This document shows positions 1-64,000 of a stretch of 64,000 nt of DNA, piece by piece. Source of the DNA: Sphingobacteriales bacterium. Lineage in GTDB: Bacteria > Bacteroidota > Bacteroidia > Chitinophagales > CAIOSU01. The notes beneath the pieces were generated by a model. The model was not told the origin of the DNA. It saw only the letters and a program-made list of their open reading frames with translations, and did not search any database. The translations under genes and the position numbers were made by a program. The stretch is from NCBI GenBank assembly GCA_027483645.1, contig JAIXUD010000002.1, positions 248,001 to 312,000 on the forward strand. Reading direction: 5' to 3'. Each line of letters opens with the position of its first letter. Position 1 is the stretch's first letter.

Positions 1-937
1 TATGCATGATCTGCCGTATCTCATTAATAGCGAAAATAAGTAGGTCTTCTTTAGTTTCCTCAAGGTTGTTTTTAATCTCCAGCCCACGGGTATACACAAT
101 GGAGCCGTTCATGATTTTGAAGTAATTCACAAAGGCGTGTTCTTCCTCTTCGGCTATGGTAAATACCTCTACATCATCGATATCATGGTTCACCACCGCA
201 GTGCGCGAGTTAAAAGTTTGCAGCGTATCGATGCGTTTTTTCATTTCGCCGGCCAGTTCAAACTGCATGTTCTCGGCATGGTGTTTCATGCGGTCGCGCA
301 ACTCGTTTAGCACCAAGTTACTTTGGCCTTTTAGTATCTTTTTTATCAAGGCAATCTGTTCGTTGTAGTTTACCTCATCGAACAGGTTCTCGCAAGGACC
401 GGCACAGTTGCCGATGTGGTACTCTAGGCATATGCGGTACTTGCCGTTTTCAATGGCTTTTTCGCTGAGGTTGAGGCTGCAGGTACGTAGTTTGAATAGC
501 CCACGAATAAGCTCCAGTATCGATTCAACCCGCCTTACTGAAGTATAGGGCCCTAAATAGGTGCTGCCATCATCAATGTATCGGCGGGTAAGGAATATGC
601 GCGGAAAACGCTCGTTTTTAATGCAAATGAAGGGATAGCTCTTATCATCCTTCAACTGTATGTTATACCGCGGCTGATATTGCTTAATTAGGGAATTTTC
701 CAGCAATAGAGCTTCCTGCTCTGTTTGCACCACCGTAACCTCAATTTTGGTAATGCGGCGCACCAACATACGCAACCGCGCGCTATCGTGCTCCTTTTGA
801 AAGTAAGAGGAAACCCGTTTCTTTAAACTACGCGCCTTCCCTACATACAAAATCCGATCACTGTCATCGCTATATTTATAGACGCCAGGTGAATCGGGTA
901 GGGTAGCTTGTATTGCTTTAAAGGCTTCGGGGGTCAT
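1..937 (-). CDS. uvrC: UvrABC excinuclease subunit C, 3' end cut by window edge
   Basis: This gene encodes the dual-incision nuclease of nucleotide excision repair, acting with UvrA and UvrB in the cytoplasm. The reading frame starts at the ATG at 937-935 (MTPEAF) and stays open to base 1, giving about 312 residues, roughly half of a full UvrC. The N-terminal GIY-YIG nuclease domain is visible (SPGVYKYSD, then ILYVGKARSLKKRVSSYF). A cysteine-rich stretch follows (CSLNLSE, CLEYHIGNCAGPC) and then a UVR helix region (FELAGEMKKRID) that would contact UvrB. The C-terminal RNase H-like and HhH domains lie outside the window. The start is 7 bases after the PBP1A stop, so the two are probably co-transcribed with PBP1A upstream. 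Identification is secure; only the end is missing. Confidence 0.95.
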   Translation of the reverse strand, partial: MTPEAFKAIQATLPDSPGVYKYSDDSDRILYVGKARSLKKRVSSYFQKEHDSARLRMLVRRITKIEVTVVQTEQEALLLENSLIKQYQPRYNIQLKDDKSYPFICIKNERFPRIFLTRRYIDDGSTYLGPYTSVRRVESILELIRGLFKLRTCSLNLSEKAIENGKYRICLEYHIGNCAGPCENLFDEVNYNEQIALIKKILKGQSNLVLNELRDRMKHHAENMQFELAGEMKKRIDTLQTFNSRTAVVNHDIDDVEVFTIAEEEEHAFVNYFKIMNGSIVYTRGLEIKNNLEETKEDLLIFAINEIRQIMH

Positions 938-944
938 GCCGAGG

Positions 945-3221
945 TTATGGATTGGGGTTGTCCCATTGGTTCGGGTTGCTAGGGTTGGTAGTACTTGGCA
1001 AAGTGTTGCCTTGCGCTTTGTACTTGGAACAATCCAACTCTACCGGAAGTTTCCCAGCTGGGGCAGGAAATCTCATCGCTTGCGAATAGCCCAATGTTTT
1101 ATCGGCATATAGCTTTTGTGCGAACAAGCCCCAGATAGGCAATGCCATATTAGCGCCCTGCCCCAAGGCAGTACTGCGGAAACGTACTTTGTTATCCTCG
1201 CCACCCGTCCATACAGCACCGATGAATTGTGGCGTGTAACCAATGTACCAGCCATCGGTATTATCGTTGGTTGTACCGGTTTTTCCGCAAATGTCGGCAG
1301 TCAATTTGTATCGATAGCGCAGGCGGCCGCCGGTACCTTGGTTGGTAACGTAGCGCAGCAGCTCAATCATTACATAGGCCTGTTCTTCGCTCATTACATC
1401 GTGTGTCTCGGGCGAATCCCTGTACAAGTTCAACCCATCTTTGGTTTGTATGGAGTTGATGTAGTTAGGTTGGGTATAGATGCCTTTGTTGGCCAAAACG
1501 GTATAAGCACCGGCCATTTCTAAGGCAGAGAAGCTAGGGGAGCCCAAGCAAATAGAGGGCACATTCTCGATAGGTGCGGTAATGCCCATGCGCCTGGCCA
1601 TCTGTATAATTACCTCTGGGCCAAGGCGCTTCATTAAGTAGGCCGAACAGGTGTTTTTGGATTGTGCCAAACACTGGAACAGCGTTAGCCTTTCATAACT
1701 ATACCCATCGGCGTTGGTGGGGGTCCAATTTTGATAATTTTCAAAGGTAACCGGTGCATCGGTAATTTGGTAGCACGGCGAATATCCGTTTTCTATAGCG
1801 GTGCTATAAATAAAAGGTTTGAAGGTAGAGCCTATTTGGCGGCGGCTGGTTACGTGGTCGTACTGGAAGTATTTGTAATTGGTACCGCCTACCCACGCCA
1901 ACACATTGCCATTCTCTGGGTTCAGTACGATAAAGCCAGTTTGCAATACCGTACGATGGTAGTAGATGCTGTCGTAAGGGCTCATCAGGGTATCCAGTTC
2001 GCCGGCGTACGTAAATATTTTCATCTGTATCGGCTTTTTCAGCGCAGTCATAATGCTGTCGTGCGCTATCCCGCTTTCTTCCAAATCGTGGTACCGGTCG
2101 CTCTGCTTTACTATGGCCAAAAAGTACAGACTGTCATTCTTACTAGCGAAAATCCATTTGCCTTTCCAGTGTTTAAAAAATTCATCTTGCAAGCCCTTCA
2201 TGTGCTCTTGCACAGCGGCCTCAGCATAGCGCTGCATTTTGGAGTTGATGGTGGTATAAATCTTCAAGCCATCTTTGTAGATGTCGTATTTCACGCTGTC
2301 GCGCATGTTTTCGGGCTGGCTAGCCCACTTAGTCAATTCCAGCCTAAGCACTTCCCTAAAGTAGGTAGCCATTCCCTCGGTATGCGTACTTTTCTGGAAG
2401 TTGAGCACAATGGGGCAGTTCTCCGGGTCGCTGAGGGTTTCGTAGGTTTCCTCAGTAATGAAGCCGTACCGCTCCATTTGGTGCATTACTATGTTGCGCC
2501 TTGCCGTGGAACGTTCTGGAAAGCGGCGGGGATTGAAACGTGATGGGTTTTGCAACATGCCTACCAATACAGCGGCTTCCTCAATATCCAGGTCGCTGGG
2601 ATGTTTCTTAAAGTATGTATAAGCTGCCGAACTGACACCAAAGGCGTTATCGTTGAACTCAACTGTGTTGAGATACATGGCCAATATTTCATCCTTTGTA
2701 TACCTACTTTCTAAGCGAACTGCTATTACTTGTTCTTTTAGTTTCTGTTTGATGCGCTGGATAATGTTCTCTGAACGTACTCCATGGAACAGGTTTTTTG
2801 CAAGCTGTTGTGATATGGTACTCGCACCGCCCCGTATGTCAAGCATCATCAATCCCACAAAAGCCCTCATTAAACCTCGACCGTCGATTCCTGGGTGGTT
2901 GTAATACCGTACATCTTCTGTAGCAATCAACGCATTAACCAAGTTGGGCGATAAATCGTCAAACTTAACGTTGGTTCGGTTTTGAGAATAATATTTGCCG
3001 AGTAACACCGAATCGGCTGAATAGATTTCGGTAGCCAACGCGGTTTTGGGGTTCTCGAGCTCTTCAAACGTTGGTAACGGGCCTAAAGCACCAAGCGACA
3101 CCATCCAAAAAGTGAACGGAATAAGCAGAATGAACAACAGGAATAGTATCCAAAAGCCAACTATCTGGCGCTTGTACCTGGCCCACAGGGGTTTATCGAA
3201 AAAGTAATGGAATACCTTCAT
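945..3221 (-). CDS. mrcA: Bifunctional penicillin-binding protein 1A (glycosyltransferase/transpeptidase)
   Basis: A class A PBP that polymerises lipid II and cross-links peptidoglycan at the outer face of the inner membrane. The 758 residues begin with a short cytoplasmic tail and one membrane segment (about 20-43). The GT51 domain has the catalytic Glu in ATEDVRYYNHPGID (about E102) and the GASTISQQLAKN motif. The transpeptidase domain has all three boxes: STFK with the nucleophile near S465, SKN in AQSKNTC, and KTGT near K647. The C-terminus is Pro/Asn-rich and probably disordered. It starts 4 bases from the PorW stop and is followed by uvrC, so porW-PBP-uvrC looks like one transcript. All catalytic motifs are intact. 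Confidence 0.96.
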   Translation of the reverse strand: MKVFHYFFDKPLWARYKRQIVGFWILFLLFILLIPFTFWMVSLGALGPLPTFEELENPKTALATEIYSADSVLLGKYYSQNRTNVKFDDLSPNLVNALIATEDVRYYNHPGIDGRGLMRAFVGLMMLDIRGGASTISQQLAKNLFHGVRSENIIQRIKQKLKEQVIAVRLESRYTKDEILAMYLNTVEFNDNAFGVSSAAYTYFKKHPSDLDIEEAAVLVGMLQNPSRFNPRRFPERSTARRNIVMHQMERYGFITEETYETLSDPENCPIVLNFQKSTHTEGMATYFREVLRLELTKWASQPENMRDSVKYDIYKDGLKIYTTINSKMQRYAEAAVQEHMKGLQDEFFKHWKGKWIFASKNDSLYFLAIVKQSDRYHDLEESGIAHDSIMTALKKPIQMKIFTYAGELDTLMSPYDSIYYHRTVLQTGFIVLNPENGNVLAWVGGTNYKYFQYDHVTSRRQIGSTFKPFIYSTAIENGYSPCYQITDAPVTFENYQNWTPTNADGYSYERLTLFQCLAQSKNTCSAYLMKRLGPEVIIQMARRMGITAPIENVPSICLGSPSFSALEMAGAYTVLANKGIYTQPNYINSIQTKDGLNLYRDSPETHDVMSEEQAYVMIELLRYVTNQGTGGRLRYRYKLTADICGKTGTTNDNTDGWYIGYTPQFIGAVWTGGEDNKVRFRSTALGQGANMALPIWGLFAQKLYADKTLGYSQAMRFPAPAGKLPVELDCSKYKAQGNTLPSTTNPSNPNQWDNPNP

Positions 3222-3224
3222 GTG

Positions 3225-6053
3225 CTACTTGGGATACTTTATGTCAAAATATTCAAAGTAGGTGCCAGCCTCTTTGTTGATAATGATTTTGTTGAAATTG
3301 ATATCGCTCACCAGCATCAACTGTAGCGATCCGGCAGGGAATTTGGCCAATGCATCGCTCTGCGAAACGGCGTTCAAGTATGTGCGGCCCTTATCCAAAC
3401 TCTCAAAGCTCTTTACCAGTAGCAAGTTGTTGCCATCGGGTAGTGCCAAGGCATCCACCTTAAGTGATTCTAAGCTCCGGTTTACATCATTGTATTGGGC
3501 CAATGCGGTACTTACGTCGGTAAGCTTCAGGGTGCTATCCTTTACTACCACCATAAAGAAGTGGCGCGAATCGACATCAAATTCGTAGCGCAACATATTG
3601 TTTTCCCGCTTCACTACTACGTCTTCGCTTTTCTCAATGTAGGATAAAATCTCCTCGGCCTTAGCTTTTACATCGTCGTTCGGGTATTTGGCCACGATGT
3701 CTTTCAAAGCTTTTTTGTATTCGCCCAAGTCCGCTATTTGGCCAATGATGAAGGCATTCAGCAAATCATACTTTGGTTTCAGGTGGTTGTTGGTTAGGTA
3801 CAAGCTGTCGGCCAGGCGTATCTGTTCCATAGCTTCCTGCAAGCGGTTTTCGCGGTATAGCTGGAAGGTGTTCAAATAATGCTGATCCACCGCCACCTTT
3901 ATTTGGTTGCTAGCTTCAAGGAAGTTAGGGTCTTTAATGATTTTGGCTGGCTTGCTATCTGGGTATTTGGTAAGCAACTCATTTTTATACTGCTCCGCCT
4001 TGGCGGTATTACCCAGCTTATCATAAATTAGGTACAGGTTGTACAGCACTTCCATTTCGTACTTGCTTCCTGGTATGCGTTTCAGCAACTCTTCGTAGGT
4101 AGCGGCTGCTTTGGGCAAGTTGTACAAATCGTATCGGTAGATGTTGGCCAAGGCATAATACGATTCTACCATTTTGCCGTTAAGTTGTTTCACATCTTCA
4201 GCACCCGGCAACGAGGCCATCAGCTTTTCCTTTTCGCCAAAGTAATCAAATTCATCGGTTGGGGCGGTTATGGAGTCGGTCTTGGTAGTATCGTTTGCAT
4301 TGTCTGCAAATGCTGCGGTCTTATCCTTCCTGCGCCAGTTGTCTTCCAGTTTGCGGGTGCCCCAGCGTTTCACAAAGTCATTATAGCCAGAGCTTTTCAA
4401 TGCGGTATTGTAAAAGTACCACTCGCCCTTATTGGCATTAGGGTTGTCATTATTGCCAGCGGTTGGTTTATTGGCAATAGCATCAATCGGCTGGTTCTGT
4501 TGGTCTTGGCTCTTTTTGAATTCCTCCTCTTGTTTTTTCAGGATTTCATCAACCATTTTCATCTTATCTACCTCGCTCATGCCAATAATTTTGAAGAGGC
4601 TGTCTTGCTCTTCAATAGCAGTTACATGCGTTACCAGCCTTTTCAATACTTCGCTGCGGCCCATAATATCGGGGTATCGTGGGTCTTCGTTGCTTATAAG
4701 GCCAGCAGCGCTAGTGTAAGGTGGCTGTGCCTCTACATACTCTTCTTTCTCAAAGTGCAGCTCGGCTAGTTTTAGGTACGATAATGCTTGCTGGTTGGTG
4801 TTGCTAGTGCTTACCTCAATCGACTTCTCCAAGTAAGCTATCGCTTCGTCTTTTTTACCACTTAATAAAGAAAGCTCGGCAAGTGAGTAATAGATTTGGT
4901 CATAGAAATCGACGTTTTTGTTCTCCTTCAACATTTTCTTCAGCAGGCGGATAATTTCTTTCTGCTCCATGGTATTATCGCGGGCAGCAATTTTGGCCAT
5001 GCTTATTTTGGCATTAAAGGCCATACGGTAATCGGGTTTGCCTTTCAGCACTTGCTTGTAGTACTCCACTGCTAGGGCGTTGTCGCCACGCACTTGGTAT
5101 ATCTGCGCTAGTATATAGTTGTAGCGTACCTTGCTGCGCTTTCTACCTTTATGTTCTAGCAGCCACTGTAGGGGCTGTATGGCTTTATCATAGTCGCCTT
5201 TTTGAAGGAAATGGTTTGCACGGGCCACCTCCAAATCATCGCGCAACCAGTGAGGAAACTGCTCATCGGCATCAATTAGCGTAAGCACCGCGGCAGCTTC
5301 TTTGTACTTTTTTAGCGCCGTGTAAGTATCCACCATCCATATCTTCGCATCGGGGCGCATAGGTTGGTGCTTGGCCCACCAAAGCGGGTCTTTTTCATAC
5401 TCTTCATTCTCCTCTTCGCCAGGGGTATCTAGCGAGCCACCTTCCTCAATTTTCTTCATTCGCTCTTCAGCTTCCCTATCTTGTTGCGCTTTCATTTGCG
5501 CAGCAGTCATCGGTTTGCCTTTCTTGCTTTTCGAAGAGGATGATGATTTACTAGAGCTTTTGCTTTTAGAAGAAGTAGGTTTTTTCTTTTTGCTGCTTTT
5601 CTTTTTGTTAGGTTTTTCTTTGAATTCGGTATTCACAAACTGGAAAGTTTCCAGCGCTGTTACATAATCACCTTTTAGATAGTAGCTCATGGCCACCAGC
5701 ATGTAGTTGTTGTCGGTATATATGCTGGCTTCGTGGTCTTTAATATTGGTGGATGCCTTTTTGATAACCATATCCAAATCGGTGCTGTACGAGGTGGCCA
5801 GCTCGGGGTTACGATCGGTGTAGATGGGCAATATCAGGGTGTAATCATCAACGTGGGCGGCACGCATGTTTTGCTGCACCGAGCCCATTTTAAGGTCGGA
5901 ATTGAAATAGGCGTTGTTCCGCGCCGTTATATCGTGGTACACTTGCTTGGCAAGGGGCAATTTCCTTTTCTGGTGGGCATAACAGCCCGAAACCACAAAT
6001 ATGATTGCAAAAGCGGCACCTATTAATGTTATTTTAGCGAATCTCAAAGGCAA
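3225..6053 (-). CDS. porW: T9SS accessory lipoprotein PorW/SprE, TPR repeat protein
   Basis: A large periplasmic lipoprotein of 942 residues needed for type IX secretion and gliding in known Bacteroidota (PorW in Porphyromonas, SprE in Flavobacterium). The signal peptide ends in a lipobox (VVSGC, Cys at about 24). The N-terminal region after it (RNNAYFNSD and on to the TPR-like block) matches my memory of the PorW/SprE family. Helical TPR-type repeats occupy most of residues 90-500 and 600-800. A very Lys/Ser-rich low-complexity linker sits near residues 148-200, followed by an acidic stretch. The C-terminal 100 residues form a separate small domain. It is the first gene of a unit with PBP1A and uvrC. 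The PorW/SprE name rests on family recall; the TPR-lipoprotein call is firm. Confidence 0.85.
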   Translation of the reverse strand: MPLRFAKITLIGAAFAIIFVVSGCYAHQKRKLPLAKQVYHDITARNNAYFNSDLKMGSVQQNMRAAHVDDYTLILPIYTDRNPELATSYSTDLDMVIKKASTNIKDHEASIYTDNNYMLVAMSYYLKGDYVTALETFQFVNTEFKEKPNKKKSSKKKKPTSSKSKSSSKSSSSSKSKKGKPMTAAQMKAQQDREAEERMKKIEEGGSLDTPGEEENEEYEKDPLWWAKHQPMRPDAKIWMVDTYTALKKYKEAAAVLTLIDADEQFPHWLRDDLEVARANHFLQKGDYDKAIQPLQWLLEHKGRKRSKVRYNYILAQIYQVRGDNALAVEYYKQVLKGKPDYRMAFNAKISMAKIAARDNTMEQKEIIRLLKKMLKENKNVDFYDQIYYSLAELSLLSGKKDEAIAYLEKSIEVSTSNTNQQALSYLKLAELHFEKEEYVEAQPPYTSAAGLISNEDPRYPDIMGRSEVLKRLVTHVTAIEEQDSLFKIIGMSEVDKMKMVDEILKKQEEEFKKSQDQQNQPIDAIANKPTAGNNDNPNANKGEWYFYNTALKSSGYNDFVKRWGTRKLEDNWRRKDKTAAFADNANDTTKTDSITAPTDEFDYFGEKEKLMASLPGAEDVKQLNGKMVESYYALANIYRYDLYNLPKAAATYEELLKRIPGSKYEMEVLYNLYLIYDKLGNTAKAEQYKNELLTKYPDSKPAKIIKDPNFLEASNQIKVAVDQHYLNTFQLYRENRLQEAMEQIRLADSLYLTNNHLKPKYDLLNAFIIGQIADLGEYKKALKDIVAKYPNDDVKAKAEEILSYIEKSEDVVVKRENNMLRYEFDVDSRHFFMVVVKDSTLKLTDVSTALAQYNDVNRSLESLKVDALALPDGNNLLLVKSFESLDKGRTYLNAVSQSDALAKFPAGSLQLMLVSDINFNKIIINKEAGTYFEYFDIKYPK

Positions 6054-6245
6054 TGGTTATTGGTTTACTGGTTTATTCGTTAATTGGTTAATTCGCGGAC
6101 TGGTATCGAGAATGAATGTTACTTTAGCAAATTAGTTGTTGGCTTTGGAATATTGATACAAGATACCAATAACTAATAACCAAACCACAATTAACCCTTA
6201 TTGTAAACCAATTAACCAGTCAACCAATTCACAAATCAACCCTAT
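6054..6245. repeat. Long imperfect inverted repeat of TTGGTTA-type words in a divergent promoter region
   Basis: Bases about 6055-6115 are made of loose copies of GGTTATTGGTT and TTAATTGGTTAA. Bases about 6165-6243 carry the complement (ACCAATAACTAATAACC, AACCAATTAACCAG). Inner segments ACTGGTATC and GATACCAAT also pair. The whole stretch could fold into one long imperfect hairpin. It lies between the divergent starts of porW and the M23 peptidase gene, where a terminator makes no sense. It shares its word family with repeats near 11541-11690, 14298-14500, 20399-20545 and 45547-45580. Confidence 0.7.
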
Positions 6246-6308
6246 ATAAACAGTATTTCGGCAAAATTATTTTAAATTTCCCAATTCGGATGAAGCTTAT
6301 ACAAATAA

Positions 6309-7193
6309 ATGAGTACGGACAAGGCTAAAGGAAGTAGGTTTTTTAGAAAGTTGAAGGATAAGTATCGCCTAGTGATACTTAATGATCAAACTTTTGAGGA
6401 AAGGGCATCCATCCGTTTGTCGCGCTTCAATGTTTATGTACTGGCGGGTAGCGTGCTCATTGTACTTTCATTATTCATTTTTGTGCTTATAGCCTTTACC
6501 CCCATAAAGCAATACATACCGGGCTATGGCGATATTGGTATGCGCCGTAGCTTGGTGAAACTAAGGATGGAGGCCGACTCGCTTACTAACCAGGTGCGCC
6601 AGCAAGAATTGTGGATACGCAATGCCCAGAGTGTGCTCTCAGGCCAAGATTCGCTAAGCATAGATACCACTGGGTTTACTGCTCAATCATCGAAATACGA
6701 TTCCATTAAGCTTGATGAGATACCAGCCGCCGACAGGCAATTGAGGGAAGAGCTGGAGAAGGAAGATGATTATGCCCTCATCTTTACCCCTGATGGTGCA
6801 CCACAAAAGAGCCAAACGCTGAGCAACCTCAAGCTATTCCCGCCGGTACTGGGGTTGGTGAGCGCTTCTTTTGAACCCTTAAAAGCCCACTATGGTACCG
6901 ATGTGGTAGCGAAGGAAAAGGAATCGATAAAGTCAGTATTGGATGGTACGGTAATTATGGCCGACTGGACGGTGGAAACCGGCTATGTAATTGCAATTCA
7001 ACACGATTATAACCTCATTAGCATATATAAACACAACTCGGTATTGTTGAAAAAAGTTGGTACATTTGTTAAAACGGGTGAGGCCATAGCCATTATAGGA
7101 AATAGTGGAGAACAAACTACAGGCCCGCACCTACATTTCGAACTTTGGCACAATGGTGTACCGGTAAATCCGGAAAGTTACATTGTGTTCTAA
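6309..7193 (+). CDS. Membrane-anchored M23 (LytM) family peptidoglycan endopeptidase
   Basis: A 294-residue cell-wall hydrolase predicted to cut peptide cross-links. It has a cytoplasmic tail of about 45 residues, one membrane segment (about 46-65), a likely helical periplasmic stretch (about 80-160) and a C-terminal M23 domain. The zinc and catalytic ligands appear intact: HYGTD (H194, D198), KHN (H242) and PHLHFE (H274, H276). It is followed after 15 bases by a bactofilin gene, the pairing known from Helicobacter, Caulobacter and Myxococcus, where bactofilins position M23 enzymes to shape the cell. The enzyme is therefore probably localised by, or co-regulated with, the bactofilin. Confidence 0.92.
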   Translation: MSTDKAKGSRFFRKLKDKYRLVILNDQTFEERASIRLSRFNVYVLAGSVLIVLSLFIFVLIAFTPIKQYIPGYGDIGMRRSLVKLRMEADSLTNQVRQQELWIRNAQSVLSGQDSLSIDTTGFTAQSSKYDSIKLDEIPAADRQLREELEKEDDYALIFTPDGAPQKSQTLSNLKLFPPVLGLVSASFEPLKAHYGTDVVAKEKESIKSVLDGTVIMADWTVETGYVIAIQHDYNLISIYKHNSVLLKKVGTFVKTGEAIAIIGNSGEQTTGPHLHFELWHNGVPVNPESYIVF

Positions 7194-7208
7194 AAAACGG
7201 TGACGGGT

Positions 7209-7616
7209 ATGTTTGGAAAAAACGACAGCAGCGTAGCAAAAAGCGCTAACCTTATCAACCAATTTAGCGAAGGAACCTTTATTCAGGGTGACGTGCAATC
7301 ATCAGGCGATATACGTGTGGATGGGGTGATACAAGGCACCGTGAACTGCTCGGCCAAGATAGCCATAGGAAAAACCGGTAGGGTAGAAGGCGATGTAGTG
7401 TGCGGCAGTGCTGATATTGAGGGCCGCATAAAAGGTACCCTGCAAGTAAAGGATATATTGGTATTGAAAAAAACAGCCGTGATTGATGGGGATATTATAG
7501 CGGCGAAGTTTGTTATGGAGGAGGGTGCGGTATTCAACGGCACTTGCACTATGGGAACGAGAGAGGTAAAAAATGATAAACAAGGAAAACCAACCATCCA
7601 AAAAGAAGCCGTTTAA
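7209..7616 (+). CDS. Bactofilin (polymer-forming cytoskeletal protein)
   Basis: A bactofilin of about 135 residues that polymerises without nucleotide into filaments, usually at the inner face of the membrane. The central beta-helix core is visible as a run of short repeats with alternating hydrophobic and Gly/Asp positions (GTFIQGDVQSSGDIRVDG, then IAIGKTGRVEGDV, then ADIEGRIKGTLQ). The N-terminus MFGKND is typical, so I use the ATG at 7209; a GTG at 7200 is in frame. The last 44 bases overlap the next gene. Immediate linkage to the M23 peptidase upstream suggests a shared role in cell-wall shape. Confidence 0.93.
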   Translation: MFGKNDSSVAKSANLINQFSEGTFIQGDVQSSGDIRVDGVIQGTVNCSAKIAIGKTGRVEGDVVCGSADIEGRIKGTLQVKDILVLKKTAVIDGDIIAAKFVMEEGAVFNGTCTMGTREVKNDKQGKPTIQKEAV

Positions 7617-7812
7617 TAACTACATAAAATACTCAACCGCTGGTTTTCAAATGCTGGCGGCTATTTTGATTGGTTATTTTCTTGGCGCGTGGCTCGATAG
7701 AAAGTTTCCGCTTACTGATGCCGGTACGCCTATATTTACTGCCATATCCTGCCTTATATTTGCAGGCATAGCCATGTATCTGTTTATAAGGCAAGTAACC
7801 CGCGAGAAATGA
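7573..7812 (+). CDS. AtpZ/AtpI family small membrane protein
   Basis: A 79-residue protein with two membrane segments (about 19-40 and 52-73) and a charged N-terminus. The pattern FQMLAAILIGYFLGAWLDRKFP is characteristic of the AtpZ/AtpI family, small proteins encoded ahead of F-type ATP synthase genes and linked to Mg2+ supply or assembly of the c-ring. It overlaps the bactofilin gene by 44 bases and the next gene by 4 bases (ATGA), so translation is probably coupled. No ATP synthase subunit gene follows here. Confidence 0.85.
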   Translation: MINKENQPSKKKPFNNYIKYSTAGFQMLAAILIGYFLGAWLDRKFPLTDAGTPIFTAISCLIFAGIAMYLFIRQVTREK

Positions 7813-8192
7813 TGAAGTTCCGCCATTTTGTAAAATCGTTGCTCAAGGTCACTTTTGCTATGGCGGTAGTATTGTTTGCCTTGGGGTTCTTCAAGTTTTA
7901 CCTGCCCTATATTATCATCAGTTGGGTAAGTCTTGCGTTTTTTCTAGGCCTTACGATGTTTAGCGGCTACTACAATACCCGCAGCGTGCGCAAGCCGTTC
8001 TTCATCAATATCTTCTTCGGCACCATGGCCGTAAAGTTTATGTTTAGTGGCATCTTTATCTTTACTTATTTTCTCCTCATCGAGCCTGACAAATGGGTGA
8101 TATTGCCGATGATGGCCATTTTCTTCGCCTACAAAGCCGCCGAGACATTGCTGTTGGTGAAGGCTTTTAGGGAGAGCGAAGGGGTAGTTTAA
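7809..8192 (+). CDS. AtpI-like hypothetical polytopic membrane protein
   Basis: A 127-residue protein with four predicted membrane segments and a short basic N-terminus. Its size, topology and position directly after an AtpZ-type gene match the second, AtpI-like gene that precedes atpB in many Bacteroidota; the sequence itself carries no catalytic motif. It starts inside the stop codon of the preceding gene (ATGATG at 7809). The next gene is 120 bases away and unrelated, so the unit ends here. The role of a partner in ATP synthase assembly is inferred from context only. Confidence 0.75.
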   Translation: MMKFRHFVKSLLKVTFAMAVVLFALGFFKFYLPYIIISWVSLAFFLGLTMFSGYYNTRSVRKPFFINIFFGTMAVKFMFSGIFIFTYFLLIEPDKWVILPMMAIFFAYKAAETLLLVKAFRESEGVV

Positions 8193-8283
8193 TCGGTCAA
8201 TCTGTTAATTGATGGGTGGCAGTATGGCGCATATTGCTGCAAATTTCATGTGTTCATTTGCATCAGCAAACAAAATACTATTG

Positions 8284-8291
8284 TATTTTTA
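8284..8291 (+). promoter_or_regulatory. Possible -7 element (TATTTTTA) ahead of the RraA-like gene
   Basis: TATTTTTA resembles the Bacteroidota -7 box TAnnTTTG with a final A. A TTTG lies 23 bases upstream, within the 17-23 spacer range reported for Flavobacterium promoters. Predicted transcription would begin about 15 bases before the ATG at 8313. Weak evidence. Confidence 0.3.
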
Positions 8292-8312
8292 GCAACTTAA
8301 AACCAATCTAAG

Positions 8313-8792
8313 ATGACCTTCAAAACCGCCGACTTATCTGACGACCATAGCGCCATACTTAAAGTACCTGCCGACATGTTCCAAAGCTATGGTGCCAAGC
8401 TGGCTTTTCATGGCGAGGTGGTAACGGTAAAAGTGTTTGAGGATAATGTATTGGTGAAGGCCCAACTGGAAACAGACGGACGGGGCAAAGTGCTAGTGGT
8501 TGATGGCGGTGGCTCCGTTCGCTGTGCTTTGCTGGGCGATAATGTGGCAGCACTGGCTGAGAAAAACGGTTGGGAAGGTGTGGTAATCAATGGTGCCATA
8601 CGCGATGCGGCAGATATCGATGGCATGAACGTGGCCATCAAAGCGCTCGGTACACACCCGTTTAAAAGTATAAAGAAGGGTGAGGGCGATGTAAACATCC
8701 CCGTGGCTTTCGGTGGCATCACGTTCTATCCAGGGGAGTATTTATATTCTGATGCTGATGGTATAATCGTGGCCCCTAATCCTATTCACTGA
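8313..8792 (+). CDS. RraA-like protein (RNase E regulator / HMG aldolase fold)
   Basis: A 159-residue member of the RraA family. Proteins of this fold either inhibit RNase E or act as metal-dependent 4-hydroxy-4-methyl-2-oxoglutarate/oxaloacetate aldolases. Family motifs are clear: LGDNVAALAEKNGWEGVVING, then AIRDAADI with the Arg-Asp pair that binds substrate and metal, and FGGITFYPGEYLYSDADGI near the end. Length is normal for the family. The GD(N) and RD residues needed for aldolase chemistry are present, so an enzymatic role is possible. Flanking genes do not form an operon with it. Confidence 0.88.
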   Translation: MTFKTADLSDDHSAILKVPADMFQSYGAKLAFHGEVVTVKVFEDNVLVKAQLETDGRGKVLVVDGGGSVRCALLGDNVAALAEKNGWEGVVINGAIRDAADIDGMNVAIKALGTHPFKSIKKGEGDVNIPVAFGGITFYPGEYLYSDADGIIVAPNPIH

Positions 8793-8855
8793 TAAACTTA
8801 TTTTTTAGGGTAGACAAAACTATCCACACAGAAAAGACATGTAATATAAAAAAAT

Positions 8856-8887
8856 CTTGTGTCTTGCGTCTTGTGTCTTATGTCTTG
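8856..8887 (+). repeat. Degenerate tandem CTTGTGT/CTTGCGT repeat
   Basis: Four imperfect 8-base units (CTTGTGTC, TTGCGTC and similar) stand in tandem between two plus-strand genes. The same word recurs at 54706-54735, again between two plus-strand genes. Upstream AGACAAAAC and AGACATG could pair weakly with it. Confidence 0.6.
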
Positions 8888-8971
8888 CTTGGTAAATGTG
8901 GATATGTTCAGAATATCTCACATCGGTTTATGGGCGGTTGAGTATTTTTACTACCGACCAACATTGTCGCC

Positions 8972-10135
8972 ATGCTATTGGAAGTAATGAAGCCTCTTTC
9001 CCCTGAAATTATTGAGCGTTTCCGCTCATTCCCGGTGAACCGTTGGGCGCATAAAGTATTTTTTAGCGAACAGCATGGCGCTGATTTGGAGCTTTTCGAC
9101 CTGGCCATTATTGGCATTGAGGAAGACCGCAACTCGGTGAGCAACCAAGGTTGCGCCAACGGCCTCAACCGTGTACGCGAGCAGCTGTACAACCTGGTGG
9201 TGCAGCATGAAGGCATGACCGTTGTTGACCTAGGCAACCTACGCGCTGGCGAAACCGTAACCGATACTTACTACGGCCTGGCTGCTATTGTAAATGAGTT
9301 GTTGGCCAACCAGGTAGTGCCTATCATCATTGGTGGCAGCCACGATCTTACCCTGGCCCAATACCACGGCTACCAAAATCTTGACCGTAAGGTGAACTTG
9401 GTGGTGATTGATGAAAAAATTGACCTATTGGATTTGGAAGGCGAGGTAACCGATGAGAACTTCTTGGGCCGCATCTTCTCTGATCAACCAAATATACTGT
9501 TCGGCTTTAGCCAACTGGGCTACCAGAGCTACTTTACCGACCCAAAAACAGTAAACACGCTGGAGAAGCTAAACTTTGATTGCTACCGCTTGGGCGATGT
9601 GCGCAAGAACATGGAAGAGGTGGAACCTATTGTGCGCGATGCCGATATGTTGAGCTTTGACCTTACCGCTGTTAAAATGGGCGATGCACCCGGTGTGGGT
9701 ACGCCTACACCGCATGGCTTTTACGGCGAAGAGGCTTGCCAAATAATGCGCTACGCCGGCCTTAGCGACCGCCTTACCTCAATTGGTATCTATGGTTACA
9801 ACCCTGCTTTCGACAACCATACCCAAACGGCTCAATTGGCTGCGCAAATGATATGGTACTTTGTAGAGGGATATTACAATCGCAAGAAGGACATCCCTGA
9901 ATACAAATCCCAAGATTACCTGAAGTATATTGTTGACTTTAACGAAGGCGAGTACGAACTGGTGTTTTGGAAGAGCAAAAAGAGCGAGCGCTGGTGGTTG
10001 CAGATACCTCAGTTTGAAGGTAAAGTAGAGCAAGACAGCGTGAACAACCTGATGTCGTGCTCCTACAACGACTACAAACAAGCCTGCAAAGATGAGCTAC
10101 CTGAGCGCTGGTTAAAGGCGTTTGAAAGAGCCTGA
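8972..10135 (+). CDS. Ureohydrolase (arginase/formimidoylglutamase) fold protein with altered metal sites
   Basis: A 387-residue protein with the arginase-family core. IIIGGSHDLT (H124) corresponds to the GGDHS motif. The second motif, normally DAHxD, reads DEKID (residues 147-151), replacing the metal-binding His with Lys. The third motif, normally SxDxDxxDP, reads SFDLTAVKMGDAPG, replacing the second Asp with Thr (232). Three of six usual manganese ligands remain plus the conserved APG. A C-terminal extension of roughly 80 residues is unlike typical arginases. It is convergent with murF and near gldJ/porU. It may be inactive or have changed chemistry; the fold assignment is good, the function is not known. 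An alternative start is the ATG at 8987. Confidence 0.8.
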   Translation: MLLEVMKPLSPEIIERFRSFPVNRWAHKVFFSEQHGADLELFDLAIIGIEEDRNSVSNQGCANGLNRVREQLYNLVVQHEGMTVVDLGNLRAGETVTDTYYGLAAIVNELLANQVVPIIIGGSHDLTLAQYHGYQNLDRKVNLVVIDEKIDLLDLEGEVTDENFLGRIFSDQPNILFGFSQLGYQSYFTDPKTVNTLEKLNFDCYRLGDVRKNMEEVEPIVRDADMLSFDLTAVKMGDAPGVGTPTPHGFYGEEACQIMRYAGLSDRLTSIGIYGYNPAFDNHTQTAQLAAQMIWYFVEGYYNRKKDIPEYKSQDYLKYIVDFNEGEYELVFWKSKKSERWWLQIPQFEGKVEQDSVNNLMSCSYNDYKQACKDELPERWLKAFERA

Positions 10136-10141
10136 GCTTTA

Positions 10142-10260
10142 ATATGAAATGAGAAATGGGAAATAAGAAAGCCCGCAAGACGTAAGTTTTGCGGGCTTTC
10201 TGTTTGTCTATACTGTAAATGCTGTCTCTTGTTTTGCATTTCTCATCTCCTATTTCATAT
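10142..10260. repeat. Inverted repeat of AAATGAGAAATGGGAAAT words around a terminator
   Basis: The left arm (10142-10165) and the right arm (about 10236-10260) are imperfect complements built on ATATGAAAT, GAGAAATG and GGGAAAT. They enclose the strong hairpin at 10166-10201. The region separates convergent genes. A single-armed relative lies at 19641-19683. Confidence 0.65.
10166..10201. terminator. Bidirectional intrinsic terminator, 13-bp perfect stem
   Basis: AGAAAGCCCGCAA (10166-10178) pairs perfectly with TTGCGGGCTTTCT (10189-10201) over a 10-base loop. It sits between the convergent ureohydrolase-like gene and murF and could stop transcription from both sides, though neither flank has a long T-run. 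Confidence 0.8.
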
Positions 10261-11538
10261 CTACCCAAGGATTTTCTCCACCGCAATTCCCCTAGAGCCC
10301 TTCAATAGAAATAGCGTATCCTGAAAATTCTGTGCATTAAACCATTCTTTGGCTTCGGCGGTAGTATTGAAGTGGTGGCAGTCCAGTTTATCCCTTACCT
10401 GCCCGAACTCAGGCCCTATCAATACAATGTGTGATAGATTGAGCTGCTTTAATTTTAGGGCGATGAGCAGGTGCTCCTCATAGCTGGCTTCCCCCAGTTC
10501 TAGCATATCGCCTAGTATGGCAACTTTGCTGGTGGCTTCTACCTGTTCCAAGTTTTCCAACGCCTCGTTCATGCTACTAGGGTTGGCGTTATAGGCATCT
10601 AATATAATGGTATTGCTGCCTTGGTGCACTAGCTGTGAGCGGTTGTTGGATGGCGCATAGGCAGCCACTGCTCGCTGTATCAGTTGATTGGGCACTTCCA
10701 ATGCTTTCCCGATAGCCACGGCTGCCATAATGTTTTCAAAGTTGTACTTGCCTATCAGTTGCGATTTTACGGGAATCGCTTCATCGCCATCCATATAGGC
10801 TATCTCCAAGTACGGAAACAGGTTGGTTACATGCCCTTGCACGGTCGCTCCTTGGCCACCATAGGTTATCAATTGCTCCACCCCGCCGGCTTCTTCCAGC
10901 AAGTCTTTGTAGGCAATATTCACGAAGGCCGTGCCTCCAGCACCGGCCAGGTATTCATACAGCTCCGCATTGGTTTTGCGGGTGTTCTCCAGTGTCAGGA
11001 AGGTTTCAAGGTGGTCTTTACCCGTATTGGTTATGATGCCGTGGGTAGGCTTTGCTATGGCGCACAACTCCGCTATATCGCCGCGTTTGCGGGCACCCAT
11101 CTCCAGCACTACGGCTTTGGTTTTGGGTTTTATCATTAGCAGTGCCAATGGTAATCCTATCTCGTTGTTAAAGTTGCCTGGAGTGGCGAAGGTGCTGTAG
11201 GTAGTTTCCAGTACGGCGCGTAACAGTTCTTTGGTGGTGGTTTTGCCATTGCTGCCTGCAATGGCTATAATGGGTACGTTCAGTTGGTCGCGGTGGTAGG
11301 AAGCTAGGTCTTGCAAAGCTTGCAATGCGTTCGGCACCAAAATATACCGCTGTGGGTCAACATAAAACGGCTCCTCATCCACCACGGCAATGGCTGCCCC
11401 TTGCTCCAGCGCCTGGCGGGCATACTCGTTACCGTTAAAGCTCGGCCCCTTAAGGGCAAAAAACAGGTTGCCCTTTTCTATTTTACGGGTATCGGTACTT
11501 ACGCCGGTACTTTTTAAGTAAAGCTGGTAGAGGTCCAT
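10261..11538 (-). CDS. murF: UDP-N-acetylmuramoyl-tripeptide--D-alanyl-D-alanine ligase
   Basis: The last cytoplasmic step of the UDP-MurNAc-pentapeptide pathway: ATP-dependent addition of D-Ala-D-Ala. The ATP-binding loop IAGSNGKTTTKELL and the following GNFNNEIGLPLALL are diagnostic of MurF. The substrate-binding N-domain has VSTDTRKIEKGNLFFALKG, and the C-domain has YNANPSSM with LILDAYNAN-type context and LGDMLELG. I place the start at the ATG at 11538 (MDLYQLYLKS), giving 425 residues; an in-frame extension to 11577 would read into the intergenic word repeat and is unlikely. It is downstream of gldJ in the same direction but separated by a terminator. Confidence 0.96.
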   Translation of the reverse strand: MDLYQLYLKSTGVSTDTRKIEKGNLFFALKGPSFNGNEYARQALEQGAAIAVVDEEPFYVDPQRYILVPNALQALQDLASYHRDQLNVPIIAIAGSNGKTTTKELLRAVLETTYSTFATPGNFNNEIGLPLALLMIKPKTKAVVLEMGARKRGDIAELCAIAKPTHGIITNTGKDHLETFLTLENTRKTNAELYEYLAGAGGTAFVNIAYKDLLEEAGGVEQLITYGGQGATVQGHVTNLFPYLEIAYMDGDEAIPVKSQLIGKYNFENIMAAVAIGKALEVPNQLIQRAVAAYAPSNNRSQLVHQGSNTIILDAYNANPSSMNEALENLEQVEATSKVAILGDMLELGEASYEEHLLIALKLKQLNLSHIVLIGPEFGQVRDKLDCHHFNTTAEAKEWFNAQNFQDTLFLLKGSRGIAVEKILG

Positions 11539-11540
11539 TT

Positions 11541-11690
11541 GGTTATGAGTTATTAGTTGATTGGTTATTGGTTTCAATTATGAACCAAGAAAAAGGGGAT
11601 GGGCTGAATCTTTAGAATTGTCAGTTAATAATCAAGTTGCTATTAACTACTCCAAAATTAACCAATAACTAATAACCAATAACCTTCTAC
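11541..11690. repeat. Inverted repeat of TTGGTTATTGG words between gldJ and murF
   Basis: The left arm (about 11541-11578) carries GGTTATGAGTTATTAG and GATTGGTTATTGG; the right arm (about 11655-11690) carries CCAATAACTAATAACCAATAACC. These pair imperfectly. The region lies between two minus-strand genes, upstream of the murF start, and next to the gldJ terminator. Confidence 0.65.
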
Positions 11691-11694
11691 AAAC

Positions 11695-11724
11695 AAAAAA
11701 AGGCCCTCCGAATGGAAGGCCTTT
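11695..11724 (-). terminator. Intrinsic terminator downstream of gldJ
   Basis: On the minus strand AAAGGCC-T-TCC pairs with GGA-G-GGCCTTT around an ATTC loop (one mismatch), followed by a seven-base T-run and more T-rich sequence. Position, 20 bases after the gldJ stop, fits gldJ termination. Confidence 0.88.
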
Positions 11725-11744
11725 CTAGTATATTGCAATAATGA

Positions 11745-13217
11745 TTATTTCTTTTTGAACTTGTTGCCGCCAGTGCTTTCATTGCCGCCTGGGCTACCCA
11801 CACGGTCCATTGCGCAACGGAAACCGATAGTAGCAGCAGACATGTCTTGGTCTAAGAAACGACGGGTGCCAGGTGATAGCCAGAATGGCATATCGGCCCA
11901 TGAGCCACCTTTAAATACGCGAGCTTTGTCGCTAATCAAGGTAGTTTTACCATACTCATAAGTAGCTTCAGAAGCCTCATCACCATCAAGGTAGTTGATA
12001 ACGTCAGACTTCTTGTAGTTCCTACGGTTAACTAAATCTTCGTCTTTTACTGGCTCGTAAACAATGCGGCCCAAGCTGTCTTTCTCAACAGGAATGCCAT
12101 CCGGGTCAAGGGATTTCTGCATGTATACGTTACCACGGTAAGAGTTCAAATCATCCTCATCGTAGCTAGTCATTGGGCGGTAAGCATCAGCTACCCACTC
12201 GTTTACGTTGCCAGCCATGTTGTATAGGCCGAAATCATTAGGATAGAAACCTTCAACTGGGGCAGTTACCGATGCGTTATCGTTCAACTTACCAGCAAGA
12301 CCCATATAGTCACCAGCACCACGCTTAAAGTTGGCCAAGAACTCACCTTGTGAGCTACCAGCTTTAGGGTAACGCAAGCTAGTACCGTTCCAAGGGTAGA
12401 TACGCTTATCAGTGTAGCGCTCTTCGTCGTCGTATGGTTGGTTACCAATCAAACCAAGGGCAGCATACTCCCACTCAGCCTCGGTAGGCAAGCGGTAAGC
12501 AGGCAATAGGATACCGTCATCAAAACGAACTGGGCGCTCACCTGAACCGTTAGGGTCCAAATCTGGCAAGTTCTTTTTAACCATACCTTCGTATTGGCCT
12601 AGCAAATAAGCTTCAGTATTGAAGTTGTCGCTATCTACTTGGTTAGGGTTCACTTCTAGGATGCCTTGGTCAATTAGCACACGCTCGTTCACACGGTCGG
12701 TACGCCATTTGCAAAACTCAACGGCTTGCAACCAGCTTACACCTACCACTGGGTAGAAGTTGTATGCAGGGTGACGCAGGTAGTATTCTACCAATGGCTC
12801 ATTGTAAGCCAACTCGCTACGCCATACCAAGGTATCAGGCAACGCATTGCGGTATACCTCTGGGTAGTTGGCATCAAATACGCGGTGCAACCAGTACAAA
12901 TACTCTAGGTAGTGTACGTTGGCCACTTCGGTTTGGTCAATGTAGAACGAGCTCACGGTAATCTTACGTGGTATAGCGTTGTACAAAAACATAACGTCTT
13001 GCTCGGTTTGGCCCATTACAAAGGTGCCACCTTCTACAAGAGTAAGGCCCGGGCCAGTTACTTGGCCATCATAATCTTTTACTTCAAAGCCACCCCAATC
13101 AGAGTTGTTGTATTCCCATCCGGTTACAGATGAGTCTCCTTTCTTGGAGCAGGAAGCCATAGTAGCTACGACCATTAAGGCCAATGCAGCTTTGGAGAAA
13201 GACGTGAAATGTTTCAT
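11745..13217 (-). CDS. gldJ: Gliding motility / T9SS lipoprotein GldJ (FGE-sulfatase domain)
   Basis: An outer-membrane-associated lipoprotein needed for gliding and T9SS stability. After a signal peptide with lipobox (TMASC, Cys about 23) the protein carries a formylglycine-generating-enzyme-like domain used structurally: GGTFVMGQTEQD, YPVVGVSWLQAVEFCKW, YRLPTEAEWEYAA, YNMAGNVNEWVAD, VFKGGSWAD and TIGFRCAMD. I use the ATG at 13217 (490 residues); a TTG four codons earlier is in frame. GldJ and GldK are paralogues; the nearness of murF, porU and porV favours GldJ. A ring of other T9SS genes surrounds it. The C-terminal tail is Gly/Asn/Lys-rich. Confidence 0.9.
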   Translation of the reverse strand: MKHFTSFSKAALALMVVATMASCSKKGDSSVTGWEYNNSDWGGFEVKDYDGQVTGPGLTLVEGGTFVMGQTEQDVMFLYNAIPRKITVSSFYIDQTEVANVHYLEYLYWLHRVFDANYPEVYRNALPDTLVWRSELAYNEPLVEYYLRHPAYNFYPVVGVSWLQAVEFCKWRTDRVNERVLIDQGILEVNPNQVDSDNFNTEAYLLGQYEGMVKKNLPDLDPNGSGERPVRFDDGILLPAYRLPTEAEWEYAALGLIGNQPYDDEERYTDKRIYPWNGTSLRYPKAGSSQGEFLANFKRGAGDYMGLAGKLNDNASVTAPVEGFYPNDFGLYNMAGNVNEWVADAYRPMTSYDEDDLNSYRGNVYMQKSLDPDGIPVEKDSLGRIVYEPVKDEDLVNRRNYKKSDVINYLDGDEASEATYEYGKTTLISDKARVFKGGSWADMPFWLSPGTRRFLDQDMSAATIGFRCAMDRVGSPGGNESTGGNKFKKK

Positions 13218-13269
13218 TTTGCGCGTCAAGTTTTTAGGTAACTGCTAATATACTTCGATTATTTTAAAA

Positions 13270-14289
13270 TCAAAAATTCAAAACCCCCGGACATTCAAGT
13301 CTGTTGGGTTTTCTGCTCTGGTCAAAGGGCCCATCTTTGTCGCCAAGGTTAATACTTAATGAAATTTCATGAGCCCCGTTGCCGTATCCTTGAAGGTTTG
13401 AAATCGTGTAATCGTAGCTGTAGCCTAGTTTTACGAAATAAATTTTTAAACCAAGTAATCCTATAACGGCATCACTACCCGAAAAATTGTTTCGGTAAAA
13501 AACACCGCCAAAAACTTTGCTCACATTTACATAAGTACCAACATTTAATTGCGATGCGGTGCCTTGGGTAATGAACATGGCATTAGGCGAAAGGAAATTA
13601 TCGCTGTTACGCTTTTTTGGGGTCAGGTTAATTTGACCACCGGCGTGCACCGTAATCTTCATCGGCAGCTTGTAATCGGTATATTCTGTAATGGATTCTT
13701 TAGGGCTCGTAATGTGCTGGAAGGCCAAGCCACCAAACACGTGCTTAGAGTATGCCACAAAACCAGCACCAAAGTCGGCTATATTAATACCCAAATCGGC
13801 GGGTACTTGCTCGGTGCTTAGGTTAGGGAAGCCATTAAAGTCTTCAAACCCAAAAATGGGGTTAATCTGATCGTTGAAAGTAAGCCTCGCCCAATCAAGC
13901 TGTTTGCGCACGTAGCCGCCCGATAGGCCAATCTGCATCCCTACTTTCTTCGAAAGCTTTACTTGGAAGGCGTAATTCAATCTAATAGTGTAGTTATTAA
14001 TCAAGCCGGCAGCCACACGGTCGTTCATCAATAAAATGCCAAAGCCGCTACGAAGTTTTTCGAAGTGCTGGTCATATGATAGTGCGTAGGTGGTAAAGCC
14101 ATTGTCAATGCCAGGCCATTGGTTGCGGTAGTTTACATTGAAGCGCGGCCCCCAAGCGATACCGGTAAGGGCAGGGTTTAGGTTCATGGGTGCTGCATAA
14201 AACTGGCTAAACTCCGGGTCTTGTGCCTGGAGTTGGCGCGCAGGTAGCAGTGCCAAGAGTACTATTAGGGTAATTATTATGCGCAACAT
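13270..14289 (-). CDS. PorP/SprF family outer-membrane protein
   Basis: A 339-residue beta-barrel of the T9SS-associated PorP/SprF family. The signal peptide ends at LQAQ and is followed by the family signature DPEFSQFYAAPMNLNPALTG. Alternating hydrophobic strands with aromatic girdles continue to the end (LGLKIYFVKLGYSYDYTIS). Family members either form part of the motor-linked PorK/L/M/N/P complex or help one particular adhesin reach the surface. It is divergent from porU and 50 bases upstream of gldJ on the same strand. A second homologue is at 33610-34698. Which of the two is the structural PorP cannot be told from sequence alone. Confidence 0.9.
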   Translation of the reverse strand: MLRIIITLIVLLALLPARQLQAQDPEFSQFYAAPMNLNPALTGIAWGPRFNVNYRNQWPGIDNGFTTYALSYDQHFEKLRSGFGILLMNDRVAAGLINNYTIRLNYAFQVKLSKKVGMQIGLSGGYVRKQLDWARLTFNDQINPIFGFEDFNGFPNLSTEQVPADLGINIADFGAGFVAYSKHVFGGLAFQHITSPKESITEYTDYKLPMKITVHAGGQINLTPKKRNSDNFLSPNAMFITQGTASQLNVGTYVNVSKVFGGVFYRNNFSGSDAVIGLLGLKIYFVKLGYSYDYTISNLQGYGNGAHEISLSINLGDKDGPFDQSRKPNRLECPGVLNF

Positions 14290-14297
14290 CGAACCTT

Positions 14298-14500
14298 CGT
14301 ATTAGCTGATTGGTTAATTAGTTTTGGTTATTTGTTTATTTGGTAGTAGTTATAGGTTGAGAGAAGCAGCACTAAAATTTAACGATGTTGATAATAATTA
14401 GCTTTAAATTGCGTTTTGAATGCAACTTTCAGGGCTTATTCTCTTCTTTGAAATAACCATTTTACCAATTAACCAATAACAAATAACAAGTAACCCTACT
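14298..14500. repeat. Inverted repeat of TTGGTTAATT words in the porP-porU divergent region
   Basis: The left arm (about 14298-14345) has GATTGGTTAATTAG and GGTTATTTGTTTATTTGG. The right arm (about 14452-14500) has AACCATTTTACCAATTAACC and AATAACAAATAAC. The central part holds non-repeat A/T-rich sequence. Confidence 0.6.
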
Positions 14501-14541
14501 TAAAACAAAGAGCCAAAGCTATAAAAATTTCGGGATTACTT

Positions 14542-14549
14542 TATTTTTG
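14542..14549 (+). promoter_or_regulatory. Candidate -7 promoter element (TATTTTTG) of porU
   Basis: An exact match to TAnnTTTG lies 19 bases before the GTG start of porU. No good TTG element is seen 17-23 bases upstream. Transcription would start only about a dozen bases ahead of the start codon. Confidence 0.4.
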
Positions 14550-14568
14550 ACTTAAATAACGCTGCTTC

Positions 14569-17500
14569 GTGAAACTTATTACAATCGCCACCCTGCTCCT
14601 TACCTTATCTGCCCATGTTGGCTTTGCGGGTAACATTGCTACCAACTCGGTATTGTCGTCTGGCAACTGGTTCAAAATATCTGTTTCGCAATCGGGCATA
14701 CATAAGATAGACTATGCCTTGTTAAAGTCTATTGGCATCAACCCCGATAATGTAGACCCGCGCAACATACGTATATATGGTAATGGTGGTGGTGTGCTGC
14801 CGGAGCTAAACAGTGTAGATAGGCACGATGACTTGGTGGAGAACCCCATCATGGTGCAGGGTGAAGGCGACGGAAAATTTGATGCTGGAGATTTTATCTT
14901 GTTTTATGCAGAGGGGCCAAGCCTATGGAATTATAACCCTAACACGCAAGCCTTTAATTATGAAGCCAACTTCTATAGTGATGTAAATACTTATTTCATC
15001 ACCGTTGATTTGGGCAATGGTAAGCGGGTAGGCAATGTAAACTTTACTGGTACCCCCACTAACACCACCACTACCTTTGATGAATTGCAGCAGCATGAGG
15101 TAGATGAAAAAAGCTTAGGCGGCACAGGCAGGGAGTGGTACGGTGAGTTTTTGAATTTTAGCGTTTCTAACCGCAGTATTAATTTCAATATACCCAATGT
15201 AACCAACGAGCCTGTTAAAATTTCAACAGAATTTGCCGCTAAATCAAATACCAATGCTAGCAGCATTACCCTGAAAGCCAATGGGCAGACCTTGGATAAT
15301 TTTTCTATAAACACTACGGGTACTAGTTATACGGCGCCATTTGCGAACTTAGGCACTGGCGACGGCACTATAATCCTTGGCGGGCCAGCTCTTACAGTAG
15401 ATGTTGCATTTAGCAATGCTTCATCGGCTGCAGAAGGATACCTTAATTATATAAAGGTGCAAGCACGCCGCAACCTGGTTTACAATGGCGCCTCATTTAG
15501 TTTCCGCGACAGCCGTTCGGTGGGTTTGGGCAACATCACAGAGTATACTATACAATCAAGCACTGGTAATGCCATCATTTGGGATGTAACCAACCCGGTA
15601 GATGCCCAAAACCAACCATATGCCAATAACGGTGGCCAATTGAAGTTTGTAGGCAACAGTGAAACCTTAAGGGAATACGTGGTTTTTGAAACCGGCGGTG
15701 CTTTCCCGGCGCCGGCGGTGGCGGGTGCAGTACCCAACCAAAACCTACATGCGCTCAATCAACCTGATATGGTGGTAGTGGTAATGCCTGAGTTGCTGGC
15801 CGAAGCGGAGCGCTTTGCCCAGTACCGCTCAGCCAAAAGCGGCATTTATGTGCAAGTGGTTACCTTGCCTACCATCTACAACGAGTTTTCCAGCGGTAGG
15901 GCAGACTTAAGCGCTATTCGCGATTTTATGCGCATGTTTCATGTGCGTGCCAATGGTAATGCCGCCGATAGGCCGCAGTATCTGTTACTTTTTGGCAATG
16001 CCACTTTCGATTTCAAAGGAATTGAATATAGTATCGAAACCGTTATCCCTACTTATCAAAGCCCCATCTCGCATGAGCCTATAGGGAGCTTTGCCACTGA
16101 TGATTATTTTGCCATGTTGGATGACAACGAAGGCAACCTGGGCACACCAAACCTTACTATGGACATAGCTGTTGGCCGTTTCCCGGTTCGCAACTTGGAG
16201 CAGGCTAAAGTAATGGTGGATAAGGTGATACACTATGAGAGCATTACCACTTTTGGTAGCTGGCGAAACACGGTAACTTTTATTGGCGATGATGAAGATG
16301 GTAACATCCACTTAAACCATGCTGAGGGCCATGCCAACAATGTAGCTGCTAATCACCCGGTATACAACATCGATAAGTTTTACCTAGATGCGTTTAAACT
16401 AACATCTACCCCGGCTGGCTTGCGTTATCCTGGTGTAAATGATGCCATCAATGCTAAAATGTTTAATGGCTGCTTAATGATGAACTATACCGGCCACGGC
16501 GGCCCCAGTGGCTGGGCGGCCGAGCGGGTGCTAAATATTGATGACATACGCTCATGGGATAATTACGATGCCATGCCGCTTTTTGTAACAGCCACTTGCG
16601 AGTTTACTCGCTATGATAACCCTAGTCGCATTTCTGCTGGCGAAGAAATAGTTTTAAATCCCAAAGGAGGTGCTATTGCCTCCGTGAGTACCTCACGCTT
16701 GGTATATGCCAATGCCAATGAGCGCACCAACCGCAATTTCCTCAATAACTTGTTTGAACCATATAACGGCCGCATGCCAACCATTGGTGAAGTAGTAATG
16801 CTTACCAAAAATGCTACTGCTGGTACTGGCGATGTAATAAATGATCGCAAATTTGGCCTCTATGGCGACCCGTCGCTTACTTTGGCCTACCCTAAATATA
16901 ATGTGGTAACTACTGAAGTAAACGAGCAGCCCGTAGGTGGCAGCGATACACTGAAGGCCCTACAGCAAATAACCCTTAGTGGTGAAGTGCGCAACTGGGA
17001 TGGTAGCGTGTTGACGAGCTTTAATGGGGTAGTATATCCTACCATTTTTGATAAACCCGTGACTTACGAAACCCTTGCCAACACCGACGGCAGTAATAAA
17101 ACCTCTTTCGAGATTCAAAAGAGTATTATTTTCCGCGGCAAAGCCAGCGTAAAGGATGGTAAGTTTACTTTCACTTTTATTGTACCTAAAGATATTGCCT
17201 ACAATTATGGCGTGGGCAAAGTGAGCTACTATGCCGACAATGGCGAGTTTGATGCCCATGGCTACCAAGATGACTTATACATTGGCGGTATGAGCGACAA
17301 TTATACCCCCGATACTAAAGGGCCGGATATCCAAGTATTTATGAACGATGAAAAATTCCGTTCAGGAGGTATTACCGATGCTAACCCAGTACTTTTAGTT
17401 CAGCTTTATGATGCTAGTGGCATCAACACAGTGGGCAACGGCATCGGTCATGATTTGGTGGCTGTAATGAATCTGGATACACGCAATACTTATGTGCTAA

Positions 17501-17973
17501 ACGATTTTTACGAGTCGGATACGGATAATTTCCGTAGCGGTTCGGCGCGTTATCCACTGTTTAATTTGCCCGACGGGCGCTACAAAGTAGTGGCCAAGGC
17601 ATGGGATGTGCACAACAACTCGGCGGAAGATAATACGGAGTTTGTAGTGAGCAGCAACCCCTGCATTTCGCTTCAGGAAGTATTTAATTACCCAAATCCG
17701 TTCAATAATTCTACCAAATTCAACTTTGAGCACAATAAAGCCGGAGAAATACTGTTTGTAGACTTGAAAATTTTCGATTATTCAGGCCGTTTAGTGAAAC
17801 AATTATCTAAAACTATCGAGAGCGCTGGTTTTAAAATTGATGACCTAGAGTGGGATGGACAAACAGAAAATGGCATGAACTTAAGCAACGGAACCTACGT
17901 ATACAGGTTGGAAGTACGTACCGAAGAGTGTTCACCTGTACACCAAACAGAAAAATTGGTAATTTTGCGTTAA
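14569..17973 (+). CDS. porU: T9SS C-terminal signal peptidase (sortase) PorU
   Basis: A gingipain-like (family C25) cysteine protease that removes the C-terminal sorting domain of T9SS cargo and attaches it to A-LPS on the cell surface. The 1134 residues start at a GTG and have a signal peptide ending near FAGN. The catalytic dyad is visible as NYTGHGG (H643) and ATCEFTRYDNP (C677), close to the positions known for Porphyromonas PorU. GLYGDPSLTLAYP marks the end of the C25 core. The C-terminal 90 residues (YPNPFNNSTKF, GTYVYRLEV) form a sorting-domain-like Ig fold that PorU itself keeps. It is followed 15 bases later by porV, its shuttle partner. Intact and full length. Confidence 0.96.
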   Translation: MKLITIATLLLTLSAHVGFAGNIATNSVLSSGNWFKISVSQSGIHKIDYALLKSIGINPDNVDPRNIRIYGNGGGVLPELNSVDRHDDLVENPIMVQGEGDGKFDAGDFILFYAEGPSLWNYNPNTQAFNYEANFYSDVNTYFITVDLGNGKRVGNVNFTGTPTNTTTTFDELQQHEVDEKSLGGTGREWYGEFLNFSVSNRSINFNIPNVTNEPVKISTEFAAKSNTNASSITLKANGQTLDNFSINTTGTSYTAPFANLGTGDGTIILGGPALTVDVAFSNASSAAEGYLNYIKVQARRNLVYNGASFSFRDSRSVGLGNITEYTIQSSTGNAIIWDVTNPVDAQNQPYANNGGQLKFVGNSETLREYVVFETGGAFPAPAVAGAVPNQNLHALNQPDMVVVVMPELLAEAERFAQYRSAKSGIYVQVVTLPTIYNEFSSGRADLSAIRDFMRMFHVRANGNAADRPQYLLLFGNATFDFKGIEYSIETVIPTYQSPISHEPIGSFATDDYFAMLDDNEGNLGTPNLTMDIAVGRFPVRNLEQAKVMVDKVIHYESITTFGSWRNTVTFIGDDEDGNIHLNHAEGHANNVAANHPVYNIDKFYLDAFKLTSTPAGLRYPGVNDAINAKMFNGCLMMNYTGHGGPSGWAAERVLNIDDIRSWDNYDAMPLFVTATCEFTRYDNPSRISAGEEIVLNPKGGAIASVSTSRLVYANANERTNRNFLNNLFEPYNGRMPTIGEVVMLTKNATAGTGDVINDRKFGLYGDPSLTLAYPKYNVVTTEVNEQPVGGSDTLKALQQITLSGEVRNWDGSVLTSFNGVVYPTIFDKPVTYETLANTDGSNKTSFEIQKSIIFRGKASVKDGKFTFTFIVPKDIAYNYGVGKVSYYADNGEFDAHGYQDDLYIGGMSDNYTPDTKGPDIQVFMNDEKFRSGGITDANPVLLVQLYDASGINTVGNGIGHDLVAVMNLDTRNTYVLNDFYESDTDNFRSGSARYPLFNLPDGRYKVVAKAWDVHNNSAEDNTEFVVSSNPCISLQEVFNYPNPFNNSTKFNFEHNKAGEILFVDLKIFDYSGRLVKQLSKTIESAGFKIDDLEWDGQTENGMNLSNGTYVYRLEVRTEECSPVHQTEKLVILR

Positions 17974-17988
17974 TCTGAAAAGAACTAA

Positions 17989-19254
17989 ATGAAAATCTCC
18001 CTGAAGAATTTGCTCATTATTTGCCTGCTGCTTACTAGTTCGCTAGCGGCATCGGCGCAAGTTAATTGCCCTACTGGTTTCAACTCTAGCCAGTGCGACA
18101 TAGTAAATGCACTTACCACCGCTGTTCCGTTTTTGCGTATTTCGCCTGATGCTCGTGCCGGCGGTATGGGAGATGTAGGCATTGCTACCACCCCCGATGC
18201 CAACGCAACATTCCACAACCCCGCTAAGTTGGCTTTTATTACCACCTACGATACAAAAGAAGACAAAGAATACGATAGCAAAACTTTCGGCGTAAGCATG
18301 AGCTACACCCCTTGGCTGCGCTCGCTGGTAAACGATATTTACCTAGCACAGCTTACAGGCTATTATAAGATAAACAAGATGCAGGCCGTTGCCATGTCAT
18401 TGCGCTACTTTTCATTGGGGCAGATACAATTTACTGATGCGCAAGGTAACAACTTGCAGCAGTTCCGCCCGAACGAGTTTGCCATTGATGCTACTTATGC
18501 TCGTGTATTGGCCAAAGGCTTTTCAACCGGTATTAGCCTTCGCTTTATCTACTCCAACTTGGCTAGTGGCCAAAGCGTAAGTGGTACTAGCATCAGCCCA
18601 GGCATTGCCGCCTCTGGCGATATCGGCTTCTATTACAACAAGGATATTAAGATTGGTGCCCGCAACTCTAACTTTGCAGCAGGTTTGGTGTTCTCCAACT
18701 TAGGTAGCAAGATATCTTATACCAACTCTGCCCAAAGGGATTTCATCCCAATGAACATGGGCATCGGCTTAAAATACTCTATCGATATTGATAAGCACAA
18801 CTCCTTTACGTTGGCTACCGACATCAACAAGTTGTTGGTTCCAACACCTGATCCATTTGATACTACTGGTACCTTCCCTTGGAAAGACAAGTCAGTACCT
18901 GGTGCTATTTTCGGCTCGTTTAGCGATGCCCCAGGTGGCGCTAAGGAGGAGTTCAGGGAGTTTACCATCGGTGTAGGTGCCGAGTACTGGTATGATAAGC
19001 AGTTTGCCGTGCGTGTAGGTTACTTCCACGAAGCACCAACCAAAGGCAATCGTCGCTACCTATCGGCAGGTATTGGCTTGCGCTACAGCGTTTTTGGCTT
19101 GGATTTCTCGTATTTGATACCAACATCAGCACAGCGCAACCCGCTTGATAATACCTTGCGCTTTACACTAGTGTTCAACTTCAAGCAAGTGAAAGCTGGC
19201 GAGGATGCTCCTCCTGCAGACGCAGAGCCAGCGGGCGGAACAAGCCGACTATAA
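17989..19254 (+). CDS. porV: T9SS outer-membrane shuttle protein PorV (LptO)
   Basis: A 421-residue FadL-like barrel that collects cargo from the SprA translocon and carries it to PorU. The signal peptide ends at SAQV. Diagnostic motifs are FLRISPDARAGGMGDVGIAT and ANATFHNPAKLAF near the N-terminus, RYFSLGQIQFTD, and the C-terminal barrel segment RYLSAGIGLRYSVFGLDFSY ending in LVFNF. The last 25 residues are Pro/Ala/Glu-rich and extend beyond the barrel. It is co-transcribed with porU and followed by a hairpin at 19339-19364. Confidence 0.95.
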   Translation: MKISLKNLLIICLLLTSSLAASAQVNCPTGFNSSQCDIVNALTTAVPFLRISPDARAGGMGDVGIATTPDANATFHNPAKLAFITTYDTKEDKEYDSKTFGVSMSYTPWLRSLVNDIYLAQLTGYYKINKMQAVAMSLRYFSLGQIQFTDAQGNNLQQFRPNEFAIDATYARVLAKGFSTGISLRFIYSNLASGQSVSGTSISPGIAASGDIGFYYNKDIKIGARNSNFAAGLVFSNLGSKISYTNSAQRDFIPMNMGIGLKYSIDIDKHNSFTLATDINKLLVPTPDPFDTTGTFPWKDKSVPGAIFGSFSDAPGGAKEEFREFTIGVGAEYWYDKQFAVRVGYFHEAPTKGNRRYLSAGIGLRYSVFGLDFSYLIPTSAQRNPLDNTLRFTLVFNFKQVKAGEDAPPADAEPAGGTSRL

Positions 19255-19338
19255 TTTGATCTCTTTTAAACGATAGAAAATTTGAAAATGGTTTTGATAC
19301 CATCTCAAATTTAACAGGGTTTATAATAAACATATTAT

Positions 19339-19364
19339 GAGGCTGTCCGGCAACGGATGGCCTC
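19339..19364. terminator. Hairpin terminator after porV
   Basis: GAGGC-TG-TCCG pairs with CGGA-TG-GCCTC around a GCAA loop, with the TG/TG internal mismatch. ATCTTCTTTTA follows on the plus strand. It overlaps the end of a candidate minus-strand small gene. Confidence 0.6.
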
Positions 19365-19494
19365 ATCTTCTTTTATCGCTGTTCTTCTTTGCAATATCTT
19401 GCGAGTATCCATACACAACCAGCACCAATACAATAGCTACACCCACAAATGCGATGGTTTTGGAAGAAGCGGCAAGAAATATAGCTATCAGCAT
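19363..19494 (-). CDS. Candidate 43-residue single-pass membrane protein
   Basis: A short minus-strand frame (ATG at 19494, TGA at 19365-19363) encodes a peptide with a hydrophobic centre (IAFVGVAIVLVLVVYGY) and a strongly charged Lys/Arg/Asp end (IAKKNSDKRR). It fills the only open space between porV and nth and starts beside an operator-like inverted repeat at 19547-19602. Codon choice looks protein-like but the length gives little statistical support. I do not recognise it. It could also be a chance frame. Confidence 0.45.
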   Translation of the reverse strand: MLIAIFLAASSKTIAFVGVAIVLVLVVYGYSQDIAKKNSDKRR

Positions 19495-19546
19495 GGCTTG
19501 ATGTTTTAAGTTGTTTGGATGCCTGATTAACCATTATGGCAAACCA

Positions 19547-19602
19547 ATTGTTTCCAAAGTTACAGGCTGTTTAATGGAAACGGGTATTTATTTGGAAACA
19601 AT
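19547..19602. promoter_or_regulatory. Operator-like 12-bp perfect inverted repeat between the small gene and nth
   Basis: ATTGTTTCCAAA (19547-19558) is the exact reverse complement of TTTGGAAACAAT (19591-19602). A third half-site GGAAAC lies between them at 19576-19581. The 32-base spacing is three helical turns. The site lies between divergent starts at 19494 (minus) and 19695 (plus). No known regulator is recognised. Confidence 0.45.
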
Positions 19603-19640
19603 GTTGTGGCAATTATCGTTTTGCTATTTTAGCATAGTTG

Positions 19641-19683
19641 GTTTCCTTTTGCCATTTCCTATTTCTCATTTCCTATTTTACAT
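19641..19683 (+). repeat. Tandem ATTTCCTATTTCTCATTT word repeat
   Basis: Units of TTTCC and ATTTCTCATTTCC are repeated just upstream of nth. The word is the same family as the arms flanking the terminator at 10142-10260, here without an opposite arm. Confidence 0.5.
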
Positions 19684-19694
19684 TTAATCTTCTC

Positions 19695-20369
19695 ATGCTT
19701 CAGCCGAAACTACCGAAGAAGGAACTATATCAGCAAGCCCTCGCACATTTAAAAGAGGAGTACAAATTTGCGGAGACAGAGCTGGCTTACGAAACCCCAT
19801 TTGAGCTACTGGTATCGGTGATACTCTCTGCCCAATGCACCGATAAGCGGGTGAATATGACCACCCCAGCCCTATTTGAGCGCTACCCCGATGCGACCGC
19901 TATGGCGAAAGCTACTGTAGAGGATGTTTTTCCTATAATTCGTAGTATTAGTTACCCTAACAATAAGGCCAAGCACTTGGTAGGGATGGCCCAAAAACTG
20001 GTAAACGAATTCGATGGCGAGGTGCCGCAAGAGGTGGCACAGCTACAATCGTTGCCAGGTGTGGGGCGCAAAACGGCACACGTAGTTACCAGTGTACTGT
20101 ACCGCCAGCCCAATATGGCAGTGGATACGCATGTAATGCGCGTAAGTAACCGTATTGGGCTTACCACCAACACTGCGCGCCACAACCCGCTGCTCACCGA
20201 GCAACAATTGGTGCGGCATATACCGATGGACGACATACCCGATGCGCACCACTGGCTCATTTTGCATGGCCGATATATATGCGTTGCCCGCAGCCCAAAA
20301 TGCGAGCAGTGTGGCCTTACAAATATTTGTAAATATTTTACTCAAAATGTTAGGTTATTAATCCAATAA
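19695..20369 (+). CDS. nth: Endonuclease III (DNA glycosylase/AP lyase)
   Basis: A base-excision repair glycosylase for oxidised pyrimidines. The helix-hairpin-helix LQSLPGVGRKTAHVV contains the catalytic Lys, and AVDTHVMRVSNRIGL contains the catalytic Asp. The C-terminal iron-sulfur loop is complete with C-x6-C-x2-C-x5-C (CVARSPKCEQCGLTNIC). The start is set at the ATG at 19695 (MLQPKLPKKE), 224 residues; the open frame reaches back to 19638 but only through repeat sequence. The C-terminus after the cluster is about ten residues longer than usual. Confidence 0.96.
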   Translation: MLQPKLPKKELYQQALAHLKEEYKFAETELAYETPFELLVSVILSAQCTDKRVNMTTPALFERYPDATAMAKATVEDVFPIIRSISYPNNKAKHLVGMAQKLVNEFDGEVPQEVAQLQSLPGVGRKTAHVVTSVLYRQPNMAVDTHVMRVSNRIGLTTNTARHNPLLTEQQLVRHIPMDDIPDAHHWLILHGRYICVARSPKCEQCGLTNICKYFTQNVRLLIQ

Positions 20370-20398
20370 AAACTAATTTTGTTGGCGTAGGGGAGAAA

Positions 20399-20545
20399 GT
20401 TAATCGGTATATTAGTTTATCGGTTAATCAGGATTAAAGTAGAGAAGCGAATTCAAAAGTTGATTAGCAAATCGTTTATCTTTAATGTCGACCCCGATTG
20501 GTTATCTGATTAACAGATTAACCAATCAACAAATCACCAATAAAC
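20399..20545. repeat. Inverted repeat of GTTAATCGGT/ACCGATTAAC words upstream of recA
   Basis: The left arm (about 20399-20436: GTTAATCGG, TTTATCGGTTAATC) and the right arm (about 20498-20545: TTGGTTATCTGATTAAC, AGATTAACCAATCAAC) are imperfect complements. The right arm ends 9 bases before the recA ATG, so it would be in the recA leader. Confidence 0.6.
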
Positions 20546-20554
20546 AAACTTGCA

Positions 20555-21610
20555 ATGGCAGCAAATCCAAAAGATCAGAACACCAGCGCTGAAAGGCTGA
20601 AGGCACTCCAGCTTACCGTAGATAAGCTGGAAAAAGTGTACGGAAAAGGTACTATTATGAAGCTCGGTGATGAGCGCGTGGTTGCGGTTGACTCCGTATC
20701 AAGCGGCTCCTTGGGCTTAGATATAGCGCTCGGAATAGGCGGACTGCCCCGTGGGCGTATTATTGAGATCTATGGCCCAGAATCATCAGGTAAAACTACC
20801 TTGGCCATCCACGTTATAGCAGAAGCTCAGAAACGCGGCGGTATTGCAGCGGTAATTGATGCCGAGCACGCTTTCGATAAAAACTATGCTCAAGCTTTGG
20901 GTGTAGATGTAGATAACCTATTGATTTCTCAGCCAGATAATGGTGAGCAGGCTTTGGATATTGCGGAGCATTTGATTCGCTCAGGCGCTTTGGATGTGAT
21001 TGTAATCGACTCCGTAGCAGCCCTTGTGCCACGTGGTGAGTTGGAAGGCGAAATGGGCGATAGTAAAATGGGCCTACAAGCCCGCTTAATGTCTCAAGCA
21101 TTGCGCAAACTAACGGGTGCCATCAACAAGAGCGGTTGCATCTGTATCTTCATCAACCAGTTGCGCGAGAAAATCGGTGTAATGTTCGGTAACCCCGAAA
21201 CTACCACTGGTGGTAACGCTTTGAAATTTTATGCTTCAGTACGTTTGGACATTCGCCGTATTGGCCAGTTGAAAGACAAAGAGGATATTGTAGGTAACCG
21301 CACCAAGGTGAAAGTGGTGAAAAACAAGTTGGCACCGCCTTTCAAAGTAGTGGAGTTCGATATAATGTACGGCTTAGGTATATCCAAAGTTGGTGAGATT
21401 GTTGACCTGGGTGTTGAGCATGGTATATTGCAGAAGAGCGGCTCATGGTTTGCCTATGATACAACCAAGCTGGGCCAAGGCCGTGAAGCAGTAAAAGAAT
21501 TGCTGCTTGATAATCCTGAACTGATGGCGGAAATAGAGGCTAAAATACGTGCCCGTATCAAGAATGATATGTTGCCTATAGAGAAGCCGGAACCTGCTGA
21601 AATAGAGTAG
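20555..21610 (+). CDS. recA: Recombinase A
   Basis: The DNA strand-exchange and SOS co-protease protein, 351 residues. The Walker A motif GPESSGKTT, the Walker B-type [12 protein letters not shown], loop L1 ([24 protein letters not shown] begins here) and loop L2 with [25 protein letters not shown]-type sequence are all present. The C-terminal domain is normal and ends in an acidic tail (EKPEPAEIE). No LexA-type box was recognised upstream; instead the leader holds a word repeat. A clear terminator follows. Confidence 0.98.
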
Positions 21611-21663
21611 TTCCTTAAAAGCAGACCGTTTGAATTTCGATAGGAGATTCAAAAATTGATGTT

Positions 21664-21700
21664 AAAAAAGCCTTTTGCCCCCAAAGCGAAAGGCTTTTTT
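21664..21700 (+). terminator. Intrinsic terminator after recA
   Basis: AAAAAAGCCTTT (21664-21675) pairs with AAAGGCTTTTTT (21689-21700) around a C-rich loop, and the T-run continues. It is 53 bases after the recA stop. Confidence 0.9.
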
Positions 21701-21781
21701 TCGTTTATGGAGATTTTGGCACGGAATTGGCATTGATAATAAATAGCGGAATTAACCACACACGTTATAAAGAGGAAGGGT

Positions 21782-21994
21782 ATGGGAAATTTAAATGATC
21801 CACGGGAGAGGCAGCGTTTTTTGCAGGAGCAGATAAACGAGCAATTAAGGCAACGTAAAGAAGGCCAGAAATATGGAATGCTAGCAGATACTAAGTTTGT
21901 AGGTAAGTTGGTTGACTTTTTTGATAATAAAGATGAGAAGGCATATCGCCAATTAAGCAAGCGTTTAGGCCTGTGGGGGAACGGTGGTAGGTAA
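21782..21994 (+). CDS. Small hypothetical protein, 70 residues
   Basis: A short, highly charged, probably helical protein (RERQRFLQEQINEQLRQRKEGQKYG) ending in LGLWGNGGR. It has its own space between the recA terminator and another hairpin terminator (22042-22071), which supports a real monocistronic gene. No signal peptide, membrane segment or known domain was seen. Function unknown. Confidence 0.6.
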   Translation: MGNLNDPRERQRFLQEQINEQLRQRKEGQKYGMLADTKFVGKLVDFFDNKDEKAYRQLSKRLGLWGNGGR

Positions 21995-22041
21995 ATGGAC
22001 TATTGCGGAATTGCATTCCACGTATAAGATAATTGTAAATG

Positions 22042-22071
22042 CCAGTGCGTAATCGCGCTGGTTTTTATTTT
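22042..22071 (+). terminator. Intrinsic terminator after the 70-residue gene
   Basis: CCAGTGCG (22042-22049) pairs with CGCGCTGG (22054-22061) around TAAT with one G-T pair, then TTTTTATTTT. Confidence 0.85.
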
Positions 22072-22160
22072 AAAGTAATGAATTAATTCAATATTTTATT
22101 ACCAAAAGAACCGTTTGGTTTTATAGTCACATTGGTAAATGCGATATTGCAGCAATTGCC

Positions 22161-22168
22161 TAGTTTTG
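22161..22168 (+). promoter_or_regulatory. Candidate -7 element (TAGTTTTG) of the O-methyltransferase gene
   Basis: An exact TAnnTTTG match 20 bases before the ATG at 22188. The nearest upstream TTG gives a 26-base spacer, longer than the usual 17-23. Confidence 0.35.
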
Positions 22169-22187
22169 CCTTTCAACCGTTACCGAT

Positions 22188-22826
22188 ATGGAATTTTTGC
22201 CCGAAGCTTTGGAGCAATATGTAGAGCAACACACCAGCTTTGAAAATGAGATTTTGCAACAACTTAACCGCGAAACCCATGCCAAAGTTATGATACCGCG
22301 GATGATTTCGGGCCATTTGCAAGGGCGCTTTCTGGCGATGATGAGTAAAATGATTGCTCCAAAAACTATTTTGGAAATTGGCACCTACACAGGTTATTCA
22401 GCTATTTGCCTAGCGGAAGGGTTACAACAAGATGGAAAGCTACACACCATTGATATTAATGAGGAGTTGGAAGATTTGGTACGCCAGTATTTTGATAAGG
22501 CAGGAATTGCCGACAAAACACAATATTATATTGGCAACGCACTTGATATTATCCCTACCCTGCCGGGTAACTTTGACTTGGTATTTATTGATGCCGATAA
22601 AATAAACTACGCCAACTATTACGATCTGGTAATTGACCGCATTTCCCCCGGAGGATACATCCTTACTGATAATGTATTGTGGAGTGGAAAGGTGCTGGAC
22701 GATAAAAAAGACAAGGACACTGCTGCCATTGATGCCTTCAATAAAAAATTGATGAACGACCCGAGGGTAGAAACCGTGCTGGTACCTATACGCGATGGCA
22801 TCCTCATTGCCCGAAAAACTATATAG
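22188..22826 (+). CDS. SAM-dependent O-methyltransferase (COMT-like, family 3)
   Basis: A 212-residue class I methyltransferase of the type that methylates catechol-like hydroxyls using a divalent metal. SAM-binding motif I is ILEIGTYTGYSA; the acidic motif after beta-2 is LHTIDINEE; and the metal and substrate motif is LVFIDADKINYANYYD followed by GGYILTDNVLWSG. The C-terminus DGILIARK is typical. The physiological substrate cannot be predicted. It stands alone between a terminator and the glucosaminidase gene. Confidence 0.93.
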   Translation: MEFLPEALEQYVEQHTSFENEILQQLNRETHAKVMIPRMISGHLQGRFLAMMSKMIAPKTILEIGTYTGYSAICLAEGLQQDGKLHTIDINEELEDLVRQYFDKAGIADKTQYYIGNALDIIPTLPGNFDLVFIDADKINYANYYDLVIDRISPGGYILTDNVLWSGKVLDDKKDKDTAAIDAFNKKLMNDPRVETVLVPIRDGILIARKTI

Positions 22827-22876
22827 TCAGTACTTTTTTGTGGAAAATTGCGCGCTACAAGCCCATTACTAAGCGT

Positions 22877-22884
22877 TATTTTTG
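22877..22884 (+). promoter_or_regulatory. Candidate -7 element (TATTTTTG) of the glucosaminidase gene
   Basis: An exact TAnnTTTG match about 110 bases before the ATG at 22995; the resulting leader would contain the repeat at 22953-22991. No well-spaced TTG was found. Confidence 0.35.
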
Positions 22885-22952
22885 AATTTGGAGAATTCCG
22901 TTTACAAGCACCATCATTATTTAGGTTGTAAATGGTACTGATTCATTATCTG

Positions 22953-22991
22953 GTACTTGATACTTGATACTCACATCTTGATACTAAATAG
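22953..22991 (+). repeat. GATACTTGATACT repeat, uninterrupted copy
   Basis: Three loose copies of CTTGATAC occur in 39 bases, ending 3 bases before the ATG of the next gene. A second copy of nearly the same 39 bases lies at 58242-58300, where a 20-base palindrome is inserted after the second GATAC. Confidence 0.75.
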
Positions 22992-22994
22992 GAG

Positions 22995-25058
22995 ATGCAA
23001 AAGATAACGATTCTAATACTGTTGATGATATCGGGGCTTTACGCAACCGCGCAGGAAGACCTGAAGAAGTACACCATCGAGCAATACATTGATAAGTTTG
23101 GCCCGCTTGCGCAAAACGAGATGAGCCTGTACGGCATCCCCGCTAGTATTACTTTGGCCCAAGGCATATTAGAATCGAACTATGGCAACAGTGAGCTCAC
23201 CCAAAAAGCAAAAAACCACTTTGGCATAAAATGCCACAGCGGCTGGACGGGTAAGGGATACTACATGGATGATGATGCGGCAAAGGAATGCTTCAGGGTG
23301 TATGATACTGATGCTGAATCGTACCGAGACCATTCTGACTTCTTGAAGACCCGCGAGCGCTATGCTTTCTTGTTTGAGCTAGAGGCAACCGACTACAAGA
23401 GCTGGGCAAAAGGATTGCAGCGCGCCGGGTATGCAACCAATCCACAGTATGCTAACCTGCTTATCCGCATTATTGAGGAGCGGAACCTTACCCGCTTCGA
23501 TACTAAGAAACCCGTTGATGTTACCAAGGACTATAGCGACCCCGATACCTTAATAAAGAACCTACCTGACCAGATTTATGTGTTTAATGGCATCAAGACG
23601 GTGTTGGTAAAACCAGGGCAAGACCTGCAGGCCATTGCTAACATGTACCACATGAACCTGCGCCAACTTACCAAATATAACGACCTTGAGCCAGATGTAT
23701 TACTCAATACCGGGCAAAAAATATACCTGCAACCTAAGCGCAGTAAAGGATTTGAGAAAATACACGAAGTAAAGCAAGGCGAGGATATGCGTTTTATTTC
23801 CCAGAAACAGGGGATTAAACTAAGCACCTTATACAAAAAGAACTTGATGGAGCCCGGCGAAGAGCCACTGCCCGGTGAGCGCCTATGTTTACAGCGCAAA
23901 TGTAAAGAGAAGCCTAAAACCCGTAATGCCGATGAACTATTGGAAGTAAAGAAGAAAGAGCTCGACATACACATTGATAAGGTTAAAAAGGAAACCAAGA
24001 AGGAGTATGCTGATAGCGTAGCCCTGGAAAAGGAAAAGCAAAAAAACGCCGCTGCTAACGCCCCACGCGGCCCTGCTTACTACCACACAGTAGCCGCTGG
24101 GGAAACGATGTACAGTATCTCAAAAAAGTATGGCGCAGCCATTGCTGATATTGAAGCCTGGAACCGATTGCCAACCGCATCGAAATTGAGCGTAAACCAA
24201 AAGCTAATTGTGGGCTATGGCGATGTGAAACACATTGAGCCACCTAAAATGCCGGAGCCTATCAACCCTGGTGTGTTTGGTGCTGACAGCTCAAAGTATA
24301 TTGTGCCAAAACCAACGGTAGCCCCGCCTGTGGAAGAAGAAGAAGTGGAAGAGGAAGAAGCACCACAAGATACCTTAGCGGTAATTACTGAAGTGATAGT
24401 GCCCGAAGATGAGTTGGACCCGACCGTGCCCGAAAAACAACCCGAAGAGCCCGAGAATATACTGGCCTACCCAGAATACCACTTAGTGGAAGTAGGGGAG
24501 AGCATGTACAGCATCGCTAAAAAATACGGTATTACGGTGGAGCAGATAAAGGGATGGAATAAACTACCCGACTACAATGTATCGGTAGGCTCTAAGTTGA
24601 TGGTATATGACAATACCACTACCACTACCAACGAAGTGCCACTAGCAACCGAGATAGAGAACAATAAGCGCGATGAAAGCGTGATATACCATACGGTGAT
24701 ATCGGGCGAGACACTCTACGGTGTGGCACGCTTATATGCGGTGAGCGTAACCGATATACGCAAATGGAACCCTGGGATGAGCGATATGCTGAAAACCGGT
24801 CAAAAGCTGGTAATCGGCAAAGTGGATAAGCCATCGCTGCCAGATGAGCAGGATGTACCGAAACCTAAACAGCCAGAACCACCAAAGCCAAAGCCCACAG
24901 AAACCCCTAAAATCGGTAATACCCATACAGTGGAAGCGGGACAAACCCTTTACGCCATTTCAAGATTGTACCAAGTAACCGTGGAGCAATTGCAACAATG
25001 GAACAACCTTTCAAGCACCAGCATCAATGTCGGACAAAAACTCATCGTTAGTCCCTGA
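22995..25058 (+). CDS. Glucosaminidase (GH73-like) with several LysM domains
   Basis: A secreted 687-residue peptidoglycan hydrolase. The signal peptide ends near ATAQ. The catalytic domain (about 25-165) contains ITLAQGILESNYGNSELT with the likely catalytic Glu and HFGIKCHSGWTG. Six LysM-like modules follow, the first two divergent (about 195-245 and 258-302) and four clear (about 356-403, 495-540, 565-610, 641-685), each with a (T/G)E-x-(L/M)Y-x-(I/V)(A/S) core. Linkers are rich in Lys/Glu/Pro, including an acidic run near residues 438-455. An AGGAG lies before the ATG. The end overlaps the start of hpt by 32 bases in another frame. It probably cleaves the glycan backbone during growth or daughter-cell separation. 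Confidence 0.92.
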   Translation: MQKITILILLMISGLYATAQEDLKKYTIEQYIDKFGPLAQNEMSLYGIPASITLAQGILESNYGNSELTQKAKNHFGIKCHSGWTGKGYYMDDDAAKECFRVYDTDAESYRDHSDFLKTRERYAFLFELEATDYKSWAKGLQRAGYATNPQYANLLIRIIEERNLTRFDTKKPVDVTKDYSDPDTLIKNLPDQIYVFNGIKTVLVKPGQDLQAIANMYHMNLRQLTKYNDLEPDVLLNTGQKIYLQPKRSKGFEKIHEVKQGEDMRFISQKQGIKLSTLYKKNLMEPGEEPLPGERLCLQRKCKEKPKTRNADELLEVKKKELDIHIDKVKKETKKEYADSVALEKEKQKNAAANAPRGPAYYHTVAAGETMYSISKKYGAAIADIEAWNRLPTASKLSVNQKLIVGYGDVKHIEPPKMPEPINPGVFGADSSKYIVPKPTVAPPVEEEEVEEEEAPQDTLAVITEVIVPEDELDPTVPEKQPEEPENILAYPEYHLVEVGESMYSIAKKYGITVEQIKGWNKLPDYNVSVGSKLMVYDNTTTTTNEVPLATEIENNKRDESVIYHTVISGETLYGVARLYAVSVTDIRKWNPGMSDMLKTGQKLVIGKVDKPSLPDEQDVPKPKQPEPPKPKPTETPKIGNTHTVEAGQTLYAISRLYQVTVEQLQQWNNLSSTSINVGQKLIVSP

Positions 25059-25605
25059 ACAGGACATACCTATAGTACGGGTAAAAGACAAACGTTTCCG
25101 TGTATTTATCCCCTATGAAGATATACAGGAGCGCATCCGTATAATGGCAGCAGCTATGACGCGCGAATACGAAGGCAAGCAACCGATTTTCCTTTCGGTG
25201 CTTACGGGCTCGTTTATGTTCGCCGCCGATTTAATGAAACACATCAACATCGATTGTGAGATAGCCTTTACGCGCCTTTCATCATACTCAGGTACCAGCA
25301 GTACAGGCAAGGTGGAGATGGTAATGGATATAAAGGAAAATATTGAGGGCAGGCACATCATCATATTGGAAGATATTGTTGATAGTGGCACTACGCTTTC
25401 TCGCTTTCTGCCAATGTTGCAAGAGCGCAAGCCCGCCAGCATCGCCATAGCTACTTTGCTCATAAAGCCAGAGGCATTAAAATACCCGTTGGATGTGCCC
25501 TACGTAGGCTTCCGCATCAGCAATGAGTTTATTTTAGGTTACGGGCTAGATTATGATGGTTCTGGCAGAAATTTCAAGGATATTTATCAAGTAGTAGAAG
25601 AGTAA
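25027..25605 (+). CDS. hpt: Hypoxanthine phosphoribosyltransferase
   Basis: A purine-salvage enzyme making IMP or GMP from hypoxanthine or guanine and PRPP. The PRPP loop IIILEDIVDSGTTLS is clear, as are the N-terminal LTGSFMFAADLMKH and the base-binding YVGFRISNEFILGYGLDYDG. The 192-residue frame begins inside the glucosaminidase gene (32-base overlap), so translation is probably coupled. No good internal start is available before conserved sequence. Confidence 0.95.
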   Translation: MSDKNSSLVPEQDIPIVRVKDKRFRVFIPYEDIQERIRIMAAAMTREYEGKQPIFLSVLTGSFMFAADLMKHINIDCEIAFTRLSSYSGTSSTGKVEMVMDIKENIEGRHIIILEDIVDSGTTLSRFLPMLQERKPASIAIATLLIKPEALKYPLDVPYVGFRISNEFILGYGLDYDGSGRNFKDIYQVVEE

Positions 25606-25637
25606 ACAGCTCAACTGCAATCGAAAATTAGCTGTTT
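25604..25637 (+). terminator. Possible weak terminator after hpt
   Basis: AAACAGCT (25604-25611) pairs with AGCTGTTT (25630-25637) over an 18-base loop, with the start of the left arm at the hpt stop. The T-run is short. Confidence 0.35.
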
Positions 25638-25802
25638 GTGAGAAAATTAATCAACCGTTGTTTAGGAAAAATTCTCATAAACACTTAACTTATACAATCA
25701 TAACAAGTTCCTGCCCGTTTATTAACTAGGAATGGCTGCTATATTTATTCCAAAATTGGGCACCAAAATCTTAGTAATTACAAGAGTATTGTTAATTTTA
25801 GC

Positions 25803-27980
25803 ATGAATAGGTGGGTTTCTATGCTTAATGCACGTTTTTTGCTATTTGCCGCGGCCTTGCTCTTGTTAGCAGATGTTGATTTGTTTGCGCAAAGGCCAGA
25901 GCAAGACTGTTTTGAAGCAATCCCTGTTTGCCAAACCGTATACAACCAAGGTACCAGTTATGATGGCTTTGGCACTACTGATGAGATATTAAATAGACCA
26001 GGTACTTGCCTAATTACAGGCGAAAACAACTCGGTTTGGTACATTTTTACCGTATCAGCCTCAGGAAACTTAGAATTCACGCTATCGCCCAACCTAGTCG
26101 TTGATGACTATGATTTTTCATTGTTTAACCTTACCGGTTTTTCTTGTGAGGATATTGCCAGCGGGGCCGCACCAGAAGTAAGGTGCAACTTTGCAGTAAC
26201 CCCCGGAGTATCTACAGGTATATCAAGTACTGGCACTGGTATTTCTGCTGGCCCCAATGGACCCGACTTTTTAACGCCACTGGCAGTAACGGCAGGTGAA
26301 ACCTACGTATTGGTGGTTGATAACTTTACTTCAAATGGCGGTGGATACACGCTGGATTTTTCGGCGGGTACTGCAGAGATTGCAGATACGGTTGAGCCCT
26401 TTGTAGATTCGGTAGTATCGTGGAACTGTGACACTACCCGATTTATTGATATTTTCTTCTCTGAGCCTGTCGATTGCAATACTATATTGGCTAACGGCTC
26501 GCAGTTTGGCATATATGGTCCACAAGCAGTAAGTGTTATAGGCGCGGTGGGGATTGATTGTGCTGGGCAGCAAACTTTCACTACTGGTATACGCTTGCAG
26601 ATTGCCTCACCGATTTTAGTAGGTGGCACTTATTATTTCAACTCGATACCAGGTACGGGTGGGCTAAGTGTGCTTGATGTTTGCGGTAGGGCGGTAGTGG
26701 CTGATAGTGCCACTATTGTGGCAAACGCAATAGTGTTACCTAGCTTTACTTACGGCATAGCAGCCAGTTGCATAGTTGATACACTCCGTTTTGTAAATAC
26801 ATCCTTACCAAGTACCACCAACGGCAACCCCATTTGGGATTGGAATTTTGGGGATAATAGCCCTAATAGCAACCTGCAAGACCCAACGCACACATTCCCC
26901 GATACTATATTGTACAATGTAACTCTTACCGCTACTACCGATGATGGTTGTGTTTTTACAAGTGATTCTGTAATACCAGTCGATCGTTCTTATAATGCTG
27001 TGTTTACCTTTGCGCCTACCGAAGTATGCCCCAATGAGCCAGTACAGTTTGTTGACATTAGCCCAGCATCGGCCGATAGGTGGGAGTGGGATTTTGGTGA
27101 CAACAACATATCGGGCGACCAAAACCCGGTAAACATCTACACTGCACCTGGTACCTATGTAGTTACTTTGATAGTAAGCGAGCCATCTGCTTTTGGTAGA
27201 TGTAGCGATACGGCTAGGCAGAATCTACTGGTATTGCCCGATGTTACTGCCAGCTTTGATATTAGCGCTACCCAAATTTGCGAGGGTTCGCCAGTAGTAT
27301 TTACCGACCTCACTACTGGCTTCCCTAGTGCTTGGTTTTGGGATTTTGGCAACGGTGATACTTCCATCGTTCAGAACCCCACCTATATTTATGATTCAGT
27401 TGGTGTATTCTCCATTAGCCTAGAAGTAAGTAATGCTTGCAATGTTGATAATGCTTCACAGAATTTTGAAGTGTTTGCTATACCGGTGTTCGATTTGGGC
27501 AGGGATACAGCCATTTGTTTCGATAGGGCGGTTACCTTAACCGGCTTCCCCGGTGCCACTATGGTATGGTCTACCGGCCAAACCGGCGACTCCATTGTAG
27601 TAATCGGCGCACCGATAGAAGTACGCGGCAGTGCCAGCAGCAATGGCTGCACCTACGATGATGCTATTATTATTGATGAGTTGCAAGAGGGTTGTATTAT
27701 AGTGCCGGTACCGAGCGCATTTACCCCGAACAATGATGGCTCAAACGATCTTTGGCGTTTGGTAAACCCACAGCGCTTGTTGAGCATTGAAGTGTGGGTG
27801 TATAATCGTTGGGGCCAACTGGTGTTTTTCGATGACCAGTTGAACTTCGCTTGGGATGGAAACTTTAAAGGAGAACGTGCTGAGATGGGCGTATACTCAT
27901 ACATTTTAAAAGGCTTCGGCGAAAGCAGCCGAGGCAGAGAGCCCGTATACTTTAGGGGCAACCTAACCTTAGTACGGTAG
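25803..27980 (+). CDS. Secreted PKD-domain protein with T9SS type B sorting domain
   Basis: A 725-residue cell-surface or secreted protein. A signal peptide (to LFAQ) is followed by a domain with paired cysteines (DCFEAIPVCQTVY, NNSVWYIFTV) of the kind seen at the N-terminus of many type B cargo proteins. An Ig-like segment (about 195-300) precedes three PKD modules with the WxWDFGD/GDG core (near residues 345, 425 and 515). The C-terminus (PSAFTPNNDGSND, VYNRWGQLVF, WDGNFKG, GVYSYILKG, GNLTLVR) is the gliding-motility-associated type B sorting domain. It should be exported by the T9SS encoded nearby. A second start at 25821 gives a more usual signal peptide. Ligand unknown. Confidence 0.92.
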   Translation: MNRWVSMLNARFLLFAAALLLLADVDLFAQRPEQDCFEAIPVCQTVYNQGTSYDGFGTTDEILNRPGTCLITGENNSVWYIFTVSASGNLEFTLSPNLVVDDYDFSLFNLTGFSCEDIASGAAPEVRCNFAVTPGVSTGISSTGTGISAGPNGPDFLTPLAVTAGETYVLVVDNFTSNGGGYTLDFSAGTAEIADTVEPFVDSVVSWNCDTTRFIDIFFSEPVDCNTILANGSQFGIYGPQAVSVIGAVGIDCAGQQTFTTGIRLQIASPILVGGTYYFNSIPGTGGLSVLDVCGRAVVADSATIVANAIVLPSFTYGIAASCIVDTLRFVNTSLPSTTNGNPIWDWNFGDNSPNSNLQDPTHTFPDTILYNVTLTATTDDGCVFTSDSVIPVDRSYNAVFTFAPTEVCPNEPVQFVDISPASADRWEWDFGDNNISGDQNPVNIYTAPGTYVVTLIVSEPSAFGRCSDTARQNLLVLPDVTASFDISATQICEGSPVVFTDLTTGFPSAWFWDFGNGDTSIVQNPTYIYDSVGVFSISLEVSNACNVDNASQNFEVFAIPVFDLGRDTAICFDRAVTLTGFPGATMVWSTGQTGDSIVVIGAPIEVRGSASSNGCTYDDAIIIDELQEGCIIVPVPSAFTPNNDGSNDLWRLVNPQRLLSIEVWVYNRWGQLVFFDDQLNFAWDGNFKGERAEMGVYSYILKGFGESSRGREPVYFRGNLTLVR

Positions 27981-28011
27981 TCATTACCATTTCGTTATTG
28001 ATTTTTCGGGC

Positions 28012-29106
28012 ATGAAAACAACCAATATACTTGCCGCTAACATGGGTTTGATGCACGGCATCAACGATTGTACGGCAGGGTTTATATTAGGCAGTTTAGC
28101 TACCCTCCATCCTGACCCGGTTGCTGTAAGCTGGTGGATATTAATTTACAACGCACTCGCATTTGGCGGCCAAGCACCTTTGGCTATTTTCGCAGATAAG
28201 TTTAGCCAAGGCAAGCTACTGTTTACTTTGGGTATTGTATGCAACTTATCGGGTTTGCTATTAGCCATTACCTCCCCGTTGCTTGCGGTCGTTTTTTTAG
28301 GCATTGGTTCGGCATTGGTGCATATTGTTGGTGGCAGTGTTTGCCTTCAAGCATCGCCCGGCAAGGCTAGTGCAGCAGGTGTGTTTACCGCGCCAGGTGT
28401 GCTAGGTTTGGCATTTGGTGGGTTAATGGCGTTCACCGGTGTAAGCTTGGTTTGGCCCTTGGTGTTTGCGACAGCGATTGTTGCCTTAGCCGCATTGTCG
28501 CTTACTTGGCCCAGCACAGCCAAAGTTAACACAGTGGCCAGCTCTAGCAGCATACAATTGGATAGGCACGATTGGATAATGATATTGCTGCTCTTAGCCA
28601 TCGCCATGCGGTCCGCTATTTGGAATACCTTCCAACTCATCAACCAAGGTGATTATCATTTGCTGTTGCTACTGGCTGCCGCGGCCATGGGCGGCAAGTT
28701 GGTGGGTGGTTACTTGGCCGATAGGGTAGGGTGGCGCAATTACGCATTGGGAGCCCTGCTACTAGCTGCACCGCTGCTTACTTTTGGTGGTCGCAAACCA
28801 GTGTTGCTTGCTATTGGCGTGGGCTTGTTGCAGTCAGTTACCCCATTGGCGCTGGCTGCTATGCACCGCTCGTTGCCATACCGCCCGGCGCTCGCCACTG
28901 GGCTTACTTTAGGCTTAGCCATAGTGGTAGGAGGCATTCCGCTGCTTATAGGTTGGGATTGGTTTAGCAACCCGCTGAGCTTACTAGTTGCAATGCCACT
29001 GTTAGCTGCGGCATATTTTGGGCTGTTGAAATGGCAAGAAGAGCAATCAAAAAGGATAAGCATCGATGCCCAGCCAGTACAACACCGGGAACAGGCAGGC
29101 GGTTAA
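28012..29106 (+). CDS. Major facilitator superfamily transporter
   Basis: A 364-residue integral inner-membrane protein with about 11-12 predicted segments. NxGxxHGxND near the N-terminus and AIFADKFSQGK after the second and third segments resemble the MFS signature between helices 2 and 3; GGYLADRVG repeats it in the second half. The length is at the short end for MFS. The final 60 bases overlap the 3' end of the opposite gene at 29047-29379. Substrate unknown. Confidence 0.8.
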   Translation: MKTTNILAANMGLMHGINDCTAGFILGSLATLHPDPVAVSWWILIYNALAFGGQAPLAIFADKFSQGKLLFTLGIVCNLSGLLLAITSPLLAVVFLGIGSALVHIVGGSVCLQASPGKASAAGVFTAPGVLGLAFGGLMAFTGVSLVWPLVFATAIVALAALSLTWPSTAKVNTVASSSSIQLDRHDWIMILLLLAIAMRSAIWNTFQLINQGDYHLLLLLAAAAMGGKLVGGYLADRVGWRNYALGALLLAAPLLTFGGRKPVLLAIGVGLLQSVTPLALAAMHRSLPYRPALATGLTLGLAIVVGGIPLLIGWDWFSNPLSLLVAMPLLAAAYFGLLKWQEEQSKRISIDAQPVQHREQAGG

Positions 29107-29379
29107 TAGATTGGCAGCAATACTCGCAAGGGCTGCCTTTAGCACTCCCGTATTCCAATACAAATAAATGGCAACTGCTTCAGTGGCAAAAATAATGCCC
29201 TCTACCAGGTACCAATTTACCTCAAGCTCATGTACAGCATACGTACCAATAGGTAGGGTGAATACATTTACGAGGATAGAAAACTTTAGGGCGGCCCACC
29301 ATTCTTTCCTAAAAAACAGCAGCCATACTAGGTATTCCAAGATGATGGTAAGAGTAAGGTTGAAGAGTAATTGTGTCAC
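29047..29379 (-). CDS. Four-segment membrane protein of unknown function
   Basis: A 110-residue polytopic protein with about four hydrophobic segments. Conserved-looking motifs are EYLVWLLFFRKEW, FSILVNVFTLPIGTY, and an acidic Glu in the second half (IIFATEAVAIYLYW, then ASIAANLLTA). It starts with a GTG that overlaps the stop of the upstream 34-residue gene (GTGA), so translation is coupled. It is the last gene in the minus-strand unit 30648-29047. I recall similar membrane proteins alongside signal-peptide proteins of the type upstream here, but no function. Confidence 0.75.
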   Translation of the reverse strand: MTQLLFNLTLTIILEYLVWLLFFRKEWWAALKFSILVNVFTLPIGTYAVHELEVNWYLVEGIIFATEAVAIYLYWNTGVLKAALASIAANLLTACLFPVLYWLGIDAYPF

Positions 29380-29480
29380 TTCTTTTCGGTAAGTACTTTT
29401 AATAGATGTGCGAGCATGCCAATTGCTATGATACCCAGAGGTAAGGCAATCAATCCAACGGATGGAATTGCTAAATCCAT
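29376..29480 (-). CDS. 34-residue membrane microprotein
   Basis: A very short gene (ATG at 29480, TGA at 29378-29376) encoding MDLAIPSVGLIALPLGI followed by a second hydrophobic half and the charged tail VLTEKK, enough for one membrane span. Its stop codon overlaps the GTG of the next gene. It begins 4 bases after the stop of the 181-residue gene. This tight fit on both sides is the main evidence that it is translated. Function unknown. Confidence 0.65.
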   Translation of the reverse strand: MDLAIPSVGLIALPLGIIAIGMLAHLLKVLTEKK

Positions 29481-29484
29481 CGCG

Positions 29485-30030
29485 CTAGGCACTTAGTTTT
29501 TGAGCGGTAGATTGCCGCCTGCGTATTTGCCATATTAATAAACCAAGCGCAAAAGCTGAAATTGGAATAACGCCCCACCAGCCCAACATTTCTAAACCAT
29601 TTTTTTTCAAGGTATTATCGCCAGCCGCATTATCGTATATTATTTCAAGTATTACTTCTCGTTCGGTAATTTTTTTAATTGCTACTTTATCCAGCACAGT
29701 TAGCCTTCTCGTGTCATATTCTATGCCGCCTACTAGCTGGTTTCCTTTTATCTCGGTGCCACTCGTTTTATGCTTAGCAATAACGGTAGCCTCGCTGCCT
29801 CTCGGTGGCTGGTATTGTTCGCCTTGTTTTACAGTTACTGTTACTTCACCTGCTGGCTGGTAGCCACGATTGTATTTAAATGTTTGGTAGGTAATGCAGA
29901 AATCGTATTCAGGGTAATCGTTTAAGTTGGTAAAGGTAATCGTCTTGTATACAGTACCTTCCATAATTATATCGGCCTTAGCAGTTAAGGCTAAGCTGAA
30001 AATCATAAGTAACAAGATAGTGCGATACAT
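29485..30030 (-). CDS. Single-pass membrane protein with exported Ig-like domain, copy 2
   Basis: A 181-residue protein with a cleavable signal peptide ending at AKAD, an exported beta-rich domain (about 20-145) and one C-terminal membrane span (about 150-168) before a basic tail (IRRRQSTAQK). It is paralogous to the gene upstream: both mature proteins begin AD-x-I, have a TNL-x2-YP-(E/D)Y motif near residue 35 and a (K/Q)GN-(Q/S)-L motif near residue 95. Topology predicts the domain in the periplasm, anchored at its C-terminus. Not assigned to a known family by me. Confidence 0.8.
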   Translation of the reverse strand: MYRTILLLMIFSLALTAKADIIMEGTVYKTITFTNLNDYPEYDFCITYQTFKYNRGYQPAGEVTVTVKQGEQYQPPRGSEATVIAKHKTSGTEIKGNQLVGGIEYDTRRLTVLDKVAIKKITEREVILEIIYDNAAGDNTLKKNGLEMLGWWGVIPISAFALGLLIWQIRRRQSTAQKLSA

Positions 30031-30108
30031 AGGCGAAGTTTATGATAAATATAGCAATTGTTTATTTGTTCTTACTACCCAATATTACTGATTTTCAAAC
30101 ATCTATGG

Positions 30109-30648
30109 TTATTTTTTAGCAAATCGCCTTTGTAGTACAAAAATGAAAATGAAAAAACAACTGCTAGAAAGCAACAGCATAGTATAGCTAGCCCAAGTAT
30201 CTCCAAATAGTGCGCCTTTCTTGGTCTTGGCATGGTAATGATACCGATGGAGCTTCGTTTCCCATTTAAACTTATCACTGTTTAGGTGAGTTATCTCCAT
30301 TACATCAACCACATAATTCAGCTTTTTACCGTAATACTTATGATATGTACGTAGGGAATTACCTTGCAATCTTTTTGTGGTATCGTTTACATTTACTGCT
30401 TCAATTACTAAATAATCCCTGCCTTCTGTTTCGCATAAAATATGCTTACCCGGCTCAAAAAGAAATCGTTGCTTTACCGTATCCATTAAAAAGTCGTACA
30501 ATACCAAGTGGATTCGGTAATCAGGATAAGCAGCTAGATTGGTAATAGTATAACCAACATTAACCACGTTCTTGGTGGGCGGGCCAATCATATCAGCCTT
30601 AACTGTTAAAGAAGTGATCAACAATAACGATAGTAGCCAACGTACCAT
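30109..30648 (-). CDS. Single-pass membrane protein with exported Ig-like domain, copy 1
   Basis: A 179-residue protein with the same plan as the following paralogue: signal peptide to VKAD, exported domain starting MIGPPTKNVV, TNLAAYPDYRIHLVLYDF, LQGNSLR, and a C-terminal membrane span (about 155-172) with the basic end QRRFAKK. It is the first gene of a four-gene unit (179, 181, 34 and 110 residues) and lies divergent from the DUF2461 gene. I recall families of this ADxIxPP type in several phyla but know no function. Confidence 0.8.
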   Translation of the reverse strand: MVRWLLSLLLITSLTVKADMIGPPTKNVVNVGYTITNLAAYPDYRIHLVLYDFLMDTVKQRFLFEPGKHILCETEGRDYLVIEAVNVNDTTKRLQGNSLRTYHKYYGKKLNYVVDVMEITHLNSDKFKWETKLHRYHYHAKTKKGALFGDTWASYTMLLLSSSCFFIFIFVLQRRFAKK

Positions 30649-30730
30649 ATATGGTATTTTAGTATAAACGAAACAATGCTTTCTGCTATTGTGGGCAATT
30701 TACTATCTTTCAGTTAGAAACCTCCGTGTA

Positions 30731-31387
30731 ATGCTACAACTTGATACCCTGCAATACCTGCGCGAATTAAACGCAAACAATAACAAAACCTGGTTTGATG
30801 CGAACAAAAAGCGCTTTGAGACCGCCAAGAAAGACGTGGAGCAACTGGTAACCGAATTGCTAGCAGGCTGTGCTAAGTTTGAGCCAGCACTGGCCGATTA
30901 TAAGGCCAAGGATTGTGTGTTCCGTATTTATAGAGATGTGCGCTTCGCTAAGGATAAAACGCCTTACAAAAATAATATGGGAGCATGGTTTAATAAGGGT
31001 GGCAAAAAGGCACCGCATGCGGGTTACTACCTGCATATTGAGCCTGGAAATTCGTTTTTGGCTGGTGGTATGTACATGCCCGAGTCGGAGCAGTTGAAGA
31101 GTGTACGCCAAGAGATTGATTATAACACGGAGGAGTTCAACGGTATAATTGCAAATGCCAAATTCAAAAAGACCTTTGGCGAATTGGACGACCATAAGCT
31201 AAAAACTACCCCAAAAGGATACGACAAAACCCACCCAGAGATTGAAACGCTAAAGCAAACCAGCTTTGTGGTATCGCACAAGATAAGTGATGAAGAGTTG
31301 CTGGATAAGAAGTTTGTAGCCAAAGCAATTGCAACATTCGAAACGCTCCATCCGTTCAATGCTTTCTTAAACAGAGTACTTGAGTAG
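30731..31387 (+). CDS. DUF2461 family protein
   Basis: A 218-residue cytoplasmic protein. The family signature is LQYLRELNANNNKTWFDANK at the N-terminus, FRIYRDVRFAKDKTPYKNN, and the central GYYLHIEPGNSFLAGGMYMPE. I set the start at the ATG at 30731 (MLQLDTLQ); the frame is open 14 codons further but that part lacks family similarity. Biochemical role unknown. It is convergent with the OmpA-family gene. Confidence 0.92.
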   Translation: MLQLDTLQYLRELNANNNKTWFDANKKRFETAKKDVEQLVTELLAGCAKFEPALADYKAKDCVFRIYRDVRFAKDKTPYKNNMGAWFNKGGKKAPHAGYYLHIEPGNSFLAGGMYMPESEQLKSVRQEIDYNTEEFNGIIANAKFKKTFGELDDHKLKTTPKGYDKTHPEIETLKQTSFVVSHKISDEELLDKKFVAKAIATFETLHPFNAFLNRVLE

Positions 31388-31400
31388 CGTTGAAACAGTC

Positions 31401-31428
31401 ATGGTCCATCGTCCATGGTCCATCGTCC
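31401..31428 (+). repeat. Exact tandem duplication of a 14-mer (ATGGTCCATCGTCC)
   Basis: Two identical adjacent 14-base units lie in the 47-base gap between convergent genes. A relative in opposite orientation is at 59787-59806. Confidence 0.85.
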
Positions 31429-31434
31429 AAAAAA

Positions 31435-33510
31435 CTACTCCCCATATCGCTTATCCTCATAGTTCAGTGGGGCATCCAGCGTACCTATGATTTTAAACTC
31501 GGTGCGGCGGTTATTTTGGTGGCAAGGGCAATCGCCTTCGCCGGCTGGTGGGCAGTCAGTATAGCTGCTGCAATCTTCCATTACTTGCGTTTCACCATAG
31601 CCTTTTGCTCGCAATCGCTCAATGGGTATTCCTTTTGATAGTAAATATTTCATCGCGCTTTCCGCACGGCGCTGGCTCAGGTTGTTGTTGTACTCGTCGG
31701 TAGCGCGCGTATCCGTATGCGAGCCTAGCTCCACTATGATATTGGGGTTATCCATCATCAGGTTATATAGCGTATCCAAGGTTAGTTTAGATGCATCTCG
31801 AAGAAACCACTGATCGTAGTCATAATAGATGTTGCGCAAGCGATACGCTTTACCAAGTACCAGTTTCTGCACATAAATGTCCACGTGTAGCGTGTCCGAT
31901 TCCACCAAACCCATGGTGTTGAAGGATGATGACCCTGGCAGGTAACCCACTGCACTACCGTTTACTTTATAGCGTTTTTCGAAGTCGATGGTAAAGAAGT
32001 ACTCCTGGCTATTTTGGGTAGTATCTTTGCCCAACTCTACGTCCATGCGGTTGCCGCCATCATCGCTTAGCGCTAGGGTAACTAAGGCATTGTTGATGGG
32101 GGTTTTGGTAGGGTCGTCTTTATCCAACACAAAGCCCTTTACCGCAATTAGCTTCGGCACAGCCACTGGTGGCGCAAACATAAAGATGTCGTCGCAGCAG
32201 GTTTCACTTTTAATGGAGATGATGCCTGGCCTGTTTGATACCACAAAACCGGTAATCCTATCAGGATTAATTCGGAAGTACATATCATCGGTCTGCGAAT
32301 TGTAGGGCGGCCCGATGTTTCCTGGCTCTGTCCATTTATTGGTGCTACCTGCTGTTTTAAAGATGTCATATCCACCCACGCCTACTAATCCATTGCTGCT
32401 GAAGTATAGGGTATCCTTTTCTATATCATAAAATGGTGTGGCCTCGTTGCGGTCGGTGTTTATCTTGCTACCTGCATTTTTAGCCGCATTGAAGCCTCCA
32501 TTTTTCTTTTTTATGGCAAACCAAATATCCATACCGCCGCGCCCGCCAGGTTGGTTGCTAGCAAAGTAGAGCACCTCCTGGCCTTTCTCATCTATCCCTA
32601 CATTGGGCTGGGTGCAGTTGTATCCGCTAGGGTTTATTTCGGGGCCCAAGTCTACCGGGGTTTGCCATTGGCCATCTTTCCACTCGCTTACGTATATGGC
32701 ACACAGTATCTCATTGCGGCGTTCTTCCCAGCAACGCGTAAAGTAAAAACTCTTTCTATCTGGGCTATAGGTACCGTTCCCCACGTGGCTATCATCAAAC
32801 TGGAACTGTGTAAAAGGCGTTGCTTCAGTAAAGGTATCGCCCGCCAAGGTGGAGCCGTAAAATTTAATGTAGTGTTTATCTTGGGTAGTATCACGCTCGT
32901 TGTAGCGTATTACGGTATCGCTGGGCAGGCTGGCAAACAGCAACGTGGTATCGTCCCAATACATAGGCGAGATATCGGTATATGGCGAGTTAACAGCAGC
33001 ATTTAAGTGTTTCAGTTCCATTATGGGTGTCTGCTGCTTTAGTTGCAGTGCTAGTTCGCATCCGTCGGCCTCGGTTTTAGCCCATCTCTTGTAATAGCTA
33101 TCCTTTCCCCTATAAGCTTTCTGAAACTGGTTAAAGAGTGCCAATGCGTCAGCGTATTTGCCGTTCATTTTTGCCATCAGCGCGTAAAAGTATAAGGCTT
33201 GTGGATAGGCGCTGACATCAAGGCTATCTACTTGCCTGTACCATTTCTCCGCATTTTTATAGTCTCTAGCGGCTCGGTATGTTTCTGCCAATTGCCAGGT
33301 GTACTTGCTGTTATCTGGCTTTAGTTGTAGGTAAGCCTCCAGTGCGTCGGTAGCATCGTATAAGTTGCCAGAGCGCAACTGCTTTTTGGCTTTGCGCAAT
33401 TGCTTGCGAGGGCTCTCGGCATTGGGTTTGTTGGCGGTGCTGTCGGTTTGGGCCATCAGCATGCCAACATGCAATAGAAGCATTAGCAGCAACAATAAAC
33501 GGTAGGTCAC
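31435..33510 (-). CDS. OmpA-family protein with TPR and PD40 repeats (PorE/SprD-like)
   Basis: An outer-membrane-associated protein of about 691 residues. TPR-like helices (about 30-125) are followed by PD40 beta-propeller repeats (for example YSPDRKSFYFTR, LYFASNQPGGRGGMDIWF, DTLYFSSNGLVGVGGYDIF), a carboxypeptidase-regulatory-like domain and a C-terminal OmpA peptidoglycan-binding domain (VELGSHTDTRATDEYNNNLSQRRAESAM, RLRAKGYGE). This order matches PorE-type T9SS proteins and resembles SprD of the sprB locus. The open frame reaches 33579, but that stretch is a perfect terminator hairpin; I use the GTG at 33510, which gives a clean signal peptide (RLLLLLMLLLHVGMLMAQ). Confidence 0.85.
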   Translation of the reverse strand: MTYRLLLLLMLLLHVGMLMAQTDSTANKPNAESPRKQLRKAKKQLRSGNLYDATDALEAYLQLKPDNSKYTWQLAETYRAARDYKNAEKWYRQVDSLDVSAYPQALYFYALMAKMNGKYADALALFNQFQKAYRGKDSYYKRWAKTEADGCELALQLKQQTPIMELKHLNAAVNSPYTDISPMYWDDTTLLFASLPSDTVIRYNERDTTQDKHYIKFYGSTLAGDTFTEATPFTQFQFDDSHVGNGTYSPDRKSFYFTRCWEERRNEILCAIYVSEWKDGQWQTPVDLGPEINPSGYNCTQPNVGIDEKGQEVLYFASNQPGGRGGMDIWFAIKKKNGGFNAAKNAGSKINTDRNEATPFYDIEKDTLYFSSNGLVGVGGYDIFKTAGSTNKWTEPGNIGPPYNSQTDDMYFRINPDRITGFVVSNRPGIISIKSETCCDDIFMFAPPVAVPKLIAVKGFVLDKDDPTKTPINNALVTLALSDDGGNRMDVELGKDTTQNSQEYFFTIDFEKRYKVNGSAVGYLPGSSSFNTMGLVESDTLHVDIYVQKLVLGKAYRLRNIYYDYDQWFLRDASKLTLDTLYNLMMDNPNIIVELGSHTDTRATDEYNNNLSQRRAESAMKYLLSKGIPIERLRAKGYGETQVMEDCSSYTDCPPAGEGDCPCHQNNRRTEFKIIGTLDAPLNYEDKRYGE

Positions 33511-33529
33511 TATTCGTAAGGTTTTGGGC

Positions 33530-33566
33530 AAAAAAAGAGGTGCAAACATTGGTTGTTTGCACCTCT
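33530..33566 (-). terminator. Perfect 13-bp terminator/attenuator between the PorP/SprF and OmpA-family genes
   Basis: On the minus strand AGAGGTGCAAACA pairs perfectly with TGTTTGCACCTCT around a 5-base loop and is followed by seven T. It lies 44 bases after the PorP/SprF stop and 20 bases before the proposed GTG of the OmpA-family gene. Confidence 0.9.
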
Positions 33567-33609
33567 TAATATTAGTCAATCTTTGCTATTTCAGCAAACG
33601 CTTTTGTGT

Positions 33610-34698
33610 TTAGAAGCTAGGGCAAATGGTTTTGCTTGCATTTTTCTTAAAGGCACCTACATAAGCCAATGATAACTCAAATGCACCACGGGTGTTGGTA
33701 GCGTTGGTAAGCTCCGAGAAGTTCAAATCATAGCTCACACCCAAGGTAAAGCCAATGTAATCCAAGCGGGCAGCCAATATTAGAGCTTCACTGGTTATAC
33801 CACCTTTATCGGTTACGTTATCACGACCTACAATACGGTAGTAAGGGCCTACGTAGAATGCATTGCCTTGCGGATCGCTCTTGTCAAAGAATACTTTGGC
33901 CATCGCACCTAGGTTCATTTCAAATGCTGGGCCTTGGCTCAAAATCATCAAAGTAGGCAACACGTCCACTTGGCTACGTTTGCCCAATGGCAAGCTTGCA
34001 CCTACAGTACCAGTATACTTCATCGGTAAGTCAGCATTCTGGCCTTCGTAGAACGATTGGTTTGGGGTGTTTAAGTGGCCCAAAGAGAAACCAGCGTAAG
34101 TATTAAAGCGGCCTTTATTTTTTTTGCTAGCATAATACCACATCAAACCTGCGTTCACATCAAAGAACATAAACTGGTCGTCGCCAATTACTTCGCCACT
34201 AATTAGGTTAGGGTCAAAACCCTCACCATCAAATTGGTTACCGAAACGAAGGTTGTTGTAATTCAACCCGCGCTGCGCGGCACCAGCTTGAATGCCCAAT
34301 GTTACGTAGTGGTTGGCATCCCTGCTCAAAGACTTATGGTAGGCAAAGCTTGCATTAATTTGGTTGGTACCAAATTCAGCCTCACCAGCTTTGTCGGTTA
34401 AAAACACCACGCCTACACCAAAAGCATCTTTCATATTTCCGATAGGCGCAAAGCGCATATCAAAAGAGCCAGAGAAAGTACGAAATAATGGAACGGCCTC
34501 ATCGCCAAGGATACTGCGCCACTGGCTGCGGTATATGGCTGATACTCGGTAATTGCCATTGAACAAACCAGTCATAGCTGGATTGAGAATTTGAGGCGCG
34601 GCGTTGTATTGCGAGAAGCGTGGATCTTGTGCAAAAGCATCATTACCCAGCAGCATTGCTGCAAATACGAAGATTAGAAGTCGGGACATCTGTTTCAT
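33610..34698 (-). CDS. sprF: PorP/SprF family outer-membrane protein, adhesin-linked
   Basis: A 362-residue barrel with signal peptide to FAQ and the family signature DPRFSQYNAAPQILNPAMTGLFNG. It starts 18 bases after the stop of the SprB-like adhesin gene, the same arrangement as sprB-sprF in Flavobacterium johnsoniae, where SprF is required for SprB to reach the surface. It is a paralogue of the gene at 13270-14289. The symbol is given by position and family; dedicated service to this adhesin is inferred. Confidence 0.88.
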   Translation of the reverse strand: MKQMSRLLIFVFAAMLLGNDAFAQDPRFSQYNAAPQILNPAMTGLFNGNYRVSAIYRSQWRSILGDEAVPLFRTFSGSFDMRFAPIGNMKDAFGVGVVFLTDKAGEAEFGTNQINASFAYHKSLSRDANHYVTLGIQAGAAQRGLNYNNLRFGNQFDGEGFDPNLISGEVIGDDQFMFFDVNAGLMWYYASKKNKGRFNTYAGFSLGHLNTPNQSFYEGQNADLPMKYTGTVGASLPLGKRSQVDVLPTLMILSQGPAFEMNLGAMAKVFFDKSDPQGNAFYVGPYYRIVGRDNVTDKGGITSEALILAARLDYIGFTLGVSYDLNFSELTNATNTRGAFELSLAYVGAFKKNASKTICPSF

Positions 34699-34716
34699 GA
34701 GACCTAAAATACAAAA

Positions 34717-37700
34717 TTATTTTACAATTGTTATACTTCCTTCTTTGGCAATTTTTTGCCCATCCTCATAATTAACTTCCACATAATAAATGTACACGTC
34801 AACTATGGCCATTTCGCCCTTGTAGGTACCGTTCCAGCCACCATTCAGGTCGCCATCATAGTCATAAACTTTTTCTCCCCAGCGGTTAAATACTTTCATA
34901 GTTACAGATGAAGCACCCGGTGCATATACTTGGAAGATGTCATTAAGGCCGTCGTTGTTTGGCGAGAAGGCATTTGGTATGTACAACAGCAACTGGTTTT
35001 GCACAAACAAAGTAAACTGTGCCAGCCTAGGGCAATTATTCTCGTCAAATACCGTAAGCTCATATATAGTAGTCTGCACAGGGTCAGCTACGGGGCTAAG
35101 GCAAGTATCACAATCCAAAGAGTTGGCAGGCTGCCAGCTAAAGCTATAGTTGCCTATGCTTGGTATAATTAGCGGCTGCAACGTGTAGGTTTGGCCTAAT
35201 TGTATGCTATCAAACTCTGGGTTGAATTCCAAATCAAACCCAGCAGGGGCTGTAACCTCAATTTCTCCAGTTACTTCACAACCGTTGGCATCAATTATAT
35301 CCAAGACATAAACACCTTCTGCCAAAGTAAGGAAGTTGCCATTGCTATTGGTAATGTTTCCATTGTTAAGGCTGAAGATATACGGCGCGGTGCCACCGGT
35401 AGCGGTTACAAATATAGCCCCGTCGTTTTTACCTGGGCACGATACATTTACTACCGTAGTATCCCAAGTAATTGGGGTAAGCGGCTCGGTAATGTTTACA
35501 TTGTTAATTGATTGCGAACAGCCATTGTCGTCAGTAACGGTTACGGAGTAAGTACCAACAGAAAAACCAGTCTGTTGGAAACTTTGGCCGCCGTTGCTCC
35601 AGCTATAGCTGTATGGTGGTGTTCCGCCAGTTACATCAACTCTTATCGATCCATCAGCAGCACCAAAGCAAGTTACTGGGGTTATGGTGGGGTTTAACTG
35701 TATTGAATCGGGCTGAGGTACAAATATAGAGTCGAACTCGGGGCAACCTACTGCTGAGGCGTCAGTAACGGTTACATAATAAGTTTGTCCACCGGTAAGT
35801 TGCACTGCTTGTGCGGTTTGTTGGCCATTACTCCATTGGTAATAGAACGGTGGGGTTCCTCCGGTTGGCGATACGGTAACTTCAGCAATAGCATCAGCGC
35901 CATTAAAGCAAGTTACTGAAGATACGATGCTAGTAGTTAAAGTAAAGCGCGGCGGATAGGTAATATTCAGGCTAGTGGTTTGTACACAACTGCTAGAATC
36001 GACAGTAACCGTAACTGTGTTGATGCCAAATGGCAATGCAACCGCTGTTGCAGTGGTTTCGCCATTACTCCACAGGAACGAATACCCTGCGGTAGTGCCG
36101 CCAACGGATGCAGAAGCAGAACCATCAGCGGTATTGAAGCAACTCGCGTTCGATACGTTGGTAATGTCGATAATAAAGCTATCAGGTTCGTTTACAGTTA
36201 GGCTTGCGGTTACCGAGCAACCTTCACTATCCAAAGCGGTTACCGCATATACGCCTGCGGTTAGATTCTGGATGCTACTTATGGTTTGTGCATTGCTCCA
36301 CTGGTAACTGTAAGGTGCTGTGCCTCCGCTTACAATGGTAATAGTTGCCGCACCATCGTTGCCTAGATAGCACGAAACATCGGTAGAATCTTCTATAAAT
36401 ATGATTTGGGTAGGCTCAATAACTACTGCTGAATCAATAGCGGTACAACCCGAATTATCGGTTACTGTAAGTGCGTAAGTTCCAGCCGAAAGAGCGGTTA
36501 ATGCCGAATCGGTAGCGCCGTTGCTCCAATCATATGTGTAAGGTGCCACACCGCCGGATACTTGCGCAACTGCGGAGCCATCATTCAAGCCAAAGCAACT
36601 GATGTTGCTAGCAATAATGGTATCAATAGCCAGCAAAGGTGGTACTGTTATCGTTGCGGTATCTGTCCTAAAACAGCCATTTGAATCGGTAAGCTCAACG
36701 TAGTATGTGCCCACTGGCAAATTTAATAACGTGTCAGTAGCTTGGCCGATAGTGGTGCGTATTACCGTTCCACCTGCGTCAGTCCAGATGAAATCGAACG
36801 GTGCGTATCCACCCACTGGCTCAGCAATAATATCGCCATCGTTGCTACCAACGCAGCCTACATTACGAATGCTGATGTTGGCAGTAAAGTTGGAATAGAA
36901 ATCAACGGTTACTGTATCATAAGCCACGCAATTGCCGTCAGTAACTTCTACTATATAGTCTATAGTAACACCTGGGTCGGCAATTACTACTTGACCGGTG
37001 TCGGTTGGCAAACCCGTAACTGGGTTGGTAAGGCCGGTAGATGGGGTCCAGCGATAAACAAACTGACCTGGAGGGGGCGGACAAACAGCCAAGGTAACAT
37101 CAGGCCTTATAGTTGAAGCAGTAAGTGCAGTTGATGGAGCGCCAAAAGAGTAGGTTTCATACAATACAGAGCCAAAAGCGGTTGGTGTGGCCCTCACAAT
37201 GTCGTCGCCAATGGAAGCACCGAAACCGTTGTTAAAGTTAATTTCAACAATAATGTTAGAAAAACCATCCCAATCGAAATTGCTGGTAAAGGTATGTGTG
37301 TTAACGCCTGGCGTGGTGGTTACGTTTGCAGGCGCAAATACTTGTGTTAAGCCTGGCTGAAAACCAGCAGCAGTAGATAGGCTATCTAAACCAGTACAAC
37401 CCATACTGATGCTGAATGCCTGAAAAGGTTGACTGGTGTTTTTGCCGGTAACGTTCCATGACAGTGCCGAAATAATACCAGCGCTTAGGCCTGCTGCCGA
37501 AAGCTCATTGCCCCTTATCAAGTATTGCAACCTAGCTTGCTCTTCAGCGCCTTTATATGGGGTAGTAATACTGGAAGATTGAGCATTGGTGCCAATTGTA
37601 TAGTTAGAAACTGGGCCACCGCAAGCGGTGCCATTTACACCACAATTGAGCGTAATGGGGGAGGCTACACCTATTGCGTTGGCGGTAAGGGTAACCGGTA

Positions 37701-40302
37701 CTGGGTTGCAGATGTTGGTATCAGGGCCTGCTACCAATTGCAAGTCATCATTTACGTTTACGGTTACAAAAGCCGAGCCCGTGCAGGCACCTTCTACTAC
37801 GTTTACAATGTAGTTTGTAGTATTAAATACCCTTACCAATGGATTGGCAATGTTAGGGTTTGTCATGTTAGCTGTCGGTGTCCACGAAATGGTAGTGCCT
37901 GGCAATAAGCCTTGCTGGCAAATGTTAAATCGGGTATTTGGCCTATCGGCACTAGTGCCATCAACAGTAATAGGTGCGCAAGCATCAGCATTATCCGTAT
38001 TATAGTATACTACTGATGTGTAAGGCGTAGTGGTATAACTATGGGGGCTATTTTGCGAGAAAGAGGCATAAAAACCGTCGTTATTGTAGCAAACCTCTAC
38101 CACCAAATTGCTGGTGCCATCCCAATCATAATTGCTATCGAATGTGTAAGCATTCCAGCCAGTAGCAATATTAACGGTGCGCGGCGCAACTACGGTTGTA
38201 AGCCCCGATTGGAAGGTAGTGATGGCGTTCTGGCTAGTGCATCCTACTTTAATAGTGAATCCATAATAGGTGCCCGCACCGTTTCGAGCTGCAATATTGA
38301 AAGCAATACTTGATAGGGTTCCACCAGTCAAGCCTAGCGCCTGCAGGTCGGCTGCGGTATACAATATCTGGTGTTTACCCGATTCCCAATAGTGACCATA
38401 AATGGCGGGGTATGCAGATGTACTGCTGTTAAAGTTGCTACTAGTGCCTATCGTATAGTCTACACCTGTGGTGGTACAAGGCCTACTGCTTGGGCCACAA
38501 ACTGTGGGGCTCGTTGTTAAATCTAATTGAACCGTACCACCTGGGCACACCGTATCTTCTGAAGCAAGGGCGGTTATATTTGGGGCAATGCCTTGTACTG
38601 TAACTCTCACCGAATCGGTACGCAAGCAGCCATTAGCTGCTGTTACATCCACAGTATAGGTGGTGGTTACACCAGGCGAAGCTGGCGGATTGGCAATATT
38701 TGGCGTAGTAATGCCTGAGTTGGGGCCATTGGGGCTCCAATTATAAGAGAATGGCGCACCTGGTCCAGTTGTTACGGCATTGAGTTGCGCCAAGCCATTT
38801 AAGCATATAGTATCATTAGCACCTGCATCCAAAGTAAAGGGCTGAGCAATATTAATGGTTATGGTATCCGTTCCACAATCAGAAGTAACCGTATAGAAGG
38901 TAGGAATGCTAGGGGTGGCTACTGGATTCGGTATTGCGGGGTTTGATAACCCCGTAGGTGGCGACCACTGGAAAATGGAACCGCCAACTGCATTTAACTG
39001 CACTGGCAGGCCGCAAAACGTGGTAGTATTGGTTAAGATGCTTACTTCGGTGTATACAAAAATCTGGAAACTGCTTACACCCCCACCTTGTATTGGGCAC
39101 GCGTTGTTAGCGTAATTTACAGTAAAGAACTGTAAACCAGAATCGGCAACTGTTGGTGTCCAGCTAAAGGTAATTGTAGCAGTATCATTGGTGCCGTTAC
39201 ATGTAGCGCAGGTAACAGTAGCTCCAGGTATCGATTGTGAGATGTTGTTTGTCAAAGTCAACAAGCTACCGCCGGCATCAACAAAGGGAAGATCGAAGCT
39301 CAAAGGCACATTGGGGCATACCTGCAAAACTGGGACACCATTTGGGCCTAAGGTGATACCACCACCGCTCACGTTGGTAGGCTGAGCAGGTACAATATTA
39401 TTGGGGCTGCAACCGGTGGTAACAATTTTAAACTGAATGTCGCGCATGGTAGAACCAATCAATACGCCATTTCTGTATTCTTCCACCAATACAGTTATTA
39501 CTGCGGCTTGTGCACCACCCGTTGGGGTAAACGACATTTGGCCTGTTGTGGGATCAAAGGTGAAACCAGTGGTAGTATTTAAGGGGTTGGTAACGCTTAA
39601 GCCAGCCGCATAGGCCACTGGGGTGCCCGCCGCATCCAAAGGTTGTACTAAGCGGAAAACAAGCGAATCGCCATCAATATCAACTGCTCCGTGGTTATAG
39701 TTAACTGGGAAACCTGAACAAAAGGTACGGGTTGCAGGAGAAGTAAAGAATGGAGCATTGTTGCAAGTACCGCCAGTATTATTAAGGCGGGCAAATACAT
39801 ATTGATTGAAGCTAGCGGCATTGGCCAAGTTAGTTATTTGGCTGTTTCGGCAGCATTCGCTATAGCTCAATATCCAATCTGGACATTGGTTGGGTAGTGT
39901 GATGGTTCCGCAATAGGTGTAGACCTCAGCCCCCGGCAAACTACCGCCGTTGCAAGAAGTTTGGCTGGCTGATGCGCCACAAACCCCGGTGTTGGCCTGA
40001 GTACCTTGACCCGGTTGGTTGTCTGGTGTGCGGCAAGCCACACTTTGATTAAGCGTAACGTTAAATGATCCACCACACGATGCCGAGGTATAATTGAGCG
40101 AAATGGATGTAGGAGCGCCAATAGCACCACCGCCGCACTCCCTGTAAAACGTAACAATTACGTTATACTGATTAGGGTTGTTGGGGTTGGCACACGCATA
40201 ATGGATATCTGCTCCCAATGCGTGAGAAGCCTTTGATTGCGAGGGAAATAGAGATAAGAATACTGCTGCTAAAGCAGTTAAAACCAAGTACAGATTTTTC
40301 AT
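34717..40302 (-). CDS. SprB-like giant adhesin with SprB repeats and T9SS type B sorting domain
   Basis: An 1861-residue surface protein. The signal peptide ends near SKA; the N-terminal domain begins SHALGADIHYAC and is Cys-rich. Ig/PKD-like segments follow. Two similar modules containing YTIGT and a WDG-type core lie near residues 620-800 and 890-1070. Seven SprB repeats (about 75 residues each, Sx(N/V)xC(F/Y)Gxx DG ... GGxxPYxYxWSNG ... LxxGTYxVTVTDxxGC) fill about 1150-1690. The C-terminus (IPNAFSPNNDGLND, VFNRWGEKVYDYDG, WNGTYKGE) is a type B sorting domain. The SprF-type gene follows directly. It probably acts in adhesion or gliding; true SprB is several times larger, so this is a smaller relative. 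Confidence 0.92.
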   Translation of the reverse strand: MKNLYLVLTALAAVFLSLFPSQSKASHALGADIHYACANPNNPNQYNVIVTFYRECGGGAIGAPTSISLNYTSASCGGSFNVTLNQSVACRTPDNQPGQGTQANTGVCGASASQTSCNGGSLPGAEVYTYCGTITLPNQCPDWILSYSECCRNSQITNLANAASFNQYVFARLNNTGGTCNNAPFFTSPATRTFCSGFPVNYNHGAVDIDGDSLVFRLVQPLDAAGTPVAYAAGLSVTNPLNTTTGFTFDPTTGQMSFTPTGGAQAAVITVLVEEYRNGVLIGSTMRDIQFKIVTTGCSPNNIVPAQPTNVSGGGITLGPNGVPVLQVCPNVPLSFDLPFVDAGGSLLTLTNNISQSIPGATVTCATCNGTNDTATITFSWTPTVADSGLQFFTVNYANNACPIQGGGVSSFQIFVYTEVSILTNTTTFCGLPVQLNAVGGSIFQWSPPTGLSNPAIPNPVATPSIPTFYTVTSDCGTDTITINIAQPFTLDAGANDTICLNGLAQLNAVTTGPGAPFSYNWSPNGPNSGITTPNIANPPASPGVTTTYTVDVTAANGCLRTDSVRVTVQGIAPNITALASEDTVCPGGTVQLDLTTSPTVCGPSSRPCTTTGVDYTIGTSSNFNSSTSAYPAIYGHYWESGKHQILYTAADLQALGLTGGTLSSIAFNIAARNGAGTYYGFTIKVGCTSQNAITTFQSGLTTVVAPRTVNIATGWNAYTFDSNYDWDGTSNLVVEVCYNNDGFYASFSQNSPHSYTTTPYTSVVYYNTDNADACAPITVDGTSADRPNTRFNICQQGLLPGTTISWTPTANMTNPNIANPLVRVFNTTNYIVNVVEGACTGSAFVTVNVNDDLQLVAGPDTNICNPVPVTLTANAIGVASPITLNCGVNGTACGGPVSNYTIGTNAQSSSITTPYKGAEEQARLQYLIRGNELSAAGLSAGIISALSWNVTGKNTSQPFQAFSISMGCTGLDSLSTAAGFQPGLTQVFAPANVTTTPGVNTHTFTSNFDWDGFSNIIVEINFNNGFGASIGDDIVRATPTAFGSVLYETYSFGAPSTALTASTIRPDVTLAVCPPPPGQFVYRWTPSTGLTNPVTGLPTDTGQVVIADPGVTIDYIVEVTDGNCVAYDTVTVDFYSNFTANISIRNVGCVGSNDGDIIAEPVGGYAPFDFIWTDAGGTVIRTTIGQATDTLLNLPVGTYYVELTDSNGCFRTDTATITVPPLLAIDTIIASNISCFGLNDGSAVAQVSGGVAPYTYDWSNGATDSALTALSAGTYALTVTDNSGCTAIDSAVVIEPTQIIFIEDSTDVSCYLGNDGAATITIVSGGTAPYSYQWSNAQTISSIQNLTAGVYAVTALDSEGCSVTASLTVNEPDSFIIDITNVSNASCFNTADGSASASVGGTTAGYSFLWSNGETTATAVALPFGINTVTVTVDSSSCVQTTSLNITYPPRFTLTTSIVSSVTCFNGADAIAEVTVSPTGGTPPFYYQWSNGQQTAQAVQLTGGQTYYVTVTDASAVGCPEFDSIFVPQPDSIQLNPTITPVTCFGAADGSIRVDVTGGTPPYSYSWSNGGQSFQQTGFSVGTYSVTVTDDNGCSQSINNVNITEPLTPITWDTTVVNVSCPGKNDGAIFVTATGGTAPYIFSLNNGNITNSNGNFLTLAEGVYVLDIIDANGCEVTGEIEVTAPAGFDLEFNPEFDSIQLGQTYTLQPLIIPSIGNYSFSWQPANSLDCDTCLSPVADPVQTTIYELTVFDENNCPRLAQFTLFVQNQLLLYIPNAFSPNNDGLNDIFQVYAPGASSVTMKVFNRWGEKVYDYDGDLNGGWNGTYKGEMAIVDVYIYYVEVNYEDGQKIAKEGSITIVK

Positions 40303-40348
40303 CTTCGGTTAATACAATTATAATGAAGAGATAAAATTAAACATTCCC

Positions 40349-40363
40349 AGCCAATTATTGGCT
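40349..40363. promoter_or_regulatory. Perfect 15-base palindrome upstream of the adhesin gene
   Basis: AGCCAATTATTGGCT (7-1-7) lies 47-61 bases upstream of the adhesin ATG, in the divergent region with aspS. Its position suits an operator, but no regulator is recognised. Confidence 0.35.
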
Positions 40364-40496
40364 AGAAATTTTTAAGGTACGTGGTTCTGTAACAAGAAAA
40401 ACTAATATTCCGTTCTACGTGGAGATAATCAGTTTAAGCCTTTTCTACGGTGGTAACTAAATTTTGCAATGGCAATTGTCCAATCAATAATCTTGG

Positions 40497-40504
40497 TAAC
40501 TTTG
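40497..40504 (+). promoter_or_regulatory. Candidate aspS promoter: TTG (40476) - 18 - TAACTTTG
   Basis: The -7 box matches TAnnTTTG exactly and a TTG lies 18 bases upstream, inside the 17-23 range. This is the best-formed promoter in the window. It predicts a leader of roughly 65 bases. Confidence 0.5.
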
Positions 40505-40511
40505 CTAACGC

Positions 40512-40549
40512 TAACCTTAGTTAAAAATAAAGTTAAGGTTAATTTTTTT
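40512..40549 (+). promoter_or_regulatory. Terminator-like hairpin in the aspS leader
   Basis: TAACCTTA (40512-40519) pairs with TAAGGTTA (40534-40541), followed by A and a seven-base T-run. It starts at about the predicted transcription start and ends about 29 bases before the aspS ATG. The stem has only two GC pairs, so it would be weak. Confidence 0.35.
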
Positions 40550-40577
40550 ACTAAGCAATACCATACAGCAAAATTTT

Positions 40578-42338
40578 ATGTACAGAAGTCATACTTGCGG
40601 CGAATTGAGAATGAACCATGTTGGCGAAACCGTTACCCTTTCGGGCTGGGTGCAGCGTAGCCGCGATTTGGGTGAACTGCTTTTCATTGACCTTCGAGAC
40701 CGCTATGGCATTACGCAGCTTTCCTTTCGCAAAGAGGCTGATGCAGCCTTGTTTGCAAATAGCCGTGCGCTGGGCCGCGAGTTTGTAATACAAGCCAGCG
40801 GTACGGTATTAGAGCGTGAAAGCAAGAACAAGAATATAGAAACTGGGGAGATTGAGGTGCTGGTAACGGAGCTAAAAGTATTAAACGCTGCCAAGACCCC
40901 GCCCTTTACAATTGAGGACGAAACCGATGGCGGCGACGACCTGCGTATGAAGTTCCGTTATTTGGATCTCCGCCGCGGCCCATTGAAGAAGAACCTATTG
41001 CTTCGCCATCAAGTAAATAAAGAGGCCCGCAACTACCTGAATGGAGAAGGCTTTATAGAAGTAGAAACACCTTTCTTAATAAAAAGCACCCCAGAAGGTG
41101 CCCGCGACTTTGTGGTGCCTAGCCGCATGAACCCGGGTACGTTCTACGCCTTGCCACAGAGCCCGCAAACCTTTAAGCAACTGCTGATGGTGGCCGGCTA
41201 CGACCGCTACTACCAGATGGTAAAGTGTTTCCGTGATGAGGACTTGCGAGCCGACCGCCAGCCGGAGTTTAGCCAGATTGACTGCGAGATGTCTTTCGTG
41301 GAGCAGAAGGATGTGCTGGCCATGTTTGAAGGGTTGGTGCGCCACATCTTCAAAAACGTAATGGGCAGCGATATCGGCCCTGTGCCTCACATGACCTATG
41401 CCGAAGCCATGCAGCACTACGGTAGCGACAAACCGGATATCCGTTTTGAGATGCGCTTTAAGGATTTGGATGATTTGGTAAAAGGCAAAGGCTTCCCTGT
41501 TTTCGACAATGCGGAGAGCGTGGTGGGCATTAATGCCGATGGCTGTGCTGAATACACCCGTAAGCAACTGGATGAATTGACCGACTTCGTGAAACGCCCA
41601 CAAGTAGGCGCTACTGGCTTGGTATACATCCGCTACAATGCTGATGGTACCTTGAAATCGAGCGTGGACAAGTTTTATACCGAGGAGGATTTAAAAGCCA
41701 TTGCCGCCCGTTTCGAGGCTAAGCCTGGCGACTTGATATTGATATTGGCTGGTGCTGGAGAGAAAACTCGCAAAGCGCTAAACAACCTACGCTTGGAAGT
41801 GGCCGAGCGCCGCGGACTGCGCAACCCTGCCGTTTACAAATTCCTTTGGGTAATCGACTTCCCGCTATTGGAGTGGGCTGAGGATGACAACCGTTGGGTT
41901 GCCCGTCACCACCCGTTTACCCGCCCGAAAATACAGGATTTGCCGCTAATGGCTACCGACCCAGGCGCGGTGCGTGCCGATGCCTACGACATGGTATTGA
42001 ACGGTACCGAGATTGGTGGCGGCTCTATCCGTATCCACGAGCGCCAGTTGCAGGAGGAAATGTTTGATGCCCTGGGCCTGAGCCGTGAAGAAGCGGAGCA
42101 CAAGTTCGGTTTCCTATTGCGCGCGTTTGAATATGGCGCCCCGCCACACGGTGGCTTGGCATTCGGCTTCGACCGCTTGGTGGCCCTTATCGGCGGCGCT
42201 GAGTCCATCCGCGACTTTATCGCCTTCCCTAAAAACAACAGTGGTCGCGACGTAATGCTAGATGCCCCATCTACCATCGACGAGCACCAGTTGAAAGAGC
42301 TGAGCTTGAAGGTGAATTTGCCTGCGGAAAAGGCGTAA
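40578..42338 (+). CDS. aspS: Aspartyl-tRNA synthetase
   Basis: A 586-residue class II synthetase charging tRNA-Asp. It has an N-terminal OB-fold anticodon domain ([23 protein letters not shown] begins here), motif 1 ([20 protein letters not shown]), motif 2 ([20 protein letters not shown]), the bacterial GAD insertion in the middle, and motif 3 ([16 protein letters not shown]). Length is normal for bacterial AspRS. Discriminating versus non-discriminating specificity was not determined. Confidence 0.98.
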
Positions 42339-42353
42339 GCTTTAGTTTCCGGT

Positions 42354-42641
42354 CTATTTTTTAATTTTCGATGGATTCTGTCGAGTGTCAAACACTTTGT
42401 AAATCCTTAGGGAGTTATATTAGGGCCGAAAAATAATCTTATAGTTTCCACAAAGTGCATACCTATATGGCTTGCCTATAATTTCTTCTACTTGGTGTTT
42501 TTCTGGGAATGGATAGATGGCATCCGTAGTATCCAGAATTTTGGTGATTACCTTATCCGCCGCTTCAGGTGAGCTTTCAGCAATGAAATCATAAATCTGT
42601 TGAAGCGAGGCTATAGCCTTTTTACTCCAGACGATTTTCAT
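42354..42641 (-). pseudogene. RelE/ParE-family toxin interrupted by an in-frame stop
   Basis: The frame starts at the ATG at 42641 (MKIVWSKKAIASLQQIYDFI), overlapping the antitoxin stop (ATGA), and is typical of ParE-like ribosome or gyrase toxins. It stops at TAA (42422-42420) after NYKIIFRP, 73 codons. The same frame continues beyond the stop with IYKVFDTRQNPSKIKK to a TAG at 42356-42354; VFDTRQNP is the C-terminal pattern expected of this family. A single base change (for example GAA to TAA) explains it. The product lacks about 21 residues with the final beta-strand and conserved Arg. A sequencing error cannot be excluded. Confidence 0.75.
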
Positions 42642-42892
42642 TTTTTCTTGCTCCATTGCTTTACTTGCTCCCGTAACTCTTGCTGCGAGGTGCCTTGGCC
42701 AGTTTTAAACTCCGCCTCTCCTTCTGCTATCTCGTCTTGAAGCATATTGTATGTCAATACTTCTCCGTTTGGCTGATAGCCGGCAACTAAGTCAAAAGAA
42801 TCCAACAAATCTTCCACTTTTTTAAGTAGCTTTTCGTTGGTAGCTCGCTCAAGTTTTTTATAAATACTAGCTTTTTTTTGGCGGATATCCAT
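42638..42892 (-). CDS. Antitoxin of a ParE/RelE-type module
   Basis: An 84-residue, mostly helical protein (SIYKKLERATNEKLLKKVEDLLDS) with a Lys-rich end (VKQWSKKK), upstream of and overlapping the toxin by four bases, the classic antitoxin-first order. Its N-terminus fits small Bacteroidota antitoxins of unassigned type; the acidic C-terminal half (LQDEIAEGEAEFKTG) would wrap the toxin. It is intact although the toxin is truncated. Confidence 0.75.
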   Translation of the reverse strand: MDIRQKKASIYKKLERATNEKLLKKVEDLLDSFDLVAGYQPNGEVLTYNMLQDEIAEGEAEFKTGQGTSQQELREQVKQWSKKK

Positions 42893-42928
42893 ACCTTAAA
42901 TATACAGTTTCTGTGGATTTTTTGTTCC

Positions 42929-43966
42929 TTATGATCTGCTTGCGAAATTTTCTTTAGCCATCCCCAATACCCCAAACCCCTTTCCATCCTGCTTACTCTG
43001 CACATAGGCGGCTACACTCTCAGCAATGGTTTGCTTCAGTGGGATGTAAGTAATACCCAGCGCGCGGACTTTATCGTCGTTGTAGGTGTAGGGATGTGAT
43101 GAGATGCTCAATACCTCGCGGGTGATGATGGGCTCGCTGCCGGTAAATAGGCTTCGCACTCTGTCGTAACCGATACTGATGAGTTTCCAAAAGTCGGTAA
43201 CCGGTATGGTAGGTGGTTTTTGATTGAGGGCTAAGGCCAGCTGGGTCATCATTTCCAAGAAGGTAACGTTGTAGCCATTGATTACGAAGCGCTCACCACC
43301 GGTGTCTGGGCTTTCCATTAGTTGTATGGCTATGCGCACTACATCGCGCACATCTACAAAGCCCGTACTGCCGGTAGGGTAGAAGGGCACGCCCTTGGCT
43401 ACTTGATGGATGATTTGAATGCTACCTTCTTCCCAGCGCCCGGCACCCATTATGGTGGATGGGTTAATGATAACGGCATCCAGCCCTTCGGCTATGCCGC
43501 GCCATACTTCCAGTTCGCCCAAGTATTTGGTATGCCCATATTGCGATTCTATGGGCGATTCTGCCCAGTCGCCGCTTTCATCAATCGGGCTGTTATCTTT
43601 GCTTTTGCCAAGGGCGGTTATGGAGCTTACATAGAGCAGTTTGCTTACGCCTTTGCTCAGCGCTACATTTACCACATTGGCCGTGCCTTCTACATTTATT
43701 TTCAGCATCTTATCCAAGCTGCTCCCCCCGAACGCCAGCATTGCTGCTGCGTGGTACACTTGGTCAACCCCTTCCATGGCATCTTCCAGCGATGAAATAT
43801 CGGTAATGTCACCTTCAAACCATTCTATTTTGGCAGCGGCGTCACCCAATAAAGACAGGTCGCTTGTTGGGCGTTTGAGTGCCCGCACTTGATAGTTTTG
43901 AGCTACTAGTGCCCTAGCCAAATACGAGCCTAAAAAGCCCGTGGCACCGGTGATAAAGACCTTCAC
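42929..43966 (-). CDS. NAD(P)-dependent epimerase/dehydratase (extended SDR)
   Basis: A 345-residue extended short-chain dehydrogenase. The nucleotide-binding TGATGFLGSYLA, the acidic FEGDITD, a Ser in LLYVSSITALG and the catalytic Tyr-Lys in YGHTK are present. INPSTIMGAG is typical of the NAD-dependent epimerase/dihydroflavonol-reductase-like group. It starts with a GTG overlapping the anmK stop (GTGA), so the two are translationally coupled. The substrate is unknown. The C-terminal tail after about residue 325 is loosely conserved. Confidence 0.9.
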   Translation of the reverse strand: MKVFITGATGFLGSYLARALVAQNYQVRALKRPTSDLSLLGDAAAKIEWFEGDITDISSLEDAMEGVDQVYHAAAMLAFGGSSLDKMLKINVEGTANVVNVALSKGVSKLLYVSSITALGKSKDNSPIDESGDWAESPIESQYGHTKYLGELEVWRGIAEGLDAVIINPSTIMGAGRWEEGSIQIIHQVAKGVPFYPTGSTGFVDVRDVVRIAIQLMESPDTGGERFVINGYNVTFLEMMTQLALALNQKPPTIPVTDFWKLISIGYDRVRSLFTGSEPIITREVLSISSHPYTYNDDKVRALGITYIPLKQTIAESVAAYVQSKQDGKGFGVLGMAKENFASRS

Positions 43967-45084
43967 GATGTGGAAGTTTTTAGCTGTTTTTCATGGCCTT
44001 GGTATATAGCCCCACCAATATTGTCGCGCTGGGCACCGGTTACACTGGCCAAGCAGTTTACCTCGCCACGCACGCGCAGCACACCCACCAAAGCCATCAA
44101 TATGGCCTCTTTAAATTCTACGGTTTCCTTATCGGGCACCACAATTTGCAGGGGCAGTTTCTCTTGTATTTGCTCTATCAAAAATTTGTTGAATGCCCCG
44201 CCGCCAGTTACCAGCATTTTATCGCCACCCACCACCTTAACGCCTTCTTTATGCTCAATATGTTTCAGCGCTTGTGCAGTTTGGTATGCCACTAGCTCCA
44301 CCACGGTGCGCAGCTTATCCTCTACGCTGGCTTGGCTGCGCTGCACTACGGGTTGCATTACCTTGCTTACCCAACCACCGCTAAGCGACTTTGGGTAGTC
44401 TTTGGTATAGTACCAGCTAGCGTTCAGTTCGGCTAGCAGGGCGGCATTGATGTTACCCCTTCGGGCCATGTCGCCATCGCGGTCAAAGTCTTTACCTACT
44501 TGGCCGGCCAATTTATTCAGTACCAAGTTTACAGGGGCAATATCAAAAGCCACAAAGCGGTTACCGGTGTTAGCTGCTATATTAGCTATACCGCCAAGGT
44601 TCACGAAATATTTATAATCAGGGAAAAACAGCTTATTGGCGATAGGCGCTATGGGCGTACCCTGTCCACCGAGGGCCACATCGCTGGTGCGGAAATCGCA
44701 TACCACCGGGAAGCCGCTGCGCGTGGCAATGGCAGCACCGTCGCCAATTTGGCTGGTAAAGTGGTTCTCAGGTTGGTGGAAAATGGTTTGCCCGTGCGAG
44801 GCGATGAAGTCAAGCTCTCCGGCTAGATTGTTGCGGTCAATAAACTTCCGCACTTCCTCGCCCATAAAGTGCCCGAAAAAGGTGTGTGTCTTTATATAGG
44901 TAACGGCATTTTGCAGCACTAGCTTTTCAAGGCGGAGCTTCCATTTATCGGGCATCGGCACACACTCGGCTTTCAGCACTTTGTAAGTGTAATGCTCCCC
45001 ATCAACGGCAATGTCGCAAAAAGCGAAATCCAAACCGTCCATGGAACTGCCTGTCATTATGCCAATTACCTTATAGTGTTCCAT
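43963..45084 (-). CDS. anmK: Anhydro-N-acetylmuramic acid kinase
   Basis: A peptidoglycan-recycling kinase that opens and phosphorylates 1,6-anhydro-MurNAc. The ATP-site motif IGIMTGSSMDGLDFAFCD, FIASHGQTIFHQP, GDGAAIATRSGFPVV, GGQGTPIAPIANKLFF and GIANIA are all family signatures; the C-terminal lobe has VTGGGAFNKFL. 373 residues is normal. It is upstream of and coupled to the SDR gene, which may act in the same or a linked sugar pathway (inference). Confidence 0.95.
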   Translation of the reverse strand: MEHYKVIGIMTGSSMDGLDFAFCDIAVDGEHYTYKVLKAECVPMPDKWKLRLEKLVLQNAVTYIKTHTFFGHFMGEEVRKFIDRNNLAGELDFIASHGQTIFHQPENHFTSQIGDGAAIATRSGFPVVCDFRTSDVALGGQGTPIAPIANKLFFPDYKYFVNLGGIANIAANTGNRFVAFDIAPVNLVLNKLAGQVGKDFDRDGDMARRGNINAALLAELNASWYYTKDYPKSLSGGWVSKVMQPVVQRSQASVEDKLRTVVELVAYQTAQALKHIEHKEGVKVVGGDKMLVTGGGAFNKFLIEQIQEKLPLQIVVPDKETVEFKEAILMALVGVLRVRGEVNCLASVTGAQRDNIGGAIYQGHEKQLKTSTS

Positions 45085-45156
45085 CGTAATATTGGTTTAG
45101 TGTAACCAAATAGTATACTTCCGCCGCAATAGTAGCGGCTCTCCCAATATAGCACT

Positions 45157-45492
45157 TTATTGCCTCAAAGTGAGTATGTATAACGCTACTTCGTCAATCT
45201 CCTCGGCCGTCAATATCGATTTGTATGATGCCATCAGCTTTCGCCCGTGGGTTATCACCTCCACAGCCTCTTCTTTTGATATTATGGATGCCGAGAGGTC
45301 TGCTGCGCCGTTCAGGCCCATTTTGCCGTTGCTGCCGTGGCAGTTTACACAATACTTCTTGTAAGTTGCCGCACCGGGGGGGCCAGCATTTGCTTTTGAT
45401 GACTTGTTGCCACTAGTACCGCCTTCGCAACTATTTAGTGCGAGCGTCAAACACAATAATCCTAATGATAGGAAAACAATAATATTTCTCAT
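45157..45492 (-). CDS. Small c-type cytochrome lipoprotein
   Basis: A 111-residue exported monohaem cytochrome. The signal peptide ends in a lipobox (LNSC, Cys about 22), followed by a Gly/Ser/Lys linker. The haem-binding CVNCH is at about residues 48-52 and the likely sixth ligand is Met in RKLMASY. Electron carrier anchored to a membrane facing the periplasm; the partner is not evident from neighbours. Confidence 0.92.
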   Translation of the reverse strand: MRNIIVFLSLGLLCLTLALNSCEGGTSGNKSSKANAGPPGAATYKKYCVNCHGSNGKMGLNGAADLSASIISKEEAVEVITHGRKLMASYKSILTAEEIDEVALYILTLRQ

Positions 45493-45546
45493 TAACGGCT
45501 AACTTAACTTTAGAAAAACAACCCACGATTACATTGGCTCACCACC

Positions 45547-45580
45547 TATAACTATTAACCAGTAACCAATAACTATTACC
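45547..45580 (-). repeat. AACCAGTAACCAATAACT word repeat overlapping an adhesin stop codon
   Basis: Units of TAACTATTAACC and AGTAACCAATAACT run into the stop codon of the gene at 45576. Same word family as at 6165-6243 and 11655-11690; single arm only. Confidence 0.5.
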
Positions 45581-48422
45581 TAAGCAAAGTTACGTTACCA
45601 GTCTCGGTTATTTCTTCGCCATCGCGGGTTACTGCCCTTATTACGTACACATATACGCCAAGGTCTTGAGGCTGACCATTGTAAGTTCCATCCCAAAATA
45701 CGGTACTGTTGTGCCCTTCGAATACTTTATTGCCCCAGCGGTTGAACACAAAAACATCGTAAACACGCTCAATGTTCAACGTCTTAATAATGCGGAACAC
45801 ATCATTTAAGCCATCTTGGTTAGGGGTAAAGGCATTGGGTACCAGCAATAGGTTTTTCACCTCCACGGCTATGCGCACGGTATCGGTATTAATGCAGCCA
45901 TACTCGCTGGTAGCAACAAGGGTATACACAATGCTATTAAATGGGGTGCTAAGCGGGCCTAGCGAAGTGGGGTCATCTAAATAATCGGCGGGCACCCACT
46001 CAAAGGTAAGGCCGTTACTAATGCCATTCAGCCGGGTGCTTTCATCCCTAAATACTGTGGTATCCAACCCAGCATCTACCAATGGTAATGGGTTTACTAC
46101 CAGTTCCACGGTAAGGGTATCGGCAAACTGTGGGCAATCGTTATTTGCAATTACCGTATAAGTAGTGGTTTGAAGTGGAAAAGCAAACGGGTTAAAGATG
46201 GTGGTATCGCTCAAGCCTGTAGGTGGGCTCCACTCAAAGTATTTACCATCAGTTACTTCTAATTGTACGGTATCGAAGATACATACCTCTGGCGGATTGG
46301 CCAATGTAGCGTTTATAGGTTGCTGTACATCCAAAAACATGCTGTCAATATTGTCGCAACCGAAGCTGTTAAATGTAGTAAGGTAGAACATGGTTGAGCT
46401 ATCGGGGCTCGTTATTGGGTCGGCAATATTCGGATTAGAAACCAACGAGTCGGGTTGCCAATTAAAGCTGATGCCGTTGGCCCCCTGCAATTGATAGCTG
46501 TCGCCAACACAGATAAAAGTATCTACCCCCGCATCAGTTGGCGGCAATGGGTTAACCGTAACCCGCACAAAACCAAAGTTTTGGCAAAGGTTGGTATCTG
46601 TTACCTGCACCACATAATTGGTGGTTTGTGCTGGCGAGGCAAAGGGGCTGGCAGCCGTATCTGAAGATAGGCCGGTACTTGGCGCCCAAACATATTGGTT
46701 GCCACCGGTTGCCGCCAGTTGTATGGTATCTAATATACACAAAGCAGTATCAGGCGTAACGGTTACTGTTGGTAATGGGTATACGGTGAAGGTTTTCTCC
46801 AACGAATCTTTACAACCAAAATCGGAGGTTACTATCAGTTTCAATGTTTTCGTCCCCAAAGTGGAATCTACATAGCCAAAAAATGGCGAGTTGGCACGGG
46901 GCTGACCATCAATAAACCATTGCCAGGTGTCGAAATTGCCAAACTGAATTTGTGATTGATCCACCACGGTTACCGTTTGATTGAGACAGGCAGGGGATAT
47001 GGTGAAATCAATATCGGGCCTAGAGTATACGGTTATTGGTTTGGTTATGGAATCTCTACAGCCGTTATTATCCTGTGCTACCAGTTTCACTTGGTAGATA
47101 CCGTCTTGTAGATATAACTTGGGCGGGCTCGGCTGGGTGGAAGAGGTATTGTCGGCAAAATTCCAGTTCCAAGAAACCACGCTGCCGTATTGCGAAGAGG
47201 ACTGATCAACAAACTGAACGGTGTTGCCTTCGCAAACGGGTTGGGCATCGTACCCTACTGTAAAACCGGGGTATACCCGCACATATACCTTGGTAGTATC
47301 AGCACAAAACAAGCCAGGATTGGCAATAAGGGTAACTATATACTGGCCAGTATCAGGGTATAAATAAGTGGGCTGAAAGGCGCTTGATGTATCAGCAGTG
47401 GTAGTGAGGTCGCCAAAATTCCATTGATACGCCGCGGCATTGCGGCTTAAGTTGGAGAATAGTACATCGAAACCTCGGCAAGCATAGCTATACAAGCCAA
47501 CAGTACCCGTTTGGCCGGCACCTACGGTATCAATGATGGGTACTTTCGCTTCCAAATCGATGATACACGAAACCACATTGAACTGAAAATCCCTGCGGGT
47601 AGTGCCAATCAACACGCCATTGCGGAACTCATTGGCACATACACCTACTACAAATTGTCCCTGTAACTGTGGAGTACCAGTAAGCACGCCAGTATTAGGA
47701 TTTATGGTGAGTGCTGTACCCCCAAGCAAGTTGCCTAATGAATAAGGCGCGCGCCACTGCACCGTATTAAATGGTGGTGGCAGCGGGGGAAACGGCTGGG
47801 GGTCGGTTTGATCTCCACCAGTAAAGGGCGTGCAAAGCTCGTAAACTATCACATCGCCATCAGGGTCGGTGGCCGAATGGTCGAATACCAACGGTTCACC
47901 TGCACAAATCACAATCGGGGGGAAATCGTTAAACTCAGGGCTATTGTTGCACCCATTTGCCTGCGGGTCAATGTTTACGGTGTAAGAGGCGCCCACCTGG
48001 TCAGGGCCTATAATATTGCCAATGGTGGCATTTCGGCAGCAGCGGGCATATACTACGTCGTACCCACCTGGTGTTGGGGGCAGGGTGTACTCCACAACAT
48101 AGCTAGCCTCTTCCACGCAAACATTGGATGGTGGTGATAGGCAAGGGTTATTGGTTTCTGGCGGTACATCCCTCCGGTTTTGAAAATCTACATTCAAGGT
48201 AGTGACCTCAAAACCCGATGCGTCGTAGATGGTAATGAAGGCAGGGTTATCGTAGTCGGCCACGTTGGGGCCATTAACGGCACAATCTCGATAAACCTTA
48301 AGCGTAATGCGGTATAAATCGTTGCCCAAGCACTCGTAATACATATCGCCACCAACAATATGCGCTGCTTGCGTGGCAAAAGATGCCAGCAGCAATAGCG
48401 CGATAGTTAGTAGCCTTAACAT
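45576..48422 (-). CDS. Large PKD-domain surface protein with T9SS type B sorting domain
   Basis: A 948-residue exported protein. Its N-terminal domain (AAHIVGGDMYYECLGNDLYRI, VYRDC) is clearly related to the N-terminus of the SprB-like adhesin (SHALGADIHYAC, FYRECGGG), followed in both by a conserved Cys-rich section (YARCCRNATIGN here). PKD modules (YQWNFGD near 340, WNWNFADN near 425) and repeated Ig-like segments with TDxxLCxxDTIQL-type starts follow. The C-terminus (VPNAFTPNQDGLNDVF, VFNRWGNKVFEG, FWDGTYNG) is a type B sorting domain. It is 3 bases downstream of the hydrolase gene and so co-transcribed. It has no SprB repeats. Surface adhesion or matrix role inferred. Confidence 0.92.
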   Translation of the reverse strand: MLRLLTIALLLLASFATQAAHIVGGDMYYECLGNDLYRITLKVYRDCAVNGPNVADYDNPAFITIYDASGFEVTTLNVDFQNRRDVPPETNNPCLSPPSNVCVEEASYVVEYTLPPTPGGYDVVYARCCRNATIGNIIGPDQVGASYTVNIDPQANGCNNSPEFNDFPPIVICAGEPLVFDHSATDPDGDVIVYELCTPFTGGDQTDPQPFPPLPPPFNTVQWRAPYSLGNLLGGTALTINPNTGVLTGTPQLQGQFVVGVCANEFRNGVLIGTTRRDFQFNVVSCIIDLEAKVPIIDTVGAGQTGTVGLYSYACRGFDVLFSNLSRNAAAYQWNFGDLTTTADTSSAFQPTYLYPDTGQYIVTLIANPGLFCADTTKVYVRVYPGFTVGYDAQPVCEGNTVQFVDQSSSQYGSVVSWNWNFADNTSSTQPSPPKLYLQDGIYQVKLVAQDNNGCRDSITKPITVYSRPDIDFTISPACLNQTVTVVDQSQIQFGNFDTWQWFIDGQPRANSPFFGYVDSTLGTKTLKLIVTSDFGCKDSLEKTFTVYPLPTVTVTPDTALCILDTIQLAATGGNQYVWAPSTGLSSDTAASPFASPAQTTNYVVQVTDTNLCQNFGFVRVTVNPLPPTDAGVDTFICVGDSYQLQGANGISFNWQPDSLVSNPNIADPITSPDSSTMFYLTTFNSFGCDNIDSMFLDVQQPINATLANPPEVCIFDTVQLEVTDGKYFEWSPPTGLSDTTIFNPFAFPLQTTTYTVIANNDCPQFADTLTVELVVNPLPLVDAGLDTTVFRDESTRLNGISNGLTFEWVPADYLDDPTSLGPLSTPFNSIVYTLVATSEYGCINTDTVRIAVEVKNLLLVPNAFTPNQDGLNDVFRIIKTLNIERVYDVFVFNRWGNKVFEGHNSTVFWDGTYNGQPQDLGVYVYVIRAVTRDGEEITETGNVTLLR

Positions 48423-48425
48423 GGT

Positions 48426-49199
48426 TTAGTTGATAGGGTAGTTAAGTAACTCATCAATGGCCTTTTTTGTTTCGTTGGGGGCTTCATACATGCCCATATG
48501 CGCCACATTCTCTAGCAACTCGGCAAACGAGGTGTCGGGCATGGATAGCTGATCGATACTGTTGTCTTCGGGTATCGCCTTATCATCGTTGCCTACAATA
48601 AACAAAACAGGCCCTGCAAACTGCTCCAGCACACTTGTCCTATCGGGGCGGTTAATCATGGCCCAAGTAGCATTAATGACGGAAGAAGGCTTGTATTGGA
48701 TGCCTTGGTTATATAATTTTTCGACAAACGGGGCCATGGCCTTCTTGTTTTTCTCAGCAAAAAGGGCTGGGTAAAACTCCTTCATCCAACTTTCCAGTCC
48801 ATTCTTCTCAATAAAGTCGATAACCTTTTTGCGGGCAGCCTTCTTGGCAGTATCATCAGCAAATGGCTGGGAGTGGAACAAACAAAGCCTAGTAACCAAA
48901 CCTGGGTACAACGCTACCAATGCCAACGCTATATAGCCGCCCATGGAGTGGCCAATTACGCTCACTTGTTTCACGTTCTCATCATCCAACGCTACTTTAA
49001 TAGCCTTGGCCATTTCATCAATACTGGTGGGTGTTTGGTCGTTTTCGCTTTTGCCAAATCCGGGCAAATCGGGGATGATATTTAGGTACTTATCCGCGAA
49101 AGAATCGGCATAACCGTCCCATACCCTGCTGTCTTCCCCGAAACCGTGTATCCACAAAACTGCTTCGCCATTCCCTTTTGTAATGTATGATAGTGCCAT
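48426..49199 (-). CDS. Alpha/beta hydrolase
   Basis: A 257-residue cytoplasmic alpha/beta-fold hydrolase. The oxyanion motif WIHGFGEDS, the nucleophile elbow VIGHSMGGYIAL, a catalytic Asp in IVGNDDKAIP and a His in NVAHMGMYEAP are visible. The group includes esterases and haloperoxidase-like enzymes; the substrate is unknown. The adhesin gene follows 3 bases after its stop. Confidence 0.92.
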   Translation of the reverse strand: MALSYITKGNGEAVLWIHGFGEDSRVWDGYADSFADKYLNIIPDLPGFGKSENDQTPTSIDEMAKAIKVALDDENVKQVSVIGHSMGGYIALALVALYPGLVTRLCLFHSQPFADDTAKKAARKKVIDFIEKNGLESWMKEFYPALFAEKNKKAMAPFVEKLYNQGIQYKPSSVINATWAMINRPDRTSVLEQFAGPVLFIVGNDDKAIPEDNSIDQLSMPDTSFAELLENVAHMGMYEAPNETKKAIDELLNYPIN

Positions 49200-49260
49200 A
49201 TCTTATAGTAATCCAGCGCCAAATTTATCTTAAATTCGCTAGTCTAAGTTACGCAGAAAT

Positions 49261-52200
49261 ATGAGAAGTTTATTGCTTATTTTAGGTATATGCCTTGCAA
49301 CCGTTGGTACACTTACCTCTCAAACCACTTTCCATGCCAATGGCGTGCAAGATGAGCGGCCCGGATTATATGCTTTAACGGGGGTTACCTTGCATGTAGA
49401 TTACCAAACGGTAATAGAAAATGCGACTTTGATTGTTCGCAATGGAAAGATTGAACAAGCTGGAAAAGGTATAACCGCCCCTAAAGGAGCGGTAGCTTAT
49501 GACCTTACTGGCTACCATATTTACCCTTCGTTTATCGATTTGTATACCGAATACGGCATTGCCCCAGTGAAAGCCGATGGTGGCCGCGGCGACGGCCCAC
49601 AAAGGGAAACCAACAAAAAAGGCGCTTACGGCTGGAACCAGGCCATTAAGCCTGAAACCAATGCAGTACAGCTATTTCAAGTAGACGCCAAGGCAGCGGA
49701 AGCATTGCGTAAAATAGGCTTCGGTGCGGTGCTTACCCACCAGAACGACGGCATTGCCCGTGGCTCGGGGCTATTGGTATCAACCGCCAGCAGTAAGGAT
49801 AATGAAGTGATATTGAAAGGTACCGCTTCGGCGCATTATTCATTCGATAAGGGTACTTCCACCCAAGATTACCCAGGTTCTTTAATGGGTGTAATTGCTT
49901 TGTTGAAGCAAACCTATCTGGATGCGCAATGGTATGCTGGGCTGAAGAATGTAAAGGAATTCAACCTTTCGCTAGATGCCTGGAACAAGCTGCAAAAGCT
50001 GCCACAATTTTTTGAAGTAAGAAACGTATTGAACGCTTTGAGGGCCGATAAGATAGGCGACGCTTTCGGTGTGCAGTATATAATGATAGGTAACGGCACC
50101 GAGTACCAGCGCTACAAAGAACTGAAGGCTACCAATGCCGCAATGATTATTCCGGTAAACTTCCCTAAGCCATATGACGCGGAAGACCCATTTGATGCGT
50201 TGAACGTAAGCCTTACCGAAATGAAACACTGGGAATTGGCGCCTGCAAATGCCTACTTCCTGCAAAAAGAAGGCATCCAATTCGCCTTTACCGCTGCGGG
50301 CTTGGAAGATAAAACCAAATTTTTGGAGCAGGTAATAAAAGCCATACAGTACGGCCTTACCGAAGAACAAGCACTGCAAGCATTAACCGCCACCCCTGCA
50401 AAACTATTGGGCGTATACGACCAAACCGGTAGCTTGGAGAACGGGAAGTGGGCCAACTTTTTGGTAACCAATGGCCCCATTTTCAAGAAAGAAAGCCAAA
50501 TAGTAGAGCACTGGGTGCAGGGCAACAAATACTCCATCAACCCTAAGAATGCCGAGAACCTGAGTGGTAAGTACAAGCTAGCAGTTGGCACCCAAACTTA
50601 TACTTTGGAAATTACCGGCAAACCCAATGCACCCGAAATCATCATTAAAACCAGCGAGGGCGATACCAGCAAAACCAAGGTAACCTTTACCCGCAAAGAG
50701 CAATTGGTTACCCTAAACTATACCCTTACTGGCGACAGCGCCTTGGTAACCCGCCTCAGCGGCCTTATACAAGGTAAGGTATGGAGCGGTAAAGCCGTAG
50801 TACCTGGTGGCATATGGACCGATTGGATGGCCGAGTATATAGCAGCTATACCTGATACCAGTAAGCCTAAAACAGATAGTACTAAAACGATAGTATTTAC
50901 TACCAAGAGCATCACTTATCCATTTATGGCCTATGGTTGGGACTCGCTGCCTAAGGCGCAAACCGTATTGATTAAAAATGCCACGGTGTGGACCAACACA
51001 GCACAAGGCATTTTGAAGAACACCGATGTACTGTTGAAGAATGGCAAAATAGCCCAAGTGGGTAGCAACTTATCGTCTGCAGGGGTGGATAGGGTGATTG
51101 ATGGCACGGGCAAGCACCTTACCAATGGTATTATTGATGAGCACTCGCACATCGCCATTTCTTCAGGCGTGAATGAATGGACCGAGGCTAGCAGCGCCGA
51201 GGTTAGCATCTCTGATGTGGTAAACTCCGAGGATATTAACATTTACCGCCAATTGGCTGGTGGGGTTACTACCGTGCAACTGCTGCATGGTTCGGCAAAC
51301 CCGATTGGCGGCCAATCGGCATTGATAAAGCTGCGCTGGGGCTATGCGCCAGAGTTGATGAAGATTGAAAATGCGCCGGGCTTTATCAAATTTGCCCTAG
51401 GCGAAAACGTAAAGCAAGCCAACTGGGGCGAAGACAATGTGAGCCGTTTCCCGCAAACCCGCATGGGCGTGGAGCAGGTATTTACCGACCACTTTCTACA
51501 AGCACAAGCTTATGCCGCCTCTTGGAAAAGCTACAATGCCCTCACCCCAAAAACCAAAGCTGGCATAGAGCCACCGCGCAAAGATTTGGAAATGGAAGCA
51601 TTGGTAGAAATACTGGAAGGCAAAAGGTTTATCAGCTGCCATAGTTACGTGCAATCGGAGATAAACATGCTGATGAAAGTGGCCGAGCGCTTCGGCTTTA
51701 AGGTGAACACCTTTACGCATATACTAGAAGGGTATAAAGTGGCCGACAAGATGAAGAAACACGGTGCCTTTGCATCCACGTTTGCCGACTGGTGGGCCTA
51801 TAAAATGGAGGTGTTGGACGCCATCCCTTACAACGCCTCCATCATGAGTGCGGTGGGTGTGGTTACCGCCATCAATAGCGATGATGCCGAAATGGGCCGC
51901 CGCCTAAACCAAGAAGCTGCCAAAAGCGTGAAGTATGGCGGCATGAGCGAAGAGGAAGCCTGGAAGATGGTAACCCTAAACCCTGCTAAAATGCTTCATT
52001 TGGATGGCAGCCTAGGCACAGTAGAAGCTGGTAAAGACGGCGACGTGGTACTGTGGAGCGACAACCCGCTTTCTATTTACGCGAAGGTGGAGTTTACGTT
52101 TATAGATGGCATCGCCTTCTATGAGATGCTGCGCGACGAGCAACTGCGCAAAGACCTAGCCGCCGAGCGAAACCGCCTGATACAGGAAATGATCAACGCC

Positions 52201-52317
52201 AAAAAAGGCGGTGCCCATACCCAAAAGCCAGTCAAAAAGACCCAAAAGCTTTGGCATTGCGATGACATGGAAGGCTTAGAAGGCTTCGGCGAAGAGCATG
52301 AAGGGCATGGGCATTGA
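49261..52317 (+). CDS. Secreted double amidohydrolase, N-terminal half without metal ligands
   Basis: A 1018-residue exported protein made of two amidohydrolase-fold units. The signal peptide is followed by a first unit (about 25-440) whose usual metal-binding HxH is replaced (PSFIDLYTEYG); it looks inactive. A linker of beta structure (about 440-560) joins it to a second unit (about 570-990) with GIIDEHSHIA (H628, H630), SCHSY (H794), FTHI (H820) and INSDDA (D874), the full imidazolonepropionase-like metal set. The C-terminus is rich in His/Asp/Glu (GEEHEGHGH). The next-but-one gene is another ligand-less amidohydrolase. It may be a periplasmic peptidase or deaminase; the substrate is unknown. 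Confidence 0.9.
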   Translation: MRSLLLILGICLATVGTLTSQTTFHANGVQDERPGLYALTGVTLHVDYQTVIENATLIVRNGKIEQAGKGITAPKGAVAYDLTGYHIYPSFIDLYTEYGIAPVKADGGRGDGPQRETNKKGAYGWNQAIKPETNAVQLFQVDAKAAEALRKIGFGAVLTHQNDGIARGSGLLVSTASSKDNEVILKGTASAHYSFDKGTSTQDYPGSLMGVIALLKQTYLDAQWYAGLKNVKEFNLSLDAWNKLQKLPQFFEVRNVLNALRADKIGDAFGVQYIMIGNGTEYQRYKELKATNAAMIIPVNFPKPYDAEDPFDALNVSLTEMKHWELAPANAYFLQKEGIQFAFTAAGLEDKTKFLEQVIKAIQYGLTEEQALQALTATPAKLLGVYDQTGSLENGKWANFLVTNGPIFKKESQIVEHWVQGNKYSINPKNAENLSGKYKLAVGTQTYTLEITGKPNAPEIIIKTSEGDTSKTKVTFTRKEQLVTLNYTLTGDSALVTRLSGLIQGKVWSGKAVVPGGIWTDWMAEYIAAIPDTSKPKTDSTKTIVFTTKSITYPFMAYGWDSLPKAQTVLIKNATVWTNTAQGILKNTDVLLKNGKIAQVGSNLSSAGVDRVIDGTGKHLTNGIIDEHSHIAISSGVNEWTEASSAEVSISDVVNSEDINIYRQLAGGVTTVQLLHGSANPIGGQSALIKLRWGYAPELMKIENAPGFIKFALGENVKQANWGEDNVSRFPQTRMGVEQVFTDHFLQAQAYAASWKSYNALTPKTKAGIEPPRKDLEMEALVEILEGKRFISCHSYVQSEINMLMKVAERFGFKVNTFTHILEGYKVADKMKKHGAFASTFADWWAYKMEVLDAIPYNASIMSAVGVVTAINSDDAEMGRRLNQEAAKSVKYGGMSEEEAWKMVTLNPAKMLHLDGSLGTVEAGKDGDVVLWSDNPLSIYAKVEFTFIDGIAFYEMLRDEQLRKDLAAERNRLIQEMINAKKGGAHTQKPVKKTQKLWHCDDMEGLEGFGEEHEGHGH

Positions 52318-52339
52318 GAGTGCGTGAGTGGAGGGTAGA

Positions 52340-52441
52340 TTAACCACTAAGTACACAAAGTAAAAGCACTAAGAACACTAAGTACATAATACGGGCTTAG
52401 TGACCTTTGTGATTTTTTTTCTTAGTGTCCTTTGTGGTTAA
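52340..52441. repeat. Long inverted repeat of AACCACTAAG/CACAAAG words
   Basis: The left arm (52340-52382) starts TTAACCACTAAG and the right arm (52395-52441) is its imperfect complement, ending CTTTGTGGTTAA. Both arms consist of degenerate CACTAAG, CACAAAG and GACAC words. It is the clearest of the intergenic hairpins, between two plus-strand genes. A close relative is at 59913-60012. Confidence 0.8.
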
Positions 52442-52490
52442 AACATGGCGAAAGGCTATAAAAGATTGAAAATACATTAACAGATTACCT

Positions 52491-52742
52491 ATGATAGACA
52501 AGATAAACGCAGCCATTACCCAATACTTTGAACAGAACCCGGAAGCCACGCGTGTACCGGCCAAGGACCTAATGCCCAGTTTTATTGCCGCCGGCATCTT
52601 CAAAAAAGACCACCGCAAGGGCTACCCCATCCGTGAAGTATTGCGCGAGCTGGACTTTGCTAAGCGCTTGGATGAAATACCCGCCGCCACACCAGAAAGG
52701 AACGAGAAGGATACGTATTGGTATTTCGAGCGGAAAGAGTAA
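52491..52742 (+). CDS. Small conserved hypothetical protein, 83 residues
   Basis: A soluble protein rich in charged residues (MIDKINAAITQYFEQNP, then FIAAGIFKKDHRKGYPIREVLRELD) ending in DTYWYFERKE. The pattern suggests a small folded DNA- or protein-binding domain, but no motif is diagnostic. It lies between two amidohydrolase genes with short gaps. Coding is supported by even codon use and lack of competing frames. Function unknown. Confidence 0.7.
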   Translation: MIDKINAAITQYFEQNPEATRVPAKDLMPSFIAAGIFKKDHRKGYPIREVLRELDFAKRLDEIPAATPERNEKDTYWYFERKE

Positions 52743-52814
52743 ATAACTATACCCCAAAAAAGGCACACCCTACTATCCCCAAATTTTTGCACATTTGTAA
52801 ACTTTCAATAAACA

Positions 52815-54098
52815 ATGAAAAATCTTATCCTCCTCTTATTAGTTTGCTACTCGGCTTTGCTGGGGGCGCAAACGGTGCCTGGCGGGCCGCAACAGCAGCC
52901 TATCGTTATCACCGGTGCTACTATACACGTGGGCAATGGGCAAGTTATCGAGAACGGGTTTATCCATTTCGATAAGGGGAAGATTGTGGCAACTGGTCCG
53001 CAGGCTAACTACCAGCCGATTGCTGGGGCCAAGATTATTGATGGCAAAGGCAAGCATGTATACCCAGGCTTTATTGCCGCCAACACCATTTTGGGCCTTA
53101 CCGAAGTAGATGCCGTGCGCCCTACCCGCGACTTTGCCGAAACAGGCGACCTTAACCCTAACGTGCGCTCCATCATTTCTTACAATACCGATAGTAAAAT
53201 AATCCCGACCCTACGTTTCAATGGCATTTTGTTGGCCGAAGTGGCTCCGCAAGGTGGTACCATACCGGGTACTTCGAGCGTGGTACAATTGGATGCATGG
53301 AACTGGGAAGATGCCGCCTACAAAACCGATGTGGCCATACACCTTAACTGGCCAGCCATGTACCGCCGCACTGGCTGGTGGGCAGAACCTGGCCCAGTAG
53401 AGCAGAACAAAGAATACGATACTAACATCCAGAACCTGCGCGACTTCCTAAAAGAAGCCCAAGCCTATGCGCAGATAGACAAGCCTGCCGTTTACAACCT
53501 GAAGCTGGAAGCGATGAAAGGCCTTTTTAATGGCACCCGCAAGGTACTGGTACATGTGGATGGTAGCCGTGAGATACTGCATGCGCTTGATTTTAAGAAA
53601 GAATTTGGTATCGAGATAGTGATAGTAGGCGGCGAAGATAGTTGGAGGGTAGCCAAGCAATTGAAGGAGGCCAATGTGCCAGTATTGCTGGGTAACACCC
53701 ATGCATTACCCGGCGCACCTGAGGAGGACATCGATATCCGATTTAAATTGCCATATTTGTTGCAACAAGAAGGTGTTTTGGTGGGCTTGAGCATTTGGGG
53801 AAGCTGGGAGCAGCGCAACTTGGCGTTTCATGCAGGCAGCGCTGCCGCTTACGGACTTACCAAGGAGCAGGCTTTGAGTGCCATAACCCTGAACACCGCC
53901 AAAATACTAGGCATCGATAAGCTTACGGGCTCATTGGAAACTGGAAAGGATGCCAATTTGTTCATAAGCCAGGGCGATGCGCTGGATATGCGCACCAACA
54001 TTATTGAGGCTGCCTACATACAAGGGCGTGAGGTAGTACTTGCCGACCACCAACAGGAGCTGAACGAAAAATTCAAGACTAAATACTCCGGTCAATGA
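52815..54098 (+). CDS. Secreted amidohydrolase-fold protein lacking catalytic metal ligands
   Basis: A 427-residue exported protein, signal peptide to LGAQ. It keeps the amidohydrolase core order (VYPGFIAANTILGLTEVDAVRPTRDF, then IPTLRFNGILLAEVAPQGG, then ITLNTAKILGIDKLTGSLETGKDANL) but the HxH motif is replaced (AANTILG) and other His ligands are missing. It resembles the first half of the 1018-residue protein upstream. The two may form a complex in which this subunit is structural (inference). The stop overlaps the next start (ATGA). Confidence 0.88.
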   Translation: MKNLILLLLVCYSALLGAQTVPGGPQQQPIVITGATIHVGNGQVIENGFIHFDKGKIVATGPQANYQPIAGAKIIDGKGKHVYPGFIAANTILGLTEVDAVRPTRDFAETGDLNPNVRSIISYNTDSKIIPTLRFNGILLAEVAPQGGTIPGTSSVVQLDAWNWEDAAYKTDVAIHLNWPAMYRRTGWWAEPGPVEQNKEYDTNIQNLRDFLKEAQAYAQIDKPAVYNLKLEAMKGLFNGTRKVLVHVDGSREILHALDFKKEFGIEIVIVGGEDSWRVAKQLKEANVPVLLGNTHALPGAPEEDIDIRFKLPYLLQQEGVLVGLSIWGSWEQRNLAFHAGSAAAYGLTKEQALSAITLNTAKILGIDKLTGSLETGKDANLFISQGDALDMRTNIIEAAYIQGREVVLADHQQELNEKFKTKYSGQ

Positions 54099-54640
54099 TA
54101 CTGGTATTAGAAAAAGAGTTTGAGCGGCTAGAAAAGCAGCGAAAAGATATACTGAGCGAGGTTCGTGGACTGACCAATGTACAACAGACTTGGCGACCGG
54201 GAACCGACCAATGGAGCCTGCTGGAGGTGTTTGACCACCTGATGACTGCGGAGCGCAATGGCCTTACCTACATGAGTAAGAAGGTATTGGGCATTGATGA
54301 TTTGGAGAAAGGCGGCCTTACATCCGACCTTCGTTTGGCCCTATTGAACAGCTTTTTGCGCCTGCCTGTAAAATTTGAGGCGCCAGAGGCGGCTCAATTT
54401 CAACCGCGGGAGTATTATGAGTTTAAGGCCATTGAGGCAGAATGGGATGCATTACGCGATGAGTGGCGTGCGTTTTTGGATGAATTTGACAAAGATTCTG
54501 CCGAGAAGCTACTGTTTAAGCACCCGTTTATGGGCCGTTTCAACCTAGAGCAAACCCTACGCTTCATCTATGAGCATGTTGACCACCACCGCGCCCAAAT
54601 CAAGCGCATTAAAGAACATGCAGAGTTCTCAAGGTTGTAA
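54095..54640 (+). CDS. DinB-like (DUF664/DinB_2) four-helix protein
   Basis: A 181-residue member of the DinB/YfiT four-helix-bundle superfamily, which includes metal-dependent thiol transferases. The first metal His is in WSLLEVFDHLMTAERN and the HxxxH-type cluster in YEHVDHHRAQIKRI. It overlaps the amidohydrolase gene by four bases and is co-transcribed with it. Substrate unknown; similarity to DNA-damage-induced DinB is structural only. Confidence 0.9.
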   Translation: MILVLEKEFERLEKQRKDILSEVRGLTNVQQTWRPGTDQWSLLEVFDHLMTAERNGLTYMSKKVLGIDDLEKGGLTSDLRLALLNSFLRLPVKFEAPEAAQFQPREYYEFKAIEAEWDALRDEWRAFLDEFDKDSAEKLLFKHPFMGRFNLEQTLRFIYEHVDHHRAQIKRIKEHAEFSRL

Positions 54641-54653
54641 TTTTGTGCTTCTT

Positions 54654-54735
54654 TTAACCACGGAGAACACGGAAAAAGGCACGGAAAAACACAGAATGAG
54701 ATTGTCTTGTGTCTTGTGTCTGGCATCTTGTGTCT
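54654..54735 (+). repeat. Intergenic word repeats: ACCACGGAGAACACGG and CTTGTGTCTTGTGTCT
   Basis: The first part (54654-54694) has degenerate CACGGA and ACACGGAAAA units; the second part (54706-54735) has CTTGTGTC units. Two word families adjoin here. Weak complementarity (CACAG...CTTGTG) exists between them. Confidence 0.6.
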
Positions 54736-54782
54736 AAATCTAAAAATGGTATCTTCGTTTCTGCACCAACCACCAACTTTTC

Positions 54783-55580
54783 ATGTATCAACCTAATCTT
54801 TTTGCGGGCAAAACCATATTGGTAACGGGCGGCGGCAGCGGTATTGGCAAGGCCATCGCTAAGCAATACCTACAACTGGGCGCTACGGTGTTTATAGCAT
54901 CGCGCAAACTGGAAAAGCTGGAGAACGCATTAACAGAATTAGGCCAAATAGGCGACTGCCGCTATCTGGAGTTGAACATCCGCGATGTGGAGTCGATTAA
55001 GGCGGCAGCACAAAACATAAAAGAACAAACCGGCAGGCTGGATGTATTGGTGAACAATGCCGGTGGGCAGTTCCCGTCTGCCGCAGAGCTGATAGCCCCG
55101 AAAGGTTGGAACGCTGTAATAGAAACCAACCTTACCGGCACTTGGCTGATGAGCCAAACCTTTGCCATGGAGTTTTTTATGCCACAAAAGGAAGGGGTTA
55201 TTGTCAATATTATTGCCAACATAGTGCGTGGGTTTCCTGGCATGGCGCATACTGGTGCTGCGCGTGCGGGGGTGGACAACCTTACCAAAACCCTAGCGGT
55301 GGAGTGGGCACCCTACCACATCCGCTTGAATGCCATTGCACCGGGCATCATAAAAAGCACTGGCCTCGACCAATATCCGCCCGATTTGCTCAAGGGCCTT
55401 GAATCAAAAATACCGATGAAACGCCTCGGCGGAACCGATGAAGTGGCGCACTTGGCGTTGTTTTTATCCTCGCCGCTATCCAACTATATTACTGGGCAAA
55501 CCATTTATGTAGATGGCGGCCAAAGCCTTTGGGGCGATGTATGGGAAGTACCCGATTTTGAACCGAAAGAGAAAATCTAA
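54783..55580 (+). CDS. Short-chain dehydrogenase of the enoyl-CoA reductase type
   Basis: A 265-residue SDR with the cofactor motif TGGGSGIGKAIA, NNAGGQFP and the C-terminal GQTIYVDGGQSLWG. The usual Ser-Tyr-x3-Lys triad is absent at its normal place: the sequence reads MAHTGAARAGVDNLTK. This HxGAARAGVxNLTK pattern is characteristic of the peroxisomal trans-2-enoyl-CoA reductase / 2,4-dienoyl-CoA reductase group, so a role in CoA-ester or terpenoid-acid metabolism is likely. It is 12 bases before the holin-like gene. Confidence 0.9.
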   Translation: MYQPNLFAGKTILVTGGGSGIGKAIAKQYLQLGATVFIASRKLEKLENALTELGQIGDCRYLELNIRDVESIKAAAQNIKEQTGRLDVLVNNAGGQFPSAAELIAPKGWNAVIETNLTGTWLMSQTFAMEFFMPQKEGVIVNIIANIVRGFPGMAHTGAARAGVDNLTKTLAVEWAPYHIRLNAIAPGIIKSTGLDQYPPDLLKGLESKIPMKRLGGTDEVAHLALFLSSPLSNYITGQTIYVDGGQSLWGDVWEVPDFEPKEKI

Positions 55581-55592
55581 AACTGATACCGT

Positions 55593-55949
55593 ATGCAGTT
55601 GCTTATTAAACTTTTGCTCAATGGCCTAGCGGTTTATGCCTTAGCGGCCATTTTACCAGGCATTACTGTGGATAATTTTTGGCAGGCCATTATTGTTGCG
55701 GTAGTATTAGCGGTGCTCAACACGTTGCTTAAGCCTTTGTTGGTTATCCTTACCATCCCCATTACCGTGTTTACCCTTGGGTTGTTTTTATTGGTAATAG
55801 ATGCCTTGATACTTTGGCTGGCGGGCAGTATGCTCGATGGCTTTGCGGTAGATGGCTTCTGGTGGGCCTTACTGGGCAGCCTTATCTTGGCCCTTATTAC
55901 CTCAGTACTCGAGAGGTTGGTGTATGATGGGCGAGACAGGCGGAAATAG
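55593..55949 (+). CDS. Four-segment membrane protein, 'phage holin family' (PF04020-type)
   Basis: A 118-residue protein with four hydrophobic segments and the motif AVVLAVLNTLLKPLLVILTIPITVFTLGL, diagnostic of the widespread PF04020-type family (called a holin-like superfamily only by automatic naming). There is no phage context. It ends in a basic tail (RDRRK). Function unknown. Confidence 0.9.
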   Translation: MQLLIKLLLNGLAVYALAAILPGITVDNFWQAIIVAVVLAVLNTLLKPLLVILTIPITVFTLGLFLLVIDALILWLAGSMLDGFAVDGFWWALLGSLILALITSVLERLVYDGRDRRK

Positions 55950-55973
55950 CCTGGCAAAAGCCATATTATTTAT

Positions 55974-56249
55974 TTAAGGCCGCGGCCCTTTATTCACCTC
56001 ATGTTGCTTGCGCCAGCGTAGGCCTTCCCAGCCGCATTGTATGCACTTATACCTTTTAAATGGCAGTAGGCCTAGGGTAAATGCTATCACTACGTGGTCG
56101 CCAGTATTGCGTTTTTTGCGGGTAAGCTTGCCGCCGCACTGGGGGCAATCGTTCTTCTCCATCACCCTAAACAGGCGTAGTGAAATAATTACTAAGAAAA
56201 TGCTACCCAATAGCAACCCTAACAACTCGAGGTCGCTGAAGGTGAACAT
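55974..56249 (-). CDS. Small membrane protein with a zinc-ribbon
   Basis: A 91-residue protein starting at the ATG at 56249 (MFTFSDLELLGLLLG), with one N-terminal membrane segment and a cytoplasmic zinc ribbon with two Cys pairs (CPQCGGKLTRKKR and CIQCGWEG). A hydrophobic stretch between the pairs (VVIAFTLGLLPF) may dip into the membrane. A TTG start nine codons upstream is in frame but not needed. It is convergent with the holin-like gene. Function unknown. Confidence 0.75.
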   Translation of the reverse strand: MFTFSDLELLGLLLGSIFLVIISLRLFRVMEKNDCPQCGGKLTRKKRNTGDHVVIAFTLGLLPFKRYKCIQCGWEGLRWRKQHEVNKGPRP

Positions 56250-56286
56250 TCTCTCAAAAGCTATTTTGGTTAACAATTATCCTAAA

Positions 56287-56628
56287 TTAAACATCCAACC
56301 AATCGCCATTACCGCGGTATTGCTGCCGCGTGCGGGCCTTTTCCATTTCTCTTATTAATATCAACTCCGCAATACCTTCAGCAGCCTCCGAAAAAGAAGC
56401 ATTGGCTAATACAGCCTTTACCTTCATTTCATTTATATCCAACCGGTACAGCAAGTACTTCAACTGGTCGGCATCGTTTTCCATCAAGTAAAAAATCTTG
56501 TTGGCTACTATACGCTTCAACTGTTCCCACCCTTCGGCTTCGTTATTGAATGCTGGTAGGTCGGTGCGGTCAATAGCTAGGTCGCCCGCCAAAAGTGTAA
56601 TAGTCTCGTTTATTATGTCTTCTGGCAA
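56287..56628 (-). CDS. Conserved hypothetical protein, 113 residues
   Basis: A soluble helical protein (IINETITLLAGDLAIDRTDL, then ANKIFYLMENDADQLKYLLYRLDINE, then EAAEGIAELILIREMEKARTRQQY). The C-terminal sequence REMEKARTR is reminiscent of conserved Bacteroidota proteins of unknown role. No ATG is available at the start; TTG at 56628 is used here, and an ATT start about five codons earlier would add INCSA. The frame is open to about 56670. Confidence 0.7.
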   Translation of the reverse strand: MPEDIINETITLLAGDLAIDRTDLPAFNNEAEGWEQLKRIVANKIFYLMENDADQLKYLLYRLDINEMKVKAVLANASFSEAAEGIAELILIREMEKARTRQQYRGNGDWLDV

Positions 56629-56698
56629 CGCGGAGCAATTAATGCGGCGGTAAATGTAACAAAAAATGGTTTACTTGATAAATGATTAGCATAAATAC

Positions 56699-57496
56699 CT
56701 ATATGCGTTCCATTACGCCCATACCGAATAGCGCCAAATCGTATTTCACGGGGTCTTCAGCATCCATTAGTTTCAGGTTGGCCGTTAGCTCCAGCACGGT
56801 ATTAAAGTTGGTCTGCTTATGAGTAATGAGGCCCAGTTTGCGGGCTACACGCTCCACATGCACATCTAGCGGGCATAGCAATTGGCTGGGTTTTATATCG
56901 TGCCACAAGCCAAAGTCTACGCCATTAGGGTCTTTGCGTGCCATCCAGCGCAGGTACATGCACAACCGCTTGCATGATGAGCCCCGCACCGGTGTGGGTA
57001 TGTGCTTTTTGGTGCGGTGTGGTGCATCCTCCAAACTAAAAAAATCGTTGTGAAAGCCAGCCAATGCCTTGCCAATATGCTCATCCGTTGGTGCAAGGTG
57101 TCTGCTAAAAGCGGTTTGAAGACTGCTGTGCTGTTGGTAGTGATGCTTAAGGAACTCCACGAAATACAGCAAATCGGTAGCATTAAAGGTGCGGTGCTTA
57201 AACTCGGTAAGCGTCCTTAAATCATTATCAGTATGGTGCAGCATAAATTCGTGGGGTGCACCTTGAAATAGCCGCTCCAGCTCCAAGCATTTGTTGATGA
57301 TGGTTTTGCGCTGGCCCCAAGCCAATACCGCCGCCAGAAACCCCATAATTTCCACATCCTCAACCTTAGTATAGCGGTGAGGTATGCTAATAGGGTCTAG
57401 CTCGATAAAAGAAGGACAGTTGTACTCCGCCAACTTAGTATCCAGCAAGGCTTTGATGCGGGGCACTTCGCGGGCAGACAGGGTGGAGAGACTCAT
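56699..57496 (-). CDS. TIGR02757 family protein
   Basis: A 265-residue soluble protein of a conserved Bacteroidota-centred family of unknown function. Signature stretches are IPHRYTKVEDVEIMGFLAAVLAWGQR (begins here), RGSSCKRLCMYLRWMARKD, and PLDVHVERVARKLGL. The helical pattern and late Asp-His motif resemble HhH DNA glycosylase-like folds, which is a suggestion only. Its start lies 9 bases from a GTTACGGGTT-type repeat and it is divergent from thioredoxin. Confidence 0.88.
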   Translation of the reverse strand: MSLSTLSAREVPRIKALLDTKLAEYNCPSFIELDPISIPHRYTKVEDVEIMGFLAAVLAWGQRKTIINKCLELERLFQGAPHEFMLHHTDNDLRTLTEFKHRTFNATDLLYFVEFLKHHYQQHSSLQTAFSRHLAPTDEHIGKALAGFHNDFFSLEDAPHRTKKHIPTPVRGSSCKRLCMYLRWMARKDPNGVDFGLWHDIKPSQLLCPLDVHVERVARKLGLITHKQTNFNTVLELTANLKLMDAEDPVKYDLALFGMGVMERI

Positions 57497-57505
57497 GGCT
57501 ACAAA

Positions 57506-57640
57506 GTTACGGGTTGCGAGTTACGAGTTACGGGTTAATTTCGAAATGAAGCAATTGCTATCATCTACATAATAGGCTCTTTTCAAAAAGAACATAAAAT
57601 CTAAAAACCAACTCGCAACCCTTAACTCTTAACCCGTAAC
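57506..57640. repeat. Inverted repeat of GTTACGGGTTGCGAG words between divergent genes
   Basis: The left arm (57506-57540) begins GTTACGGGTTGCGAGTTACG; the right arm (57606-57640) is its imperfect complement, ending CTTAACCCGTAAC. The divergent TIGR02757 and trxA genes start on either side. The word resembles TTAGGG-like telomere text only loosely. Confidence 0.75.
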
Positions 57641-57727
57641 TACAATTATGGGAACTTTCTACACCCCAATTTGATTAATTGGTTGTATTACCTTATTTAT
57701 GTACTCCGTAAAAAAAATAACAATAAC

Positions 57728-58045
57728 ATGGCGTTACAATTGACCGATTCCAACTTCCAGACGGAAGTACTTAGTTCTGATAAAGTATCAATAGTTGACT
57801 TTTGGGCTGAGTGGTGTGGACCTTGCCGCGTGGTAGGACCATTCGTGGAAGAACTTGCTAATGAATATGCAGGACAGGCCGTAATAGGCAAAGTAAACGT
57901 GGACGACAATCCTGGTATTTCTGCCAAATATGGCATCCGCAACATCCCTACCATTTTGTTTATCAAAGGTGGCGAAGTAGTGGACAAGCAAGTGGGCGCC
58001 GTGCCTAAAGCCGTGCTTGAGCAAAAATTGAAAGCCCTACTTTAA
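57728..58045 (+). CDS. trxA: Thioredoxin
   Basis: A 105-residue cytoplasmic thioredoxin with active site WCGPC (Cys30, Cys33), the buried Asp in IVDFWAEWC, the cis-Pro loop NIPTILFIKGG and normal length. The start is the ATG at 57728 (MALQLTD); an in-frame upstream extension to 57671 is not conserved-like. A terminator follows. Confidence 0.97.
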   Translation: MALQLTDSNFQTEVLSSDKVSIVDFWAEWCGPCRVVGPFVEELANEYAGQAVIGKVNVDDNPGISAKYGIRNIPTILFIKGGEVVDKQVGAVPKAVLEQKLKALL

Positions 58046-58068
58046 TAGAGATATTACTACGACCTATG

Positions 58069-58103
58069 AATCCCCCATTGTGCATACGGTGGGGGATTTT
58101 TTT
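58069..58103 (+). terminator. Intrinsic terminator after trxA
   Basis: AATCCCCCA (58069-58077) pairs with TGGGGGATT (58090-58098) and runs into seven T, a G and more T. It begins 24 bases after the trxA stop. Confidence 0.9.
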
Positions 58104-58241
58104 GTTTTATTATCAAGACTGCTTCATTAGATACCATGAGTTGCAAAATAACTGCCACTTATGGATTCTGTCAATTCTTGTGGCTCCTTCAGGGCGAGTT
58201 ATCAATCAATCTACTTCGCGTTCGTTGCGGTTAAGATTTGT

Positions 58242-58300
58242 GTACTTGATACTTGATACCTGCCTGCCGACAGGCAGGCTCACATCTTGATACTAATTAG
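58242..58300 (+). repeat. GATACTTGATACT repeat, copy interrupted by a 20-base palindrome
   Basis: This copy matches 22953-22991 except that CTGCCTGCCGACAGGCAGGC (58260-58279) is inserted after GATAC and one base differs near the end (AAATAG to AATTAG). The insert can fold (GCCTGCC-GACA-GGCAGGC). The copy's end overlaps the stop codon of the gene at 58297. Confidence 0.85.
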
Positions 58301-59688
58301 AAATGAAACCTGAACAGCCCTGTGGCAAATTGGAAATAATCGCGGTCGGCGATGAAGTAGCTTAATAAGTCGGCGGAGCCTACACCTATTTCGTAGCCGT
58401 TATTCTTGCCCACAAATACGTTTACGTACGTTGGCATTACCACCCGCACCTCGCTAAAGGAAAGGCCTGTGCGGAGGAACACCTTATCCCAGCCATTTAC
58501 CTCTGCGCCAATGCCAATTACTGGACCCGTGAAGTTTTTGGGCGATTGGTTGAGTGGGGCAATCAAATCAAAGTAAGGCGTAACCCGCGGGTGAACTTTA
58601 TAAGAGGCTCCCAAAATCAACTTGGCGGGTAGCCACTCAATATTTTTCTCACTACCCTTATAGTAGAATATACCATCGGCTATCAAGTCGTTGAAGGCAG
58701 TTTCTAAGCCGTTTTCCAGATCAATGTTATCACTTAAGTTCTCACGTATCATTACAGGGTTTACTGGCCATTTTATCAAACCGAAATCGTTTAACGACAG
58801 GGCAACACGGGCCTTATCCTTATATAACCAAGTAGCCCCAAAGCCGAAATTGAACCCATGCCCGCTACGGGTGCGGCTGTTGATGTCATCGGGCAGGTTA
58901 ATTGCGCCCAGGTCTTGCCTTAAATAGGGTATGCGCGATACGTAGCCACGTATGTCGCCCTCATTAAAGCGTAGCGCCAAGTCTGCCTGGCCATATACAT
59001 AGCCCAACTTTACACCGCCCAGTAAGGTGTGCTTACTGCTTTTATATAGCTCGTGGGCATAGCCTACGTTAACCTCGTGGGTTATGTTTATCTTCAGGTA
59101 GCTGTCTTCCAGCAGTTCAAACACCTTCTTCTCGTTCACCTTGCCATTATCCATATTGGCCAAAATGATACCTACAACCGTGTCGATATAATTGGCAAAA
59201 CCATCGCCCTGAAACAATACCTCGTTGGCAAAGTCATTAAAATCCGTTTCGAAATTAATGTTGCTGCGGATGTTAATCCCGAAGCTGCCAGCCTTTTTGG
59301 TGTGGAATGAGAACCCCAAATGGGTAACTTCCATATTTGCACTAAACTGTTGACCCAGTATGTTACGGATGGTAAGAGACTCGTCTTTAGGAGTGTTTAT
59401 CTCGCCATGATTGGTTTGGTAACCCATACGCCTGTGAAAGAGGTTGCGCTTGATTTCCTCGCTATAAATCATCGTTTCCGTCTGGAAGAAGCCCAAACTA
59501 AAGCGGTTGCCTTGCGGACTTTTGAGCGCGAGGTTGGATGGGTGCAGGGTGAGTGTTTGATACCCAAATTTCCCTACCGAATGGGCATACTCCCGGTGAG
59601 CGTTCAAGGGGTTTATTTGCCCTTGCGCCATTGTTGCCGAAAGTAATAGCAGCAACATTACGAGCGTATATGTGGTGTGGTTTCGCAC
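58297..59688 (-). CDS. Outer-membrane beta-barrel protein (DUF5723-like)
   Basis: A 463-residue protein with signal peptide (to AQGQ) and repeated amphipathic strands ending in Phe (FATGLFRFHF), as expected for an outer-membrane barrel. HPSNLALKSPQGNRFSLGFFQ at the N-terminus and GFSFHTKKAGSFGINIRS resemble the DUF5723 family of Bacteroidota. No plug or transport motif is seen. Function unknown. Confidence 0.85.
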   Translation of the reverse strand: MRNHTTYTLVMLLLLLSATMAQGQINPLNAHREYAHSVGKFGYQTLTLHPSNLALKSPQGNRFSLGFFQTETMIYSEEIKRNLFHRRMGYQTNHGEINTPKDESLTIRNILGQQFSANMEVTHLGFSFHTKKAGSFGINIRSNINFETDFNDFANEVLFQGDGFANYIDTVVGIILANMDNGKVNEKKVFELLEDSYLKINITHEVNVGYAHELYKSSKHTLLGGVKLGYVYGQADLALRFNEGDIRGYVSRIPYLRQDLGAINLPDDINSRTRSGHGFNFGFGATWLYKDKARVALSLNDFGLIKWPVNPVMIRENLSDNIDLENGLETAFNDLIADGIFYYKGSEKNIEWLPAKLILGASYKVHPRVTPYFDLIAPLNQSPKNFTGPVIGIGAEVNGWDKVFLRTGLSFSEVRVVMPTYVNVFVGKNNGYEIGVGSADLLSYFIADRDYFQFATGLFRFHF

Positions 59689-59846
59689 AGTATTTTCTGG
59701 AAAGCAACAGTGGAAGGCAGGTATTAATACAATACGCTAATTGCCGCTACTTGTTGGGGTTATTGAAAATATTGTGCCATTGTTTAGACCAAGGACGAAG
59801 GACCATAGCTTGCCTTGCCTTTGGCGATGGGACTGCTTCAGACTTG

Positions 59847-60037
59847 AGTTTTGTCGTTCACGAAATGAGTTATGATGCGGGTTATGAGAGATATAATCCC
59901 GCAATCCGTGTTTTAACCACAAAGGGCACCAAGGAAAGCACGAAGGTAACAAAGCCCGTAATATGTACTTAGTGTTCTCTGTGGTTCTTTTCTTCGTGTG
60001 CTTAGTGGTTAATAGTTTTGTCGTTCACGAAGTGAGT
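59847..60037 (+). repeat. Direct repeats (AGTTTTGTCGTTCACGAA...) flanking an inverted repeat
   Basis: AGTTTTGTCGTTCACGAA followed by A/G and TGAGT occurs at 59847-59870 and again at 60014-60037. The inverted repeat between them looks as if it was inserted or duplicated in this element. Confidence 0.75.
59913..60012. repeat. Inverted repeat of TTAACCACAAAG / CTTAGTGGTTAA words
   Basis: The left arm (about 59913-59955: TTAACCACAAAGGGCACC, AAGGAAAGCACGAAGG) and the right arm (about 59967-60012) are imperfect complements. The ends match the outer ends of the 52340-52441 repeat. Confidence 0.75.
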
Positions 60038-60050
60038 ATTGGCGTGGGTT

Positions 60051-60521
60051 TTAAGACAAGATTTTCCCCATCCTGCTATTCAAAAACTCCACCCCATTCA
60101 CGGTTTTGATGTTCTCTTCTTGCAAATAAAACCCTTTGCTGAGGAAGAACGGTCGGGCGGTAAGGCTGCTATCAGTAGTGAGTTGGGGGATGTCCAGCAA
60201 GCGGGCTTCGGCTTCCAAGGCTTGCAATAGTAACGACGCGATGCCTTTGCCTTGGTGCAGGTGGTGCACAAATAGAAAGTCCACATAGCCATCCTCCGGT
60301 TTTAGGCTAATAAAGCCAGAAATTTCACCATCCGTTTCGGCTACCCAAACCTTTTGAAGGAGTAAGCCTTCGTCCCATCGTTGGGTATTACGTTCCGGCT
60401 TACCCCAGGCTGCTAATTGCTGCGGGCTGTAGTCCTTCCTTGCCACCTCATGAACGCTATGGTAGAAGAGCTGGTAGATGGCTTCTATATCGGTGGGGCG
60501 GTATGGGCGTATGGTGGGCAT
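60051..60521 (-). CDS. GNAT family N-acetyltransferase
   Basis: A 156-residue GNAT enzyme. The acetyl-CoA-binding motif A reads VDFLFVHHLHQGKGIASLLLQ with the Q-x2-G-x-(G/A) core; motif B has LTTDSSLTARPFFLSKGFYLQE. The N-terminus IRPYRPTDIEAIYQLFY is typical. Acceptor unknown. It starts 1 base from the end of the following gene unit and is downstream of the lipoprotein gene on the same strand. Confidence 0.92.
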   Translation of the reverse strand: MPTIRPYRPTDIEAIYQLFYHSVHEVARKDYSPQQLAAWGKPERNTQRWDEGLLLQKVWVAETDGEISGFISLKPEDGYVDFLFVHHLHQGKGIASLLLQALEAEARLLDIPQLTTDSSLTARPFFLSKGFYLQEENIKTVNGVEFLNSRMGKILS

Positions 60522-60522
60522 C

Positions 60523-61077
60523 CTACAAATCCTGTGAAAGATAGTAGTAGGTTGGGAAAATGGAGTCGCCCGCCACTTGGTTTACCTTCTTTACCCATTC
60601 AGGATATCCATAATCTACTTTTAACGTAGTGTCATTGTGCAATGTGTACATGGCAAAACCATCCCGAGATTTAGGATAATCTTTTAATCCATAGCTTTTC
60701 TCCAGAAAGTCCATATCCAACAGACAATCCGTTTTATAAGACCATATTTGCAAAATAGTGTCTGGGTTAGAATAAGTAAAATAATGATATAGGCATTGGC
60801 CGTGAAACCAATGAATGATGAAATCTTTATGAAGACTTACCTCACACAAATAATTGCTCTTCTCCCTTGGTTGTACATGCCACTTCGTGTAAGAGTCATT
60901 ACTTACAAAATCGTTGATTCGCTTAGGTGCAGGCGGACTATCAATAACCTCTGCATTAACTATCGTTGAAACAACACTATCGCGCTTGGGTATAGGCCGC
61001 GTCGGAGCTTCTGTTGTTGGCGGTGTAGTATTCATACAGCCCAAGCATAACAAAATAGGTATCCAGAATAGACGCAT
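60523..61077 (-). CDS. Hypothetical lipoprotein, 184 residues
   Basis: An exported lipoprotein with a short signal peptide and lipobox (LCLGC, Cys about 14), a Pro/Thr-rich linker (about 18-55) and a C-terminal globular domain with many aromatic residues (KWHVQPREKSNYLCEV, FIIHWFHGQCLYHYFTY). Two Cys in the mature domain could form a disulfide. No known family. It is 1 base upstream of the GNAT gene and divergent from the TonB receptor. Confidence 0.75.
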   Translation of the reverse strand: MRLFWIPILLCLGCMNTTPPTTEAPTRPIPKRDSVVSTIVNAEVIDSPPAPKRINDFVSNDSYTKWHVQPREKSNYLCEVSLHKDFIIHWFHGQCLYHYFTYSNPDTILQIWSYKTDCLLDMDFLEKSYGLKDYPKSRDGFAMYTLHNDTTLKVDYGYPEWVKKVNQVAGDSIFPTYYYLSQDL

Positions 61078-61147
61078 GGCTGAGTTTTGCTAAGAACTGT
61101 AAATTGAAAAAAATATTATCCACGAAAAAATATTTCACAAGAATTTG

Positions 61148-61171
61148 TATTTTTAGCCTTATCTAAAAATA
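61148..61171. promoter_or_regulatory. DtxR/MntR-type operator candidate at the TonB receptor promoter
   Basis: TATTTTTAG and CTAAAAATA form a perfect 9-bp inverted repeat with a 6-base centre (CCTTAT). The TTAG-N6-CTAA spacing is that of DtxR/IdeR/MntR sites. It overlaps a possible -7 element (TATTTTTA) and lies 6 bases upstream of the GTG start, the right place for repression. A further CTAAA...TTTAG half-overlaps it downstream. Confidence 0.55.
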
Positions 61172-61177
61172 AATTTA

Positions 61178-63457
61178 GTGCGGCAAATTATAATTATCAT
61201 ACTGATCACAACCGTTAGCTTAAGTCCGCTTAAAGCCCAAACCATTATCGGTACGGTTACCAGCAACGGACAGCCGCTAGCGTTGGCGAATGTGGGGCTA
61301 GCGGGTACTACTTTTGGCGCATCCACTGATAGTGCTGGAAGGTATCAAATATCCAGTGTGCCATATGGTGAATACCAGTTGCAGGTATCCATCCTTGGCT
61401 ACGAAACGCAAACACGCAAAGTAACCCTGTCACCCAACAAGCCTAACGCCACCATCCACTTTGTATTGCAAGAATCGGCGGCGGCGCTGGGCGAAGTGGT
61501 GGTATCGGGCACGATGACGGAGATGAGCAAAATGGAGAGTGCCGTGCCGGTAGAGGTGTATACCCATAAGTTCTTCGAAGCCAACCCTACGCCATCCATC
61601 TTCGAAGCGTTGCAAAACGTGAATGGGGTGCGGCCCCAGCTTAACTGTAATGTTTGCAACACGGGGGACATCCACATCAATGGCTTGGAAGGGCCTTATA
61701 CCATGGTACTAATTGACGGTATGCCCATCGTAAGCGGCCTATCCACCGTTTACGGGCTTACGGGCATCCCGCAAAGCCTTATCGAGCGGGTAGAGATTGT
61801 GAAAGGCCCGGCATCTACGCTCTATGGCTCGGAAGCGGTGGGCGGGCTTATCAATATTATTACCAAAAAACCATCCTTTGCACCGATTTTCTCAGCGGAT
61901 GTGTTTGCCACCAGTTGGGGCGAGGTGAACAGCGACCTAAGCGTGAAGTTTAACTTGCGCAACAAGGCCTATTCGCTGCTGGGGGTTAACTATTTCAATT
62001 ACCAAGTACCCATTGATATCAACGGCGACGGCTTTACTGACCTTACGCTGCAAAATCGGGTATCGGTGTTTAACAAATGGAGTTTCGAGCGGAAGCACAA
62101 CCGCCAGTTTTCTATAGCAGGACGGTACGTGTACGAAAACCGCTGGGGTGGACAAATGAACTGGACACCGGAATATCGCGGCGGTGACAGCATCTATGCC
62201 GAAAGCATCCTTACCAACCGCTGGGAGCTGTTCGGCATATACCAATTGCCCGTAAAAGAAATCATCAACCTACAGATAAGCGCCAACGGGCACCAACAGG
62301 ATTCGTACTACGGCACTACCAAGTACAATGCCCAGCAATACATCGCCTTCGGGCAGCTTACTTGGCACAAAGAGGTCGGTCAAAAACAAAACCTGCTAGT
62401 GGGTGCTACCTTGCGCTATACCTATTACAACGACAATACGCCCGCCACGGCAGAGATTGATGTGGTTACGGATAACCCTTCCGTTATCTATCTGCCTGGG
62501 TTGTTTGTGCAGGATGAGATTGATATTAACGAGCAAAACAAGGTGCTGCTGGGCGTGCGCTATGACTACAACAGCATCCATGGCAGCATCTTTACCCCTC
62601 GCATTAACTATAAGTGGAGCTCCAAAAACAAGAACAATGTGCTACGCCTGAGTGCGGGCAATGGCTATCGAGTAGCCAACGTGTTTACCGAAGACCACGC
62701 CGCCCTTACCGGTGCCCGCGAAGTGGTGTTTACCGAGGCACTAAAGCCCGAAACTAGCTGGAACGGCAACATCAACTATGTGCGGAAAATCTTTACCCCC
62801 AAGGGCGTTTACATCGGGTTGGATGCCACGGCTTGGTACACGTATTTTACCAACCGCATCATTCCGGATTATGAGACTAACCCTAACCAGATTATCTATG
62901 CCAATCTGGATGGCTTCTCACAGTCCACGGGCGTTTCGTTGAACATCGATGTTACCTACAAAGGTTTTACCGGTTTGGCGGGCTTTACGGCCATGGATGT
63001 ATCGATTAAGGAGAACAACACTTGGCGCAGGCAGTTGCTTACGGAGCAGTTTACGGGTGTATGGAACATTGGGTATACTTTCGCCAAAATTGATTTCAGC
63101 ATTGATTACACAGGCAACCTATACGGCCCTATGCGGTTGCCGCTGCTGAGCGAGCTGGATAACCGTGCCGCTTACTCGCCATGGTTTAGCATACAGAATA
63201 TACAGGTTACTAAACGCTTTAAGAAAGGTTGGGAAATATATGGCGGTGTAAAAAACCTGCTGAACTACACGCCGCCCGCTAACAGCATCGCCCGCGCGCA
63301 CGACCCGTTTGACAAAGAGGTGCAATTTGACCAAAATGGCAACGTGACCCCTACCGCAAGTAATCCAAATGCCTTAACTTTCGACCCGAGTTATGTGTTT
63401 GCCAGTAACCAGGGCATCCGCGGTTTTTTAGGGGTACGTTATACGTTGAGAAAATGA
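61178..63457 (+). CDS. TonB-dependent outer-membrane receptor with CNVC plug motif
   Basis: A 759-residue receptor starting at a GTG. After the signal peptide (LKAQ) it has a carboxypeptidase-regulatory-like domain (about 22-100), a plug (about 110-225) with GDIHINGLEGPYTMVLIDG and VEIVKGPASTLYGSEAVGGLINI, and a barrel to the C-terminus (GFLGVRYTLRK). A Cys-x2-Cys pair (CNVC, C157 and C160) sits in the plug just before the conserved NGLEG segment, suggesting metal or redox chemistry. The thioredoxin-like gene overlaps its end (ATGA). With the DtxR-type site upstream, uptake of iron, manganese or another metal is likely (inference). Confidence 0.92.
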   Translation: MRQIIIIILITTVSLSPLKAQTIIGTVTSNGQPLALANVGLAGTTFGASTDSAGRYQISSVPYGEYQLQVSILGYETQTRKVTLSPNKPNATIHFVLQESAAALGEVVVSGTMTEMSKMESAVPVEVYTHKFFEANPTPSIFEALQNVNGVRPQLNCNVCNTGDIHINGLEGPYTMVLIDGMPIVSGLSTVYGLTGIPQSLIERVEIVKGPASTLYGSEAVGGLINIITKKPSFAPIFSADVFATSWGEVNSDLSVKFNLRNKAYSLLGVNYFNYQVPIDINGDGFTDLTLQNRVSVFNKWSFERKHNRQFSIAGRYVYENRWGGQMNWTPEYRGGDSIYAESILTNRWELFGIYQLPVKEIINLQISANGHQQDSYYGTTKYNAQQYIAFGQLTWHKEVGQKQNLLVGATLRYTYYNDNTPATAEIDVVTDNPSVIYLPGLFVQDEIDINEQNKVLLGVRYDYNSIHGSIFTPRINYKWSSKNKNNVLRLSAGNGYRVANVFTEDHAALTGAREVVFTEALKPETSWNGNINYVRKIFTPKGVYIGLDATAWYTYFTNRIIPDYETNPNQIIYANLDGFSQSTGVSLNIDVTYKGFTGLAGFTAMDVSIKENNTWRRQLLTEQFTGVWNIGYTFAKIDFSIDYTGNLYGPMRLPLLSELDNRAAYSPWFSIQNIQVTKRFKKGWEIYGGVKNLLNYTPPANSIARAHDPFDKEVQFDQNGNVTPTASNPNALTFDPSYVFASNQGIRGFLGVRYTLRK

Positions 63458-63912
63458 AGCAACTAGTTTTACTATTAACAATGGCGCTTGTTGCCGCATC
63501 GCTCTCGGCGCAAACCCTTAATTGGACCACCTTTGAAGCCCTGCCCGACAGCATGGCCAAAAAGGAAAAGCAGATACTGGTTTTCTTTACCGCCGATTGG
63601 TGTAAATTCTGCAAAGTGCAGGAGCAAACTACCTTTAAAGATCCGGCCATTATAGCTGAGCTCAATAAAAACTACTATTGCCTGCGCATGAATACTGATG
63701 ACCCGAACCCGATTACCTTCTTCGGCGAGGTATATTCTAAGCCAGCCGCTCGCGGTACCCACCAGTTTGTAGAGCTGCTGGCAGTGCACAACAACCAACT
63801 GAAGCTGCCCACCACGGCCATCATTTACAACCTGGAACTGCGTGCCAAATTACAGGGCATGCAGGATGCTGCATCGCTAATGGGGGTGTTTGAGCAGTTG
63901 AAAGGGAAGTGA
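63454..63912 (+). CDS. Periplasmic thioredoxin-like protein
   Basis: A 152-residue exported thioredoxin-fold protein: signal peptide to LSAQ, active site DWCKFC (Cys50, Cys53), and a cis-Pro-like LPTTAIIYN. It resembles the DUF255/thiol:disulfide family linked to TonB receptors. It overlaps the receptor gene by four bases and so is made with it. It may reduce the receptor's CNVC pair or a bound metal (inference). Confidence 0.9.
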   Translation: MKQLVLLLTMALVAASLSAQTLNWTTFEALPDSMAKKEKQILVFFTADWCKFCKVQEQTTFKDPAIIAELNKNYYCLRMNTDDPNPITFFGEVYSKPAARGTHQFVELLAVHNNQLKLPTTAIIYNLELRAKLQGMQDAASLMGVFEQLKGK

Positions 63913-63945
63913 TTTCCGAAACTCATTTCTTGAAACGCATAGTGT

Positions 63946-63969
63946 GCGGAGGGCGAAAAGGCCCCCCGC
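63946..63969. terminator. GC-rich hairpin after the thioredoxin-like gene
   Basis: GCGGAGGGC pairs with GCCCCCCGC around GAAAAG with one mismatch. There is no T-run on either strand. A 7-1-7 palindrome (TCAGCCTAAGGCTGA) lies just beyond, near 63984-63998; the window ends there. Confidence 0.45.
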
Positions 63970-64000
63970 TAGCATTCTTGTGCTCAGCCTAAGGCTGACG

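Follow-up and report, generated by a model that had tools for sequence, protein, structure and literature searches.

Introduction

MFS carriers are usually regarded as single-protein transporters, and the SMR transporters of the EmrE type are proteins of about 110 amino acids with four helices and an essential Glu in helix 1. Fsr, the fosmidomycin efflux pump of Escherichia coli, is encoded between ybaL and ushA, with no four-helix membrane protein annotated beside it. Some membrane machines have a small single-helix protein, a few tens of residues long, encoded together with them or close by. Examples are CydX, which has 37 amino acids and is required for cytochrome bd oxidase, and AcrZ, which binds AcrB (PMC4325964, PMC6005532, PMC7267776).

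The locus described here shares features with each of these systems. Its single-helix microproteins are likewise tens of residues long and are encoded beside membrane genes, but unlike CydX and AcrZ they share an outward Asp-x-x-Pro-type segment with much larger beta-sandwich proteins, occur in one to three copies, and are accompanied by an MFS protein and a four-helix membrane protein (4TM). The 4TM protein is similar to SMR transporters in size, in having four helices and in its helix-1 Glu, but it has no Pfam SMR match, and its two halves, each with Glu and Asn, repeat a two-helix unit. A literature search, mostly among papers outside subscription journals, found no prior description of such a gene set. 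From the evidence below we infer, with a probability of about one half, that the five genes of the locus encode an inner-membrane transport module built around an Fsr-like carrier, the complex, the transport and its direction all belonging to what is inferred.

Genes of the locus

The window is the whole stretch of DNA analysed, 64,000 nucleotides in length, and the five genes concerned are the following:

30109..30648, minus strand: paralogue A, 179 amino acids, with a signal-peptide-like N-terminus, mature start ADMIGPP, the motif TNLAAYPDY, and a C-terminal anchor with a basic tail
29485..30030, minus strand: paralogue B, 181 amino acids, with a signal-peptide-like N-terminus, mature start ADIIMEG, the motif TNLNDYPEY, a predicted seven-strand beta-sandwich and a C-terminal anchor
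29376..29480, minus strand: membrane microprotein frame of 34 codons beginning MDLAIPSVG, with a basic tail and a predicted N-out topology of a single helix
29047..29379, minus strand: 4TM protein, 110 amino acids, GTG start at 29379, a predicted duplicated two-helix hairpin with conserved Glu15/Glu67 and Asn90
28012..29106, plus strand: MFS protein, 364 amino acids, with a Pfam MFS_1 match, a relative of the module MFS proteins and Fsr-like

The original prediction described the first four as a compactly joined, uncharacterised membrane unit. The tight junctions hold for three of them, since paralogue B and the microprotein are 4 nt apart and the microprotein overlaps the 4TM gene by 4 nt (GTGA), but paralogues A and B are separated by 78 nt. 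Similarly, the genes are part of a recurring membrane unit, but the exact set of four was seen at no other locus. None of A, B, the microprotein or the 4TM protein has a Pfam or NCBIfam match above cut-off, which agrees with the earlier view of the set as uncharacterised; as a result all four would be annotated as hypothetical, and their link to the MFS protein is easily missed. The G+C content is 0.37 in A and 0.405 in B; the whole window has 0.462 and the MFS gene 0.511.

The MFS gene at 28012-29106 on the plus strand, the most consistent neighbour of the 4TM gene, was omitted from the original prediction. It is convergent with the 4TM gene and overlaps its 3' end by 60 nt, so in the window it lies outside the 4TM operon.

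The MFS protein

The MFS protein of the window matches Pfam MFS_1 at 36 bits, above the cut-off of 33.4, and the same family matches 10 of the 11 members of the MFS alignment (A3) at E up to 0.01. It is 30-38% identical to the ten module MFS proteins in that alignment; a search of PDB sequences gave no match at 0.01. In related genomes, an MFS protein of the same family directly adjoins 4TM.

When a profile of ten diverse module MFS proteins was compared with E. coli Fsr (hhalign), the two aligned over most of their length with a probability of 96.7 and an E-value of 4.3e-10, sharing an H-x3-D in helix 1 and an FH in a later helix, at 21% identity. In the window protein, H15, D19, and H104 align with the same residues in Fsr, and they are invariant in all 19 module MFS proteins compared. 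By this alignment the module MFS protein is Fsr-like, Fsr being the sole MFS class compared and so not ranked above other classes.

Linkage of the 4TM and MFS genes

In a draw of 395 genomes from the phylum, the 4TM profile was positive in 10, a count that keeps one doubtful genome (G460, a partial match in a 275-amino acid frame). The MFS profile matched eight genomes, six at E < 1e-100; all six are also 4TM-positive, and the two weak ones (G516, E 1e-14, and G520, E 7e-13), which are without 4TM, were taken to be different MFS proteins and not counted. In a second draw, of 198 genomes from the order, the MFS gene was found in eight and the 4TM gene in 15, all eight falling within the 15. Twelve different genomes from the two draws have both genes, and the genes are adjacent in 12 of 12. 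The hypergeometric chance of the MFS genomes falling within the 4TM genomes is 4e-11 for the phylum and 1e-10 for the order, values that ignore kinship and so serve only as a guide. The MFS profile was made from 4TM neighbours and the profiles came partly from loci found through 4TM, so these counts are biased towards linkage; the absences in both draws are soft, as a limited number of first-look candidates was scored per genome.

A set of 25 loci was fetched by MFS patterns alone, and the 4TM profile used on it was built only from the order of the window. A 4TM gene lay within 1.1 kb of the MFS gene in 23 of the 25, and the same profile found no further match among the 4693 open reading frames of these loci. 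The E-values were at most 0.018 in 22 loci and 0.88 in one (L078). As for the two misses, one locus (L066) starts inside the MFS gene and the other (L072) gave no match in a contig of 4.1 kb. The loci fetched come from Runella, Spirosoma, Chitinophagales, and Prevotella within Bacteroidota, and beyond it from Ignavibacteria, Verrucomicrobiota, Chloroflexi/Chloroflexota lineages, Clostridia, Firmicutes, Parendozoicomonas, and one Diapherotrites archaeon. Of the 33 pairs, 32 have both genes on one strand; only in the window are they on opposite strands. The recurring core is the 4TM gene with the MFS gene, usually with a bitopic partner. Plasmids were searched with five queries, namely three MFS proteins, a 4TM protein, and an exported relative, and none of the five gave a match.

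Bitopic proteins around the pair

Around the pair are encoded proteins of a common bitopic plan, which have one helix near the C-terminus, a basic tail, and an outward segment that begins with an Asp or has one close to its start. Their sizes extend from that of microproteins to that of beta-sandwich proteins like A and B. Within 66.9 kb around the 33 pairs there are 32 bitopic Asp proteins, including at least one doubtful row (a soluble-looking 98-amino acid frame in L084), compared with 10 in the other 611.9 kb of these loci. This is a density of 0.478 versus 0.0163 per kb, or 29-fold, and 20 of the 33 loci have at least one. The count supersedes an earlier motif-based one (31 near versus 11 far), some of whose rows were false, lying within MFS genes or others. 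By rule and by eye together, 17 of the 33 loci were seen to have free microproteins, 11 to have A/B-like proteins, and 22 to have one kind or the other; in three loci (L062, at a contig end, L083, and L084) the pattern was fitted by neither rule nor eye. Exported proteins with ADI starts in L079 and L080 are of doubtful kinship. Within the whole 64 kb of the window, both strands included, a rule of a single anchor with an outward Asp selects six open reading frames, three of which are A, B, and the microprotein, a result that is a description and no blind test, the rule having been shaped on related loci.

Two microproteins are found in Runella, one to three in Spirosoma, three in a Firmicutes locus, two in a genome of the order (G139), and others in the archaeon. 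Overlap of the microprotein with 4TM by a few bases at stop and start recurs far from the window, and is 1 nt in L082. In six loci from Chloroflexota and Verrucomicrobia (L061, L069, L071, and L073-L075) 4TM is extended at its N-terminus, for example by DVAGPG followed by hydrophobic residues, and possibly represents a fusion of microprotein and 4TM.

The one to three divergent microprotein copies per locus would also suit a self-immunity or peptide-export locus, in which the microproteins would be secreted membrane-active peptides, the MFS protein their exporter, and 4TM the immunity protein, and 4TM survives alone in two genomes (G072 and G155) as orphan immunity genes do. The peptides, however, keep a membrane anchor and a basic tail and look resident, the large A/B-like proteins have the same architecture, and neither a peptidase nor an ABC exporter was seen alongside; this explanation is highly improbable.

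The microprotein of the window satisfies the architecture rule, having a single predicted membrane helix and being encoded beside membrane genes. Its ATG frame (29480-29376) has 34 codons, and it would have 38 if begun at the GTG at 29492. Analogues occupy its position in related loci, as in G139, where the nearer microprotein also overlaps the start of 4TM by 4 nt. Profiles of eight or 25 other microproteins did not recover it among the frames of the window (rank 45, E 22, 2.0 bits). Its position, its topology, and its Asp-x-x-x-Pro start (DLAIP), and not profile similarity, weakly suggest that it may belong to the module.

Proposed arrangement of the module

If the five genes encode a transport module, the Fsr-like MFS carrier would be the transporting subunit, and the 4TM protein, with buried Glu and Asn in its duplicated hairpin, would be the core membrane partner. 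The bitopic proteins would dock on the MFS-4TM pair from outside by way of their outward Asp-x-x-Pro-type segment. Short ones such as the microprotein would be helix-only subunits, and long ones such as A and B would add a periplasmic beta-sandwich that may capture, gate or hand over cargo. No substrate gene is constant across the neighbourhoods. A wider proposal, that this is a multi-subunit MFS machine of bacteria and at least one archaeon, composed of an Fsr-like carrier, the duplicated-hairpin 4TM, and interchangeable docking proteins, either microproteins or beta-sandwich receptors, with a common outward Asp-x-x-Pro-type address at the N-terminus, and of a kind not described before, is put forward tentatively, with the odds somewhat against it. 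A set of small partners, microproteins among them, conserved in distant phyla would offer a way into the study of orphan Fsr-like carriers and of the persistence of membrane microproteins. The module also provides an easy check on a short microprotein, namely analogues in the same place in unrelated genomes.

The 4TM protein

The four membrane segments expected of the 110-amino acid protein are borne out by the AlphaFold2 model, which is a confident four-helix bundle (pLDDT 93.1, pTM 0.80). Glu15, Glu67, and Asn90 are invariant in both 4TM alignments. The first half of the protein aligns with the second at a probability of 95.7 and an E-value of 9.9e-9, whereas the best of 40 control comparisons of 4TM halves with MFS stretches had a probability of 3.0 and an E-value of 0.015. 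As judged from this repeat, the 4TM protein consists of a two-helix hairpin in duplicate, in which Glu and Asn are conserved.

Two known families were considered and rejected. The match to Spo7 is 9.8 bits against a cut-off of 27.5, and DUF2070 matches two of 11 relatives by E-value (best 4.1e-4) and does not match the window protein. As a single query in the first genome scan, the window 4TM found no relative, a single-sequence search being too weak; a single query at E up to 0.1 matched 36 of the 198 order genomes, mostly in weak rows with internal stops, and was replaced by the profile counts.

With 110 amino acids, four helices, and an invariant Glu15 in helix 1, the 4TM protein might instead be a small SMR-like transporter or channel on its own, with the MFS and exported proteins serving the same cargo independently. 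It occurs alone in G072 and G155, and beside a 161-amino acid protein in five of five copies of the same genus. There is no SMR match, however, either in Pfam (the window protein at E up to 1, 11 relatives in the A1 alignment at E up to 0.5) or in PDB sequences, among which the 4TM protein had no match at E up to 1. A comparison of the model with PDB folds (Foldseek) gave nothing better than E 3.1, with no SMR entry among the matches listed, and carries no weight either way. The tight coupling of 4TM to bitopic genes also speaks against a lone transporter, which is rather improbable.

The exported paralogues

The signal-peptide-like starts of A and B and their C-terminal hydrophobic anchors with a basic tail are both visible in the translations, as had been described. 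The proposed paralogy of the two and their common motifs are also upheld: 45 of 187 aligned columns are identical (24%, BLASTP of the pair, E 4e-5), and AD(M/I)I, TNLxxYP(D/E)Y, and GN(S/Q)L are present in both. Among 14 aligned relatives of the A/B type, the predicted mature protein nearly always begins with Ala-Asp. In relatives elsewhere, a domain lies between the signal peptide and the anchor, and there is a TNLxxYPDY-like motif, for example VTNLDSFPGYTF and LANVNQYPNYVF. The exported-protein profile (A9), of which paralogue A is itself a row, matches A at E 5.9e-48, and B used as a query in seven genomes of the family matched only in the window's own genome.

The AlphaFold2 model of B, made from six sequences, has seven strands and an anchor helix, with a mean pLDDT of 69.6 and a pTM of 0.48; three of five models were below 50. 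Structural matches were found by VIA-align to the luminal domain of HGSNAT (Z 6.7), the extracellular domain of PepT2 (Z 5.7), and transthyretin (Z about 5), all below 8, where by the tool's own warning a match may reflect no more than a common arrangement. Foldseek gave a best E-value of 1.2e-3 with a TM-score of 0.32. The B model is likewise a beta-sandwich before a membrane helix, with scores in the range of common beta-sandwiches. Several other assignments were rejected, namely B as Pfam GP46 (15.4 bits, cut-off 28.6), A as QatC (NCBIfam 14.6 bits with a cut-off of 280, PADLOC 14.8 bits and E 0.0025, the same weak stretch of 49 residues), and matches of the exported set to PDB sequences, which were only at E 0.05 and above and were led by gp120.

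A strong exported relative (E < 1e-6) was found in seven of the 198 order genomes, a count drawn from 18 genomes after exclusion of 11 at E 1e-4 to 1e-3, one of which, on inspection (G192), looks unrelated. The original prediction was to be refuted by relatives that keep the paralogues without the other two genes. This was seen in part, as the exported gene of G139 is on another contig than its 4TM, yet all seven exported-positive genomes hold 4TM. This constant company, together with two genomes (G149 and G322) that pair an exported protein with 4TM and have no module MFS, would be expected if 4TM were a membrane chaperone or insertase-like partner that matures or anchors A, B, and the microprotein, with the MFS protein as client or passenger. 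Against it, 4TM is found without an exported relative in G002-G005 and G155, and the MFS gene is the closest constant neighbour of 4TM in the MFS-selected loci; a chaperone is unlikely.

Genomes departing from the pattern

The transport module remains the preferred reading, and some genomes depart from it. The 4TM gene is without a module MFS in seven of the 15 positive genomes of the order (G002-G005, G072, G149, and G155) and in four of the 10 of the phylum (G072, G309, G322, and the doubtful G460), which indicates a role for 4TM apart from the MFS protein. In G149 the exported gene adjoins 4TM and no module MFS was found, and in G002-G005 and G155 neither an exported relative nor an MFS gene was found. 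A second 4TM copy lies beside the 161-amino acid protein in five of five cases, four genomes of the same genus and the window's own genome, and this neighbour weakly resembles TPR_12, below cut-off. In the tree, these five copies cluster with the window 4TM (support 99/96); the second copy is thus a near relative that was recruited to a different neighbour. The genes flanking the lone 4TM in G072 and G155 are those of what we take to be SecA and an AraC-type regulator, and in G139, of the same genus, the whole module is located between genes of the same two kinds.

Additional copies and neighbours of the four-helix protein (4TM)

The genome that holds the window has a second 4TM gene outside it, preceded by a gene for a helical protein of 161 amino acids:

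L032 4963-5448, 161-aa helical protein
L032 4621-4953, second 4TM protein

The 161-aa protein has a weak match to TPR_12, below the cut-off, and the same arrangement is found in four genomes of the genus, without the Fsr-like transporter (MFS). Another Chitinophagales locus (L070) has an extra, diverged 4TM copy at 5330-5635, immediately ahead of the normal copy, with Lys in place of the usual Glu of helix 1. In the window, the exported paralogue A has a divergent neighbour:

window 30689-31387, + strand, DUF2461 protein (Pfam, 261.5 bits)

Exported relatives

In some of the large exported relatives, the C-terminal anchor comes right after another Asp-x-x-Pro stretch, the second in the protein (DDIVSP, GDVAPEP), which resembles the microproteins encoded near 4TM and MFS:

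L060, exported gene
L046, exported gene
L040 1827-2510, exported gene

Dispersed repeat

CCATSGT heptads (CCATGGTCCATCGTCCATGG) compose a dispersed repeat, with window copies at 31399-31432 and 59789-59808. Genome-wide there are 97 matches at ≤2 mismatches, versus 0 for the reversed control; the window has 4 at ≤3 mismatches, versus 0 expected. One copy (C2:34057) adjoins the second 4TM gene of this genome.
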